NCBI GenBank assembly: GCA_003224145.1
Contig: QHYN01000200.1
Location: 1 to 64,000 of the forward strand
Direction: 5' to 3'
Origin: Acidobacteriota bacterium
GTDB lineage: Bacteria > Acidobacteriota > Terriglobia > Acidiferrales > UBA7541
Length of the DNA: 64,000 nt
The notes below the pieces were generated by a model. The model saw nothing but the letters and a program-made list of their open reading frames with translations. It was not told the origin of the DNA and searched no databases. Below, piece after piece: positions 1 to 64,000 of the stretch; position 1 is the first letter of the stretch, and each line of letters begins with the position of its first letter. A program made the position numbers and the translations under genes.

Positions 1-10
1 TAAACACTTC

Positions 11-2143
11 TTGCGGTTCGTTTGTGTTGCGTTGCTGGCTCTTGCTTCACTGCTGCTCGCTTCGGTCCTGCGGCTGCCAGCCACGGATGATTCTTCTCCC
101 CTGCCCGCACCCCCGGTGGCCAAGAAGGCGCCGAAAGTCACGGAAATCAATGGCCAAAAGATGGTCGATAACTACTTCTGGCTGCGAGACAAAAAGAATC
201 CGGAAGTGAAAGCGTATCTGGAGGCCGAGAACACCTACACCGACGCGGTCATGAAACCCACCGAGCCCTTGCAGAAAAAACTCTATGACGAAATGCTGAG
301 CCGCATCAAGGAAACGGACGTGGAGGTTCCGTACAAGGAAGGCGGCTATTTCTATTATGTGCGCACCGAAGCGGGCAAGCAGTACCCGATTCGCTGCCGC
401 AAGAAGGGCAGCATGGACGCCCCGGAAGAAGTGGTTCTAGACGTGAACGAACTCGCCAAAGGCCAGACCTTCATGTCTCTGGGGGCCTTCAGCGTGAGCG
501 ATGACGGGAATCTGCTGGCTTACGCCACGGACAACACTGGATTCCGGCAATTCACGCTGGCGGTGAAGGATTTGCGTACAGGAAAAGTCCTGCCCGACCA
601 TGCGGAGAGAGTTGGCTCTGTCGCTTGGGCCAACGACAACAAGACCATCTTCTATACCATCGAAGATGAAACGACCAAGCGCCAATACCGCATGTACCGC
701 CACACGGTAGGCACTACAGGAAACGACCCTCTAGTCTATGAGGAGAAAGATGAGCGCTTTGACGTCTTTGCGGGCAAAACACGCAGCAAGGCGTACGTCT
801 TCCTTTTCAGCGCCAGCCATACCACCACGGAAGTCCGTTACATTCCCGCGGACCAACCACTGGCCGAATGGAAAGTTCTCGAACCGCGTAAACAAGACGT
901 CGAATACTATCCCGATCACAGCGGCGATTTCATCTACATCCGCGTAAACGACACCGGCCGCAACTTTCGCCTTGTGAAAGCACCTATCTCCGATCCCGGA
1001 AAAAAGAACTGGCAGGAAGTCATTCCGCAGCGCGCGGATGTCATGCTTGACGACATCGACTTTTTCAAAGGCTACTATGTGCTGTCTGAACGGGAAAAAG
1101 GCTTGCCGCAGATTCGCGTGTGCGACTTACGCAACGGCGAGTGCAAGCATATCGACTTCCCAGAGCCCGCGTATGTGAGCTATTCCTACGTCAATCGGGA
1201 GTTTGACACCGCCAAGTTCCGCTACGGCTATCAGTCGTTCATCACGCCGCAATCCGTGTTTGAGTACGACATGGCCGGCGGCGGCTCGACTCTCCTGAAA
1301 CAAAAAGAGGTGCCGGGCGGTTATGACGGCACGCGCTATCAGGTCGAACGAGTTTTCGCGACGGCCTCCGACGGCGTGAAGGTTCCCATTTCCGTTTTGC
1401 ACTTGAAAGGCGTGAAGTTGGATGGCAAAGGCCCGATTTATCTCACCGGGTATGGTTCTTACGGGATCCCTTATGACATCGGCTTCAACTCCAACTTGTT
1501 CAGCCTCGTGGATCGCGGAGTGGTCGCGGCGGTGGCGCATATCCGCGGCGGCGGTGAAATGGGCAAAGCCTGGCACGACGACGGGCGCATGATGCACAAG
1601 AAAAACACCTTTACGGATTTCATCGCCAGCGCCGAATATCTAGTGGCTCAGGGATATGGCTCCAAAGACCACCTGGTCATCGAAGGCCGAAGCGCGGGCG
1701 GTCTGCTGATGGGCGCGGTCCTGAATCTGCGGCCGGATTTGTTCCATGCGGCGCTTGTCGGCGTTCCGTTTGTCGACGTGATGAACACCATGCTGGACGA
1801 GTCCTTGCCGTTGACCGTGGGCGAGTTCGAGGAATGGGGCAATCCCAAGGAAAAGCCGGCGTTCGACTACATGCTGACCTACTCACCGTACGACAACATC
1901 GCGACCAAAACTTATCCCAACATTCTGGTCAGAACTTCTTTTAATGACAGCCAGGTGATGTACTGGGAGCCGGCCAAGTACGTGGCGAAAATGCGCGCGC
2001 TACGCAAGGATCACAATCTGCTCATCCTGAAAACAAAAATGGACCCCGGTGGCCATGGGGGCGCCTCCGGACGGTATGACCGGCTGAAGGATAACGCGTT
2101 TGATTACGCGTTCTTCCTGACGCAGATGGGGATCCAGAACTGA
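11..2143 (+). CDS. S9A prolyl oligopeptidase / oligopeptidase B-like serine peptidase
   Basis: ORF 710 aa; catalytic-type motif IEGRSAGGLLMGA, downstream SFNDSQV and PGGHGG; N-terminal hydrophobic segment; beta-propeller-like N-terminal part. Confidence 0.9.
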   Translation: MRFVCVALLALASLLLASVLRLPATDDSSPLPAPPVAKKAPKVTEINGQKMVDNYFWLRDKKNPEVKAYLEAENTYTDAVMKPTEPLQKKLYDEMLSRIKETDVEVPYKEGGYFYYVRTEAGKQYPIRCRKKGSMDAPEEVVLDVNELAKGQTFMSLGAFSVSDDGNLLAYATDNTGFRQFTLAVKDLRTGKVLPDHAERVGSVAWANDNKTIFYTIEDETTKRQYRMYRHTVGTTGNDPLVYEEKDERFDVFAGKTRSKAYVFLFSASHTTTEVRYIPADQPLAEWKVLEPRKQDVEYYPDHSGDFIYIRVNDTGRNFRLVKAPISDPGKKNWQEVIPQRADVMLDDIDFFKGYYVLSEREKGLPQIRVCDLRNGECKHIDFPEPAYVSYSYVNREFDTAKFRYGYQSFITPQSVFEYDMAGGGSTLLKQKEVPGGYDGTRYQVERVFATASDGVKVPISVLHLKGVKLDGKGPIYLTGYGSYGIPYDIGFNSNLFSLVDRGVVAAVAHIRGGGEMGKAWHDDGRMMHKKNTFTDFIASAEYLVAQGYGSKDHLVIEGRSAGGLLMGAVLNLRPDLFHAALVGVPFVDVMNTMLDESLPLTVGEFEEWGNPKEKPAFDYMLTYSPYDNIATKTYPNILVRTSFNDSQVMYWEPAKYVAKMRALRKDHNLLILKTKMDPGGHGGASGRYDRLKDNAFDYAFFLTQMGIQN

Positions 2144-2149
2144 CGGCTG

Positions 2150-2482
2150 CTAGGAGGCGGCCGTCGCTGAGGTTGGAATTACCCCTGCTGGCGCCAAAGG
2201 CAGAACAATCCACAGAATGATGTAAGCGAACAAGCCGGTGCCAAAGCAAAGGACAGCCAGCAGCCAGAGCACTCGGATGACCGTGGGATCCATGTCAAAA
2301 TAGTCGGCAAGGCCAGCGCATACGCCGGCAATTTTCTTGTCCGTGGACGAACGCATCAGCTTTTTCTTGTCGCCAGTTTGTGGCGAGAAGCCCGGCGCGG
2401 GCGTTTCCGGCTGCTTCGCGCCGCAGTTGTAGCAAAACTTCGAACCGATGGCGATGTCTTTTTGGCAATTAGGGCAGATCAT
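2150..2482 (-). CDS. PspC-domain protein with N-terminal zinc ribbon
   Basis: [24 protein letters not shown] zinc ribbon followed by [37 protein letters not shown] (PspC); internal Met chosen as start. Confidence 0.85.
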
Positions 2483-2582
2483 AGACTTACCCCCACAGAG
2501 CGAAGTTTCTGGCCCTTCCACCTATAAATACGCAAATTGAGCCAGAAAAGTTTCCCTGCGAGGCAGTTTATACCAGGCAGGC

Positions 2583-4739
2583 TCAGTACTCCAAAAGTTG
2601 TTTCACCGCGGCGGTGATGTCGTTCGTCTGCGGCAAAATCACTTCCTCGAGTTTTGGTGCGTAGGCGCAAAACGTGTCCACGGCGGCAACGCGCTTGACC
2701 GGGGCATCGAGTTCCTCGAACAACTCGTCGGCAATCCGCGCCGTAATCTCCGCGCCATACCCCCAGCTCAGCATGTCTTCGTAGGCCACGATCGCGCGGT
2801 GCGTCTTTCGAACCGTCGCCGCGATGGCTTCCCAGTCATACGGCGAGAGCGAACGGAGATCGAGGATTTCAACGTTGACGCCATCGCGCTGCAGTTGTGC
2901 CGCGGCAATTTCCGCACGATGCACCACCGCGCCATAAGTGATGATGCTCAGGTCGGTGCCTTCCTTCACCACCCGCGCTTTGCCAAACGGAATCGTGAAA
3001 TCGGGCCCGGGGAACTCTGAGCGGTTGTACGGCTGGCGGTAAAGATGTTTGTGCTCGAGGAACATCACCGGATCGTCGCAGCGGATCGCCGTGCGCAGCA
3101 GCCCTGCGATATCTAGTGCAGTGGATGGCATCACCACACGTAGTCCCGGGCAGTGCGTGAAAATCGATTCGCCGCTCTGGCTGTGGTACACGCCGCCGCC
3201 GGTCAGATAGCCGCCGATCGGTACGCGCAACACCACGGGCGCCTTGAATGCGCCATTCGAACGCCAGCGCATCACGCACAATTCATCGCGAATCTGCATC
3301 ATCGCCGGCCAGATGTAGTCAAAAAACTGGATCTCCGCGACCGGCTTCAGTCCGCGCACGGCCATGCCAATGGCCCGCCCGACGATACCTGCTTCCGCCA
3401 GCGGCGTGTTGAACACGCGGTCGTGCCCGTATTTCCGTTGCAATCCCGAAGTCGCTTTGAAAACCCCACCCTTCCCCTTCACCTGCTTGAGATTTTCTTC
3501 GCGGCTTGCGTCGGCCACGTCTTCGCCGAAAACCGTGATGCGTTCGTCGCGCGCCATCTCGTCAGAGAGAGTCAACGCGACCATCTCCACCATCGTTTTT
3601 GGCGCGCCGTGAAAGTGAGGCTGCGTTTCGAATGTCGCGGACGTCGGATCAATTTCCAGCGAATAAACGTTCTCGTAAATGGAATCCACGGACGGCTGTT
3701 CCGCGGCAAGAGCCTGATCCGCGGCCGCGCGAACTTCCTCGTCGATTTCCGCTTCCAGGTTCTCAATTTGTTTCTGATCGAGGATCCCTTCGCGCACCAG
3801 AAGGAGCGCCATTTTGGAAATCGGATCGCGCCGCGCCTCTTCTTCGCGTTCCGCGGGGGATTTGTAAAGCTTTTCGTCGTCGGACAACGAATGGGAGTAC
3901 GGGCGCGTCACGTGGGCGTGAACCAGCGCTGGGCCGCGGCGCTCCCGGCAGTGCTGCACGGCTTCTTTGCAGGCAGAGTAGCTTTCGAATGGGTCCGTGC
4001 CGTCACATTCGGCGACGTGCAGCCCCGGGAAACCGCGCACCAACTTCGAAATGTTGCCGCCCGCCGTCTGTACCTCGATGGGGACGGAGATGGCGTAGCC
4101 GTTGTCTTCGATCAGATAAACCAAAGGAAGCTTCTTCGCACAGGCGGCGTTGAGCGACTCCCAAAACTCGCCTTCGCTGGTGGCGCCATCACCGCCAGAG
4201 ACGTACACAATCTCGTCACTCTGTTGGCTTACATACTGGCCAAGAGGGGCCTTCTTAGCTTGCTCAAGGGCTTTCGGCCGCCCCTCGTAATAGAGCGTGG
4301 CCTCAGCCGCCCCCACCGCGTGCAAAAACTGGGTTCCCGTGCAGGAAGACTTGCTGACGATATTCAGCCGCGGCTGGCCCCAATGGGACGGCATCTGCCG
4401 GCCACCGGAGCTGGGATCGTCCTTCGCACCCACCGCTGCCAGAAGAGTTTCCAGCGGGGTGACGCCCACCATCAGACAGAGCGCGCGATCGCGGTAGTAA
4501 GGAAACAGCCAGTCCACGCCGGGACGCAACAAAAGTCCCATCGTGGCGCAAACCGCTTCATGTCCAGCGCTGGAGATCTGGAAATAAATCTTATTCTGGC
4601 GCTTCAGTTGAATTTCGCGGTCGTCGAGCCGTCGCGAAAGGTACATCGTGCGGTAAATGCGAAGGAGGGTGTCGTGATCCAGGCCCTGAACTTTGGGGGC
4701 GTCAAGCTTTGCCAGTTTGACGCGCGTTTGGAGCGCCAT
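2583..4739 (-). CDS. Fused alpha/beta E1 component of branched-chain 2-oxoacid / pyruvate-type dehydrogenase
   Basis: E1-alpha half ([44 protein letters not shown]) joined to E1-beta half ([35 protein letters not shown]) in one ORF; start moved to MALQTRVK. Confidence 0.9.
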
Positions 4740-4910
4740 TCGTTCTCCCTCGTGTTGGAATCGGGGGCTTGCGCTTCTGCGGAATTCAATTATAGCGGAT
4801 TTCCCGCTCGATCCGCCCAAATTGGTTTCTTCGACAATGCCTTTGGGGCACCGTCATCGGGCCAATTTGGCCTCAAATCCCTGAATCCAAAAACGCTCCA
4901 TATTCTCAAA

Positions 4911-5375
4911 TCACGAGAGCGATTCGAATTGCGTGTCTGTGGCTTCGAATTCCGGATCGTGCTGGTGGATGATCTTCGGAGCGGCACTCTTGAACGGCTC
5001 CTCGGAGGGAATTCGCTCCAGCCAGCGCTGTTCGGAGAGTTTTTCGTAGGAGGAAAAATACAGCCTCACGAGCAACCCAACTTTGCCGTCCATAGCTGCC
5101 GCAGGCTTTTCCGCGGCGGGCTCGCTGGATTTTTCCGCAGCTTTTGCTGTGGTTTTTGCTGCCGGCTTTGCCTTTGACTTCGTCGCGGGCGCAGGCTTTT
5201 CCACAGCCTCGGGTTTCGAAACGGTTTCCACCACAGCGCTCTCCGGACGGTCCATTTTGTACTGCACTCTCTTGTCCAGCCGGAACGCCTGCCTCCAACC
5301 ATCTAGTTTATGCCGCGCTTGCTGAGCCTTTTCTTCGTCGGTGCCAAAATCAAAACGAATATACGTGTGCGCCAT
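4911..5375 (-). CDS. Conserved hypothetical protein with Ala/Lys/Pro-rich linker
   Basis: ORF; likely start MAHTYIRFDFGTDEEKAQQARHKLDGWRQAFRLDKRVQYKMDR. Confidence 0.6.
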   Translation of the reverse strand: MAHTYIRFDFGTDEEKAQQARHKLDGWRQAFRLDKRVQYKMDRPESAVVETVSKPEAVEKPAPATKSKAKPAAKTTAKAAEKSSEPAAEKPAAAMDGKVGLLVRLYFSSYEKLSEQRWLERIPSEEPFKSAAPKIIHQHDPEFEATDTQFESLS

Positions 5376-5525
5376 GCTTCGAGTCTGCGGCGCGCCGCAC
5401 GCCAAGTCAAGACTCCGAGAAACCGCCCGTCGATCCTCTAATACGCGGGCATATCGGAGCCTTTCGACAGGTCTGCTGAAGGTCGACTCCATTTAGCGTA
5501 TGATTGAAGGAAGCTTGGATCGGAG

Positions 5526-5942
5526 ATGAAGATTCCACATCAAGACCGCTGGCGCTCGTTTTTCGCAACGCTTTGCCTGGTTGCGGTCGTCCTTCTTTAT
5601 GCGCCGCTGGCCGGAACCGCATGGACTCTCTACTCCGTAGCCTGCTGCACGTCGGGGCAATGCCCGATCCAGGGACACCATCACCAGCACTCACCCGCTT
5701 CCTCTCGGAAGTCGATGGACTGCGGTCATGAAATGCCCGGCTTGTCCAAATGCACCATGTCGTGTTGTCATAATTCGGACCATCCCGCAATCGCACCTGT
5801 TTTGTTTGTGCTCCCTCCCGCGCTCAACGTTTCTGCGCCTTCCAGTTTCAAGTCATCCATCACTTTCTCTAAGCCATCGAATGATCTGCGCTCAATCGAG
5901 CCGCTTTCACCTCCTCCTCGCCTCTCTGCAGCGGCCGCTTAA
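5526..5942 (+). CDS. Small exported Cys/His/Met-rich protein, putative metal-associated
   Basis: N-terminal hydrophobic segment FFATLCLVAVVLLYAPLAGTAW, then CCTSGQCPIQGHHHQH and CGHEMPGLSKCTMSCCHNSDH; directly upstream of a TonB receptor. Confidence 0.6.
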   Translation: MKIPHQDRWRSFFATLCLVAVVLLYAPLAGTAWTLYSVACCTSGQCPIQGHHHQHSPASSRKSMDCGHEMPGLSKCTMSCCHNSDHPAIAPVLFVLPPALNVSAPSSFKSSITFSKPSNDLRSIEPLSPPPRLSAAAA

Positions 5943-6028
5943 AGCGCCGCCCGCTCTTTCCATCCGCTGATCCACGCGCTCCGCGGCAACCTGCCGCGAC
6001 TCAACCATTTTAGGGAGAAAGAGTTTCT

Positions 6029-8263
6029 ATGCGACGCATCTTGTTGTTCGCAGTTTTTCTTTTGGCGGCTACGGGGGCCTTCGCCACGGTCTTTGGCGGC
6101 GTCCGCGGCATCGTTCATGATCCACAGCACCGCCCGGTTCCTGACATAAAAGTGATTCTCAAAGCGCGCGCTTCGGACTACACGCAATCCTCCCTGACCG
6201 ACTCCGCCGGGCAATTCCAATTCGATGCGGTCCCTCTGGGCGAATACACCGTCACGATCTCCGATTCCACCTTCATGGCCGGTCAGCAGAGCGTGACGGT
6301 CCTCTCCGGCACCTCTCCCGTTCTGCACCTTGAACTGCGTCTTCCATCACAGAGCCAGACGGTCACGGTTTCTGCTGACGCAGCGCAAACTGAAACCGTC
6401 ACGCCCACCAGCCTCGTGGATCGCCTGCAAATCCAGGAAGCGCCCGGGGCTTCGCGTTCCAACAGTCTCGCCATGGTCGCTGACTTCGTCCCCGGCGCCT
6501 ACCTCTCGCACGACCAGCTTCACATTCGTGGCGGGCACCAGGTCAGTTGGCTCATTGACGGCGTGCCCATCCCCAACACCAACATCGCCAGCAATCTCGG
6601 GCCGCAAATCGACCCGAAAGATATCGACGTCCTCGAAATCCAGCGGGGCAGTTACTCCGCCGACTATGGCGATCGCACCTACGGAATCTTCAACGTCGCG
6701 CCGCGCACCGGCTTCGAGCGCAACAACGAGGCCGAGCTGATTCTTTCCACCGGCAATTTTTTTCAAACCGACGATCAGCTCAATTTCGGCGGCCACTCCA
6801 GCCGCCTCGCCTACTACGCCAGCCTCAGCGGCAATCGCACGAACCTGGGCCTGGACCCGCCAACAGCGGCCGTTCTCCACGACGCTGCCAACGGCTTCGG
6901 CGGATTCACTTCGCTGATTTACAATGCGGATCCGCAGGACCAGCTTCGCCTGGTTGCGCAGTCCCGCCGCGATTTCTATCAGGTTCCCTTCGATCCCAAG
7001 GACCCGAACAACGCGCCCGGCCAATCCCTGCGCGATGCCAACGTCGAAAAAGATTCCTTCCTCACGTTTTCCTGGGTTCGCACCATCAATCCGGGCTTGG
7101 TGCTCACGGCCTCGCCCTTCTATCACTACAACGCCGCGAGCTATGGCAGCAGCCCGCAGGATTTTCCCGCTTCCACGACCCAAGACCGCGCTTCCCAGTA
7201 CGAAGGCGGCCAGGCCTCGCTCTCTTGGGTGGTGAAGCGCAACAATCTGCGCGCCGGCCTGTTCGGCTTCGCGCAGCAGGATAATGAACTCTTTGGGTTG
7301 CTCTGCCACGATCCGCAACAGTGCGTTGGGCTCAGTTCGCCGGAAATCGACAATTCCACGGGGAGCCTTGTGGCGGTTTACGCTGAGGACCAGTTGAAAG
7401 CCACTTCCTGGCTCACGTTCAACGCCGGCCTTCGCCAAACTCATTTTTCCGGTGGCGTGCTTGAGAACGCCAGCAGCCCTCGCGTTGGCGCCTCGGTGCG
7501 CATCCCAAAACTCAACTGGGTTTTCCGCGGTTTCTATGGCCACTTTTATCAGCCTCCGCCCTTGTTGACCGTTTCCGGCCCCCTCTTGCAAGCCGCCAGC
7601 GCTCAAAACCTCAGTTTTATCCCGCTCCATGGGGAGCGCGACGAAGAGCATCAGTTCGGCGTCACTATTTCCTTTCACGGCTGGACGCTCGACGCCACCA
7701 ACTTCCTCACGCGCGCCAGGAACTTCTTCGATCACAACAATTTCAACAATTCCGATCTCTTTTTCCCCATCACCATCGAGGGTGCGCGCATCAACGGCTG
7801 GGAACTCACTCTGCGCTCCCCGCGCATCCGTAACCGCGGCCAAATTTATCTGACTTATTCCAATCAGCTCGCGCTCGGTTGTGGCGGCATCAATGGCGGC
7901 CTCACCGATTTCTCCTTCGGCGGCGGTTGCGGCTTCCTCGATCATGATCAGCGCAACACGCTTCATATTGGGGGCGAGTATGCTCTGCCGTGGCATGCCC
8001 ACGCGTCCACGGACATCTCCTACGCCTCCGGCTTTGCCAACGGAACTCTAACTGCCGCGAATCCTCGAGACCATCTCCAGCCGCACACTACTTTTGATCT
8101 TTCGCTTGGCAAACATTTCGGCGAGCGCTTCTCGATCAACGTTCAGGCGGTCAATGTCGCCAACCGCCGTGTGCTGCTCGACAATAGCTTCACTTTTGGC
8201 GGCACACACTTCCTCAAACCGCGCGAAATCTTTGTCCAAGTGCGCTATCGCTTCCACTACTGA
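6029..8263 (+). CDS. TonB-dependent receptor with N-terminal carboxypeptidase-regulatory-like domain
   Basis: 744 aa; signal peptide; VFGGVRGIVHDPQHRPVPDIKVILKARASDYTQSSLTDSAGQFQFDAVPLGEYTV; plug-like HIRGGHQVSWLIDGVPIPNTN; C-terminal aromatic residue. Confidence 0.85.
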   Translation: MRRILLFAVFLLAATGAFATVFGGVRGIVHDPQHRPVPDIKVILKARASDYTQSSLTDSAGQFQFDAVPLGEYTVTISDSTFMAGQQSVTVLSGTSPVLHLELRLPSQSQTVTVSADAAQTETVTPTSLVDRLQIQEAPGASRSNSLAMVADFVPGAYLSHDQLHIRGGHQVSWLIDGVPIPNTNIASNLGPQIDPKDIDVLEIQRGSYSADYGDRTYGIFNVAPRTGFERNNEAELILSTGNFFQTDDQLNFGGHSSRLAYYASLSGNRTNLGLDPPTAAVLHDAANGFGGFTSLIYNADPQDQLRLVAQSRRDFYQVPFDPKDPNNAPGQSLRDANVEKDSFLTFSWVRTINPGLVLTASPFYHYNAASYGSSPQDFPASTTQDRASQYEGGQASLSWVVKRNNLRAGLFGFAQQDNELFGLLCHDPQQCVGLSSPEIDNSTGSLVAVYAEDQLKATSWLTFNAGLRQTHFSGGVLENASSPRVGASVRIPKLNWVFRGFYGHFYQPPPLLTVSGPLLQAASAQNLSFIPLHGERDEEHQFGVTISFHGWTLDATNFLTRARNFFDHNNFNNSDLFFPITIEGARINGWELTLRSPRIRNRGQIYLTYSNQLALGCGGINGGLTDFSFGGGCGFLDHDQRNTLHIGGEYALPWHAHASTDISYASGFANGTLTAANPRDHLQPHTTFDLSLGKHFGERFSINVQAVNVANRRVLLDNSFTFGGTHFLKPREIFVQVRYRFHY

Positions 8264-8328
8264 TGCTTTCTCCTTGACCTTCTTCACATTTTTAGCTAGC
8301 ATCATTCCAGGTGAAACTGTTTGGAGAA

Positions 8329-8352
8329 GCGGCGGTCATCCGCCGTTTTTTC
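8329..8352 (+). terminator. Rho-independent terminator
   Basis: CGGCGG-TCAT-CCGCCG hairpin followed by TTTTTTCTTTT downstream of the TonB receptor. Confidence 0.75.
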
Positions 8353-8588
8353 TTTTGCCCCACGGACCGGGCTTGCGTTGGCAAAATCCCGCGGAGCGCA
8401 CGCTTCAAAACCCGCAAGACCTGCACAATTTTAGTGCAATCTAAATCCTTTAGAATCAGCACTTCTACAAATGTTCATTCTAAAGAACTTAAAACCCTTT
8501 AGAATCAACACTTACGAAAAACCTAGGGTGAGGGGTGCGGCCTACGCTGCTGGAGTTTTTTTAGCTGCCGACTGTAAACTGCATCCTT

Positions 8589-9782
8589 ATGCCCGAACCC
8601 AAACAATCCTGGCTCAATCGCACCGTCCTTGGCGTTGGCCTCACCAGTCTCTTCAGCGACTGGAGCCACGAAACGGCGACCGCAGTCCTGCCTGCATTCC
8701 TCGCAGCCATTGGCGCGGGTCCAGCGTGGCTCGGCGCCATCGAAGGCATCGCCGACGGCCTCTCCAGTTTCGCAAAGCTCGCCGCGGGTTATTACACGGA
8801 CCAGCTAAAGCGCCGCAAACCCCTCGCCGTGTTCGGCTACGCTTTCACCGCGCTGTGCACCGCATCGTTCGCACTGGCAAGCCACGCCTATCAGGTGCTC
8901 TTGGGACGCGCCGGGGCCTGGCTTGGGCGCGGCGTCCGTTCCCCGGCGAGGAAAGCGCTTCTCGCTGCGGACGTTCCTCCAAATGCTTATGGCCGTGCGT
9001 TCGGTCTCGAACGCCTCATGGACACCCTCGGCGCCATCGCCGGCCCGCTTTGTGCCCTTTGGCTCCTCGAAGCGACCGGGCATTCTTACCGCAAAGTTTT
9101 TTTCTGGACGCTTCTTCCCGGCCTCGTGGCTGTAGCATCCTTCTGGCTGCTGGTGCGCGAGCGCCCGGTCACGGCGCGCTCCCATCGTTCTTTCTTTCTT
9201 GGATTGAAGGCGCTTCCCATTCCCTTTCGGCGCTTGCTTCTGGGCGTTGGCATTTTCGGCGCAGGCGATTTTTCTCATTCGCTGCTGATTCTTTATGCTT
9301 CCCGGATGCTGGCGCCGAGTCACGGTCTCGCGCGCGCTGCCAGCCTGGCCGTCGGTCTCTACACACTTCACAACATCTTCTACGCCGGCTCGGCGTACCT
9401 TAGTGGCTGGCTCGGCGATCACGTTCCTCAACGCAAATTCGTCCTCGCGGCAGGCTACGCGCTCGCGGGTATCACCGCAATTCTTCTTTGCACGGGAACG
9501 CATTCGTTGTGGTTGCTGGCTCTGATTTTCGCTCTGGCAGGTCTCTACATCGGCACCGAAGAGCCGTTGGAAGACTCACTCTCCGCCGAACTCGTTCCGC
9601 ACGAGCAGCACGGCATGGCTTTCGGCACACTTGCTGCTGTCAACGCCGCCGGCGACTTTGTCTCCAGTCTTCTTGTGGGCTTTCTCTGGAGCGCCTTCAA
9701 CGTGCAAATCGCCTTCGCCGCCTCGGCCATCCTCTTCTTTAGCGGCGCTGCCCTGATTCTCCGTCTCCGCACCCATCCCTGA
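8589..9782 (+). CDS. MFS transporter
   Basis: 397 aa, about 12 hydrophobic segments, MFS-type pattern GLTSLFSDWSHETATAVLPAFLAAIGAGPAWLGAIEGIADGLSSFAKLAAGYYTDQLKRRK. Confidence 0.85.
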   Translation: MPEPKQSWLNRTVLGVGLTSLFSDWSHETATAVLPAFLAAIGAGPAWLGAIEGIADGLSSFAKLAAGYYTDQLKRRKPLAVFGYAFTALCTASFALASHAYQVLLGRAGAWLGRGVRSPARKALLAADVPPNAYGRAFGLERLMDTLGAIAGPLCALWLLEATGHSYRKVFFWTLLPGLVAVASFWLLVRERPVTARSHRSFFLGLKALPIPFRRLLLGVGIFGAGDFSHSLLILYASRMLAPSHGLARAASLAVGLYTLHNIFYAGSAYLSGWLGDHVPQRKFVLAAGYALAGITAILLCTGTHSLWLLALIFALAGLYIGTEEPLEDSLSAELVPHEQHGMAFGTLAAVNAAGDFVSSLLVGFLWSAFNVQIAFAASAILFFSGAALILRLRTHP

Positions 9783-9886
9783 TTTGCTCTTGCGTTGCGG
9801 CAAGCCGCGTGTTAGCGTTGGCGAACAAAAGGCGAATAGGCTGCGCTGACTCCTTTCAGGCCTGGCGCCTTTCCGAGGGGCTCTTC

Positions 9887-12355
9887 ATGCCGGAATCGCT
9901 CGCCGTTCGCAGGGCTGACGTATCGAACGCCATCACCCGCGTCCACGAAGTGCTGGATGCTTTCGCCTCGCGCGATCATAGTGGTGAAATCCTCACCGCG
10001 ATCCGCCATTTCCCGGCCCGCGAAGCGCAGGTGGCCGATTTCCCGGAGTGGGTGAACGCGAATCTCGTTTCCGCCTACGCAGCCAAAGGCATTCGCCGAC
10101 TGTACACACATCAAGCTGCGGCTGCCGAAGCTGTCCACGCAGGGAAAAATATTGTGATCGTCACGCCCACGGCTTCCGGAAAAACGCTCTGCTACAACCT
10201 GCCCGTTCTGAACGCGGTTCTCGAAAATTCCGATGCCCGCGCACTCTATCTTTTTCCGACGAAAGCTCTCGCGCAGGACCAGCTCGCCGAACTTTACGAC
10301 TTGAACCAGCGCCTGGAGAACCGCTTCGGCGTTTTCACGTATGACGGCGACACGCCGGCCGACGCGCGCAAATCGATCCGCGAAAAGGGCCACATCATTC
10401 TCACCAATCCGGACATGCTGCACAGCGGAATTTTGCCGCACCACACGCGATGGACGCGGCTCTTCGAAAATTTGCGCTATATCGTGCTCGACGAGCTGCA
10501 CACCTACCGCGGCGTTTTCGGCAGCCACTTGTGCAACGTTCTTCGCCGGCTGCGCCGCATCGCGCGATTCTATGGCCGCGATCTGCAATTCATTTGCTGC
10601 TCCGCGACCATCGCCAACCCCGGCGAGTTGGCCTCGCGTCTGGTCGAATCCGAAGTCGAGGTGCTCGATTCCAACGGCGCCCCTGCCGCGGAGAAAACTT
10701 TTGTCTTTTACAATCCGCCGGTGGTCAATCGCGCTCTCGGCATCCGCCGCAGCTACATCAACGAATCCGCGCGCGTGTCGCAGGAATTCCTGAAACACGA
10801 TTTGCAGACGATGGTCTTCGCGAATTCCCGTTTGCACACCGAGATTCTTCTCACCTATTTGCAGCAGGCGAATCCCCGTCTCCCCGGAAAGCCGGAAACC
10901 ATTCGCGGCTACCGCGGCGGATACTTGCCCAATGAACGGAGGGAAATCGAGCGCGGCTTGCGCGACGGAAAAATCCGCGGCGTGGTTTCCACCAGCGCCC
11001 TCGAATTAGGCATCGACGTCGGCTCGCTGGACACCGTGGTGATGGCCGGCTATCCCGGCACGATTGCTGCCACCTGGCAACGAGCCGGACGCGCCGGACG
11101 CCGCAGTGGAAGTTCCTGCGCCGTGTTGGTGGCTTCCTCCTCGCCGCTGGATCAATTCATGGTGCGGCATCCGGACTATTTTTTCGGCAACACGCCGGAG
11201 CATGCCTTCATCCAGCCGGACAATCTGGAAATTCTCGTCAATCACCTGAAATGCGCGGCGTTTGAATTACCCATTAAACCAAACGAAAAATTCGGCGATG
11301 TGGATGTCGCCGATCTGTGCGCGCGGCTTGCGGCGGCCGGATTTCTCCACCTCGCGGGAGAAAACTATCACTGGACTCACGAAGCTTACCCGGCCGACAC
11401 CATTAGCCTGCGGTCGGTTACCAGCGACAATTTCGTGATTATTGACATTACGGGCGAACCGAATGTCGTCGGCGAAATTGACTTTCCGAGCGCGCTGGTT
11501 TTCGTGCACGAAAAAGCGATCTACCTCCACGGAGGGCAGCAATATCATGTCGAGCACCTCGACTTCAAAGAACGCAAAGCGTACGTCAAGCGCGTCGACG
11601 TGGATTACTACACCGACGCTATCCGTTATACACAGGTCCGCGTCCTCGAAATCGCTTCCACTCTGCGTAATCCTGCCGCTGCCACCGCTAAGCTCCGGAA
11701 AACCTCCTCCGCCCTACCGGACGCCTCTTCATCCTTTACCTCCTTAATCTCCACTACTTCCTTTGCCTCTTCTTATTCTCACGGCGATGTTCAGGTGCGC
11801 TCACAGGTGGTGGGCTTCAAGAAAATCAAATTTTTCACCAACGAGAATATTGGCGACGGAAAGCTGGAATTGCCCGAAAACGAAATGCACACGACGGCCT
11901 ACTGGATCACGCTGGAGCGGCCTCTGCTTGAATCGCTTCCCTTTTCTGTCAGCGAACGCCAGTCTGGCATGTTTGGCCTGCTCCATGCGCTCGAATCCGT
12001 CGCCACGCTCCTTTTGATGTGCGACCGGCGCGATCTAGGCACCGCCATCGGCGAGCGCCCTCCGGATGCAGGCCAAGAAAGCGATCCGATTGTTTCACTG
12101 CGCATGGAAGACGCGGTCTCCGCGAATGCAGAATTTTTCGAGCCGAATCTTTACCTGTACGACGCATATCCGGGCGGCATCGGCTTTTCCGAGCCGCTCT
12201 TTTGTGCGCACGATCTGCTGATGCAAAAGACGCGCGAACTGATTTCCTTCTGCGAATGCGAGCAAGGCTGCCCTTCCTGTGTCGGTCCCGCGGGGGATCT
12301 TGCCCCGCGCGCCAAGGAGGCGGCGCTCGCGATTCTTGACGGGCTGTGTGCCTAA
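9887..12355 (+). CDS. mrfA: DEAD/DEAH-box helicase with C-terminal DUF1998 Cys cluster, MrfA/YprA-like
   Basis: VTPTASGKTLCYN Walker A, LDELHTY, QRAGRAGR motif VI, C-terminal CECEQGCPSC; start at MPESLAVRR. Confidence 0.85.
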   Translation: MPESLAVRRADVSNAITRVHEVLDAFASRDHSGEILTAIRHFPAREAQVADFPEWVNANLVSAYAAKGIRRLYTHQAAAAEAVHAGKNIVIVTPTASGKTLCYNLPVLNAVLENSDARALYLFPTKALAQDQLAELYDLNQRLENRFGVFTYDGDTPADARKSIREKGHIILTNPDMLHSGILPHHTRWTRLFENLRYIVLDELHTYRGVFGSHLCNVLRRLRRIARFYGRDLQFICCSATIANPGELASRLVESEVEVLDSNGAPAAEKTFVFYNPPVVNRALGIRRSYINESARVSQEFLKHDLQTMVFANSRLHTEILLTYLQQANPRLPGKPETIRGYRGGYLPNERREIERGLRDGKIRGVVSTSALELGIDVGSLDTVVMAGYPGTIAATWQRAGRAGRRSGSSCAVLVASSSPLDQFMVRHPDYFFGNTPEHAFIQPDNLEILVNHLKCAAFELPIKPNEKFGDVDVADLCARLAAAGFLHLAGENYHWTHEAYPADTISLRSVTSDNFVIIDITGEPNVVGEIDFPSALVFVHEKAIYLHGGQQYHVEHLDFKERKAYVKRVDVDYYTDAIRYTQVRVLEIASTLRNPAAATAKLRKTSSALPDASSSFTSLISTTSFASSYSHGDVQVRSQVVGFKKIKFFTNENIGDGKLELPENEMHTTAYWITLERPLLESLPFSVSERQSGMFGLLHALESVATLLLMCDRRDLGTAIGERPPDAGQESDPIVSLRMEDAVSANAEFFEPNLYLYDAYPGGIGFSEPLFCAHDLLMQKTRELISFCECEQGCPSCVGPAGDLAPRAKEAALAILDGLCA

Positions 12356-13720
12356 ATGGCGGGAATGGCTGACAAATTTTCGCGGCTTGCCGCTCTGAGG
12401 CCTGCGCGACCGTCCGCCACGCGCGCAGAGAAGGCTGCGCTCCGCGCGCCCGACCAAGAAGACGCCCTCGGCCAACTGCTGGGAGCAGGCGTGGCGAAAA
12501 ACCATTTCGGCGAGCACTTGGCCATTCGAAACTGGTATTCCACTCCGGAATACATTGAGCCGTCCACAATCGCCGTTGAACTACTCTCTCGCATGCGCGA
12601 CGAATCCCTTTCCCGAAAAACCCGCGCTGCTCTCGAGAATCCATCCAAATGGCTGTTTCTCGATACGGAAACGACGGGCCTCGCAGGAGGAACCGGCACG
12701 TACGCGTTTCTCGTTGGCGTGGCGTGGTGGGATGCCGGAGGATTGCAAGTCGAACAATTCTTCATGCGCGATTTCACGGAGGAATATTCAATGCTCCAGG
12801 AATTGGCGGCGCGCGTTGCGGAGCGGCCTGTCCTTCTCACGTTTAACGGGAAATCGTTCGACTGGCCGCTGCTCGAGAACCGTTTTACGATGACGCGCGC
12901 GATCGCCGCGCCAAAGCTGGCCGCACATCTGGATCTGTTGCATCCCGCGCGCGCGCTGTGGAAGCTGCGCCTGGGTACGGTTCGGCTGGTGGAACTCGAA
13001 CGCCACGTCCTCGACGCCCCTCGGCTCGGCTGGCGCCGCGAGGACGATGTGGAGTCGGCTTTGATCCCGCAGTATTACTTCGATTATTTGCGAGGCGGAA
13101 GCGCGCGCCCGCTTGCGGGAATCGTGAAGCACAATCAGATGGACTTGCGCGGCCTGGCCGCTCTTTTCTGCAGAATCAATACGCTGCTTTCTGATTTGTC
13201 GTGCAACGCAGGCGAAGTGGAAAGCCTCGATCTTTTTGGCCTTTCGCGATTCTTGCAACGCCGCGGGGATGCGGGCCGTGCGCATACCGCGTGCGCGCAA
13301 GCGCTGGCGATCGGACTGCCCGCCGATGTACGGCCGAAGGCGCAACGGGAACTGGCGCTGATGGCCAAACGCCGCGGTGAACACGAACGCGCCGCAGTGA
13401 TCTGGCAGGAGATGGTTGCGGATTCTCAGGACGGAGTGCGCGCCTGCGAACAACTGGCCATCTACTACGAACGGCACGCTAAAGACTTTCGCCGTGCTAT
13501 GGAATTCGCGCAATTGGCACTGGGCAAGCTCAGGCGGGAACGCGGTCTCTTGCAACGACTGTTGCGCGATCCGTATGCGGGGGCTCGACGTGCGCGACTG
13601 GAGCAGAGATTCCGTCATCGGATTGCACGGCTGGAGAAAAAAACTGCGCGGTCTTCTCCGGCACGGTGCGGGGGCGCTCCGGAGGCTGCGGCGCCAAAGG
13701 CCAGTCGAGCGCTTTGGTAA
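12356..13720 (+). CDS. mrfB: Ribonuclease H-like (DnaQ-type) 3'-5' exonuclease with TPR-like C-terminus, MrfB/YprB-like
   Basis: WLFLDTETTGLAGGTGTYAFLVGVAWW and VLLTFNGKSFDWPLLENRF (DEDD-type motifs); ATG immediately follows the TAA of the helicase gene. Confidence 0.8.
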   Translation: MAGMADKFSRLAALRPARPSATRAEKAALRAPDQEDALGQLLGAGVAKNHFGEHLAIRNWYSTPEYIEPSTIAVELLSRMRDESLSRKTRAALENPSKWLFLDTETTGLAGGTGTYAFLVGVAWWDAGGLQVEQFFMRDFTEEYSMLQELAARVAERPVLLTFNGKSFDWPLLENRFTMTRAIAAPKLAAHLDLLHPARALWKLRLGTVRLVELERHVLDAPRLGWRREDDVESALIPQYYFDYLRGGSARPLAGIVKHNQMDLRGLAALFCRINTLLSDLSCNAGEVESLDLFGLSRFLQRRGDAGRAHTACAQALAIGLPADVRPKAQRELALMAKRRGEHERAAVIWQEMVADSQDGVRACEQLAIYYERHAKDFRRAMEFAQLALGKLRRERGLLQRLLRDPYAGARRARLEQRFRHRIARLEKKTARSSPARCGGAPEAAAPKASRALW

Positions 13721-15017
13721 AGTCATCGAACACGTCCCGCGTAGAGCCTTCCATCGTCACGCACTCGCGGCCGAGACAATAGAGGAAAACGGCGCCATCG
13801 GGAGTTTCAAAGGAAAAAAAGCTTGGGCGGCGCAAAAGATTGACGCGCTCCGAATGTTTCTTCTCGAGCGCTTCGGAATATTGCCCAAAGAAACGAGCGG
13901 CATGCTCTTCGCTGTCGAGATGCAAGCGCGTGACGAGGATCAGCTTTTTCGTCTGTTTTTGTTCGTAAAGCGCGTAGCGATCACCGTCCCAGGTGGCCGC
14001 CAGAGATTTGGCGCGGTCGTCATCGAGAAATTGCTTCACGACCTCCTTCCAGCCGAATTCGCCCAAAATGTTCTCATCGAGCTTCGCCCAATCTTTCCCA
14101 AGCATTTTCTCGAGTGGCGGGAGCGTGACGCTCGAAGGAGTTTTCGCGGATTTGTACAGTTCGGGATGCAGAATCTGCTGCGTGGAGACAGGAGGTTTTT
14201 CAAATACTCCGGCTAGAGTGGCCCAGCCGCTGCTTTTGAGCACTGCTGCCGAGAAATTGAGTCCGCTGATATAAGGAAAGATCAGCGCGTCCTTGAGAAA
14301 GGGGGGCGCGGTCTTGAGCGTCGGGGTGCTTTCCAGTTCACCAATCAGCATGGAGGGATCGAATTCTGGCAGGTCCTTGAGTGAACGGCCAGTCCCCAGC
14401 ATTAAGTAATCCATCATAGCGGCCATGGCGCTGCCCTCAAGCACAGCATCACGCGCCAGTTCCGCGTCTTCATTGGGCCGTGCCGCCCGGCTCCACGCCT
14501 CAATGTGAAAATGCTGGTCTTCGAGCGCATGCGTCAGTTCATGGGCCATGACCATGCGCTGATCGCTAAGCGGGCTCCAGTCTGCGATGTAAAATTCCTG
14601 TGTCTTGGGGTCGTACAGACCCTCGACCTGCTCCGTGAGCACGTTCACCATAAAAGCATCAAGGTCGAATCCTTTGGGAAGCAAGCCGAGAGCTTCGGCC
14701 GTGCGCGCGTCAGCATACCGCTCGGCGGGATTCTTTTCTTCGTTCATCTGCTTGATGACGTAGGCGCGAATCTCCTCGCGCGAGCGCAACGATTTCTTCA
14801 AAGGAGTGAGCAGCTTCAAACCGGTGATCTCGCTCATTTGGCGGAGCACTTCGTCGGCGGCGGCGATGAACTCGGCATTGTTGAGGGCCTTGGAATCCGC
14901 GCGCGGAGCCGCCACGGAAGCTTCTTGCGCAGGGGCTCCTGCCGCACCGAAAAGAAAGGCAAGGCACGCAAACAGTGCGGTTAGCCTGGATTGGACCCGT
15001 TTTAGGATGAAAGCCAT
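13530..15017 (-). CDS. Exported zinc metallopeptidase-like protein (HEXXH)
   Basis: Signal peptide MAFILKRVQSRLTALFACLAFLFGAAGAPAQ; MVMAHELTHALEDQHF motif. Confidence 0.75.
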   Translation of the reverse strand: MAFILKRVQSRLTALFACLAFLFGAAGAPAQEASVAAPRADSKALNNAEFIAAADEVLRQMSEITGLKLLTPLKKSLRSREEIRAYVIKQMNEEKNPAERYADARTAEALGLLPKGFDLDAFMVNVLTEQVEGLYDPKTQEFYIADWSPLSDQRMVMAHELTHALEDQHFHIEAWSRAARPNEDAELARDAVLEGSAMAAMMDYLMLGTGRSLKDLPEFDPSMLIGELESTPTLKTAPPFLKDALIFPYISGLNFSAAVLKSSGWATLAGVFEKPPVSTQQILHPELYKSAKTPSSVTLPPLEKMLGKDWAKLDENILGEFGWKEVVKQFLDDDRAKSLAATWDGDRYALYEQKQTKKLILVTRLHLDSEEHAARFFGQYSEALEKKHSERVNLLRRPSFFSFETPDGAVFLYCLGRECVTMEGSTRDVFDDFTKALDWPLAPQPPERPRTVPEKTAQFFSPAVQSDDGISAPVAHVEPPHTDRATVVARDRVPA

Positions 15018-15194
15018 GTCTTGAGCAGAATAACAGAATCAGAATTTCCCTGCTGTTCCCGATGGCCGGCCATCTTCCGAACTCCCACACCGTTTGGCAA
15101 ACGCTTGTCGGGCAACAATGGTAAACTAAGGAAAACCCGTTTCGCTGTTCCGAAATCTTAACAGTATGGTAATTCTAATGTACCCTTCAGGGAG

Positions 15195-15212
15195 GGGAGC
15201 CGCTCGGCTCCC
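15195..15212. promoter_or_regulatory. Perfect dyad GGGAGCCG-CT-CGGCTCCC just upstream of the XRE regulator
   Basis: 8-bp perfect inverted repeat ending 9 nt before the start codon at 15222. Confidence 0.4.
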
Positions 15213-15221
15213 GAGGATTCG

Positions 15222-16004
15222 ATGCAGCCAGGTCTTCGGTTAAGGCAGGCGCGAGAACGACTGGGACTAACTTATCGAGATGTGGAAAGGGCCAGCTATG
15301 AACTGGCAGCCCGCCGTGGCCGTCCCGATTTTATCCTCCACATTAGCCGGCTGGCAGACATCGAAAACCGGGGAGTTGTGCCGGGCCTGCACAAGCTGTA
15401 CACCCTCGCAGCCATTTACCGGCTGAATCCACTGGAAATTCTTCGCTGGTTCGACATCCCCATCGAGGAGTGCTTCCATGATGGAACCTCGTTCGGGGTG
15501 CCGCAGACCCACTTGATGGCAGCACCCACGTCGTTGCGCATACCGATGAGGTTTGATCCGGCATTTGATCCGCGGCGGACGGAACTATTATCGCGGATGG
15601 TGGAAAAGTGGGGCCATTTTGAGGGGGTGTTAACCAACGGTCACAGCGACCACGTCTATGGGTATATCGGAATGAGTGACCGGCGGATGGTGCCTTTGTT
15701 GCGTCCGGGGAGCATCGTGCTTGTCGATGCCTCCCGGCACAGGGTTGAGGATGGTGATTGGAGCAGCGAACACGACCGGCCGATGTATTTTGTTGACGTT
15801 CGCGATGGCTATCGCTGCGGCTGGTTTCACGAGGATGGGCCGAAACTGGTCATGCAACCGCACCCGTTATCGCATTGTTTGCCGGAAGCGTGGCGCATGC
15901 CGGAGGAAGCGGAGATCGTCGGCCGCGTTGCAGGGATCGTCACGCGTCTGAGCGAGCCGTGCTGCATTGCTCGTGGAGAATCTCGAGCAATGCCCGAAGA
16001 TTAG
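15222..16004 (+). CDS. XRE-family HTH regulator with S24/LexA-like C-terminal beta domain
   Basis: LRLRQARERLGLTYRDVERASYELAARRG...FILHISRLADIENRGVVPGLHKLYTLAAIYRLNPLEILRWF; C-terminal MVPLLRPGSIVLVDASRHRVEDG. Confidence 0.8.
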   Translation: MQPGLRLRQARERLGLTYRDVERASYELAARRGRPDFILHISRLADIENRGVVPGLHKLYTLAAIYRLNPLEILRWFDIPIEECFHDGTSFGVPQTHLMAAPTSLRIPMRFDPAFDPRRTELLSRMVEKWGHFEGVLTNGHSDHVYGYIGMSDRRMVPLLRPGSIVLVDASRHRVEDGDWSSEHDRPMYFVDVRDGYRCGWFHEDGPKLVMQPHPLSHCLPEAWRMPEEAEIVGRVAGIVTRLSEPCCIARGESRAMPED

Positions 16005-16389
16005 AGATGAACAGCTCCTTGAGATAATCCGGAGCCTGCTCAGGAATCAAAACGCGGTACGGCTCGAGTTGACGCCAGTGCGAAACAACCGCGGCCAGAC
16101 CTCCTTCCATTGCCGCGAGACAGCTTTTCAAATCCTCCAACTGCTTGGAAAGCGGCCTCTCGAGAATGCGCTCGAAAATCTGCTCGTGACATACCTGGAG
16201 GGCCTGCTGGACAGCTTCCTCCGGGTAAAGCGCCGCGAGGCCTTGATGCTCATACCGTCCGCTGGATAAGTCCCGCAGCGAAGACACATAGACCAGTCTC
16301 GCGAATTCTCCGGGAATTCCCGCCAAGGTCGTCACCGTGAAATCCTGAATGACCCTGCGATTCTGCTGGAGTTGTGTGAGCGTTCCCAT
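15940..16389 (-). CDS. Conserved hypothetical protein (helical, about 149 aa)
   Basis: ORF with plausible composition; convergently overlaps the XRE gene by 65 bp. Confidence 0.55.
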   Translation of the reverse strand: MGTLTQLQQNRRVIQDFTVTTLAGIPGEFARLVYVSSLRDLSSGRYEHQGLAALYPEEAVQQALQVCHEQIFERILERPLSKQLEDLKSCLAAMEGGLAAVVSHWRQLEPYRVLIPEQAPDYLKELFISNLRALLEILHEQCSTARSDA

Positions 16390-16481
16390 ATCAACCTGTG
16401 TTCCGCAAACAGAACATTTTCCAACTCGAAATTTCGCTTCGGACGTAGCCCCTCAGCATGCGGCTGAGGAGGGTTACGCCC

Positions 16482-16811
16482 TTGAAAAAAACCGCATTGG
16501 TCTTGGCGATTTGCGCCTTGACTCTGTTGATCCTACTTCCCGCAGTTTCTCCCGTCAATACTTCAAACAGCGGTACACCGCTAACCGACCGGGTACGATA
16601 CACGCGCAGTAATACAACCCTAATGGTGGACGGCTGGCCACTCCCGCCACCGATCCCGCCTCAGCAGACCGAAACCCTTGTTGCGGACGGCTGGCCGCTG
16701 CCGCCACCGATCCCGCCTCAGCAGACCGAAACCCTTGTCGCGGACGGCTGGCCACTACCGCCACCGATCCCTCCGAACATGAATACAGTAGCTTATCCGT
16801 ACTCTGTCTAA
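16482..16811 (+). CDS. Small secreted or membrane-anchored tandem-repeat peptide precursor (3x DGWPLPPPIPP)
   Basis: GAGGAGGG SD at 16466-16473, 8-nt spacer, TTG start; MKKTALVLAICALTLLILLPAVS signal/TM segment; three 19-aa-spaced DGWPLPPPIPP copies. The ORF track uses an upstream ATG at 16458. Confidence 0.75.
   Translation: MKKTALVLAICALTLLILLPAVSPVNTSNSGTPLTDRVRYTRSNTTLMVDGWPLPPPIPPQQTETLVADGWPLPPPIPPQQTETLVADGWPLPPPIPPNMNTVAYPYSV
16629..16775 (+). repeat. Tandem 57-nt repeat encoding DGWPLPPPIPPQQTETLVA (two full copies plus a partial third)
   Basis: GACGGCTGGCC units begin at 16629, 16686 and 16743, exactly 57 nt apart. Confidence 0.95.
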
Positions 16812-16874
16812 GAATTTTCTAACAGAAACAGGCGCGAACGGCCGCCAAAGGCACCAGTACTTTCAGACTATCGA

Positions 16875-16930
16875 CCGGGCGCATATAGGCTATTTGCAGT
16901 ACTCTAATGCTGATGCTAATATGCGCCCGG
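16875..16930. promoter_or_regulatory. 12-bp perfect inverted repeat CCGGGCGCATAT ... ATATGCGCCCGG between the repeat-peptide gene and the membrane-protein gene
   Basis: Arms 16875-16886 and 16919-16930, 32-nt spacer; ends 1 nt before the ATG at 16932. Confidence 0.6.
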
Positions 16931-16931
16931 A

Positions 16932-17720
16932 ATGGTTGGGAACTTTACTTTTGACCGCTTACTCTGGAGCATCACCTTTCTTCTCAACACAGAGCTTGTC
17001 GTTTTGCTCGTCTACCGAAAGAATCATCGAGTCTTTCCCTTCTTCTTCATCTACGCCCTGCTGAACCTTTTCCAGGGTATTGTCCTCTTCGAGAGCTACA
17101 GGATTTGGGGATTTCGGTCCACCGTATCTATGCGAGTCGCTTGGAGTGTGCAGGGTTTGGTGACCTTTGCGCGAGCAGTGGCGGTCGCTGAGATTTGCCA
17201 TCGGATCCTGGCGAAGTTTCGTGGTATCTGGGGGCTCGCTTGGCGACTGCTGTTTGCGGCAGCCGCCTTCATTTCGTTCTACGCCTGGACGGTTTCCCGA
17301 GGAAGCTGGCCGTTTGCGATCTTGAATCTGGATCGCGGCCTAGAGCTGGCGATGGCCACGGTGATCGTCCTCCTTTTTGCGTTTGCCCGGTACTACGAAG
17401 TGGGCGTAGAGCCAGCCGTCCGAACGGTGGCAATCGGCTTCTTCCTGTATTCTTGCTTCCGCGTTCTGAACGACACAATTCTAGAAGGCTGGTTGCACCG
17501 TTACGCGACGCTGTGGAATCTGTTGGGAACGCTGTCCTTCCTGGCAAGCATGCTGCTGTGGAGCTGGGCTTTCCGCCGGACGCAACCTGCGACGACATTC
17601 GAGACCGGACTGCTGCCAGAGGATCTCTATCGCACGCTAGCACCGGAAATCAATGCTCGGCTGAGAGAGCTCAACGAACAGTTAAGGCATTTTGGGCATG
17701 CCGAAGGGAAGAGAACTTGA
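16932..17720 (+). CDS. Polytopic membrane protein (about 7 TM), unknown function
   Basis: 262 aa with multiple hydrophobic helices and a charged cytoplasmic-like tail PEINARLRELNEQLRHFGHAEGKRT. Confidence 0.7.
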   Translation: MVGNFTFDRLLWSITFLLNTELVVLLVYRKNHRVFPFFFIYALLNLFQGIVLFESYRIWGFRSTVSMRVAWSVQGLVTFARAVAVAEICHRILAKFRGIWGLAWRLLFAAAAFISFYAWTVSRGSWPFAILNLDRGLELAMATVIVLLFAFARYYEVGVEPAVRTVAIGFFLYSCFRVLNDTILEGWLHRYATLWNLLGTLSFLASMLLWSWAFRRTQPATTFETGLLPEDLYRTLAPEINARLRELNEQLRHFGHAEGKRT

Positions 17721-18295
17721 ACCTTCACCTCTATCTATTCTTTGGACTAATCGGATTTCTCCTTTTCTTATTTCTATGGGCCATCCGAAACTCGAAGGCA
17801 CGCGCCTCCCGGTCCTCCGGCAGGAGCATTCCGGAAGATTTTGGCCGAAGTCATATATCGCACTGGGCGCAAATCCGGCAGGCGCTGGCCAAGACGGACC
17901 ATGAATTCGTGGCGAATCAAGCTCCGCGGGAGGTCGTGCGGCGAATGCGGCGAGAACGTCGGCGAGTGGCCCTTGCCTATCTTCTTGCTTTGCGCGGAGA
18001 TTTCGATGGACTCCTCGGAATGGCAAGGGTTATCGCTGTGCTGTCTCCGGGAGTGGCTGCGGTGCAGGAGTTCGAAAGGCTTCGTCTGACGGTAAACTTC
18101 CTGTGGCGGTACCGGATCATCCGGATGAGCGTATGGGCAGGTTACGCGCCGCTGCCGCAAATGGATGGTCTGAGCAACTTGATCAGCGGATTCAGTGTTC
18201 GACTGGAGGCGGCCATGAAAGAACTGGGTGAGCGCGCCGCCCTTGTGGCGGAGATGGTGTCATCACCCGATCGGCGCCGCATCCATCCTGTTTAG
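17717..18295 (+). CDS. Single-pass membrane-anchored hypothetical protein
   Basis: TTG start overlapping the TGA of the upstream gene (TTGA); NLHLYLFFGLIGFLLFLFLWAIRNSK N-terminal TM, then basic helical domain. Confidence 0.6.
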   Translation: MNLHLYLFFGLIGFLLFLFLWAIRNSKARASRSSGRSIPEDFGRSHISHWAQIRQALAKTDHEFVANQAPREVVRRMRRERRRVALAYLLALRGDFDGLLGMARVIAVLSPGVAAVQEFERLRLTVNFLWRYRIIRMSVWAGYAPLPQMDGLSNLISGFSVRLEAAMKELGERAALVAEMVSSPDRRRIHPV

Positions 18296-21200
18296 CAGCA
18301 GGTCATCGACGGCCGCAAGCAAATCACTTACTTTGAAAGGCTTTTGCAATACCTGGCGAGGGCTTCCGGGCAGTTTCCCCCCTGCGCTTCCGGACGGCGC
18401 GACGGCAGACATCCAGACCAATTTGCGGGAAAGAGCCGGCCTATGCTGGGCCAGCCAATCTCCGAGGCCTGTTCCGTTCGGACCTGAGGCAATTTGCAGA
18501 TCAGCCACAATCACGTCGAAGTCTTGTTTCTCAAGCAGTCTGTGAGCTGCAGACAAGCTCCTGGCCACCTCCACACGATGATCGCGAGCCCGAAGTAAAG
18601 TCCCAACCGCTTCCAATACTGAGTCGTCGTGATCCACCAGGAGAATATTCCCCGTCTTGCCGGAGTCTGCCTTTGTTCTGTCCACCGATAAGTTGGGAGA
18701 GGCTGCCCGTTGGAATGGCAACTCGATGGTGAAAGAAGCGCCACGCGGCGGAAGGTTCGTGACGCGAATTGTTCCGCCGTGCTCGGTAATGATCCCATAA
18801 CAGATGCTCAATCCGAGGCCAGTTCCTTTGCCAACCGGTTTTGTCGTGTAGAAAGGATCGAAAACGCGGGAAGCGTCCTTTACCCCCGGGCCGCTGTCGG
18901 TAAACTCAATGAAAATAAGGTCGCCGTTGATCCCAGTACGAACCCAAAGGTCACCTTCGCTGGAGCGCTCCAGTATAGCGTCCACTGCGTTGTTTACCAG
19001 ATTCAGAAAGACCTGCTGCAACTGATGAGGATCGGCGGCCGTCACGGGAAGATCCGGAGCAAGATCGAGATGGATGCGAATGTTGCTCATACGCAAATCG
19101 TAGTCACGAAGCGCCAAGGTCTCCTCCAGAGCCTGATTGATTTGAACCGACACCCGCTCCGGCTTGTGCTGACGGGCAAAGCTCAAAAGGTTCTGCACGA
19201 TGCGGTGGGTGCGCTGTGCTTGCTTATAAAGTTTGTCCGCGTATTCGATTCCCTGCTGATTTAATTGACCGCTGGACGTCAGTAACTGGCTGTAGCCAAG
19301 GATGGCCGTAAGCGGGTTATTTAGTTCGTGCGCAACGCCGGAGATGAGCTGGCCGACCGCGGCCAGTTTTTCACTGTGAAGCAGTTGCTCCTGTGTGCGA
19401 CGCAGGTTTTCATAAGCCTGGCGTGTTTCTTCGTAGAGGTTCGAGCGCTCGATCGCGCTGGAGATCTGGCTGCCAACGGCGATGAGCAGATTCACATCCG
19501 CCGGCGAAAATTCGCGTGGTGTGCGGCTTCCAACAACGAGGCCGCCAATCACGCGGTCTTTCGACCAAAGGATTACCACGTAGGCCGTGGCTATCCCTTC
19601 TTTTATTTGCGCATCGCGGAATACGGGTGGCAGCGGCAAGCCCTGCGCGGAGAGAAAGGTCGCATGAACCGCCTTGATGTGCTGCACCAACTCCGGCTTC
19701 ACGGAGACGGCCGGAAAATGCCGCGAGTATTCTGAGCGATGGCCGGCTGCGGCAATGCGACGCAACTTCGTGACCTTTTCATCGAAGAGATAGAGCGAGG
19801 TGGCGTCCAGACTGAAGAGTTCGGCCATCTGCCGCAGGGTGCGGTGCAGCGAGTCGCCCAGGTCCAGCGATTCCGTCAGCGTCTTGGCGATCGAGTTCAG
19901 CACCATGAGTTCCCGATTGCGGCGCCGGATTTCCTGCTCCGCCTGTTTACGTTCGGTGATGTCCAGGAGGAAACCCTGATAGGCGGTCACGTTTCTCGCG
20001 GAATCCCGTACGGCTATGGAAGATTCCAGCATGGTGCGGAACTCGCCATCCTTGCGCCGCATTTCGAACTCGAAATCCGCAACCGCACCGTGTTGCTCCA
20101 GCAGTCTCTTAAGCCGCTCGCGATCGGCGGTGTTCTTGTAGAACGCCGTCGGAATATCAATGGTCATCAACTCCTCGCGGGTCTCATAGCCGGTCATGCG
20201 CAGCAGGGCTTCGTTAAAATCGAGAAACCTTCCCTGCGGCGTGGAGATAAACACGCCTTCCTGTACGTTGGAGACAAGCGTGCGATACTTTTCCTCCGCC
20301 CTCTTGCGTTCCGTAATGTCCTTAAGCACGTGAACGGTGCCGAGTTGCCGCCCGCCAGGGTCCGCGAACGTCGAGTTGGACACGAGGAAGTACCCCGAAA
20401 GCCAGGGATCGGGAGCGTCGCCTTCACCGGCGACTCCTTCGCAATAGGGGCAATTACTGTAGGCTGCGTTCTTGGCGGAAAGAAGTTCCTTAACATTCCT
20501 GCCGACCAGAGTGCCGCTCCCGCGGCCCAGAAGCTGCTTGAGACGCTGGTTGCTGCGCAGTATGCGCCCCTGGGGATCGTGAACCAAGATGGGGTCGCCA
20601 ATGGAATCGAAAGTGTATTCCCATTGTTGCTGAGTGGTTGTGACCTGCTCAAACAAACGAACATTCTGCAGCGTCATCCCCAGCAGGTTGGCAATATTCA
20701 CAAGGTAGGAGATTTCGTCGGTGTGAAAGCGCGTATGCGCCGTCGAGCCTATCGCAATGACTCCCAGGGCGCCGTTCTTCCCCGGAAGGGCGAGCGTTAC
20801 CAACGATTTCAGTCCTGCTTCGTCCAGCCGCTTGCGTGCGGCCGGGTCCCATTCATCTTTCGATTCCAGAAACTGGCATTCTTCTTTCAAAACATGCTGC
20901 GCCCACGGTTCCATGGCGGATACTCGGGCATGCTGCGCAAGGAAGGAAGGCGTGTAGCCCACCGATGCCCGGGCCACCAGGTACGACGCATTGCCCTCGC
21001 CCTCTTTCAGCCGCACGATTCCGTGCGTAGCCCCCAAGCTTTCCACCAGATGCGAAAGGACCTGGTCAATCACCTCCTGCACGGAAAGAGTCTGCGTGCT
21101 GGCCGCAGTCAACAGAGTCAACCGGCGCAACTTGTCATTCAATTCCTCGCTTCGCGCTTGGGCTTCTTCCAGCACGGCGACCACCATGGCGATTCCCAGG

Positions 21201-21889
21201 GCCACTCCGAGAAGATGATCAAACGCGATACGCAACAGAAAGTACGGATGCTGCAGCCAAAGGGGACGGTCCAGCCCATGCAAGCCAATCAGGAGAAAAA
21301 CCCCGGCAAGAAGTTGCGCGCCGTGCCCTCGGAGCGCCATGGGAGATCGCAGGAGCAAGAAACCGGGAAAAAGGCAAATTGCGCTTTCAAATATGGCAGT
21401 TTCCCAATGCAGGGAAGCAAACTGCTGCGGCCCTCTTCGCTCCACATAGTAGACCGCTCCCAGAATCAGGCTGATCAGTGGAAGTACCGAGAAGATTCGT
21501 CGATCTGACCCCGTTGCGCCGTTCATTACCGCCGCAAATAGGAACAGCAGCGCGGCGGCCTGGCTTGCCAGATAAACAAGATTTAGACCTGCAAGCGGCC
21601 GGGCGAGCAGCGTCACTTCACACAGCGCCGAAAACGTGAAGCAGCACCATCCGGCAAGCCAGAATCGGAAATAGCCTGTGTGATGATCGCGGCGGAAGAG
21701 GAAAAACAGGACCAGCAGAATGACGAATGCGCTGGCTTCGAAGAAGGCAATCCCGAGCAGGCCTTGGTTCTCCAGCAAGATGCGCCGCCTCCCGGCCGTA
21801 AATGCCGTCACCGCGGTGCTCGAGCTGCCGCGAACCTTGATGTGAACGGCGAGAAAATCCGAAGGATGAGCTTCTATCCAAGCTAGCAC
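18263..21889 (-). CDS. Hybrid sensor histidine kinase (N-terminal multi-TM, GAF, PAS, PAS, GAF, HisKA, HATPase, REC)
   Basis: SGVAHELNNPLTAILGYSQLL H-box; VNNAVDAILE N-box; DSGPGVKD, GKGTGLGLSICYGII; C-terminal REC NILLVDHDDSVLEAVG...VIVADLQ...LQKPF. Confidence 0.9.
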   Translation of the reverse strand: MLAWIEAHPSDFLAVHIKVRGSSSTAVTAFTAGRRRILLENQGLLGIAFFEASAFVILLVLFFLFRRDHHTGYFRFWLAGWCCFTFSALCEVTLLARPLAGLNLVYLASQAAALLFLFAAVMNGATGSDRRIFSVLPLISLILGAVYYVERRGPQQFASLHWETAIFESAICLFPGFLLLRSPMALRGHGAQLLAGVFLLIGLHGLDRPLWLQHPYFLLRIAFDHLLGVALGIAMVVAVLEEAQARSEELNDKLRRLTLLTAASTQTLSVQEVIDQVLSHLVESLGATHGIVRLKEGEGNASYLVARASVGYTPSFLAQHARVSAMEPWAQHVLKEECQFLESKDEWDPAARKRLDEAGLKSLVTLALPGKNGALGVIAIGSTAHTRFHTDEISYLVNIANLLGMTLQNVRLFEQVTTTQQQWEYTFDSIGDPILVHDPQGRILRSNQRLKQLLGRGSGTLVGRNVKELLSAKNAAYSNCPYCEGVAGEGDAPDPWLSGYFLVSNSTFADPGGRQLGTVHVLKDITERKRAEEKYRTLVSNVQEGVFISTPQGRFLDFNEALLRMTGYETREELMTIDIPTAFYKNTADRERLKRLLEQHGAVADFEFEMRRKDGEFRTMLESSIAVRDSARNVTAYQGFLLDITERKQAEQEIRRRNRELMVLNSIAKTLTESLDLGDSLHRTLRQMAELFSLDATSLYLFDEKVTKLRRIAAAGHRSEYSRHFPAVSVKPELVQHIKAVHATFLSAQGLPLPPVFRDAQIKEGIATAYVVILWSKDRVIGGLVVGSRTPREFSPADVNLLIAVGSQISSAIERSNLYEETRQAYENLRRTQEQLLHSEKLAAVGQLISGVAHELNNPLTAILGYSQLLTSSGQLNQQGIEYADKLYKQAQRTHRIVQNLLSFARQHKPERVSVQINQALEETLALRDYDLRMSNIRIHLDLAPDLPVTAADPHQLQQVFLNLVNNAVDAILERSSEGDLWVRTGINGDLIFIEFTDSGPGVKDASRVFDPFYTTKPVGKGTGLGLSICYGIITEHGGTIRVTNLPPRGASFTIELPFQRAASPNLSVDRTKADSGKTGNILLVDHDDSVLEAVGTLLRARDHRVEVARSLSAAHRLLEKQDFDVIVADLQIASGPNGTGLGDWLAQHRPALSRKLVWMSAVAPSGSAGGKLPGSPRQVLQKPFKVSDLLAAVDDLLLNRMDAAPIG

Positions 21890-21938
21890 GCTATTTTCTG
21901 ACTGGGCAAGCGTTCACACATTTCGGTGTGCTGTCCCA

Positions 21939-21944
21939 TATAAT
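21939..21944 (+). promoter_or_regulatory. Candidate -10 hexamer TATAAT upstream of the HD-GYP regulator
   Basis: Exact TATAAT 12 nt before the GTG at 21956; no clear -35 assigned. Confidence 0.25.
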
Positions 21945-21955
21945 GGTTACTGGGA

Positions 21956-23044
21956 GTGGACAGAGTGGACGACGAAACCATACTGGTCGTGGACGACGAA
22001 GAGGCCATTCGCGAGGTCGTTTCCACGATGCTCGAATCCAAAGGCTATCGTTGCGCGGTCGCGCACAATGGCCGCGCCGCGCAGGAGCAGATCAAACGCG
22101 ATACCCCTGACCTGGTCCTGAGCGACATGATCATGCCGGAGATGGACGGCATCAAGCTGCTGGAATGGGTGCGCCAGTATGACCCGGATGTGCCGGTCAT
22201 CATGGTCACTGCCATCCATGACATTTCGACCGCGCTCGAGGCCATTCGCCGCGGCGCTTACGATTACATCCTCAAGCCCTTCGAAAAGGACCAGCTCTTC
22301 CTCGGCGTAAACCGCGCTCTGCAACATCGGCGGCTCGTCAACGAAAACCGGAAATATCAGCGCGATCTCGAGCAGCAGGTCAGAGATCGAACCGCCCGCC
22401 TCCAAGAGGCTCTCGACCAGCTCGAGCAATCTTACGACGACACTCTGGAGGCCCTGGGGGGCGCTCTGGACTTGAAAGACGAAGAGACTGAAGGCCATTG
22501 CCAGCGCGTAACCGCTTTCTGTATTTCCATTGCGAAAATGGTGCCGGTGCCCGATGGCTATCTGCCCATCATGGCACGTGCCGCATTCCTTCATGATATC
22601 GGCAAGATGGCCATACCCGATGGCATCTTGCGCAAACCTGGCCCTCTCACCGACGATGAAAAAAGGGTCATGCGTACGCACTGCGAAATTGGCTACAACA
22701 TGCTAATTCGCATCCCTTTTCTTCGCGATGCCGCGGAAATCGTGCTGGCGCACCAGGAGTTCTACGATGGCTCTGGTTACCCACGTGGATTGAAAGGCGA
22801 GGAGATTCCTCTCGGTGCGCGCATATTCGCGGTCGCGGATTCCCTTGACGCCATGGTCAGCGACAGGCCCTACCGCCGCAAACTCCCGATGGCCCACGCA
22901 TGCGAAGAGATCAAGCGATGTTCCGGCAGCCAGTTTGATCCCGAAGTGGTCAAAGTCTTCTTGTCCATTCCGGAACAACATTGGTTGGACCTGCGCGAAA
23001 ATCTTGGTTCTCCGTTCCGTCTCGCCCATCTCAAGAATTTGTAG
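21956..23044 (+). CDS. Response regulator with HD-GYP domain (putative c-di-GMP phosphodiesterase)
   Basis: ETILVVDDEEAIREVV REC; AAFLHDIGKMAIPDGILRKPGPLTDDE and HQEFYDGSGYPRGLKGEEIPLGARI HD-GYP. Confidence 0.9.
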   Translation: MDRVDDETILVVDDEEAIREVVSTMLESKGYRCAVAHNGRAAQEQIKRDTPDLVLSDMIMPEMDGIKLLEWVRQYDPDVPVIMVTAIHDISTALEAIRRGAYDYILKPFEKDQLFLGVNRALQHRRLVNENRKYQRDLEQQVRDRTARLQEALDQLEQSYDDTLEALGGALDLKDEETEGHCQRVTAFCISIAKMVPVPDGYLPIMARAAFLHDIGKMAIPDGILRKPGPLTDDEKRVMRTHCEIGYNMLIRIPFLRDAAEIVLAHQEFYDGSGYPRGLKGEEIPLGARIFAVADSLDAMVSDRPYRRKLPMAHACEEIKRCSGSQFDPEVVKVFLSIPEQHWLDLRENLGSPFRLAHLKNL

Positions 23045-23180
23045 GCGCAAGATAGTACAGCTGCAGTGCGGGCAATCGGGGCTGCGCTCGCATTTTCTTT
23101 TTTTCTTTCCCTCAAGTTTCGACGCTGGACCGTTCACTCAGTCTTGCATGCCGTCCGCCGAATGCGTACTATTGCTTTCG

Positions 23181-23438
23181 ATGGCTCTCGTTCCCATCAA
23201 GACCGCCTCCGAAACCGGCTACTGTGATTGCATCTGCGGATGCTACGAACTGGCCAGCCTGCGTGATGAAGACACCGGCAAGGGCTACTGCCCTGCCTGC
23301 GCGAAGGACCACCTGGAGCTGAACGCCGGCGTGGGCCTCCCGAATCCCGCACCCGTCAAGCTCTCTCCGAATGCAGAAGGAAGTCGGCGCGCCGCACCGA
23401 TGCCCGCCCCCGCCGATCCCCCCGGCCGCCTGCGCTGA
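23181..23438 (+). CDS. Small Cys-rich hypothetical protein (zinc-ribbon-like)
   Basis: MALVPIKTASETGYCDCICGCYELASLRDEDTGKGYCPACAKDHLEL; followed by a strong hairpin terminator. Confidence 0.5.
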   Translation: MALVPIKTASETGYCDCICGCYELASLRDEDTGKGYCPACAKDHLELNAGVGLPNPAPVKLSPNAEGSRRAAPMPAPADPPGRLR

Positions 23439-23483
23439 AGGAACCGCCCCAAAAGGCGAAACTATAAACTCGCTAGGAAAAAG

Positions 23484-23517
23484 AAAGGGCGCCTCGCGTA
23501 AAAGGCGCCCTTTTCCT
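23484..23517. terminator. Bidirectional rho-independent terminator
   Basis: AAAGGGCGCCT ... AGGCGCCCTTT perfect stem between convergent genes. Confidence 0.85.
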
Positions 23518-23534
23518 TTCAAACTTGCGAACGG

Positions 23535-26500
23535 TTAGAAGTAGAACTTCGCCGCCAACTGTACGATGCGCGGCCCGATGTTGCTGTCGCTGGTGACCCG
23601 GCCAAGAAAACTGGAATTGACGTTGGTGCTGCTGCCGCCGGAGCCGAAGGTTGATTGTGGATTATTGAAGTTTACATGATTAAAGGTGTTAAACGTTTCC
23701 AGGCGCAGCTCGAAGCGCATCTGCTCTCTAACGGGAATTTCCTTCATCAGAGCAAGGTTGGTGAAGTTCAAGCCCAGCCCATGGAAGGAGTTTTTGCCGG
23801 TATTGCCGAACGTTCCAGGGTCCGCGTGGCAGAAGGCCGATGGATCAAAAAAGAAGTTCCCGGACCGTAGAGTGCCGGCACAATTTGCTACGCCAGTACC
23901 CGCTTTAGCGTCATGCGACACGCGGGGATCCATCCTCACGAGCGGACCTACTTGATTGGGATTATCCCAACAGGTGTAGAAAATGACGCCGAACCCGGGA
24001 CAGGTCAGTGAGGTTTCGCTGGTGTCGTTCAGGTTTAGCGGGAACCCCGACTGGAATGTGGTGATGCCGGCGATTCTCCACCCTTTGAAGATTCTGCTCA
24101 GGACCGGCCCCGAACCGAGTGCGTGGGGAACCGGTAGTTCGTACTGGTAGCTGGCCACGAACCTATGCCGTGCGTCGAAGTCCGAATCACCCCAGTTCAG
24201 GCCTGGAAGCAATGGGTTGACGCCGCGGTTGCCAAACGATGAGCTTTCGAAGCCTGACCCATTGTCCTGCGAGTGCGCGTAGGTGTAGGAAAGCAAGAAC
24301 TGCAACCCCTGAGACATGCGCTTGTTCAAGCTCACCTGCAAGGAGTTGTACCTGGAATTTCCGTCCGTGCTTTGCTGTCCTATGGAAGCAAATGCGCCGG
24401 CAAAATTTGTCCCCGCAAATCCATATTTGAAGAACTGCGGGAAATCCTGTCCTAAAAAGTCTGCATCACTGACGCAACCGGGATCGGCCGCGCAAGCTGC
24501 CGGATTGATTCCCACATTCTGTTCGATGACCCGCTCCAGATGACGCCCTTGTGAACCCACATAACCCACCGACAAAATCGTCTGGCCCGGGAACTCTCTT
24601 TGAATGGTTACATTGTAATTTACGGCATACGGCACGGAATAGCGCGGATCGATGGTGCTCAATGAAAACGGCTCGAAGAACGTAAAATCCACAAGGCTCC
24701 CCGGGGGTGGCGGAGTGAACGGGTATTTGTTGGCAATCGACGCCGGATCGGTCGTTGTGGTCGAAGTCGGGCAAGACGCCGGTGGGGTGCCACACATATT
24801 GAGGTTACCGAGGAAGTTCGTTGTCGTGATCGTGGTCGTATTAATGCTGGTAAATGGTACAGCAAAGCTCGGGTGGCCACCCACATCGCCCACGCCAATG
24901 TCTGTGAGCGCAAACGGCGGCGCCGTCAGGTTCTGGAGCGTCTGCTCCTCTTCCACTTGGTTGAAATACACGCCTACGCCAGCGCGGAGGGAGAACTTCC
25001 CCTGGTCGCCGGTGAGGTGTCCCAGCGGACCACTTACATTCGGCGCCCAGGCAATTCCGAGGCGCGGTCCAAAGTGAGTAAAGCCGGTCTTGTATCCGGA
25101 CGGAGTACAATCCACGTCTCCCGGGAACACCAGGCCGGTCGGCGCCGTTGGGTAGATGACAGACTGTTGACCCGGCCTGAAGCAGTTGATCGCGCGGTCA
25201 CGATTGAAATGATCCGTGGTTGGCTGGTTGATTTGCCAGCCCAATCCGAAGTTGAGAGTGAAGTTGGAAGTCGCTTTCCACGAATCCTGGGCATACGAGT
25301 AAAAGCCTTGCGTGCCGGCATCGATGAAGCTGCCGCTGCCCTGGCCGTAGCTGTCTGGAATCCCCAACAGGAAATCTGCCCCCGGATCGTGCGTAGAAAA
25401 GAAACCGGTACCATTAAAGGTGAAGCTACCGTTATTCCGATTGGCGAACGGATTGCTCACGTGGAAGCGGCGTCCATCGAAGCCGAACTTCAAGGTGTGC
25501 CGTCCTATGATATAGCTGAAGTTGTCGTTAGCCTGATAGACCTGGTCGATGCGCGGCTGCGGCCCGTTATTGCTGAATCCAAGGTTGAAGAAACCAGTTA
25601 AACTCATTACCGGGAGGCCGGCAGCACCGGGCAACTGGGGATTGATGTCGAAACCCACCGAAGAAGGAAGCTGCACCGTTACCGGCTCGACGGCGACGAA
25701 ATTGAACCGCGTATAGCCAAATCGCATTTCGTTCAGGACATCCGCGTTGAAGACATGAATCCAAGAGGCAGTAAACTGCTTCGCGTGCCGCTGCGCTTCC
25801 TCAGGGAATCCTGGGAGTGTTGAGCCTGTAAACGGCAAAGTGTCCTGTGTCGGATTGGTCTGGATGAAACCGTATGAACGGATCGAGTCCTTCGTATTAA
25901 ACGTATGGTCCACTTGCCAGAGATACTGATCCACCTTCCCGGAAGTGACTGCAACGGGCGTGAATTGCAACGTGCCTACTTGGGCCGATGTGGGTACGTA
26001 CTTGTTCATCAAATTGACGGCAATGGAGTTAAGATCTTGGCTCGGAATCACTCCGGTACTGAACAACCCGTTGGTGAGCAAATTGCCGTTGTTGTCGTAG
26101 GCTTTGCCATAATACGTGCCGGCTGGGCACATCACGCCGCCCGACACGGGGCAAGGCGAACTGTCATCGCCAAACGTGGCGACCGGCGAAACGTGCGGAT
26201 TCTTCGGCGCGCAACCCGGATTTTTTGTCGGGCACTTTCCTGTGACTGGATCCGGTAGAGGCGGGGGCGTTCCGTTGAAATTGAAATCACTGAAATCACC
26301 GCCGCGCTGCGCGTCCGAGAACAACGTGTTCTGGCTCGAGGCTTGGGGCTGGCGGAAGCGCGAGCCTTGATAAGAGAAGAAGAAGAAAGTGTGATGCTTC
26401 CACACCGGACCGCCAAGAGTTCCGCCGAACTGGTTCTGATGGAAGACCGCAGCTTTATGCGTGAAGAAGTCCTTGTTATTCAAGGAAGTATCACGATAAA

Positions 26501-27269
26501 AGTTGAACCCGCTGCCATGGAAGCTGTTCGTTCCGGACTTGATGACGGCGTTCATGATCGCGCCGGAGTTACGCCCGTACTCCGGATTGATTGTGTTGGT
26601 CACCATGTTGAATTCCGCAATGGCATCCGGGCTGGGAATAATAAGGGGCGTGTTCAAGGGCAGGTCGTTGGAGTCCTGGCCGTTAATTAAAAAGTTATTC
26701 TGCTGCGTCTGGCTGCCATTGGTCGAGAAGGTGCCAAACCGGTCGTTCGAACTCATCACCCCGGGCTCAAGCAATTGCAACTGCACCCAGTTGCGGCCGT
26801 TCAAGGGCATGTCCACAATGGTGTCGCCGGTAATCACCGTCCCGAGCTGCGTGTTGGTTGATTCCACTTGTATTCTTGCGGCTTCGACCAAGACCTGCTG
26901 GGAAATCTGGCCCAATTCCATCTTAATGTTCAACACATACACTTGGTCGACTGTGAGGGTAATGCCGGTCGCCGTGAAGGTCCGGAAGCCCGAACTCGTC
27001 GCTGTAACCCGGTAGGTTCCAATCGGCAGATTCAAAAACACGAAGGTGCCGTCTCCAGAACTGGCTGTGGTATACGAAATACTGGTACCAAGGTTCGTAG
27101 CCGTTAATTGCACCCCGGTCAAGACGGCCCCCGCCGGATCGATCACTGTGCCTTGAATTTTGCCATAGACGTCTGCCCTCGTCGTTTGCACGCAACTGAA
27201 CAGAACCATTACTGCGATCACGGACAAACGTAGAGGCAGAAAATAGCCACTCTTTAGGACAGATTTCAT
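23535..27269 (-). CDS. Oar-like TonB-dependent receptor with carboxypeptidase-regulatory domain
   Basis: Signal peptide from MKSVLKSGYFLPLRLSVIAVM; YGKIQGTVIDPAGAVLTGVQLTATNLGTS; QQNNFLINGQDSNDLPLNTPLIIPSPDAIAEFNMVTNTINPEYGRNSGAIMNAVIKSGTN; C-terminal QLAAKFYF. Confidence 0.9.
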   Translation of the reverse strand: MKSVLKSGYFLPLRLSVIAVMVLFSCVQTTRADVYGKIQGTVIDPAGAVLTGVQLTATNLGTSISYTTASSGDGTFVFLNLPIGTYRVTATSSGFRTFTATGITLTVDQVYVLNIKMELGQISQQVLVEAARIQVESTNTQLGTVITGDTIVDMPLNGRNWVQLQLLEPGVMSSNDRFGTFSTNGSQTQQNNFLINGQDSNDLPLNTPLIIPSPDAIAEFNMVTNTINPEYGRNSGAIMNAVIKSGTNSFHGSGFNFYRDTSLNNKDFFTHKAAVFHQNQFGGTLGGPVWKHHTFFFFSYQGSRFRQPQASSQNTLFSDAQRGGDFSDFNFNGTPPPLPDPVTGKCPTKNPGCAPKNPHVSPVATFGDDSSPCPVSGGVMCPAGTYYGKAYDNNGNLLTNGLFSTGVIPSQDLNSIAVNLMNKYVPTSAQVGTLQFTPVAVTSGKVDQYLWQVDHTFNTKDSIRSYGFIQTNPTQDTLPFTGSTLPGFPEEAQRHAKQFTASWIHVFNADVLNEMRFGYTRFNFVAVEPVTVQLPSSVGFDINPQLPGAAGLPVMSLTGFFNLGFSNNGPQPRIDQVYQANDNFSYIIGRHTLKFGFDGRRFHVSNPFANRNNGSFTFNGTGFFSTHDPGADFLLGIPDSYGQGSGSFIDAGTQGFYSYAQDSWKATSNFTLNFGLGWQINQPTTDHFNRDRAINCFRPGQQSVIYPTAPTGLVFPGDVDCTPSGYKTGFTHFGPRLGIAWAPNVSGPLGHLTGDQGKFSLRAGVGVYFNQVEEEQTLQNLTAPPFALTDIGVGDVGGHPSFAVPFTSINTTTITTTNFLGNLNMCGTPPASCPTSTTTTDPASIANKYPFTPPPPGSLVDFTFFEPFSLSTIDPRYSVPYAVNYNVTIQREFPGQTILSVGYVGSQGRHLERVIEQNVGINPAACAADPGCVSDADFLGQDFPQFFKYGFAGTNFAGAFASIGQQSTDGNSRYNSLQVSLNKRMSQGLQFLLSYTYAHSQDNGSGFESSSFGNRGVNPLLPGLNWGDSDFDARHRFVASYQYELPVPHALGSGPVLSRIFKGWRIAGITTFQSGFPLNLNDTSETSLTCPGFGVIFYTCWDNPNQVGPLVRMDPRVSHDAKAGTGVANCAGTLRSGNFFFDPSAFCHADPGTFGNTGKNSFHGLGLNFTNLALMKEIPVREQMRFELRLETFNTFNHVNFNNPQSTFGSGGSSTNVNSSFLGRVTSDSNIGPRIVQLAAKFYF

Positions 27270-27529
27270 ATCATTTGCCCCCTGGCTTTGAATAGATTGA
27301 ATGGGCCGACACACACAGTCCGCGGTTTAGGCGCGTGCAATGCTCTTTCCATTCTGAAAGTTATGTGGATTTCGATGAATGCGAGGTAACTTCTTTATTT
27401 TGTTTATAGTACTGGAACTCGATTCTTGGATTTAGCTGTCCTTCATACCATAAACCGTACGTTAATCCCATATTTCGTGGAACTTATGCTGAATCAAAGC
27501 AGCTCTTATCGACTGAAGTCCGGACGAAA

Positions 27530-28690
27530 CTAATGGGATCTCATTATCAACCCAGCCAAACCCGAACTAAAGTCCGCCTCCCTGGCAATCAGGCTCGCGA
27601 CGAGATATCCCTCCGATGGGAAGTCGTAAAAATGGCCGGGATGAATGTAAACACCATCGTCGTTCAACAGGGAAAGAGCGAGTTCCTCGTCCGTCCGTGT
27701 TGCAGGGACGCGCAGAACTGCGTACCAGCCGCCTTCCACCTCGAGGCGGCTGCAGACTTTCTGCAAAGCGAGTTGCCGGTCCAGCTCCGCGAGATTCCGC
27801 CGGACCCGATCCATCAACTGGTTCTGAAAGGCACGGCGTTGCAAGAGAAAGGATGGCATCGCCAGTTGCACAGGAGCATTCATCGAGAGGTAGGTGTCCG
27901 CGATGACTTCGAGCCGCGCGAGCGCTTCGCTTTTCAGCTTCTGCGGTCCGCCGACCACCAGCCAGGCAGCCTTCATCTGCGGGAGTCCGCAAATCTTGGA
28001 TAGGCCGCTCATCGTAAAGGTCAGCGCGTCTCGATTCCCTGCAAAACTCGGCGGCCGCGCCGCACCGAGTGAGAAATCCAGGAAGACCTCGTCGGCGATG
28101 ATAGCGAGCTCGCGCGAAGTGCAAAGCGCGTTCAGCTTCTCCATTTCCGCGCGCTTCACGTAATGTCCTGTGGGATTATTGGGATTCACAACGACGACTC
28201 CGCGCGCGTGTGGGGTAATGGCCTGCTCCAGCGTATGAAAATCGATCTGCCATCCGTGGTCGTAAACCAGCGGATAGCGCACCAGCTTCACATCCTGAAG
28301 GTCAGCGAGAAAATCGAAAAGGGGATAGCTTGGCGCGGGAATCAAAATTTCGTCGCAGGGATTGCACAGCAGCTTAAATACGTACGAGTATGCTTCGCTT
28401 GTACTCGTGGTGAGAAAGATGTCTTCGATGCCCACGCTGGCGCCGTGTCCGGCGTAATACTCCGCCACGGCCTCCCGCGCCGTGGCCAGGCCCCGTGCCA
28501 CCGGCTCGTATTTGAGCGCGGCGGGATTGCTCAGCGCATCTAAAATCGCACGCTGGTCGTATACAAAGCCGCATTCTGTCGGATTCGAAACGGTTAAATC
28601 TACCAGCGGCTTCCCTGCTGCGCGATGCCGCGCGAGCGCCTCGCTCAAGCGGTTTGGTGAAAGATTCCAATGAGTGCGCTCTGCAAACAT
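27530..28690 (-). CDS. PLP-dependent class I/II aminotransferase
   Basis: VVVNPNNPTGHYVKRAEMEKLNALCTSRELAIIADEVFLDF; TMSGLSKICGLPQMKAAWL Schiff-base region; start at MFAERTHWNLSPNRL. Confidence 0.85.
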   Translation of the reverse strand: MFAERTHWNLSPNRLSEALARHRAAGKPLVDLTVSNPTECGFVYDQRAILDALSNPAALKYEPVARGLATAREAVAEYYAGHGASVGIEDIFLTTSTSEAYSYVFKLLCNPCDEILIPAPSYPLFDFLADLQDVKLVRYPLVYDHGWQIDFHTLEQAITPHARGVVVVNPNNPTGHYVKRAEMEKLNALCTSRELAIIADEVFLDFSLGAARPPSFAGNRDALTFTMSGLSKICGLPQMKAAWLVVGGPQKLKSEALARLEVIADTYLSMNAPVQLAMPSFLLQRRAFQNQLMDRVRRNLAELDRQLALQKVCSRLEVEGGWYAVLRVPATRTDEELALSLLNDDGVYIHPGHFYDFPSEGYLVASLIAREADFSSGLAGLIMRSH

Positions 28691-28781
28691 GATGCCTCGA
28701 CCCGTACCGCAGGCATTATATCCACCGCGCCGGAGAACGCCCATGACCCCCAGTCGCGTATACTGATTGTCGCATGCACCT

Positions 28782-29921
28782 ATGAGCACGCCCCCACAGC
28801 TCAATCCCGTTCCCGAACCTGTGCCGCAGTTTGATTTGACCGCGCAATATGCGGCGATTGGCGCGGAGATTCGAACGGCCATCGATCGCGTGCTTTCCTC
28901 GCAGCAATTTGTCCTGGGACGCGAAGGCGCCGCTTTGGAACGGGAGATCGCCACGCTGTGCGGCGTCGCGCACGGAGTTGCGGTAGCCTCCGGCACGGAC
29001 GCGCTCATGCTGGCCTTGCGCGCGTGTGGCGTGCACGCTGGCGATGAAGTGCTGCTGCCAACATTCACCTTTGTTGCCACCGGGAGCGCCGTGAGCGCCC
29101 TGGGAGCGAGGCCGGTTTTCGCAGACATTCGCCCGGAAACCTACAACCTCGACCCCGCTGAACTCGAACGCCGCATGACACCGCGAACGCGTGCCATCAT
29201 CGTCGTGCATCTTTACGGACTCGCCGCCGACATGGACCCGATTCTGGCGTTTGCGAAAGCGCGCCAATTGCCGGTCATCGAAGACGGCGCACAGACCATC
29301 GGAGCGTCATACAAAGGACGGCGGACGGGTTCCTTTGGCGATGTGGCCTGCCTCAGCTTCTACCCCACAAAAAACCTGGGCGCGTATGGTGACGCGGGCA
29401 TGGTCGTCTCGAACTCTACCGAGATCGCCGCACGCATTCGAACGCTGCGCGACCACGGCCAGACCGAGAAATATCTCAGCAGCGAACCTGGCTGGAACAG
29501 CCGTCTCGATGAGATCCAGGCAGCAATTCTGCGTGTCAAACTGCGCCATCTTTCGGAATGGCAGCACGCGCGGCGGTCGAACGCCGCGACGTACAGTCGC
29601 CTGTTGCAACAAATCCCTGGAGTCATGCCCCCGCTCGAACCGGAATGCTGCGAACACGTCTATCATCAATACACGATTCGAACGGAGCAGCGCGATGCCC
29701 TCCAGCAGCACTTGGCCGTTCGAAAGATTGGCAGCACTGTCTATTATCCCCATCCCCTGCATCTGCAACCTTTATATGCATCTCTTGGCCACAAACGCGC
29801 TGACTTTCCCCACGCGGAGCGTGCTGCGCAGGAAGTTCTATCGCTCCCGATGTATCCCGAATTGCGGAAGGATCAGATCGCGTGGGTGGTGGAAGCCATC
29901 GGCGAGTTTTTGAAATGTTAA
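28782..29921 (+). CDS. DegT/DnrJ/EryC1/StrS family aminotransferase
   Basis: QFVLGREGAALEREIATLCGVAHGVAVASGTDALMLALRACGVHAGDEVLLPTFTF; SFYPTKNLGAYGDAGMVVSN. Confidence 0.9.
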   Translation: MSTPPQLNPVPEPVPQFDLTAQYAAIGAEIRTAIDRVLSSQQFVLGREGAALEREIATLCGVAHGVAVASGTDALMLALRACGVHAGDEVLLPTFTFVATGSAVSALGARPVFADIRPETYNLDPAELERRMTPRTRAIIVVHLYGLAADMDPILAFAKARQLPVIEDGAQTIGASYKGRRTGSFGDVACLSFYPTKNLGAYGDAGMVVSNSTEIAARIRTLRDHGQTEKYLSSEPGWNSRLDEIQAAILRVKLRHLSEWQHARRSNAATYSRLLQQIPGVMPPLEPECCEHVYHQYTIRTEQRDALQQHLAVRKIGSTVYYPHPLHLQPLYASLGHKRADFPHAERAAQEVLSLPMYPELRKDQIAWVVEAIGEFLKC

Positions 29922-29937
29922 GCAGGCCGATTCGAAT

Positions 29938-30615
29938 CTACGCGCCAAGAAACAGAAGCACGAACAGGAAGACCCAAAGTCCATCCATAAAATGCCAGTA
30001 GTAGGAAGTGATTTCCGCGGCAGTGGAAATCGAGATCTGCGACTTTTCAAAATTGCGCAGCGCAACAAAGAGCAGCGCCGCCACTCCTCCCAGCAGATGG
30101 ACGGCGTGCGCCCCTGTAAAAATGTAGAAAAAACTGCTGGCCTGGTTGCTCGCAATGTACACGCCTTGCGCCACCAGTTGTCGCCAAGCCACGAGTTGTC
30201 CACCAACAAATACGAATCCCATCAAGGTGCCTGCGAACCACAGCCTGCGAAAGCCGAGCATATCTCGGAGAGCAAGCCGCGACCGCGCCCGTTCCAGAGT
30301 GAAGCTGCTTCCCACAAGAACGAGGGTATTGAACCAAAGAATCCGGGGCAGGTGCACGGTTACCCACACTTCACTGGTGTGGCGAAGAACAAGGAAGGCG
30401 CTGGCCAGAGCCATGAAGAACATGAGGATGGAGATCACGCCGATGGTGATTGCTGTAGAGAAGCGCCGGGATGATGGAGACCCATTGCGTCGGCGCTTGC
30501 CGTCATCCCCATCATCTCCGCCGTTGCCGCCTGCGGGTGGCTGACCGCCACCTCCGCCGCCCCTCGAATCCTCGATGATGAGTTCGACATCTCGAACTGC
30601 GGTTGTCCCCGGCAT
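29938..30615 (-). CDS. Cytochrome c oxidase subunit III-like protein
   Basis: FFMALASAFLVLRHTSEVW...SNQASSFFYIFTGAHAVHLLGGVAALLFV...SYYWHFMDGLWVFLFVLLFL. Confidence 0.85.
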   Translation of the reverse strand: MPGTTAVRDVELIIEDSRGGGGGGQPPAGGNGGDDGDDGKRRRNGSPSSRRFSTAITIGVISILMFFMALASAFLVLRHTSEVWVTVHLPRILWFNTLVLVGSSFTLERARSRLALRDMLGFRRLWFAGTLMGFVFVGGQLVAWRQLVAQGVYIASNQASSFFYIFTGAHAVHLLGGVAALLFVALRNFEKSQISISTAAEITSYYWHFMDGLWVFLFVLLFLGA

Positions 30616-30628
30616 ATCTTCCTTCCCT

Positions 30629-32326
30629 CTATTCCAACGAGCAGGTCCTGACTACTTCTCCCGGCGCAAGGTGCTGCGGAACAAAATCCTCGGCCACACC
30701 GGGCACGCCGAATTCATACGCACCCCGATAAACCACGGGTTCGCGCACACCAAAATCATCCGCCGGTGGCGGTGAAGAGACACTCCATTCGAGCGTGGTA
30801 GCACGCCAAGGGTTGCACTCTTCGATTTTTTTGCCGCGAAAAAGGCTCCACAAAAAATTGAACAGAAAGAGCCCCTGCGCAAAAACGGTAATGAGTATGG
30901 CGAACGTGATGAACGAGCGAACCGGGCCGATCAACGCAGCGATGGCGGTGAGGCCGCTGTCGGAGCGAATGTTCGCATGCGAAATGAGTCCCAGCCAGTG
31001 CATAGGCATAAAAACGCAATAAACACCGGCGAAGGTCAGCCAGAAGTGGATTTTGCCCAGCGGTTCGTTGAGGCGGCGGCCAAAGAGTTTCGGGAACCAG
31101 AAAAACAAGGCGCCGAGAATGGCGAAGGTAGCCGCGACACCCATCACGAGATGGAAATGCCCGGCAACAAACTCTTCGCTGACAGCAGAAGAAGCAAGAT
31201 CGTGGCGCGCGAGAAAAATCCCGGAGAGTCCGCCGGCGAGAAAAAGGGAAATGAACCCGAGGGCAAACAGCATGGAAGTGTTGAGCTGGATGCGCGCATC
31301 CCAGAGCGTACCGAACCAACTGATGATGAGAATGGTAGCAGGCAAGCCGAGCGAGGCAGCGAGAAGCGAAAAAACCAGAGGCGAAGAAGGATTCATGCCG
31401 CTGGAGAACATGTGCTGGCCCCAGACACAAAAGCCAACCAGGCCCACGCCACACAGCGCAAGAACAACCAGGCGTTCCTTCCAAACAGGTTTGCGAGAAA
31501 ACGTGGCAATGAGATGGGAAATGATACCGAAGCACGGGAGCATGGCCACGTAGACCTCGGCCTGCGCGAAAAACCAGAAGAGGCGCTGCCACAGCGCGGG
31601 CAAAGCGTCGGCGGCAATATTCGCGGGCTGAGAGGCGAGAAAATTCACCGCTGAGAAAAAGTGCGTGCCGAAAAAACGATCCGAGAGCAAACAGAGACAC
31701 GCGGCGAGGAGAATGCTGAAAATGAGCAGGCTGAGTATGGCGTTGATGAGCCAGGCCCACACTGTCAGCGGAAGCCGCGGAAGAGTCATGCCTTGCGCGC
31801 GCAGGTCGATCGTGGTGACGGTAAAATTGAGCGCGCTGAAAAGCGAAGCGGCGCAGAAAACAGAGACGGAAACGATCCAAAGCGTGATTCCCGACTGCGG
31901 GGCAACCAGGAATGCAGCGGTCATGCCGATGAGCGAAACAACCGTGACCCAGAAAGAAAAAAGGTTGAGCGTGGGAAAGGCCATTTCGCGCGCGCCGATT
32001 TGCAGCGGAAGAAAATAATTGCCGAAGCCCGCCTGGGGCGCGGCGGTAAGGACAAGAAACACCATGAGCGAGCCATGGAGCAAAGGCAGTGTGGCAAAGC
32101 TCTCTGGTGTGCTGCCGAGGGCGGAAAGGAATGGAAGGCGCGCGACAGGCCAGACCAGATGGATGCGCATGAGCAGCGATATGGCCATGCCAAGAAAAAC
32201 GCTGAACAGCGCAAGCCAGAGATATTGTAGGCCGATGGTCTTGTGGTCCGTGGTGAAGAGATGGCGGGAGAGGAAGCCGGCGGGTGGCGACTTCGGTTGA
32301 TTTGCGCCGCTGTCGTAGGTGACCAT
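30629..32326 (-). CDS. Cytochrome c oxidase subunit I homologue with non-canonical CuB site
   Basis: Collinear with A-type CoxI (DHKTIGLQYLWLALFSVFLG, HGSLMVFLVLTAAPQAGFGNYFLPLQIGA, GHFHLVMGVAATFAILGALFFWFPKLFGR, NPWRATTLEWSVSSPPP) but AQAEVY and WGQHM replace GHPEVY and WAHHM. Confidence 0.85.
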   Translation of the reverse strand: MVTYDSGANQPKSPPAGFLSRHLFTTDHKTIGLQYLWLALFSVFLGMAISLLMRIHLVWPVARLPFLSALGSTPESFATLPLLHGSLMVFLVLTAAPQAGFGNYFLPLQIGAREMAFPTLNLFSFWVTVVSLIGMTAAFLVAPQSGITLWIVSVSVFCAASLFSALNFTVTTIDLRAQGMTLPRLPLTVWAWLINAILSLLIFSILLAACLCLLSDRFFGTHFFSAVNFLASQPANIAADALPALWQRLFWFFAQAEVYVAMLPCFGIISHLIATFSRKPVWKERLVVLALCGVGLVGFCVWGQHMFSSGMNPSSPLVFSLLAASLGLPATILIISWFGTLWDARIQLNTSMLFALGFISLFLAGGLSGIFLARHDLASSAVSEEFVAGHFHLVMGVAATFAILGALFFWFPKLFGRRLNEPLGKIHFWLTFAGVYCVFMPMHWLGLISHANIRSDSGLTAIAALIGPVRSFITFAILITVFAQGLFLFNFLWSLFRGKKIEECNPWRATTLEWSVSSPPPADDFGVREPVVYRGAYEFGVPGVAEDFVPQHLAPGEVVRTCSLE

Positions 32327-32539
32327 GCCCGCTGTAAGTAGAGACCTCCGCCTCCGAACGAACTAATCCCTTCGGGGTGGATAAATAGAATACATCGGAT
32401 GGGAAAAAACAAGAGGCGTGCTCAGTGAGCGGCCGGGTATCATCGGGTGCTTTGCTGGGCCGCTCATCGTGCTCCTGGAGGGTTACGCCCCAAACTGGCT
32501 GAATCCGTGGTAAAACACAGTCCTACTGGAGCGTGCTTC

Positions 32540-32878
32540 ATGCTGACTCTTCCTTTGTGGATCTTCCCCTTTTTCCATTTCCATCCGATTTTTCTGTTGG
32601 TGTCGCTGTTCCTTTACTTTCTGCCCGCGTATCTGGCGCGGCACAAGTCCAACTTCACGGCTATATTCCTGCTCAACCTCCTCACAGGATGGACGTTCAT
32701 TGGCTGGATTGCCGCGCTGATTTGGGCAGTCTCCTCGGAGCCGCAGCGGCAAGTCGCTGCCCCTCCGCAACCCGCGGCTGGCGGAGGCCTTTTCTGCACC
32801 ACTTGCGGAAAGCCCTGCGTGGCCGGTGCGCGTTTTTGCAATTCCTGCGGCGCCGCCCAGCCCGCAACGCAACGCTGA
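32540..32878 (+). CDS. Superinfection-immunity-like membrane protein with C-terminal zinc ribbon
   Basis: FLPAYLARHKSNFTAIFLLNLLTGWTFIGWIAALIWAV resembles the Imm_superinfect domain; CTTCGKPCVAGARFCNSCGAAQ zinc ribbon. Confidence 0.75.
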   Translation: MLTLPLWIFPFFHFHPIFLLVSLFLYFLPAYLARHKSNFTAIFLLNLLTGWTFIGWIAALIWAVSSEPQRQVAAPPQPAAGGGLFCTTCGKPCVAGARFCNSCGAAQPATQR

Positions 32879-32970
32879 TGCAGCCCGTTTCAGTTTCCGC
32901 CATTCGTTTGCGGCGCGCAGGACCTGATTGGTGTTCCCATTTGATGAGGATTTCTCACGCCTAGTGGAAC

Positions 32971-33960
32971 TTACGGAGCGGCGAGGCGGTTAAGAAAGAA
33001 TCGAAAGAACGCGTCGGGGCTCGAGTCGAGGCAAACCTGCGCGTTGAAGGAGTTCGCGTTGGGAGGGCCGGGGTCGGAGCGCGTAAAACCCTTTTCGTCC
33101 ACGCGGATGTGCATCGGCTGGACCGGGCAGAGACTGGGCTTAACGAGGAAGGCGATGGTCATGGGATCGAAGAGCGTAGGCGTTTCTTGGCCCCACTGGC
33201 GATAAAGCAAAGTGAGCGCGTCCGTAATCGGAGTGCCCTGGCGGAAAAGGAAGGCGCGCTTGACCTCGTCCAATTTCAACTGGGTGGAATCGAGGGGCAT
33301 CACAAACAAGGGCACGCCAGCGGCGAAGAGCTTTTGGGCGGAAGGAATGTCATTGACGATGTTCCATTCGGGCTCGGGGCCGTGGGGCGGGCCGTAGCCC
33401 ATATCGCCATAACCGCGCTTGATCGAGCCGCCCATCATGACAATGCGCTTGAGCTTGCGGAAGGTGTCTGGGTCTTTGTCGACGGCGGCACCAACGTTCA
33501 TGAGCGGGCCGATGGCAATGAGCGTGATTTCGCCCGGGTTGCGGCGGATCAGGTCGAGAAGAAAAGTGATAGCGTCCGGATGAGACGATTTTGCGAAGTG
33601 CCCGCCTTCGGCGTAACGGCGCTGCGTAAGTACGGCCTTAGGTGGCGTGGGCACCCCGGCGGCCACGGGAATATCCGCGCGCCCTACTTCGCCAAGAAAG
33701 CGGTCGAGGAGCTTGGCACGGGTTTCGGTGTCGCCGAAAGTCGTGGTGATGCCGAGGATTTGCAGCTCCGGGCTGCGCAAAGCCAGCGCCACGGCGAAGG
33801 CGTCGTCGATGTCATCGCCAATGTCTGTATCGATGACGACTTTTTCCGAGGGTGCAGTCTGAGGTGTCGTAGACGGGGAACTTTGCGCAGAGCAGCCGGG
33901 AGAAGCCGCGAGCACCAAGCAAGTCAAGATGGAGACGAAGATCGCGCACGGTGTGACCAT
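32971..33960 (-). CDS. Exported inosine/uridine-preferring nucleoside hydrolase-like protein
   Basis: EKVVIDTDIGDDIDDAFAVALALRSPELQILGITTTFGD metal-binding signature; N-terminal signal segment. Confidence 0.9.
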   Translation of the reverse strand: MVTPCAIFVSILTCLVLAASPGCSAQSSPSTTPQTAPSEKVVIDTDIGDDIDDAFAVALALRSPELQILGITTTFGDTETRAKLLDRFLGEVGRADIPVAAGVPTPPKAVLTQRRYAEGGHFAKSSHPDAITFLLDLIRRNPGEITLIAIGPLMNVGAAVDKDPDTFRKLKRIVMMGGSIKRGYGDMGYGPPHGPEPEWNIVNDIPSAQKLFAAGVPLFVMPLDSTQLKLDEVKRAFLFRQGTPITDALTLLYRQWGQETPTLFDPMTIAFLVKPSLCPVQPMHIRVDEKGFTRSDPGPPNANSFNAQVCLDSSPDAFFRFFLNRLAAP

Positions 33961-34084
33961 AATCGATTGCCGGCCCCATTGGACGCCGCGCCGCAAAAAG
34001 AAAAGATGCGCCGCGGAAAACAGACAAGTTTATCACGGGCCCGGCTTGTCCCTGGTCCCCAGGCAAGCGTATGATGCGCGTGCC

Positions 34085-34471
34085 ATGAGGCGAGTGCGCG
34101 GCATCGGTGGAATTTTCTTCAAATCTGAGAATCCGGAAGCACTGCGCGCCTGGTATGCCAAACATTTGGGCATTGTGAGCGAAGGCGAGCATGGAACCAT
34201 GTTCCAGTGGCATCAGCCGGACAGCCCCGCAAAAGAGAACTTCACCGCGTGGTGCATTTTTCCTGCGTCTACAACGTATTTCGGAAAGAGCAATGCAAGC
34301 CTGATGGTGAATTACGTGGTGGATGATTTGCATGCCTTGCTTGACGTTCTGCAAAAAGAAGGCATGTGGGTGGATCCGAAGGTAGAGGAATACGATTACG
34401 GAAAGTTTGGCTGGATCCAGGATCCCGACGGAAACCGGATCGAACTCTGGGAGCCTTTGCCGAAGAAATAA
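34085..34471 (+). CDS. VOC (glyoxalase/bleomycin resistance) superfamily protein
   Basis: GIGGIFFKSENPEALRAWYAKHLGI...FGWIQDPDGNRIELWEP. Confidence 0.85.
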   Translation: MRRVRGIGGIFFKSENPEALRAWYAKHLGIVSEGEHGTMFQWHQPDSPAKENFTAWCIFPASTTYFGKSNASLMVNYVVDDLHALLDVLQKEGMWVDPKVEEYDYGKFGWIQDPDGNRIELWEPLPKK

Positions 34472-34575
34472 GGATTCGTAGGTCAGACGGACGCTGCAGC
34501 CTAAACGAAAAGCTTCCGCTCGCCCCCCTGTCCGATAAGTCGGCCCAGCTCGTGCAGATGTTCCTGTGAAGAATT

Positions 34576-34662
34576 TGGTGCGGTAGAGAGGACTCGAACC
34601 TCCACGGTATTGCTACCGCCAGCCCCTCAAGCTGGTGCGTCTGCCAGTTCCGCCACTACCGC
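34576..34662 (-). tRNA. tRNA-Leu (anticodon GAG), CCA encoded
   Basis: Minus strand GCGGTAGTGGCGGAACTGGCAGACGCACCAGCTTGAGGGGCTGGCGGTAGCAATACCGTGGAGGTTCGAGTCCTCTCTACCGCACCA; long variable arm. Confidence 0.95.
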
Positions 34663-34733
34663 ACGTGGGAGACAAAACCATTTTAGCTGCGGACGAGTAG
34701 ACCCGCAACCATAAACCAGTTTTTAGTCGTGAG

Positions 34734-34756
34734 TTCTTAGTTCTTAGTTCTTAGTT
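34734..34756. repeat. Short tandem TTCTTAG repeat (3 copies)
   Basis: TTCTTAGTTCTTAGTTCTTAGTT in the intergenic region between the tRNA and secG. Confidence 0.7.
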
Positions 34757-34811
34757 TTTTGTCTTTAGTCTTCAGTCGACAGTTCAGATCTGACAACTCA
34801 ATGGGCTAGAG

Positions 34812-35420
34812 CTAGGGCTTCTTCGTCGGCGTTGGTGTTGGGGCGGGCTGGGAGCTCGCTGGTGGCTGCGTACTTGCCGGAGGTTTTTGTGCCGGCGCTG
34901 ACTGCCCGGGTTGCGAAGATGCCGGAGGCTGTTGCGTTGGCTGAGACGTTGCGGGCGCCGGCTGCGAACCAGATGGAGTTTGCGAAGCGGGCGGTTGAGT
35001 GCCGGGTTGCTGGGCGGGCGGCAGAGCGTTATGCGTATTGGGTTGCGGGACAGCCGGAGTCGGCGCCGGAGCGGGCTTGGAGACTTTTTGCAGGACAGAA
35101 CCACCTTGCTCGACGGCCTTATCGGTGCGGAGGACCAAGGCCAAGGCGCAGAGCATGAACATGATCGCGCACCAGGTGGTGGCCTTGGAGAGAACGTTGG
35201 CGGCACCGCGTGGACCGAAAGCCGTCTGACTGCCCGCTCCGCCGAAAGCGCCGGCCAGATCGGCGGCCTTGCCGCTCTGCAGCAACACAACGATGATCAG
35301 CACAAAGCAGTTTAAAATGAAAAAACCACTGAGGAGCCATCCGGCGTAGCGGAAGCCGACGGCGATGACTCCGAAACCAATCAAAATGGCGATGGCCCAT
35401 TTCATCCAAGCTGGCGTCAT
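34812..35420 (-). CDS. secG: Preprotein translocase SecG with long Pro/Gln/Ser/Ala-rich C-terminal tail
   Basis: FVLIIVVLLQSGKAADLAGAFGGAGSQTAFGPRGAANVLSKATTWCAIMFMLCALAL, followed by about 90 aa of low complexity. Confidence 0.85.
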   Translation of the reverse strand: MTPAWMKWAIAILIGFGVIAVGFRYAGWLLSGFFILNCFVLIIVVLLQSGKAADLAGAFGGAGSQTAFGPRGAANVLSKATTWCAIMFMLCALALVLRTDKAVEQGGSVLQKVSKPAPAPTPAVPQPNTHNALPPAQQPGTQPPASQTPSGSQPAPATSQPTQQPPASSQPGQSAPAQKPPASTQPPASSQPAPTPTPTKKP

Positions 35421-35475
35421 TGCAAGACCTCACACAAATTCGAAGAAAACCTTGATGCCAGGCTAAAGCCCGGCG

Positions 35476-36228
35476 CTATGCAAAACTGACGATCGTGGCG
35501 AACGATTTGGCATCCAGGCTCGCTCCCCCTACAAGCGCGCCGTCCAACTCTTCCTGCGCCATCAACCCCTGAATATTGTCAGGCTTGACGCTGCCGCCGT
35601 AGAGAATCCGCAGGGCGGAGGCGTGGGCGGCAGAGAATCTCTCAGCCGCACACTGGCGGAGAAACCGATGCACATCGGAGGCGATTTCCGGGGTTGCGGT
35701 GCGGCCCGTTCCAATGGCCCAAACCGGTTCGTAAGCTATCAGAATACGGGAGAACTCGTCCGCGGTCAACGCGGCGACGCCACCAGTAAATTGGGACTTG
35801 CAGATGTGATGGGTTTGGCCGGCTTCGCGGTGAGAAAGCAATTCGCCAAGGCAGACGATGGGAGTTAAGCCGGCGGCGAGGGCGGCTTTCGTTTTTTTGG
35901 CGACGGTCTCGTCGGTTTCGCCAAAAAATTGGCGGCGTTCGGAGTGGCCAATGATGACGTAGCGGCAGCCGGCTTCGACGAGCATGTTGGCAGAAATTTC
36001 GCCGGTGAAGGCGCCGTCTTTTTCCCAGAAAACATCCTGGCCGGAAATGGCGATGTTGGTGCCTTTTGCGACTTCGACGGCGGCAGGAATGGCAGTGAAA
36101 GGCGGCGCGATCACGATATCGCAGTTCGTTGAGGAACCAACCAACGGAGCAAACGCGGAGAAGAAGGCGCGCGTTTCCGATTGAGTCTTGAACATTTTCC
36201 AGTTACCAGCAATGACGCGACGGCGCAT
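35476..36228 (-). CDS. tpiA: Triosephosphate isomerase
   Basis: RRVIAGNWKMFKT; VIIGHSERRQFFGETDE; IAYEPVWAIGTGRTATPE; ILYGGSVKPDN. Confidence 0.97.
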   Translation of the reverse strand: MRRRVIAGNWKMFKTQSETRAFFSAFAPLVGSSTNCDIVIAPPFTAIPAAVEVAKGTNIAISGQDVFWEKDGAFTGEISANMLVEAGCRYVIIGHSERRQFFGETDETVAKKTKAALAAGLTPIVCLGELLSHREAGQTHHICKSQFTGGVAALTADEFSRILIAYEPVWAIGTGRTATPEIASDVHRFLRQCAAERFSAAHASALRILYGGSVKPDNIQGLMAQEELDGALVGGASLDAKSFATIVSFA

Positions 36229-36308
36229 TCAGTCCTCCCATAGAACGAAACGAAAAGATAACGCGGAGGCGCGGAGAACGCTGAGATTTCGCAGAGAAGA
36301 GGCGGAAA

Positions 36309-37502
<1,194 letters not shown>

Positions 37503-37606
37503 GATGTCATAATTCGTGATCTACAAAATGCGACTACGCGCCAGGACGCAGCGTCTGAGATCGTTCGGGGCCCGAACCTGCTGGGACCTCAGAATGACAC
37601 ATTTGA

Positions 37607-38611
37607 CTAGAACTTGGACGCTAAGAGCTTGATCAGGTCGCGGCAACGGCAGGAATAGCCCCACTCATTGTCATACCAGGCCAAAACTTTGACGCAGCGG
37701 TCGCCGACGACTTTGGTATAGCCTGCGTCCACGATGGAAGAGTTGGAATTGCCCTTGAAATCGGCGGAGACGAGTTCCTCTTCGGTGTAGGCGAGAATTC
37801 CCTTCATTGGGCCGTTCGCGGCAGATTTTAGAGCGGCGTTGACCGACTGGACGGTCGCCGGCTTTTCCACGAAAACGGTGAGATCGACGACACTGACATT
37901 GGGAGTAGGTACGCGCATGGCGTAGCCGTCGAGCTTACCCTTGAGCTCGGGAATCACGAGATGCAGCGCCTTGGCGGCGCCGGTAGAGCTGGGAATCATG
38001 TTGATTGCTGCGGCGCGTGCCCGACGCAGATCCTTGTGAGGCAGATCGAGGAGCTTTTGGTCGTTGGTGTAGGAATGGATGGTGGTCATGGTGCCGCTGT
38101 TGATGCCGAAAGTGTCCTGGAGAACCTTGGCGACGGGCGCAAGGCAGTTCGTCGTGCAAGAAGCGTTAGAAATGACGTGATGCTTCGCGGGGTCATAGGT
38201 CTTGTCGTTCACGCCGAGAACGAAGGTGGCGTCAGGGCCATCGGCAGGCGCGGAGATGATCACTTTTTTCACCGGCGCACGGAGATGCTTCTTCGCGTCG
38301 GGCCCCTTGGTGAAAAGGCCGGTGGATTCCACAACGATTTCGGCGCCAACCGAGGCCCAATCGAGTTCGGCGGGATCCTTCACCTTGAAAACCTTGAAGC
38401 TGCGGCCTTCGACGGCGATGGTGTCATCGGTATGAGTAACGTTGTGCGGCAAGTTGCCCAGAACGGAGTCGTACTTCAACAGGTGCGCGAGCGTTTTCGC
38501 GTCGGTGATGTCGTTGACGGCGACAAATTGAATGTCCTTGTCGTCGAGGGCCGTGCGCACGATGTTACGCCCGATGCGGCCGAAGCCGTTGATGCCGACC
38601 TTGATGGGCAT
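37607..38611 (-). CDS. gap: Glyceraldehyde-3-phosphate dehydrogenase
   Basis: KVGINGFGRIGRNIVR; SNASCTTNCLAPVAKVL; WYDNEWGYSCRC. Confidence 0.97.
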   Translation of the reverse strand: MPIKVGINGFGRIGRNIVRTALDDKDIQFVAVNDITDAKTLAHLLKYDSVLGNLPHNVTHTDDTIAVEGRSFKVFKVKDPAELDWASVGAEIVVESTGLFTKGPDAKKHLRAPVKKVIISAPADGPDATFVLGVNDKTYDPAKHHVISNASCTTNCLAPVAKVLQDTFGINSGTMTTIHSYTNDQKLLDLPHKDLRRARAAAINMIPSSTGAAKALHLVIPELKGKLDGYAMRVPTPNVSVVDLTVFVEKPATVQSVNAALKSAANGPMKGILAYTEEELVSADFKGNSNSSIVDAGYTKVVGDRCVKVLAWYDNEWGYSCRCRDLIKLLASKF

Positions 38612-39176
38612 ACCTTCCTCCGATGCTGGTTCGTTGGCCGCGGTGCGGTAACCTTGGAATTGTAGCGGCCGAATGGAGCGAGATGCAGCCGCGCGTGGAA
38701 GGTAAAATCGTAGGGGCAGCGATAGGAAAAGTCAACGTAAGTCAACCGAGTGCGGTTCAATGTGGGCCGTTTGCTTCAGAGACTAGTTTCGCCATTCGCG
38801 GGGGATAAAGCCTTGCCGATCTGGAGGTTAGCAACAAACTTCAAGTAATACTTTATGAAATGGCAGCACGAGGTACCCCCCACACACCCGGCATTTTGTA
38901 TGAATGTCAAAGCAAAGGACTTATAGATTTTGCAATTCGTAATCGATTGATTCTAAAAGAACTCGAATTTCCCGTATGTCAGGAGAATGCGAACCGCCGA
39001 TTCCGAAAAGGTTGATGCGTGTTCCTGAGAATGATAGGGAGAGCGCTGAAACAGTTCGCGGTATTACCCAACCTTTATTATAGCGCGGGCGCAAAACGGG
39101 TCAAGAAAGATTTGGTACAGGGCCAATTTAGGCGAGCACCAGTCCAGGTGCAGCCTGCGGGCTATAATGGCGGCTG

Positions 39177-40787
39177 ATGAAGGATAGCTCACCTGCGTCA
39201 GCGCTGTGCTGGCTGTTTGCTTCAGAACGGGGCGCGGCAGACAGGCTGCTTCCCCGCTGGATTTTTCTGCGTGCTCTCGGTCTGATTTATTATTCCGCGT
39301 TTTTTTCGCTCGTTTTCCAAATCAAAGGATTGATCGGGCCGCACGGAATTCTTCCCGCGAACGAATACTTGCAAGCAGTGGCCGAACAGTTTGGGCGCAC
39401 CGGCCATTGGTACGTGCCGACGCTCCTGTGGTTTTCGCGTAGTTCGCATATGCTGACCGGGATTTGCTGGGCGGGCATGATTGCGTCGGTGCTGCTGGTG
39501 TTGAATTTCTGGCCGCGAGGAATGCTGGCGATCTGTTTCGTGTGTTTTCTCTCTTTCGTGAGCGCGGCGCAAGATTTTTCCGCGTACCAATCCGACGGGA
39601 TGCTGCTCGAAGCGGGATTCATTGCCATGTTCTTCGCTCCACGGGGATGGCGGCCGGGATGGGAGAAAACGAGCCCACCTTCGCGCGCGAGTTGGTTTTT
39701 GCTGGTCTGGGAATGCTTCCGGATTTATTTCGAGTCGGGCGTGGCCAAAATCGTGGGAGGCGATCCGGAGTGGCGAAACTTCACGGCGCTGGACGAGTAT
39801 TACCAGAACGGACCGCTACCCACGTGGATCGGATGGTACATGCAGCATTGGCCGCACTGGTTCCATGCGGTGACGGCGTTTGGAACGCTGGCGCTGGAAT
39901 TGGGGCTGGCGTGGATGATGTTTCTGCCACGGAGCTTTCGCATTCTATGCTTTTGCATCCTCACGCCGTGGCAGTTCGGGATCATCCTCTCGGCGAATTA
40001 TACATTTCTGAATTATTTGGTACTGGTGCTGGGCTTCCTCCTGCTGGATGACAAGTTCCTGCGGCGGCTCCTGCCGCAGCGATGGAGAAGGGAGTTTGTT
40101 GAGTCGCAGGAAGCGAAACCGATCGCCGAAGCAAATCCGCAAAAAGATTGGCGAGACATGCTGCGCCCACGGTGGACCGCGGTGAAGCTGGCGGTGACCA
40201 CAGTGATGCTCACATGGATTTTCTACGCGACACTGGCAGAGATGGTATGGATGGTGAAGCCAGTGGGGCTGCCGACGGTGCCCGTCTCCGTGCTGGAACC
40301 GTTTCGCATTGCCAATCGGTACGGGTTGTTCGCGATGATGACGCGCGGGCGCTACGAGATTGAGTTTCAAGGCTCGGAGGATGGGCAGACGTGGCTGGTG
40401 TACCCGTTCCGGTTCAAACCACAGGACCCAGCGAAGCCGCCGGGGATCTATGCGCCGTACCAGCCGCGCTTTGATTGGAATTTATGGTTCGCGTCGCTGA
40501 GCACATGGCGCCAGGAGCCGATCGTACCGCGCACGGAGCAAGCCTTGTTGCGCGGCAGCACGGATGTGCTGTTGCTGTTTGCCGGAAATCCCTTTCCGCA
40601 CGCACCGCCGCGGCAAGTGCGCGCGGTGCTGTGGCAATACTGGTTCACAACGCCAGGGGAAAAACGATCGCAAGGTTTATGGTGGCGGCGGGAACTGCTG
40701 GGGCTATACGCACCGACGCTGGAGCGGGAAGAAGACGGAAGGATTTTGGTGTTGCAATGGCCAAGTGCCGTGGAACCGCGTGAATGA
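39177..40787 (+). CDS. Lipase maturation factor (LMF1)-like membrane protein
   Basis: LGLIYYSAFFSLVFQIKGLIGPHGILPANEYL; DGMLLEAGFIAMFFAP; ESGVAKIVGGDPEWRNFTALDEYYQNGPLPTWIGWYMQHWP. Confidence 0.85.
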   Translation: MKDSSPASALCWLFASERGAADRLLPRWIFLRALGLIYYSAFFSLVFQIKGLIGPHGILPANEYLQAVAEQFGRTGHWYVPTLLWFSRSSHMLTGICWAGMIASVLLVLNFWPRGMLAICFVCFLSFVSAAQDFSAYQSDGMLLEAGFIAMFFAPRGWRPGWEKTSPPSRASWFLLVWECFRIYFESGVAKIVGGDPEWRNFTALDEYYQNGPLPTWIGWYMQHWPHWFHAVTAFGTLALELGLAWMMFLPRSFRILCFCILTPWQFGIILSANYTFLNYLVLVLGFLLLDDKFLRRLLPQRWRREFVESQEAKPIAEANPQKDWRDMLRPRWTAVKLAVTTVMLTWIFYATLAEMVWMVKPVGLPTVPVSVLEPFRIANRYGLFAMMTRGRYEIEFQGSEDGQTWLVYPFRFKPQDPAKPPGIYAPYQPRFDWNLWFASLSTWRQEPIVPRTEQALLRGSTDVLLLFAGNPFPHAPPRQVRAVLWQYWFTTPGEKRSQGLWWRRELLGLYAPTLEREEDGRILVLQWPSAVEPRE

Positions 40788-40804
40788 AGCGCTGAGTATG
40801 GGCG

Positions 40805-41725
40805 TTATTGCGGGAATTGTTTGATGCTGGTGACGTGGTCGCCGGTGAAGCGGACGAAGACCGTTTTCGACGGCGGCTGGCCGTAAATCCAGTCCTCGAT
40901 GTCGTTGCCCTCGGCATCGCGCTCGCGGACCTTGTGGTCGGGCTTGCCCATGGCGGCGATGAGTTCCTCGCGGTCCATGCCGACCACGGGCCTGCGTTCT
41001 TGAATGGCCTTTTTCATTTCCGGCGGCAGGGTATCAACCCAGTGCACCGACGCGGAGCGCTCTTTCTCGAAATTGAGGAAAGGTGAAAGGAGCTGCTTTA
41101 AATCCGCTGGGGACATGTCGGGAACGGATTTATTCCATTCCAGGAAGATGGTGCTGCCCATACCGGGCTGTAGTCCCGGTGGGCCACCCTCCTGGGTCGA
41201 GGTGCTCCGCATCGTGGGATAGCCGCCTCCGATGCCAATCTGAAGATGATCGCGCCAGTGGTGCTTGCCGCGGCCGCCGCCATTCAAATCCACGACGATC
41301 TGGTGATCGCGGAATTCCAGCTTGGTGATCTGCACATTGTCGCCAGTATTTACGGCTGCACCGTGGGTGGCAACCGCACGGTCGAGGAGCTCCGTATTGA
41401 GCGGCTTGCCAACGTATACGATAATGCCTTGTTTCCCGGCGGGCAGAGCCTTGACGGCCTTGGCGAACTCGCCGGAGACAAAACGAATCAGGGACAGCTT
41501 CGAACTTTCCTGGAGCGGGGCGTTCCTCGACGTGCCGGTCGACTTCTCCTGAGACTGGGTGTTGTCAGAAGAGTTTCCCGTGTTCGGGAAAAGAGGGATT
41601 TCCTCATCCGACCGGAAGCTGATGGAAGGCTTCTCCGCCGGACGAAGGCTATTCGCTCGCGGAATGTCCGCATCAGCCAGGAGCAAAAACGCCAAAGGAA
41701 TAACAGTCCAGTTCGACATAAGCAT
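40805..41725 (-). CDS. Conserved hypothetical exported protein
   Basis: N-terminal hydrophobic segment MLMSNWTVIPLAFLLLADAD; internal Met chosen as start. Confidence 0.6.
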   Translation of the reverse strand: MLMSNWTVIPLAFLLLADADIPRANSLRPAEKPSISFRSDEEIPLFPNTGNSSDNTQSQEKSTGTSRNAPLQESSKLSLIRFVSGEFAKAVKALPAGKQGIIVYVGKPLNTELLDRAVATHGAAVNTGDNVQITKLEFRDHQIVVDLNGGGRGKHHWRDHLQIGIGGGYPTMRSTSTQEGGPPGLQPGMGSTIFLEWNKSVPDMSPADLKQLLSPFLNFEKERSASVHWVDTLPPEMKKAIQERRPVVGMDREELIAAMGKPDHKVRERDAEGNDIEDWIYGQPPSKTVFVRFTGDHVTSIKQFPQ

Positions 41726-41897
41726 CACGGATCTCGTCCCGACGGGGTCCGCTACACCTATTCTATGATGCCACAAGGCGCCTGAACAGGTGCCAAGCTC
41801 GGAAAAAGAACCATCCCGCTAAACTATACTCGAATGGGACAGAACTGTAACGGGGGGACGGACCCCTGATTCAAGAACAAAACCGTCTTGGCAGGCC

Positions 41898-42908
41898 TTA
41901 GCGGGAAATGACCTGGACACCCTGACGATCGATGCTTACGGGAAGGACCTCAGCACCAGACTCTACGATGGCCTTTTCCACGCGTTCCCGAGCTTCTGGC
42001 TCAATGAGGAGAACCACGCAGCCACCACCCCCAGCGCCACACACTTTACCGGCCAGCGCCCCGTTGCGGCGCGCGTTTTCGATAACCCGATCAATGGTTT
42101 TCGTCGAAATCGTGGGGAGATTTCGTTTGCGGAAAGACCATTCCTCACGCATCAAGCGCCCGGCCTCCTGCCAGTCGGGCTTTTCGAAAGCTAAACGCAT
42201 TTGCCGGGCGACTTCGGAGATTCGTCCGAGACTGTGCTGCACGGCGCGGTTGCTGCCGATCTGTGCTTTGAACACTTCCCAGTTGTTGATGCCGTGCTGG
42301 CGGGGCTTGCCGGTGTAGCAGACCGCGACGCGGCGTTCGAGCTCATCAAGATTTAGGCGGAGTTCCACGCGATGTTCGCCGCCGGGAGGCAGCTCGATCG
42401 CCGCAGCGCCGCCAAAGGCCGGGGGGTAATGGTCCTGGGTGCCGGTGGGAACGTTGATGACAATGGCCTCGGCGTCGCGACTGATGTGGATCCAATCGAC
42501 CTTGCTCTTCCCTGCTCCGGTAAAGCGGTCCAGCGCGGCACATATCGCGACAGCCATGGCGCTGGAGCCACCGATGCCCGCGCCCGCGGGGGCTTCGGAA
42601 TCCGTTGTGAGCGTAAAGCCGCCCTGAGGGTGGAAGAACTTGGTGATTTCTGCGAGGAGCGGGAGGCGATAGCGTTTGGCCTTCACCAAAGCGGTGAAAG
42701 AGGGGAAACTTTCTTCGCTCTTTATGTCGCGAGAAACCAGTTTGATGCGGCTGTCGCTGGTCGGAAGCGTTTCGATGACGCAGGAAGCGTAAAGCGAAAT
42801 TGCGGCGTTCAGAGTGACCGCGCCTGGATGAAAGAGATAGAGCGGCCAAATGTCGAGCGTGCTGCCAGCGAAGTCCACACGGGTCGGTGCTTTGGATTCG
42901 ATGATCAT
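41898..42908 (-). CDS. GHMP kinase family protein (sugar kinase-like)
   Basis: IIESKAPTRVDFAGSTLD; SEAPAGAGIGGSSAMAVAICAALDRF; GKVCGAGGGGCVVLLIEP. Confidence 0.9.
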   Translation of the reverse strand: MIIESKAPTRVDFAGSTLDIWPLYLFHPGAVTLNAAISLYASCVIETLPTSDSRIKLVSRDIKSEESFPSFTALVKAKRYRLPLLAEITKFFHPQGGFTLTTDSEAPAGAGIGGSSAMAVAICAALDRFTGAGKSKVDWIHISRDAEAIVINVPTGTQDHYPPAFGGAAAIELPPGGEHRVELRLNLDELERRVAVCYTGKPRQHGINNWEVFKAQIGSNRAVQHSLGRISEVARQMRLAFEKPDWQEAGRLMREEWSFRKRNLPTISTKTIDRVIENARRNGALAGKVCGAGGGGCVVLLIEPEARERVEKAIVESGAEVLPVSIDRQGVQVISR

Positions 42909-43054
42909 GTGTGCGCGCTAGCTCGATTCAGGGCAATTTCAGTCGAGCCAGTTTGACGGAATGGCTTCCCTAGCTCAAGCAGGGACAAGAACGACTGTCG
43001 ACGGATAGGCAACGGTCCTCGCAGCGGCAGCAGGCGGAGAACAGTGGAAAGGAC

Positions 43055-43687
43055 TCAGTTCCCACCGGCGGTAGCGGTACGGTTGCGGGCGATGAGCTGG
43101 GGGCCGTCCTTCTTCTCCAGGGCGAGGGCAGGATTAGGCTCGAAACAGCGGCGGCAGCGGGCTTCGTAAGCGCCCATCGCACCAACCACGATCAGTTCTT
43201 CGCTTTCGACGAGGCGCTGCGTGTGAACGGCAGGATTGCCGCACCGCACGCAGATGGCAAGCAGCTTGGTAATCTCCTCGGCGATGGCGAGGAGGCGCGG
43301 CATAGGTTCGAATGGGCGGCCGCGATAATCGGTGTCCAAGCCCGCGACAATGACGCGCTTACCAAGGTTGGCGAGCTTAGTGCAGACATCGACGACTTCG
43401 TCGCCCAGGAATTGGGCTTCGTCGATGCCGACGACTTCCGTGCGCGGGGACAACTTGTCCATGATTTCGGCGGCTTTGCTTATGTTGTCCGAGGGAATGC
43501 CGAGGCCGGAGTGCGAAACAATTTCATTGGCGGCATAGCGTTCGTCGATGGCGGGCTTGAAAATCTGTACGCGCTGGCGCGCGATCTCCGCGCGGCGCAG
43601 GCGGCGGATTAGCTCCTCACTCTTGCCGGAAAACATGGGGCCGACGATGACCTCGATCCAGCCCATATTGCCTTTGACGATGTCCAC
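43055..43687 (-). CDS. tdk: Thymidine kinase
   Basis: [66 protein letters not shown]. Confidence 0.93.
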
Positions 43688-43761
43688 GACGTCTCCTTAC
43701 TCTGTTGTAGGCCGCGCTGCAAATTCCACGTCAAACTACGGATGGCCGTATCAATAAACCG

Positions 43762-44403
43762 TCAGCCGGAAGCGGACATTGCGGCGCTGTACATCTTGCC
43801 ATTATAGAACGGCGCGAAGGCCGCAATCACGGCGACGCGAAAGGCTTCTTGGCGCGTGATGAAATTGCCCGAAAGCACGCCCCAGGCACCTTGCGCGTCG
43901 CGAATGCCCACAGCCCCGGCAAACCGATCGATGGCCACGGCAAGCTCGGTACCGTTTTCAAGAACTTCGCGAACGAGGGACTGTGGCAGTTCGATGGCGC
44001 CCGAGCGTCCGTAATAGCCTTGCGCGCCGTCAGAAACGTACGCCCAGCTTTCGAGGAAAACGCGGCGACGCCTGCTTTGCGGCGCATCAGCATGATGGAT
44101 CGTTAGGTTTGGCGAAGCGCTGTCATGGACCACGTGGAGGCCACCTTCCAGGCCGACGAAGTAGCGCCAAGGGGCACCGCTTTCGTGCGCTAATTGCGCA
44201 AGCGCTTCGGTTCTTTGACGCGCGCCCCGCATCAACTCTTCCTGGGACAAGGGCGTGTGGCTGACTCCACTGTTCACTTCGATACTGACGAGCTCGAATT
44301 CGGCGTTGTGAGAAAGAGACATCGAGAAGGCTTCGAGAGCTTCTGCAACCGCGTTGAGCTTAGGTCCGCGTTTGCTGCCAACAGCGATGATGATTTTGGC
44401 CAT
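43762..44403 (-). CDS. DUF84 / YjjX-family inosine/xanthosine triphosphatase
   Basis: AKIIIAVGSKRGPKLNAVAEAL...SIEVNSGVSHTPLSQEELMRGARQRTEAL...YFVGLEGGLHV; internal Met start. Confidence 0.85.
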   Translation of the reverse strand: MAKIIIAVGSKRGPKLNAVAEALEAFSMSLSHNAEFELVSIEVNSGVSHTPLSQEELMRGARQRTEALAQLAHESGAPWRYFVGLEGGLHVVHDSASPNLTIHHADAPQSRRRRVFLESWAYVSDGAQGYYGRSGAIELPQSLVREVLENGTELAVAIDRFAGAVGIRDAQGAWGVLSGNFITRQEAFRVAVIAAFAPFYNGKMYSAAMSASG

Positions 44404-44495
44404 TGGATAGCGAGAGTACAGGGCCGATTGTAACGGCACTTGGGCGAGAATTTCACGGAAAATTCTCAAGGCTGAGGAAAACTCAGGAGTGAATC

Positions 44496-44569
44496 TGGAG
44501 CGGCCTATCGGAATCGAACCGACACCTGAACCTTGGCAAGGTTCCGTACTACCACTATACTAAGGCCGC
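44496..44569 (-). tRNA. tRNA-Gly (anticodon GCC), CCA encoded
   Basis: Minus strand GCGGCCTTAGTATAGTGGTAGTACGGAACCTTGCCAAGGTTCAGGTGTCGGTTCGATTCCGATAGGCCGCTCCA. Confidence 0.95.
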
Positions 44570-44665
44570 TCAACGACCTTCTTTTTATAGCATGCCCCAA
44601 GGGCAGCGACAAGCCCGGGCTGCCAGTGGCGGTCAATGCCGCCGTGCCGAGAACCAAAAAACTGA

Positions 44666-44881
44666 TCAGGAAACCTGAGTAACCCGGGCGGTCTTCACTA
44701 CTGGCGAGCGGCGTTGTCGCTCCGCGAAGCGAGTCGCCTTGTCCTTGTCGGTGTAAACGCGGCCGAACTTCTCGCCATCGGCATAGTAAATGCTCACGAG
44801 CCAATGATGATGTTTGCGGCGGCGGTCTTTGCCAAAAGAGGTCTTGTCTCTGTTCGGGGCATTTTTTGTCACGGTAGCCAT
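44666..44881 (-). CDS. Small basic conserved hypothetical protein (71 aa)
   Basis: MATVTKNAPNRDKTSFGKDRRRKHHHWLVSIYYADGEKFGRVYTDKDKATRFAERQRRSPVVKTARVTQVS. Confidence 0.5.
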   Translation of the reverse strand: MATVTKNAPNRDKTSFGKDRRRKHHHWLVSIYYADGEKFGRVYTDKDKATRFAERQRRSPVVKTARVTQVS

Positions 44882-45305
44882 CCCTGTCTGTGAAGGATCA
44901 GCACGACACTATCTCAGGGAAGCGAGCCCAACGCAAGTACCAGTCGAGATACTAACCCGTATTCTATTACAACAAAAAAATCGAAAACTGGAATCCCGAA
45001 ATTCGGACCAGCCAACGCAAAGAACGAGTCTCTCCACGTATGCGTTCCGAGCTTGCCCCGCGGTGATAGAAAACGTAGGCCGATACCCTCTGAAGAATAA
45101 GGGAGACGGGCAAACCGGAAAATACAGCGCAATCCCCTGCCTGCCCACGATCCAACCGAATTCAGTCAAAAACCGCCGCCAGCCCCCCGACCAAATTGTC
45201 TACAAACGACCCCAAAAATTGTTGCATCCCGTGAAACATTTTCCAATTTCATTCGTCTTTAGGGATGAGGAGAAGATAAGCTCAATGTGGCGGAGAAACC
45301 CAATC

Positions 45306-45569
45306 ATGATCACCGTTACAAAACAGCCGCCCCTTTTAGAAGACCTGCGTAACCATTCGCAGGAACAGATCGGGGAATTGCGCCAGCTTCTTGTGGCGGG
45401 CGCACCGTCGCGCCCCGATCCGCGCCGACCCGGCTTCTATGAAGTAGAGGGCCGCTCCCACACGTATTATGTGTTCAAGTATCCCACGGGCACAAAGGTG
45501 CTGCTGCTCGGCGTGTGGGAGCGCGATCCGGTCGCGGAAATGGTCGCGTGTTCCTGCCCTGCCGCCTGA
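45306..45569 (+). CDS. Small hypothetical protein (87 aa)
   Basis: In-frame ATG MITVTKQPPLLEDLRNHSQEQIGELRQLL; followed by a strong terminator; N-terminal extension in the ORF track looks non-coding. Confidence 0.55.
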   Translation: MITVTKQPPLLEDLRNHSQEQIGELRQLLVAGAPSRPDPRRPGFYEVEGRSHTYYVFKYPTGTKVLLLGVWERDPVAEMVACSCPAA

Positions 45570-45606
45570 TTTTCTGTTTGCTGTTCCTTGAGAAACAAGA
45601 ACTGAG

Positions 45607-45644
45607 AGAAAGCGCCCTGGTCAGAGCCCAGGGCGTTTTCTTTT
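45607..45644. terminator. Rho-independent terminator
   Basis: CGCCCTGG-TCAGAGC-CCAGGGCG stem flanked by GAGAAAG and TTTTCTTTT between convergent genes. Confidence 0.85.
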
Positions 45645-46038
45645 AATCCTCATCGAGTTCCAGCGCGGCGGAGTTAATGCAGTAACGCAAGCCGGTCGGC
45701 TGTGGACCATCGTCAAAGACATGGCCCAGATGGGCATCGCAACGGCTACATTTTACCTCGATCCTGCGCATCCCGTGACTGGTGTCGGTTTCGCTCTCCA
45801 CGGCATCTTCGTTAGCCGGGGCATAGAAACTGGGCCATCCAGAGCCAGAATGGTATTTCGTGTCGGAACGAAACAGAGGCTGCCCACAGCAGACACATTT
45901 GTAAGTACCTGGGGTTTCCGTATCTTCATACTCGCCAGTGAAGGGTGGCTCCGTGCCCTTCTGGCGGGTCACATAATATTGATTCGGCGTAAGTCGTTTC
46001 TTCCACGCCGCTTCGTCCTTGCGAATCTTCTCTTCCAT
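45643..46038 (-). CDS. msrB: Peptide-methionine (R)-S-oxide reductase
   Basis: [62 protein letters not shown]. Confidence 0.95.
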
Positions 46039-46239
46039 GGCAGCTCCCAGGTATCCTTCCCGTCCAATACTTCCTGTTCTATATCAGATTCCGTGCGCTA
46101 CAGCCAACTCCCGCTCGCAGGCAAAAATCCACGCTGGCTCTGTTCGAGCGCGCGGGTTGGAAGATCTCGCCGCTGACCGGGAAACTCTGGCAGAATCCGA
46201 AGGTTTGTTGGCACGCCACAACACCGCGAGGGTCCGCCG

Positions 46240-47304
46240 ATGAAAGTGAATCTTCCCGTGCGTAAGGCAATCCTGAATCGCCGCACGTATGAAGCGCCTG
46301 CCGAAGGGCGATCCGATAAGATGCGTCTTGATTTCAACGAAAATACTTCCGGCTGTTCGCCGACGGTACTGCGTGCGCTGGCAAAACTCACGTCCAAGCA
46401 AGTTGCAATGTACCCCGAGTATCAAAAGCCCACGAAGCAGCTGGCGCTCTACTTCCGCGTGCGGCCCGAGGAATTGCTGCTCACAAATGGCGGCGACGAT
46501 GCGCTGCGCGTTTTCTTCGACACCTTCGTCGATTCGGGAACCCGCATCCTGATTTGCGAGCCGACTTTTCCCATGTACCGCTACTATGCGGAGATCGCGG
46601 GAGCACGGACCGATGCGCTTCGCTATGACAGTGAGATGGGATTTCCACTTGAAGACGTGATCGGCGCATTGCGTAAGAAGCCACGCGTACTGTTCATCGC
46701 AAATCCGAACAATCCAACGGGTACGCTGCTCCATGAAAAAGAATTGCGGCGCATCCTGCAGGCCGCCACGGACACGGTTGTCGTGATGGACGAAGCTTAC
46801 GCTGAGTTTTCTGGTTTTTCGGCTGTTCCTTGGATTCACGGGTATCCTCAACTCTTCGTGACGCGGACATTCTCAAAGGTGGCAGGGCTCGCCGGGTTGC
46901 GTCTGGGCGCCGTGATCGCCTGCGAGAGATCCCTTGCTTTTGTGCGCCGCGCGATGCCGCCCTTTCCGGTCAACCTTGCTGCGCTGGTTGCGGCAGAAGC
47001 CGCCGTAGGAAATCCCGCAGCGATGCGAGTGTATGTTACGGAAGTGAAGCGTTTGCGCGCCTGGTTCGCGGCACAATTGCAAAAACTAGGGGTGAAATCC
47101 TACCCCAGTGGAGGAAATTTTCTGTTGGCAAATTTTGGATCGCTCGGATCACGCCTGTTTCGCAGACTGGAAAAGCTAGGAATTCTGCTACGCGACCGCA
47201 GCAAGGACATGGGGCCCGGCTTCGCGCGCATCACGATTGGAACTTCCTCCGAGATGCAACGACTTCTGAGGTTCATACGAAAAGAATGGAGAAGGCCAGT
47301 TTGA
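46240..47304 (+). CDS. hisC: Histidinol-phosphate aminotransferase-like protein
   Basis: RLDFNENTSGCSPTVLRAL; FIANPNNPTGTLLHEKEL; FVTRTFSKVAGLAGLRLGAVIA. Confidence 0.85.
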   Translation: MKVNLPVRKAILNRRTYEAPAEGRSDKMRLDFNENTSGCSPTVLRALAKLTSKQVAMYPEYQKPTKQLALYFRVRPEELLLTNGGDDALRVFFDTFVDSGTRILICEPTFPMYRYYAEIAGARTDALRYDSEMGFPLEDVIGALRKKPRVLFIANPNNPTGTLLHEKELRRILQAATDTVVVMDEAYAEFSGFSAVPWIHGYPQLFVTRTFSKVAGLAGLRLGAVIACERSLAFVRRAMPPFPVNLAALVAAEAAVGNPAAMRVYVTEVKRLRAWFAAQLQKLGVKSYPSGGNFLLANFGSLGSRLFRRLEKLGILLRDRSKDMGPGFARITIGTSSEMQRLLRFIRKEWRRPV

Positions 47305-47324
47305 CCATCAGCGCGAGACCGAAG

Positions 47325-49109
47325 TCAGCGGAGATATGCGTCCGTGATGTACTGCTGCACCATGCGCTGCGTATTGAAGAATGAGCCGTTGATGGCGATG
47401 GCGTGCTTCATGACCTCCAAGAATTCGCGGCGCTCGCGGTAATACAGGGGAAGAATGACGCTCTCCAGTTTCGAATAAAGCGATTCGGCCTCAGCTTGGT
47501 TGTCGGTCGGCGCGCTGCTCCCAGCGGTGCGGCGTGACTCACCAATCGACCATCCGGTCACCCCTTCGATGTGCCCCTCGACCCACCAGCCATCCAAAAT
47601 ACTCAAGCTGGGCACGCCGTTCAGAGCAGCCTTCATCCCGCTCGTGCCGGAAGCCTCGAGAGGAAACTGCGGCGTGTTGAGCCAGAGATCCACGCCGGAA
47701 GTAATCTTTCCACCCAACTCCAGGTTGTAATCATCCAGGAACACGACGTGCACATTTTTCCGCAAAGCTTTTTTCGCCTTGAAGATGCGTCGAATAATGT
47801 CTTTCCCACCGGCGTCATTGGGATGAGCCTTGCCGGCAAAAACAATCTGAAACTGGCCGGCGTCTTTGGCAATTTGGCGCAGGCGATCGAGATCGGACAA
47901 AATGAGGTCCGCGCGTTTGTATCCGGTGGCGCGACGTGCGAAACCGATGGTGAAGACCTCAGGGTCCAAGTGGAGACCCGTTCTCTTACGCGCCGCTTCG
48001 AGCAATTCGTGCTTGGCCATCAGATGAGCCGCCCAGACTTCCTCCGCAGGCAGCCCGAGAGCACTTCGCAAACTGTAGTTATCCTCGCGCCAGGATGGAA
48101 TGTAGCGATCAAAGAGCTGCTGAAACGCCGGGCAAGTCCAGGTGCCCGCGTGCACGCCGTTGGTGATGGCCTCGATGGGCACCTCGGGAAACATCTGGCG
48201 TGAAGTTTCGCCGTGTTGCTTGGCGACACCGTTCACGTAAGTGCTGAGGCTCAGCGCGAGCTCAGTCATGTTCACCGAAGCGCCGCTGCGCGCGGCTTCC
48301 TGCAAGCCGGGAACATTTTGCTCTGCTCGCAGAATCCGCTTCACCAGGTCAGCCGAGGAGGCGTCGCTCAAATCGAAAAAGTTGGTCTGGGCGGGGAACA
48401 CACGCGTGAGGTACTCCATGGGGAACCGATCATGCCCGGCGGGAACGGGAGTGTGAGTCGTAAAAACGCACTTGCCGCGGACTCTGTCAATGTCCTCGCC
48501 ACGGATGGATGTGCGCCCTGCCTTCTCCGCTTCTTCGCCGAGCAATTCCAAAGCGAGGAGCGCCGCGTGGCCTTCGTTCATGTGGTAGCGCGTGAGGTCC
48601 TTGTAGCCCAGCGCACGCAGCATGCGCACGCCGCCGACACCAAGCACCACCTCCTGACAGAGGCGGTAGAACGAATCACCCCCATACAGGGATCCGGTGA
48701 GGTTGCGATCGGCGTCCGCGTTTGACGGCAGGTCAGCGTCGAGGAAATAGACGGGAACATCGAAACCGTGCACGCCACTCACGGAATACCGCCAGCAGCG
48801 AAGCTCGACGCGGCGGTTTTCTAGTGGTACGCTGGTCCGGACGGATTCTTCCGTCAAAAAATCTTCAACGCGCCATTCCACGGGTTCTTCGGTCTGCGAG
48901 CCGTCCTCGGCAAGCAGCTGCGTGAAGTAGCCCTTGCGGTAAAGAAGGGACACCGCCACCATCGGCAGGCGCAGGTCGGCCGCGGCGCGAATGGTGTCAC
49001 CTGCAAGCACGCCGAGTCCGCCGCTGTAGCTCGGCATGGAGTTCTCCAGGGCAATCTCCATCGAAAAATAAGCAATAAATCGTTTTGCTGAATTGATCGC
49101 ACTTGCCAT
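47325..49109 (-). CDS. glgP: Alpha-glucan phosphorylase (GT35), short form
   Basis: FIAYFSMEIALENSMPSYSGGLGVLAGDTIRAAADL; VFTIGFARRATGYKRADLI; LNTPQFPLEASGTSGMKAALNGVPSLSILDGWW. Confidence 0.9.
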   Translation of the reverse strand: MASAINSAKRFIAYFSMEIALENSMPSYSGGLGVLAGDTIRAAADLRLPMVAVSLLYRKGYFTQLLAEDGSQTEEPVEWRVEDFLTEESVRTSVPLENRRVELRCWRYSVSGVHGFDVPVYFLDADLPSNADADRNLTGSLYGGDSFYRLCQEVVLGVGGVRMLRALGYKDLTRYHMNEGHAALLALELLGEEAEKAGRTSIRGEDIDRVRGKCVFTTHTPVPAGHDRFPMEYLTRVFPAQTNFFDLSDASSADLVKRILRAEQNVPGLQEAARSGASVNMTELALSLSTYVNGVAKQHGETSRQMFPEVPIEAITNGVHAGTWTCPAFQQLFDRYIPSWREDNYSLRSALGLPAEEVWAAHLMAKHELLEAARKRTGLHLDPEVFTIGFARRATGYKRADLILSDLDRLRQIAKDAGQFQIVFAGKAHPNDAGGKDIIRRIFKAKKALRKNVHVVFLDDYNLELGGKITSGVDLWLNTPQFPLEASGTSGMKAALNGVPSLSILDGWWVEGHIEGVTGWSIGESRRTAGSSAPTDNQAEAESLYSKLESVILPLYYRERREFLEVMKHAIAINGSFFNTQRMVQQYITDAYLR

Positions 49110-49476
49110 TGCACTCGCTTTTCTCTTAAGCGCGCAGTGACCACGCACTCCGCAGAAAAAAATGCGTCTCTGTAAACCCTATATTCTCGGGGATTAGCAT
49201 CGCCCAAGCAAGCGCCGCCAAGGCAGCTTGTGTCAAAAAGCAGCGCACAAATTGCCACAGACGACACGGGGACAATTGAAGTGGGTCAGCCGCCTGCTCG
49301 CGCAAGGTGGACGGGACGCAATGGCACTGCCGCCTCTTCCGCAGTGTCACAGAAACTTGTGGGCACGATCATCGTGCCGCTCGCAAATTGAAAAGCGATG
49401 AGCGCTCGTCCGAGCTGTCAGCAGAAGCGACCCGTCCTACAACTTGCCACAACGGGCGTGTTAGCCCCGCCCGTCG

Positions 49477-52400
49477 TTAGAACTCAAAGCGCACAGACAA
49501 CTGCGCTTGCCGCGGATCGCCGACGCCGACACGCAGGAAGCCGTTGAAGTCAAAGAGCTGCGGCGACGACAACGGATTCACGTTGTTTGTGTTGTTGAAG
49601 GTGTTGAACATTTCGAGCCTCGGGATGAGGGACATTCTCTCCCCAAGATGGAAGCGGCGATCGACGCCGAAGTCGAAGGTGAAGAAAGCATTGTCCTTGC
49701 GGAGATGGTTACGGCCGCAGTCAATGGCTGTGCCACCAGCAGACGGAATCACAAACCGGGTCCTCGAGTTCTGGAAGCTGCACGGCGCACCAGTTCCGTC
49801 GCCGTTGACATTGTCAGTGATGGGCTGTGCGGAATGAGCTTGCATGCGCACGTTGCCATGGAAACCCCACGGCAGGTCGGCAACTGTATAAGCGTTAAAC
49901 TTGTGGCGCTCATCCCGATCACTGTAGCTATACTCCGCTTTGAGATTGAAAAGATTTGCATAGCGAAACGTGAACGGATCACGCTCATTCGAATCGTCAT
50001 CCCGATCGACCGAGTACGTATAGTTCGCGTCGAAGAGGAAACGATGACTCATTCTCTTGCGCATACCAAAAGTCACGCCGCGGTAGAGTGATCTCGCGGA
50101 GCTGACCGTATCAGTGATGTCACCGAGATCTGGGAAAGGAGCATGCACACCGACGTAGTTGACGGTGTCCTGGCCGACGGTGGGCAAGGTGAAGCCTGTG
50201 CCAGCATTTGGATTGGTGAAGCGCGTGAGGTGAACGCCTTGGGATATGGAAAAGTCCGCGTAAGCGGCGTAGTCGCCTGCAAGCTGCTGTTCGTAGCCCA
50301 CGTTTGTCGCGTAAATCCGCGGGTTTTCATAACTTTTGCTGAACACAGTGACACCAGCTTGCGCGATCGGCAATGTGACGTTAGTGGGCACAGTTACTAT
50401 TCCCGGATAAGTCGGCGGATTGCCTCCGGCCGAGTTGAAGCCGGTGACTGCAACGATCTCCTGCTGTTGCACCCCGTTCGTGGTGATGGCGCCCACTTGG
50501 GTCAACATGTTTTGGCGGGCATAAAAGATGCCATAACTGGCGCGGAGCGCTGACTTGCCATTTCCACGAATATCCCAGGCAAATCCCACCCGCGGTTGGA
50601 ACTCTTTGTTTTGGTTCGGGAGGAATCCAGTTGAATCAAACGCAGGATTGCTGAGGTCATTCCTGTAAGACGTACTTGATGGTGGAACAGTGGGGTTGGG
50701 AAAGCGCTGTGCGTCCCAGCGCAGACCATAGTTGAAAGTAAAATTGCGCCAAATTTTCCAAGTGTCCTGAGCAAACAAAGAGATGTCTTCATTAGCAATG
50801 CTGGACTGCCCGGACTGGTCGAGGGTTTCATTGGTCGATGTTCGTCCGTGCTGAAGATAGAGGAACAATGGTCCACCCGAGGGCGAGGTCCCGGCGGGGC
50901 AGGACTGGCTCGGGGGCGGGCCCACATAGGCTACCGGATTGAAATTCGCATCATCACACTCGACGGCCGTGGGACCAAAGCCAGGCGGATTTCCTGGCGG
51001 GATCGTGGCGTAATGTAGGAAACCGGTCACGCTGGAGAAAATATAGCGACCAGCGAAGAAGCCGCGGAAGATCTGCGAATTCCGGCTGTGGATCCACTCC
51101 CCACCTACTTTCCATGTGTGCTTCCCACGAACGACCGAGAAATCGTCGCGAATGTCGGTGCGATAGAAGAGCTCATCAATGGTCGGCTCGAGGAAGAAAG
51201 GCTGGCCGAAGCGGAAACTGGGGCCGAAACCCATGGCGGTATCCGGCACGCTGGAGGGATTAATCGTTCCGCGCGGGCGGTTTTCTCTCGCGTAGGTAAA
51301 GTGTGCTTCGTTCAGCATAGTGTTCGAAAGAGTGCTGAACCAGTTGGTGCTGATGGCCTGAATCTTTGACGGGCCCTCGACGCCGTTCGCGGTAGTGCCG
51401 TAGGTTGGAACGTCAAACGTCTCGTTGGGGTTCTTGGACCAGTCGTAGTTGTAGGAGCCGAAAATCTGATTCCTGGCATTCAGGTTGTAGTCCACGCGCC
51501 CGAAAATTGCGGCATTTCTCACCTGGTGGATGACAGGAAGACTCTCGTCGGTGTTCTTGAAGGGCGACGGAAAAGGAGCCGTCTTAAAGAAATTCAGAAG
51601 CACTTCGCGCTGGCATTCGGGACTCGCGACGATTTGCGCATCGCTGATGTTGGTGTTGAACACTGGACTTGCTACCGGGCAAGTTCCCAGCGAAGCACCA
51701 AGGTTTTTCCGGTTCAGGTTTTCGCGAATGCCCTCGCCAGCGCCGAAAAAGAACAGTTTGTCTTTGATAAGATGGCCGCCGAGGCTACCCCCGAACTGAT
51801 TGCGGCGGAAACCATCGAGGGGCTTGCCATCCGACGTGGCAGCGGTCAAAGATTCTGTGCGAAAGTATTCGAACAGGGCGCCGTGGACAGCGTTCGTTCC
51901 AGATTTCGTGACGACATTCACAACACCGCCAGCGGTGCGGCCGAATTCGGCATTGGCGCCGCTCGCCGTGACCTGGAACTCCTTTACGGCTTCGAGGGTG
52001 ATGTCAATGGCCGCGCGCTGACCGCCCATCTGCTCGCCGAAGAACCCGTTGTTGTAGTCACCACCGTCAAGGCTGATATTATTGAAAATTCCGCGCTGCC
52101 CGTTAATGTTGATCTCATCGCCATCCGGGCCCTGGGTGATGCTCACACCGGGGGTCAGGGTGAGCAAGTCTTCAAACTTGCGGCCGACCACGGGCGTGGA
52201 ACTGACGGTAAGCTCGTTGATCGTCGAGGCGGACTCTGTCTTTGTGGTCTCCAGGAGGGGGACGTCCGAAACGGTAATCTCCTGTACAACCGAGGAAACT
52301 TTCATGGTAACCGGGATGTTGATGGTCTGCCCGACTGTGAGGTTCACGTTCTGCTGAAGAAGATTGGCAAATCCCTGCTTGCTGATGGTGAGCGTGTAGC

Positions 52401-52635
52401 GGCCCGGAGCAAGACTTAAAAAGGCAAAGTGTCCGTCGGTGTTGGTCGTCTCCGTCTGCGTGAAATTGGTGTCCAGATTCCTTGCTACCACGGTTGCGCC
52501 CGCCACGCTTCCGCCCTTCTCATCGAGAACGTCCCCCTGGACGGTTCCCGCAGTAATCTTCGACTGCCCCCACGCGGTTGAGCCAAGTCCCATCGCAAGT
52601 GCCAGCACGAAGCAGGCACACAACAATTTGTTCAT
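49477..52635 (-). CDS. Oar-like TonB-dependent receptor with carboxypeptidase-regulatory domain
   Basis: Signal peptide; AGTVQGDVLDEKGGSVAGATVVARNLDTNFTQTETTNTDGHFAFLSLAPGRYTLTI; GRTAGGVVNVVTKSGTNAVHGALFEYFR; C-terminal QLSVRFEF. Confidence 0.9.
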   Translation of the reverse strand: MNKLLCACFVLALAMGLGSTAWGQSKITAGTVQGDVLDEKGGSVAGATVVARNLDTNFTQTETTNTDGHFAFLSLAPGRYTLTISKQGFANLLQQNVNLTVGQTINIPVTMKVSSVVQEITVSDVPLLETTKTESASTINELTVSSTPVVGRKFEDLLTLTPGVSITQGPDGDEININGQRGIFNNISLDGGDYNNGFFGEQMGGQRAAIDITLEAVKEFQVTASGANAEFGRTAGGVVNVVTKSGTNAVHGALFEYFRTESLTAATSDGKPLDGFRRNQFGGSLGGHLIKDKLFFFGAGEGIRENLNRKNLGASLGTCPVASPVFNTNISDAQIVASPECQREVLLNFFKTAPFPSPFKNTDESLPVIHQVRNAAIFGRVDYNLNARNQIFGSYNYDWSKNPNETFDVPTYGTTANGVEGPSKIQAISTNWFSTLSNTMLNEAHFTYARENRPRGTINPSSVPDTAMGFGPSFRFGQPFFLEPTIDELFYRTDIRDDFSVVRGKHTWKVGGEWIHSRNSQIFRGFFAGRYIFSSVTGFLHYATIPPGNPPGFGPTAVECDDANFNPVAYVGPPPSQSCPAGTSPSGGPLFLYLQHGRTSTNETLDQSGQSSIANEDISLFAQDTWKIWRNFTFNYGLRWDAQRFPNPTVPPSSTSYRNDLSNPAFDSTGFLPNQNKEFQPRVGFAWDIRGNGKSALRASYGIFYARQNMLTQVGAITTNGVQQQEIVAVTGFNSAGGNPPTYPGIVTVPTNVTLPIAQAGVTVFSKSYENPRIYATNVGYEQQLAGDYAAYADFSISQGVHLTRFTNPNAGTGFTLPTVGQDTVNYVGVHAPFPDLGDITDTVSSARSLYRGVTFGMRKRMSHRFLFDANYTYSVDRDDDSNERDPFTFRYANLFNLKAEYSYSDRDERHKFNAYTVADLPWGFHGNVRMQAHSAQPITDNVNGDGTGAPCSFQNSRTRFVIPSAGGTAIDCGRNHLRKDNAFFTFDFGVDRRFHLGERMSLIPRLEMFNTFNNTNNVNPLSSPQLFDFNGFLRVGVGDPRQAQLSVRFEF

Positions 52636-52944
52636 GTTTTTCTCCCTCAGACTTCACCCCGTTTTCGGAAGCCAGGAAGCTCTCACAGGTAGGAGGCGGC
52701 TTGCGAAAACCATTGCAGGGTAGGAGTTTAGGCCCAATTCCCTTCAAAACACAAGAGGAGTATCTGTGGAAACTTTAGTGGACTTCCACCAAATTTGGGA
52801 TGGAGCCGATTTGGCTTCCTTGAATGCCTACGTCTCACAACAAGTCCAAGGGGACGGCGAAGCAAAAATCGTAACGCCTACTCTTCCCAAGGATTTACCT
52901 GCGGAAAGGTTGCACAAAGAAGATGTCAGTTATAATCGCCGACC

Positions 52945-54141
52945 GTGGATACCATCCTAAATGCCACTCGCCTAGTGGAGCTCACCGAGGCACTGGCGGG
53001 TCCCTATTGCGCCATGCTGCTGGGCGATTTTGGCGCCGATGTCATCAAGGTCGAGCGGCCGGGCGTTGGTGATCAATCGAGGACTTGGGGCCCGCCGTTT
53101 GTCAGCGGCGAGTCTGCTTATTACCTGGCGACCAACCGCAACAAACGCTCCATCACGCTCAACTACGATTCCCCTTGCGGGGAGGAAGCGCTCCAAAAGC
53201 TGCTCTCGACCGCGGATGTTTTTATCAACAATCAGCCCTCGATGGCATCGCTCAAAAAGCGCGGGATCGATCCCGGCTCGCTTTGCGCCAAGAATCCTCG
53301 GCTCATCTACTGCAGTATCACCGGCTATGGATTCACTGGCCCGAAAGCAGGAAAGCCCGGTTACGACATCCTTGCCCAAGCGGAAGCCGGCGTAATGAGC
53401 TTCACAGGCGAACCAGCGGGCGGGCCGATGCGCTACCCTATCGCGATTGCAGACATGACTTGCGGAATGTACGCAGCAATGGGAATTCTCGCAGCGCTCT
53501 TCGCGCGAGAGAAAACCGGCTGTGGCCAATTTATTGACATGGCGCTTTTCGATTCGCAATTGACGTGGCTCGCCAACGCGGGGAGCAGCTATTTGAACGC
53601 TGGAGCCTCGCCGCAACGCTGGGACAATGCGCACCCGAATATCGTCCCGTACGAAGTTTTTCGCGCGTGTGACGACCGGTATTTTGTGGTCGGGGTGGGG
53701 ACAGACGCGTTGTGGAAGAAATTTGTAGTCGTGATGGGCGTACAGGACGAAATCGGCAACGACGATCGGTACAAGACAAATGCCGACCGCATCAAGAACC
53801 GCGAGACTCTGTTACCGCTGTTGCGAGACACTTTTCAGCGAGAGACCGCAGCATCCTGGTTGGAAAAATTCGCGGCGGCGGAAATTCCCGCTGCGCCCAT
53901 CCATACCGTTTCCGAGGCCGTGGATGATGTTCAGACCCGCGCTAGGAGGTTGATCGTGCAGCTCGAGCATCCGGCGATAGGCACGGCGAAAAGTATCGCC
54001 AATCCGATCCGCTTTTCCAGCACGCCAGTCAGCTATCGCTTGCCGCCGCCGCTCCTCGGCGAACATACCGCCGAGATTTTGCGCAGCCTGGGCTACTCCG
54101 ACGATGATGTCCGTGCGATGGCCGTAGCCTCCGCAACCTGA
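52945..54141 (+). CDS. CaiB/BaiF family CoA transferase
   Basis: LVELTEALAGPYCAMLLGDFGADVIKVERPGVGDQSRTWGPPFV; NRNKRSITLNYDSPCGEEALQKLL; GTG start. Confidence 0.93.
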   Translation: MDTILNATRLVELTEALAGPYCAMLLGDFGADVIKVERPGVGDQSRTWGPPFVSGESAYYLATNRNKRSITLNYDSPCGEEALQKLLSTADVFINNQPSMASLKKRGIDPGSLCAKNPRLIYCSITGYGFTGPKAGKPGYDILAQAEAGVMSFTGEPAGGPMRYPIAIADMTCGMYAAMGILAALFAREKTGCGQFIDMALFDSQLTWLANAGSSYLNAGASPQRWDNAHPNIVPYEVFRACDDRYFVVGVGTDALWKKFVVVMGVQDEIGNDDRYKTNADRIKNRETLLPLLRDTFQRETAASWLEKFAAAEIPAAPIHTVSEAVDDVQTRARRLIVQLEHPAIGTAKSIANPIRFSSTPVSYRLPPPLLGEHTAEILRSLGYSDDDVRAMAVASAT

Positions 54142-54373
54142 AGGAACCTGAGGAAGCCGGCGGGGGGCGGTTGACTTTGAGGGGTTCCCAGCAGTTTGTC
54201 TTAATTTCAAAAGACAGGACTTGGAGAATGGGCAGTACGCGAGTATGCGCACGTGCCGCCATTGCCCTCCGTATACAAGGAAACAAGTACGGTCGGCGCG
54301 GCTCTTCTGATCGGGGAGATCACTGCCCAGGAAGAAACGCTTGCCTCGCGCAGCGCATCTTATTGAGTAAAAG

Positions 54374-54820
54374 ATGAAGACCAATGAGCTTGATTGTCGA
54401 GGTGAATCAGGGGACCTGGGCCAGATGGATACAAAGCTTTTGGAACGGATCTGCAATGAAAATGCTTGTGGTGGCGCCGCGATCACTTCGCTGGATCAGC
54501 AGGCTCTCTGCCTGAACCACTTTCTGCTCCGGTGTTACGCCAAGCTGGAGGCGGTGGATCCACGTAGCCAGAAGTTCCATGAAGATCCCGTGGACCTGCC
54601 CTCCATGCGCGCCTTCATTGAGGAATGCTCGCAGAAAGCTCTTGAGATCAGCCTACAGTCTGAAAATCTCAGCAATTTGGAGCGCGGACGTTTGCTGGAT
54701 ATTCTCCTTTGGTCAGGCGAACTATTCGTCTTGCTGCGTGCGCCACGCATCACCTTCGCCGATTCCACGCCATTGGGTGAGTCCTCCAAGCCGGCCCGTG
54801 CGGCTTCACCTCGAACCTGA
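54374..54820 (+). CDS. Hypothetical protein (148 aa)
   Basis: ORF only; no recognised motif. Confidence 0.45.
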   Translation: MKTNELDCRGESGDLGQMDTKLLERICNENACGGAAITSLDQQALCLNHFLLRCYAKLEAVDPRSQKFHEDPVDLPSMRAFIEECSQKALEISLQSENLSNLERGRLLDILLWSGELFVLLRAPRITFADSTPLGESSKPARAASPRT

Positions 54821-54873
54821 CTTCCCTGCCTGCCCGAATCGCTCTTGCTGCTTCGCCACGAAAACTCGGCTGC

Positions 54874-57800
54874 TCAGTCGTTGTCGGAGGGGCGTGGAGC
54901 GGTGCGCGCGCGCCCGGCAATCCGGCTCGCCCATTCGACCCAGGGGACGGCCTCAAGTTCCGCTAAATACGAATAGGCCACCGGCACAACCAGCAGCGTC
55001 AACAATAAACAGAGTGTCTGGCCGCCAATAATGGTCACGGCGATGGAAGCGCGCTGCTCCGAGCCCGCCCCGATGCCAATCGCCACCGGAATCAGTCCCG
55101 CAATGATGGAGAGAGTGGTCATCAGGATGGGGCGCAGCCGCACCCGATTGGCTTCGAGGATGGCATCCCGCAGCGGCATTCCCTCGGCACGCAATCGATT
55201 GGTGTAGTCCACCTGCAATATGCCGTTCTTCTTCACAATGCCCAACAGCAGAAACATCCCCAAAGCGCTCCATAGGCTCAAGGCCCGCCCGGTGATCCAC
55301 AGCGAAAAGAGCGCAAACGGCACGCTCAGCGGCAGCGTCAGCATGATAATGAAGGGATAAGAGAAGCTTTCAAACTGCGCCGCAAGCACCATGTACATAA
55401 AAATGGAGGCCAGCACCATGGCCAGGAGGAGATTCCAGGTGGTCTCCTCCAGGACCTTCACTTGCCCCGAAAAAAGATACGAATAGCCCGCTGGCAGCCC
55501 GACATTTTTGATGGCCTGCACAGTGTGAGCAGCAGCAAGGTCCAAAGGATAGCCGGCAGCGACGTTGGCGTAGACGCCCACTTGAAACTCGCGGTTGTAC
55601 CTCTGGAGCGTGGCGGGCCCGGCGCCACGCACGATGCTCGCAACATTCTCTAGCCGCACCTGGCCCAGCTTCGTCGAAGGCACCATCATGCGCGCCAGGA
55701 CGTCGGGGTTATCCCGCTGCTGAGGCAGCAATTGCATCGTCACCGGATACTGCTCCGAGCCTTCCTTGAAGCGAGTAATTTCATCTTCCCCGGAATAAAA
55801 CAACCGCACGGCATCGCTCACGTCGGTCATGCGCACGCCGATGTCCGCAGCGCGCTGGCGATCCACTTTCACCTGCAACTCCGGCGTATTCAGGTTCAAG
55901 CTGGGATTGACGTCCACCAACTCGGGATATTTCGCCATCCGGCCGGCCACCGTTTTGCTGAGTTCCGCTAGTTGAGCGAGTTCCGGTCCACGTATCACCG
56001 CCGCGATCGGAAAATAGATTTCACCGCCGAGCACGGAAGGCAGGCGCACGTTGTAAGTCATGTTGCGATAGTTCGCCAAGATTCCGCGCACTTCCGTCGC
56101 CATCTGCGTGTGCGTCCGTTTTCGCTCGCTTCGCGGCACCAGCACGATGAACAAATGCGCGTGATTCGTCGGGCCGTGCGTGAAGGACTGGACCAGAGCT
56201 ACTTCCGGGAGTGCGACGACACGCTCCGAGATCTCCTCCGCGAGCTTCGTCGTTTTCTCCAAAGACGTGCCCTCGGGCAAGGTATAGGAACTGTTCAGTT
56301 CGGACTGGTCGTCCGCCGGGATCCAGTCGCGCCCCACCAAATGATAAAAACCAAAGGTGGAGAGAAACGTCGCTACACAAATCAGAACGATGACGCGTCG
56401 ATGTGCCAGCGACCAGCGCAACATTTTCAGATAATTCTCTTCGACAGCATGGAGAAATCCTTCGGAGTGCGCTTTTTTTTTGCGCTGGCCTAATTTCAAC
56501 AGTCGCGAACTCATCATCGGCGTCAGCGTGAAGGCCACCAACAGCGACACCAGAATCGCCATCGCCATCGTCCACCCGAAGGAATTCACATACTTCCGCG
56601 CGTAGCCGGTCATGAACGCAATAGGCAGAAAAATAATCACCAGCGACAGTGTCGTGGCCATGACCGCCAGCCCGATCTCCTTAGTGGCTTCTATCGCGGC
56701 AAGAACGCGGTCTCTTCCTTTGTCTTCCATGTACCGGAAAATGTTCTCGAGCACGATGATCGCGTCGTCGATCACAATCCCCACGGACAGCGTCAGCGCT
56801 AGCAGCGTCATGTTGTTTAGCGAAAAATCCATCCCGCGCATCAACGTGAATGTGGCGATGACGGACGCAGGAATGGCCACCGCGGCAATCAGCACCGCGC
56901 GCCAGTTTCGAATGAACACCCACACGATTAGGCTGGCGAGAATGCTTCCCAGAATCAGATGCTCAATGAGCGAATGCACTGAAGCTTTGATGAATTCGGA
57001 AATGTCGTGAACAACTTGGAGCTGAACTCCCGGAGGCATCTGGGACCGCAGATTGTCGACCTTGCTTCTCACGTTGTCTGCAACCCGCACCGTGTTCACG
57101 CCCGATTGCCGTAGCACCTGGATCGAGACGACATCTTGCGCTGGCGTGCGCTTCCGGAATAACGCCGACCAGGTGCGCAGTTCCTCCTCCCCGTCTTCCA
57201 CCTGCGCGACATCCCGCACGCGCACGGGCGTCTCCCCGCGTGTGCCGATCACGATTTCGCCAAACTGTTCCGCCGACGTCACCCTTCCCAGCGTGCGCAG
57301 CCCCAACTCCTGCGGGCCGGTAATCATGCGCCCGCCTGGCGCCTCGATATTTTCCCGCTGTAATGCCTCGCGCACGTCCAGCACCGTGAAGTTGTGCGCG
57401 GTAAGCTTCTGCGCATCGAGCAATACCCGGATCTGGCGCCTTTGCCCGCCGTTAAGCTCCACGCTGCCGACTCCGTCCGCGGTTTGAATCGCACGCCGCA
57501 CCTGCTTGTCCGCGATTTCCGTCAGCTCCCGGCGGCTCATCGAACCGCTCACCAGCAGCGTCATGATAGGGTCGGACTGCGGATCCTGCTTCGTGATAAT
57601 CGGGGGCAGCGTGTCGCGGGGTAGCCGATCAATCGCTCCCGCTACCTTCTCTCGGATGTCTTGCGCCGCCCCCTCGATATCGCGTTCCAAAACAAACGTA
57701 CACGTGATGTAGGCGAATCCCTCGAAGGAATAAACGTTGATCTCATCGATCCCGCTTACCGACGAAATCGCGTCTTCGAGCGGCAAAACGACTCCGGTCA

Positions 57801-57978
57801 CCACTTCTTCCGGAGTTGCTCCCGGCAGCCGTACTTCCACGTTTACCGTGGCAGGGTCCGCTTTGGGAAAAAGGTCGACGGCCAAGCCACGGTAGGAAAA
57901 GGCGCCCAGCGTCACGAGGAAGGCAATCAACATCACCGTGAAGACAGGATACTTGACGCAGGTTTCAGCGAGCTTCAT
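54874..57978 (-). CDS. RND efflux transporter permease (AcrB/HAE1-like)
   Basis: 1034 aa; VKYPVFTVMLIAFLVTLGAFSYRGLAVDLFPKADPATVNVEVRLPGATPEEV; LALTLSVGIVIDDAIIVLENI. Confidence 0.95.
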   Translation of the reverse strand: MKLAETCVKYPVFTVMLIAFLVTLGAFSYRGLAVDLFPKADPATVNVEVRLPGATPEEVVTGVVLPLEDAISSVSGIDEINVYSFEGFAYITCTFVLERDIEGAAQDIREKVAGAIDRLPRDTLPPIITKQDPQSDPIMTLLVSGSMSRRELTEIADKQVRRAIQTADGVGSVELNGGQRRQIRVLLDAQKLTAHNFTVLDVREALQRENIEAPGGRMITGPQELGLRTLGRVTSAEQFGEIVIGTRGETPVRVRDVAQVEDGEEELRTWSALFRKRTPAQDVVSIQVLRQSGVNTVRVADNVRSKVDNLRSQMPPGVQLQVVHDISEFIKASVHSLIEHLILGSILASLIVWVFIRNWRAVLIAAVAIPASVIATFTLMRGMDFSLNNMTLLALTLSVGIVIDDAIIVLENIFRYMEDKGRDRVLAAIEATKEIGLAVMATTLSLVIIFLPIAFMTGYARKYVNSFGWTMAMAILVSLLVAFTLTPMMSSRLLKLGQRKKKAHSEGFLHAVEENYLKMLRWSLAHRRVIVLICVATFLSTFGFYHLVGRDWIPADDQSELNSSYTLPEGTSLEKTTKLAEEISERVVALPEVALVQSFTHGPTNHAHLFIVLVPRSERKRTHTQMATEVRGILANYRNMTYNVRLPSVLGGEIYFPIAAVIRGPELAQLAELSKTVAGRMAKYPELVDVNPSLNLNTPELQVKVDRQRAADIGVRMTDVSDAVRLFYSGEDEITRFKEGSEQYPVTMQLLPQQRDNPDVLARMMVPSTKLGQVRLENVASIVRGAGPATLQRYNREFQVGVYANVAAGYPLDLAAAHTVQAIKNVGLPAGYSYLFSGQVKVLEETTWNLLLAMVLASIFMYMVLAAQFESFSYPFIIMLTLPLSVPFALFSLWITGRALSLWSALGMFLLLGIVKKNGILQVDYTNRLRAEGMPLRDAILEANRVRLRPILMTTLSIIAGLIPVAIGIGAGSEQRASIAVTIIGGQTLCLLLTLLVVPVAYSYLAELEAVPWVEWASRIAGRARTAPRPSDND

Positions 57979-58017
57979 CGCTTTTTACGCTTGTTGCGCC
58001 TGTTCTTTCTGCCGCTC

Positions 58018-59274
58018 TTACTTCGCCGCCGGCGCGTTCCCTTCGGTCTGCTCTCGCACCACCGCGCCATCGCGCAGTTCCCCGGAAACGGCCACCGCGA
58101 CACGGTCGCCCGGCTTCAATCCTTCCGCGACTTCAAATCGCCGCCCGCGCTCATCCTCGGTCTGACCGGCGGGATGGATCTGCTGCTCCGAAACCCGGTT
58201 TCCATTGAGCAGAAATACCTTGTAGACGCCATACCGGTAATTCACCGCCCGTTCCGGCAGAAAAATCGTCTTCTCTTCTTTCTCGCTCGGAATCGAAGCT
58301 TGCACAAAAAAGCCCGGCTTCAGCCTCCCATCCAAATTCACGAGCAGCGCCTCCGTCTCAAATGTCCGCGAATCCTGTGCGACTGCGGGATTGATGCGCG
58401 AGATTTTTCCATGGAAGGTTTCTCCTGGAAACGCTTCCACGTGCAGATCAATCGTCGCCCCATCTTTCACCCATCCCGCCCAGCGCTCCGGCACCGCCAG
58501 CCGCGCGCGTAAGCGGTCCATCCGCACCAGAACCATCACTGGACTCTGCACCCGCAGGTATTCGCCGGGATGCACATTGCGAGTCTTGATCGCGCCGCGG
58601 TAAGGCGCGCGAATGGTTGCATCGTTCAATTTTTTCTCCGCCAGCTTTTCGCTGGCTTCGCTCGAGACCAGTAACGCTTTCAACCGGTCCACTTCTTGCA
58701 GCGCAACCGTATATGTCGCCTTGGTGCTCTGGTAGCGGCTCGCGCCTTCGTCCAATTGCTGTTGCGAAATCAGCTTGTCCCGGAACATCTCCTGCGCGCG
58801 GGTGTATTTCTGGTCCGCGTCAAATAAATCCGCTTCCGCGCGCTGTACCGAAGCGATCTTCTTTGGGTCGGTGGGCGGCGGATCAGCGGGTCCGATCCCC
58901 AATTGCGCTCGCACCTGGGTGACGATCCCGCGCTGCCGGTCCACCTCAAATTGCAATTCCCGGGGATCCAGCCGAATGAGCGCCTGTCCTTCTTTTACAT
59001 TGTCCCCGACATCGGCGAGCACCTCAGCCACCGGGCCTTCCACTTCCGAACTCAGCGTGCTTTCCTCCAGCGCGTAGAGCGAGCCGACGGCCTGTATGCG
59101 CCGCCTCGCCGTCTCCTCGGCCACGGTGTAGAAGTGCACGGGGGTTGGATGCGACGCGTCACCCAGCACGCTTGCAGGTTCCGACTTCGAGCACCCCGCT
59201 GCCAGCAGGATGACAAGCGCCAGCGCTGGAACGAAACCTATCCTCTCTGGCCAGAAATCAGGCTTTGGGTTCAT
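58018..59274 (-). CDS. RND efflux periplasmic adaptor (membrane fusion protein)
   Basis: Lipoprotein-like LALVILLAAGCSKSEP; SSEVEGPVAEVLADVGDNVKEGQALIRLDPRELQ; adjacent to RND permease. Confidence 0.93.
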   Translation of the reverse strand: MNPKPDFWPERIGFVPALALVILLAAGCSKSEPASVLGDASHPTPVHFYTVAEETARRRIQAVGSLYALEESTLSSEVEGPVAEVLADVGDNVKEGQALIRLDPRELQFEVDRQRGIVTQVRAQLGIGPADPPPTDPKKIASVQRAEADLFDADQKYTRAQEMFRDKLISQQQLDEGASRYQSTKATYTVALQEVDRLKALLVSSEASEKLAEKKLNDATIRAPYRGAIKTRNVHPGEYLRVQSPVMVLVRMDRLRARLAVPERWAGWVKDGATIDLHVEAFPGETFHGKISRINPAVAQDSRTFETEALLVNLDGRLKPGFFVQASIPSEKEEKTIFLPERAVNYRYGVYKVFLLNGNRVSEQQIHPAGQTEDERGRRFEVAEGLKPGDRVAVAVSGELRDGAVVREQTEGNAPAAK

Positions 59275-59515
59275 ATGAAAGGGCACTGTGAAGAAAATTC
59301 TCCCGTCCTGCTGTTTTGACGCGCGACTACGGTAAACCGTTTCAACTCATCGTATAGGATAGCGCCAGAAGATTCTCGCGTGAAATGGATTGCCGGTCGC
59401 CGGCAAAATGGGAGAGCTGGGCCGTGCAGCCCCCGCCGATCCGCAAACTGATGAATTCCATCCATAGCGCGGCAACCGCACTCACCGGCAAATCCCCGCG
59501 CCAAATTCTGAGAAT

Positions 59516-61048
59516 TTACCTCTTGTCCTTATTTTCTGCCCCGAGGTCGCCGTAGGGCCAGAGGTTGAAAGCTTTCAGCTCTTCGTATTCATGCTGGTCG
59601 CGCAGCATTTTCGCGGTGCGCTCGGCGGGCCAGGGTGAGGCGAAACGCTCGGGCCGATCCGCGATCCAGAACGCCGCCAGCGCCATGAGTGTCGCATTGT
59701 GAGTGAGCACGTCTGGTTTTTGTGCCTCCAGCGCATCCGCGGCCGAATGATGGGTGTATTTATAATCGGTGGTCTCCTGCAGCATATTGATGCCGGGCAG
59801 ACCGACTATGGAAAACGGCAGTGTATCCGTTCCGGATTCCACTTTGTCGTCTACCTCCAAACGATGGAAATGGGACAGGGAATCTGCAAAGAGTTGAAAT
59901 GCCGACACTAAGTCGTCGCGGCCGCCCATTTGAAAACCTTTGACCGGCCCCTGCCCAAAGTCCAGCACCAAATCGCCCAGATGATTCGCGAGTTCTGACT
60001 TGTGCTGATGGACATACGCGAACGAGCCGTCGAGTCCCTGTTCTTCTCCGGTGAATAATACAAAGCGAATAGTGCGCCGCGGCCGCTGCCCGGAACGCAC
60101 GATCGCGTCGGCCGCTCCCAAGGTCGTCGCGATTCCCGAGCCATTGTCCGTTGTCCCTTCGGCTAGGTCCCAGGAATCAAGATGCCCGCCAACCACCAAG
60201 ATTTCTTCGGCATGTTCCCGTCCGCGAATCTCGCCGACGACGTTAGCAGTCTCCACGGGGCCATTCGTAAATGCGTTTTGCACGTTGAAGCGAACCCGCG
60301 GCGTGATGCCGCGCTCAAGAAAACGTTCCAACTGCCCGTGGTCCTCAGCAGTCATCGACAAGACAGGAACGGCGAAATCTGCGTTGAAGCCGAGGATCCC
60401 CGTGTGCGTCAGGTTCATACCTGAGGACTTTCCGCCGCCTTGCCCGCCGATCACCGCGATTGCTCCTGCCTGACCAGCAGCTTTCAAAAAGTCACCGAAC
60501 TGCGCGAAGAGCATCATGAAATCTTTGCTGGGCTTTCCTTTTGTGATGACCAGCGCGACTTTGCCCTTCAGCCTTGCGACATTCTTTATCTCATTGTCGA
60601 TATCGAACATGTTGACGGTCACGACATCGCCTTCAGCACCTCCCGCCGGCGTCGAGCCCGTCCAGCCCATGGCATCCACGTGCAGTTTGTGGCGTACGGG
60701 GGTGAGAAGTTCCGCTTCTGCCGTGCCCCGTGACCAGCCGCGCCAGATCGTATATTTTTCGGTGTGGACGTTTTCCAAGCCGATAGACTTCATTTTCGCG
60801 GCGCCCCAGTCTTCCGCCTTTCGCTCGGCGGGAGTGCCGGTGACACGGCCGCCGATGTCGTCGCTCAGTTGCGTCAGGTATTCGAAAGCGTGCGAATTCA
60901 GCAGCCCTTCGCCCGCAATTCGAACCAGCGCCGGCTTGGTGCCATCTTCGTCCGGGCCTTTGGGAGGCCGATCATCCGCGCGAAGCGGCAATCCGCCCGC
61001 GCACAAACTCGCCGCTACCATCATGAATCCCACCAGGACACGTTGCAT
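59516..61048 (-). CDS. M28-family zinc aminopeptidase-like protein, exported
   Basis: EEILVVGGHLDSWDLAEGTTDNGSGIATTLGAADAI; FVLFTGEEQGLDGSFAYV; signal peptide. Confidence 0.9.
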   Translation of the reverse strand: MQRVLVGFMMVAASLCAGGLPLRADDRPPKGPDEDGTKPALVRIAGEGLLNSHAFEYLTQLSDDIGGRVTGTPAERKAEDWGAAKMKSIGLENVHTEKYTIWRGWSRGTAEAELLTPVRHKLHVDAMGWTGSTPAGGAEGDVVTVNMFDIDNEIKNVARLKGKVALVITKGKPSKDFMMLFAQFGDFLKAAGQAGAIAVIGGQGGGKSSGMNLTHTGILGFNADFAVPVLSMTAEDHGQLERFLERGITPRVRFNVQNAFTNGPVETANVVGEIRGREHAEEILVVGGHLDSWDLAEGTTDNGSGIATTLGAADAIVRSGQRPRRTIRFVLFTGEEQGLDGSFAYVHQHKSELANHLGDLVLDFGQGPVKGFQMGGRDDLVSAFQLFADSLSHFHRLEVDDKVESGTDTLPFSIVGLPGINMLQETTDYKYTHHSAADALEAQKPDVLTHNATLMALAAFWIADRPERFASPWPAERTAKMLRDQHEYEELKAFNLWPYGDLGAENKDKR

Positions 61049-61218
61049 CGCTTCTCTCCTCGCGCTCTCAGCGCACATCAAGACTATCACGCACTCAGAC
61101 GCAGCCGCTGTCCAACGGTTTCGGCCTGCTGTCGCCGACAGTGTTGCTGCGGCAACGCATTCGAATCGGCGGCTTTACCGCGCGCCGTTCTCCCTTTTAC
61201 ACTGCCTTCGAGAACAAA

Positions 61219-63255
61219 ATGAAGCTTCGCGGCAAACCTCCGGTCTCTTGTCTGTATGCGGTTACGATCTTCTTTTTGTTGGCGCTTGGGCAGCAGGTTG
61301 CTCTAGGGCAGGCGGCGCCGCAGAAACCTGCGGAAAAGCCTGCTGCGAAGAGTCCCGAGAAAACAGGCTCCCCGAAAAAGGCAGAAAATCCCGCGCAAAT
61401 CGAGCTGCTCGAAACCAAGGTGCGATTTGAAATCACCGGGGACAGCCGCAAGGAAGTTCATGCGCTGGTGAAGATCAACAGCGAACTGGGCGTGCGCCAG
61501 TTCGCGCGGCTGAATTTTGATTTCAACCGCTCGTTCGAATCGGTGAATATCCCGCTGGTTCACATCACCCACGCGAGCGGGGGCACGGCCGACATTTTGC
61601 CGGGCGCTATCACCGATCAACCGAATCCCGCTGTCGTCAATGCTCCCGCGTATCAAGACGTGCGCGTGAAATCCGTGCGGATCCTTGGCCTCCAGCCCGG
61701 CGACACTCTCGAATACCGCGTCATCCGAACCGTCTCGCATCATCCGCTGGCACCGGATTTTTGGCTTGACCACACCTTCGACCGCACCGGCATCGTCTCC
61801 TACGAGATCTTCGGACTCGATCTGCCCGCCTCGCGAACTGTCCAAATGAAAGTTTCCAAGGACCTCCCTGAAGCGCAGAAGCAAGAAGAAGAGACCAGAG
61901 ACTCAGACCGTTTGCGGTACAAATGGAACCTGGTCGGTGCCACCAGCGCGCCCAGTGATAGCGAAGCCGAGAAAAAGGAGCTTCACGTCACCATCACAAC
62001 TTACGGCTCATGGGAAGAGCTTGCAAACCGCCTGCGTGCCACGCTGGAACCAGGGGAAGACGTTGTCAAGGAGTTCTACCCGAAGGCCAAGGAGCTAATC
62101 CAGGGCAAAAAGAGCGCCGATGAGTGGATTAACTCGTTTTATGACTTTGTTTCCCAGAAGATCAAAACCGTTGACCTTCCATTGGGCGCCACGGAGTATA
62201 AGACGCGCAAACCCTCCGACATTCTTTCTTCGGGTTATGCAACCGCAGAGGACAAATTCATCCTGTTTGCCGCAATTGGAAACAATTACTGCGGCCCGGC
62301 GCGCGCCGGGCTGGTCATTTCCCGTCCCGCAAATCAGGAATACGACCTCCCTCAGCCTGGCGTGTTCGATCACCTTCTCACCATGTCCGGCTATCCTTCC
62401 ATCAATGTCTGGATGGACCTGAATCTGGAAGTAGCGCCCTATCGCATGATCCTTCCTCAATTTCAAAAGAAACGTACTCTGCTCGTCGGCCCTGCCGTAT
62501 CTGACCAGTGGCCCATTGTGGCAGGCGAGCTTCCGTTTTCTGCAAAGCAAACAGTAAACGTCGATGCGTCGCTCGCTGCGGACGGCGAGCTCGCAGCGAA
62601 AGTCCACTACTCCATGCGCGGCGAAAATGAACTACTTCTGCGCGTCGCGTTTCATCAAACGCCCAAGGAAAAATGGAAGGAGCTCGCCCAGCTTCTCTCG
62701 ATCACCGACGGCTTCCGTGGGCAAGTGAGCAGTGTCAATGCGTCTGATCCGTACGCGACGAAAGAACCCTTTGCGCTGGAATACGAACTGGAGCAGCGAA
62801 AATTCGTGGACTGGTCGAAGAAGACTGTGCGCATCCCGGCGCTGCTCCCGCAGTTGGGTTTGCCCGACGCTCTGGCGAAGCCCGCCGCGGATACTGCAAC
62901 TACCGCCATCGAGCTCGGCACGCCGCTGGAAGTGGAAACTCGAATGACGCTGCATCTTCCAGCCGGTACGGCGGCCCAAACGCCGACCGGGACTTCCGTC
63001 GAGCGCGACTACGCCACGTACGCATCTCAGTACTCCGCCAAGGGAACTACGCTCACCGCCTCCCGACACATTCGTTTTCTCTTGAGGCAAATTCCCGGCA
63101 CTCGCGCGGCGGACTACAACGCCTTCCTCCACGCTGTCCAGAGTGACGAAGCCCAAGACTTCTCGCTCGAGCGGCCTGAAACCTCTGCGCCAAAAACAAA
63201 TTCGGCGGCTCCCCATAGCACGGCGCCGTCGAAACCAACCCAGCCCAAACCGTGA
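61219..63255 (+). CDS. DUF3857 / transglutaminase-like fold protein, exported
   Basis: Signal peptide MKLRGKPPVSCLYAVTIFFLLALGQQVALGQ; DUF3857-type beta region followed by transglutaminase-like YDFVSQKIKTVDLPLGATEYKTRKPSDILSSGYATAEDKFILFAAI. Confidence 0.65.
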   Translation: MKLRGKPPVSCLYAVTIFFLLALGQQVALGQAAPQKPAEKPAAKSPEKTGSPKKAENPAQIELLETKVRFEITGDSRKEVHALVKINSELGVRQFARLNFDFNRSFESVNIPLVHITHASGGTADILPGAITDQPNPAVVNAPAYQDVRVKSVRILGLQPGDTLEYRVIRTVSHHPLAPDFWLDHTFDRTGIVSYEIFGLDLPASRTVQMKVSKDLPEAQKQEEETRDSDRLRYKWNLVGATSAPSDSEAEKKELHVTITTYGSWEELANRLRATLEPGEDVVKEFYPKAKELIQGKKSADEWINSFYDFVSQKIKTVDLPLGATEYKTRKPSDILSSGYATAEDKFILFAAIGNNYCGPARAGLVISRPANQEYDLPQPGVFDHLLTMSGYPSINVWMDLNLEVAPYRMILPQFQKKRTLLVGPAVSDQWPIVAGELPFSAKQTVNVDASLAADGELAAKVHYSMRGENELLLRVAFHQTPKEKWKELAQLLSITDGFRGQVSSVNASDPYATKEPFALEYELEQRKFVDWSKKTVRIPALLPQLGLPDALAKPAADTATTAIELGTPLEVETRMTLHLPAGTAAQTPTGTSVERDYATYASQYSAKGTTLTASRHIRFLLRQIPGTRAADYNAFLHAVQSDEAQDFSLERPETSAPKTNSAAPHSTAPSKPTQPKP

Positions 63256-63258
63256 GTG

Positions 63259-63834
63259 TTACTTGATTTCCAGAATCTCTTTCTCTTTGGCGGCAGAGAG
63301 ATCTTCGATCTTCTTGGTCTCAGAGTGCGTGAACTTTTCCATTTCTTCGATGGCCCGCTTGTGCTCGTCCTGGCTGATTTTCTTGTCTTTCTCGAGTTTG
63401 TCGATGGCTTCCTTGATGTCGCGGCGGATATTGCGCACCGCGGTGCGGTGGTTCTCCAGGATTTTGTGCAGGTGCTTGACGATCTCCTTGCGCCGTTCCT
63501 CGGTGGGAGCGGGCATGGGCACGCGAACAATCTTGCCGTCGTTCGTGGGATTTAGTCCCAGATCCGACGAGCGAATGGCCTTATCGATCAGCGGCACCAC
63601 GCTGGGGTCCCATGGTGAAATCACCAGCAGCGTGGCTTCCGGCACCATCACGGTGCCCAATTGATTCACCGGCATGGGCGTGCCATGATAATCCACGCGG
63701 ATGGCATCCAGGATGGCCGCGTTCGCGCGCCCGGTGCGCAGCGTTGCCAGTTCCTTGCGGAAATCGTCGACAGCCTTCTCCATACGTGTCCTGGCTGCCG
63801 CCATCGCATCTTTCGTTGTCGCAATTGTCATCAT
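63259..63834 (-). CDS. frr: Ribosome recycling factor
   Basis: MEKAVDDFRKELATLRTGRANAAILDAIRVDYHGTPMPVNQLGTVMVPEATLLVISPWDPSVVPLIDKAI. Confidence 0.97.
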   Translation of the reverse strand: MMTIATTKDAMAAARTRMEKAVDDFRKELATLRTGRANAAILDAIRVDYHGTPMPVNQLGTVMVPEATLLVISPWDPSVVPLIDKAIRSSDLGLNPTNDGKIVRVPMPAPTEERRKEIVKHLHKILENHRTAVRNIRRDIKEAIDKLEKDKKISQDEHKRAIEEMEKFTHSETKKIEDLSAAKEKEILEIK

Positions 63835-64000
63835 TTTTCAGGTCCTCAGTCTCCAGTGCTCAGGTCTTGGTAAAGATTTTGGAAGCAAGAGATTGTGCCG
63901 GGTTCGTGATCAACAATCACCCCCGGCCGAAGCCGCTCATCTAATTTTAGGCAGGTTCCTATCTTAAACCGACAACTGACTGCCGATAACCGAAAACTGT

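Follow-up and report, generated by a model that had tools for sequence, protein, structure and literature searches.

The 64,000-nucleotide stretch of acidobacterial DNA analyzed here (hereafter, the window) contains, at positions 16482-16811 of the forward strand, a short open reading frame (ORF), denoted PEP, that encodes three copies of one proline-rich peptide behind a hydrophobic N-terminus. The locus raises the question of whether this ORF is a genuine precursor of multiple peptides and, if so, which of the neighboring genes act together with it and what the peptide could do.

The precursor gene and selection on its units

PEP starts with a TTG codon at 16482, ends with a stop codon at 16809-16811 and encodes a protein of 109 aa. 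The start is preceded by the Shine-Dalgarno sequence GAGGAGGG (16466-16473, plus strand), which is separated from it by an 8-nt spacer and is conserved in the orthologues. An alternative in-frame ATG is located upstream, at 16458; the TTG is taken as the start because, in 28 orthologues, a TTG or ATG in the corresponding place follows an AGGAGG-type site. The N-terminal segment (MKKTALVLAICALTLLILLPAVS, 16482-16550, plus strand) is predicted by direct reading to be an export signal or a membrane anchor, and all PEP homologues have similar hydrophobic N-termini; the hydrophobic stretch is long and is followed by proline, so that it might be an uncleaved anchor. Repeat analysis delineates a 57-nt repeat in three copies, with the 11-mer DGWPLPPPIPP encoded at 16629-16661, 16686-16718 and 16743-16775 (all on the plus strand), the protein sequence being the same in all three units and the synonymous sites differing. 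PEP is the only ORF in the host genome that contains this 11-mer. The Shine-Dalgarno site, the spacer, the TTG start, the export-type segment and the three units had all been described in a sequence-only reading of the locus and are confirmed by re-reading of the sequence and its translation. A search of Pfam and NCBIfam with PEP yields no match, which argues against the alternative, raised in that reading, that the repeat is a domain of a larger known family.

A scan of genome contigs with PEP as a single protein retrieves no relatives, the divergence of the peptide being too rapid for this approach; searches with profiles of the neighboring genes do succeed. Homologues with the same layout are encoded at the same syntenic locus in ~30 related Acidobacteriota genomes (the homologue search covered 89 genomes of the same family and produced matches in 28 at E<=0.01, most but not all of which are true homologues on reading). 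The precursors contain 1-5 units each, some loci being single-unit, and in relatives the unit has the general form hydrophobic residue-x-A-DG-x-P-rich (e.g., DGWPLPPGPP x4, DGDPLPPPIPP x3, DGVPLPPPTQP x4 and SGSPLPQPTPP x3). The unit sequence differs between species but is nearly identical inside one precursor even though the codons differ: comparison of units within precursors reveals 260 synonymous differences over 473.5 sites versus 98 nonsynonymous differences over 1182.5 sites (pS 0.55, pN 0.083, ratio 0.15). Therefore, selection preserves the peptide, and recent duplication alone is insufficient to account for the identity of the units. The sequence-only proposal of a multi-copy peptide precursor is thus supported by the units of the relatives, the variation of copy number and the retained neighborhood, with the qualification that conservation applies to the layout, whereas each species has its own version of the 11-mer. 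Tryptophan is not common to all units: in the relatives, this position is occupied by W, Y, D, A, G, S, V, N, P and other residues. The mean charge is -0.76 over 75 units, none of which is positive, and proline accounts for 48% of the residues. In one locus (L107:5618-5900, minus strand), the ORF in the PEP position contains only a degenerate unit (GQGGNPKVPGGTGGGGAA) and is perhaps a decaying or divergent peptide.

The gene neighborhood and its operator-like palindromes

The conserved gene order at the orthologous loci is helicase, RNase H-like, metallopeptidase-like (minus strand), HTH, u (minus strand), PEP, TM1, TM2, histidine kinase (minus strand) and HD-GYP response regulator. PEP is located directly upstream of TM1 in both orthologous and paralogous loci; in the latter, the order is PEP-TM1-TM2-u, with HTH convergent. 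The HTH gene (15222-16004, plus strand) encodes an XRE-type regulator of 260 aa with a C-terminal domain; Pfam identifies HTH_31 in 18 of 24 members of this family, the window protein scoring below the gathering score. Motifs resembling an S24/LexA-like C-terminus can be discerned in HTH by eye, yet there is no Pfam match, and an hhalign comparison with E. coli LexA yields a probability of 0.3%, so that this assignment is unsupported. HTH adjoins u in nearly all loci examined. The u gene (15940-16389, minus strand), the 3' end of which overlaps HTH, encodes a small all-helical protein (AlphaFold pLDDT 96) whose structure has no match in the PDB and whose sequence has no convincing match in Pfam. 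TM2 (17717-18295, plus strand) starts with a TTG that overlaps the TM1 stop codon and encodes one transmembrane segment followed by a cytoplasmic helical domain; the search of Pfam with TM2 homologues reveals no convincing family.

The gene at 13530-15017 (minus strand), which is oriented divergently to HTH and retained at the orthologous locus, encodes a predicted secreted protein of the HExxH metallopeptidase-like type that resembles the Hvo_1808 surface protein family (NF038145) below the cutoff. This protein was considered as a maturation enzyme for PEP and dropped, as it was not found in the paralogous module loci examined. In most orthologous loci, the module is adjoined by a multi-PAS/GAF hybrid histidine kinase (18263-21889, minus strand, in the window) and the HD-GYP response regulator (21956-23044, plus strand). 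PADLOC detects no defense-system match in the module, and a defense-system reading was rejected on this ground.

Palindrome comparison identifies two operator-like sites in the window, O1 (TGTTCCGAAATCTTAACA, 15146-15163), situated 75 nt ahead of the start codon of HTH and with 2 mismatches to TGTTCCGN4CGGAACA, and O2 (TGTTCCGCAAACAGAACA, 16399-16416), located between u and PEP and with 1 mismatch. This palindrome is conserved: at <=2 mismatches, it is found upstream of PEP in all 29 orthologous loci (shuffled regions, 1.3%) and precedes HTH in 15 of the 29; most loci have a similar site around -70 to -78 relative to HTH. Perfect palindromes occur five times in 36 genomes of the genus, every one at a PEP promoter, and the reversed control has none. 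In six paralogous loci, the peptide gene is preceded by another palindrome that is built in the same way, TGGTTGGN4CCAACCA, with a mismatch in some of these loci; variants are present in a further two. The protein that binds the operator is presumably HTH. A search with the operator reveals no wider regulon, the sole other site with 1 mismatch in the host genome being inside a kinase ORF. In three further loci (L117, L118 and L119), HTH-u pairs are accompanied by a TM2-like gene and a seven-helix-like ORF, with no obvious peptide of the PEP type, and a TGTTCCG-type palindrome still precedes the HTH gene.

The seven-helix protein TM1 and its co-variation with the peptide

TM1 (16932-17720, plus strand) encodes a membrane protein for which the AlphaFold model shows seven long helices and a C-terminal, apparently cytoplasmic helix (mean pLDDT 87). 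The charges are mostly positive-inside, in agreement with a predicted N-out/C-in topology, and variability is higher in the outer half of the protein than in the inner one (p=1e-5). Searches with 48 members against Pfam produce no match, and the comparison with PDB sequences yields one chance-level match to a designed repeat protein, limited to the C-terminal helix. Foldseek retrieves seven-helix folds that are non-significant (best E=0.02, TM-scores about 0.4); in this comparison, homology to GPCRs or rhodopsins, which was considered, does not reach significance. Given the lack of a significant structural match, the proposed role of TM1 as a receptor or cognate partner of the peptide is based on topology, variability and co-variation.

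Among up to 32 orthologous loci, the mean pairwise identity is 36% for TM1 and 41% for TM2, compared with 82% for the helicase, 66% for RNase H, 60% for the metallopeptidase-like protein, 66% for HTH, 59% for u, 64% for the kinase and 73% for the response regulator. Corrected for relatedness through HTH similarity, unit similarity follows TM1 similarity (partial Mantel r=0.49, p=0.0005), and it does so also given HTH, u and TM2 (r=0.42, p=0.0005), where p is the floor of 2000 permutations and the Mantel test is liberal on tree-like data; in the parsing of units for this analysis, a shifted unit remained in one locus (L048). Neither u nor TM2 shows an independent correlation with unit similarity. 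The comparison of locus L046 with the window is consistent with this association: the flanks are 76-94% identical and TM1 only 31%, this TM1 being nearer the type found in L043, L048 and L049, and the L046 unit has the G-S-P-L-P of those loci. At the sequence level, this looks like a switch of the peptide-partner type at a fixed locus. Co-variation without direct contact could also arise from co-inheritance or cassette exchange, given that PEP and TM1 are neighbors.

Possible functions and spread of the module

The module combines repeat units under purifying selection, species-specific unit sequence and a co-varying partner, the features by which a pheromone-type system would be recognized. 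In the RRNPPA/Rap-Phr systems of Bacillota, a short exported propeptide is encoded beside the receptor gene, some pheromone propeptides are tandemly duplicated and contain 1-4 units that are identical or similar, and the receptors, which bind the re-imported peptide in the cytoplasm, are highly specific for their own pheromone (PMC11343458). PEP, with its predicted export-type N-terminus and units encoded directly upstream of TM1, resembles this arrangement, but the co-varying partner here is a seven-helix membrane protein and the host is an acidobacterium. Furthermore, Pfam detects no TPR family in the homologues of HTH, u, TM1 and TM2, so the module does not qualify as an RRNPPA system with a cytoplasmic TPR receptor. 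The agr (AgrBDC) and ComQXP loci pair a hypervariable peptide with a membrane partner between conserved flanks, as does the module; unlike these systems, however, the nearby kinase (18263-21889) is not hypervariable (64% mean identity, like other flanks), and the units are linear, proline-rich and repeated. No homologue of AgrB or ComQ is detected in the module with Pfam and NCBIfam. The yeast alpha-factor precursor consists of an export signal and tandem identical units, and its receptor Ste2 has seven helices, an organization that parallels PEP and TM1. Nevertheless, there is no detectable homology (Ste2 is among the top Foldseek matches of TM1, at a non-significant E=0.04 and TM-score of 0.38), and the PEP units are not separated by dibasic Kex2-type sites. 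Apidaecin-type proline-rich antimicrobial peptides are also made from multi-copy precursors, and like these, PEP carries repeated proline-rich units in one precursor; apidaecins are, however, Arg-rich and cationic, whereas the PEP units are acidic to neutral.

This last contrast is relevant for the possibility that the module is a toxin-immunity pair, with the units being narrow-spectrum antibacterials against close relatives, TM1 (with TM2) providing immunity and HTH repressing the genes until stress. Bacteriocin-immunity loci, too, typically contain adjacent genes that diversify and co-vary, and undergo an exchange of types while the locus stays in place. Still, we regard this explanation as unlikely, considering that the units, with a mean charge of -0.76 and 48% Pro, do not resemble cationic proline-rich antimicrobials, that tandem identical copies are, to our knowledge, unusual among bacteriocins, that the module has no PADLOC match, and that the conserved cytoplasmic half and tail of TM1 and the dedicated regulator suit sensing better. 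Similarly improbable is a cis-acting accessory peptide, whereby the precursor would stay anchored and its proline-rich units would serve, without release, as a multivalent ligand or sensor (e.g., of an envelope condition) for TM1 of the same cell. The long hydrophobic N-terminus without an obvious cleavage site in the window PEP, the shared operon with TM1 and TM2 and the existence of single-unit members all fit such a scenario, and co-variation requires contact rather than release; the variation of copy number and the identity of the units, in contrast, are what would be expected of released units, and putative SPase-like sites (e.g., MFA↓N and VFA↓Q) are predicted by eye in the TM1-linked peptides of other families of the phylum.

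Multi-core precursors occur among RiPPs, and the units could in principle be cores of a post-translationally modified natural product, as the sequence-only reading had suggested. This appears highly unlikely: the scan of flanking genes, which covered the window and the paralogous loci of the same genome, revealed no modifying enzyme, the partners of the peptide are limited to membrane proteins and a regulator, and the window cores contain no Cys, Ser or Thr. Finally, PEP is a short ORF in repetitive DNA without a known family and could be taken for a GC-rich repeat that is open by chance; conservation of the start, the Shine-Dalgarno site, the layout and the position in ~30 genomes, together with the synonymous bias of the differences between units, refutes this reading, the probability of which is negligible.

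On balance, the PEP/TM1 set is probably a new peptide-ligand/membrane-receptor (pheromone-like) system, with an estimated probability of about 0.6. Under this pheromone-like scheme, PEP would head a PEP-TM1-TM2 operon and encode the precursor of a proline-rich, acidic-to-neutral signal peptide in several identical copies, which would be exported via the hydrophobic N-terminus and released as units near the conserved hydrophobic-x-A↓DG boundary. TM1 would be the membrane protein that is cognate to the peptide and most likely serves as its receptor, with the peptide acting on the variable outer half of TM1, and the conserved cytoplasmic half and the C-terminal helix might relay the state of TM1 to TM2, u and/or HTH. 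HTH would control the operon and its own gene through TGTTCCGN4CGGAACA; by altering operator occupancy, it could close an autoregulated, pheromone-like loop that would include a putative TM1-HTH link. This set of parts belongs to no described system, and TM1, TM2 and u are in no Pfam family, although peptide signaling as a mode of working is already known; among open-licence papers, we found no peptide signaling system in Acidobacteriota and no earlier description of the gene set. If the prediction is correct, bacteria would possess a new type of peptide perception, based on a peptide and a seven-helix protein that co-diversify, and what looks like an exchange of peptide-partner types without a change of locus would make the evolution of signal specificity directly testable. 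Acidobacteriota are abundant in soil, and the gene set is carried by soil members.

Two additional peptide-TM1 pairs, with peptides that differ from that of PEP, are encoded in the host genome: one belongs to a second module, on contig C247 (peptide ..ILIADGGDPVPPPSPLPWPKKAA), and the other, on contig C302, has two NGGAPVPPVPWK units. In a sample of 396 genomes spanning the phylum, 45 contain matches to the TM1 profile. Outside the family, a proline-rich export-type ORF is located directly upstream of 15 of 32 TM1 genes compared with 3 of 104 control genes (p=9e-9, strict criterion), the 32 genes including some from related genomes and so not being fully independent; several other TM1 genes outside the family have a short export-type ORF upstream that fails the strict criterion. 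It is tempting to speculate, albeit tentatively, that there exists a phylum-wide pheromone system that employs multi-copy proline-rich peptides and dedicated seven-helix receptors, each genome having several paralogous channels that are insulated from one another, and some channels possessing a separate regulator and operator. The highest number of copies observed is in L216 (4789-5190, plus strand), where six tandem SPSAPQPIPPAGDSF-type units are encoded upstream of a TM1 gene. In L222, which represents a further family within the phylum, TM1 is preceded by an ORF (5698-5904, minus strand) that contains a different repeated peptide, with DGMTGIPP units.
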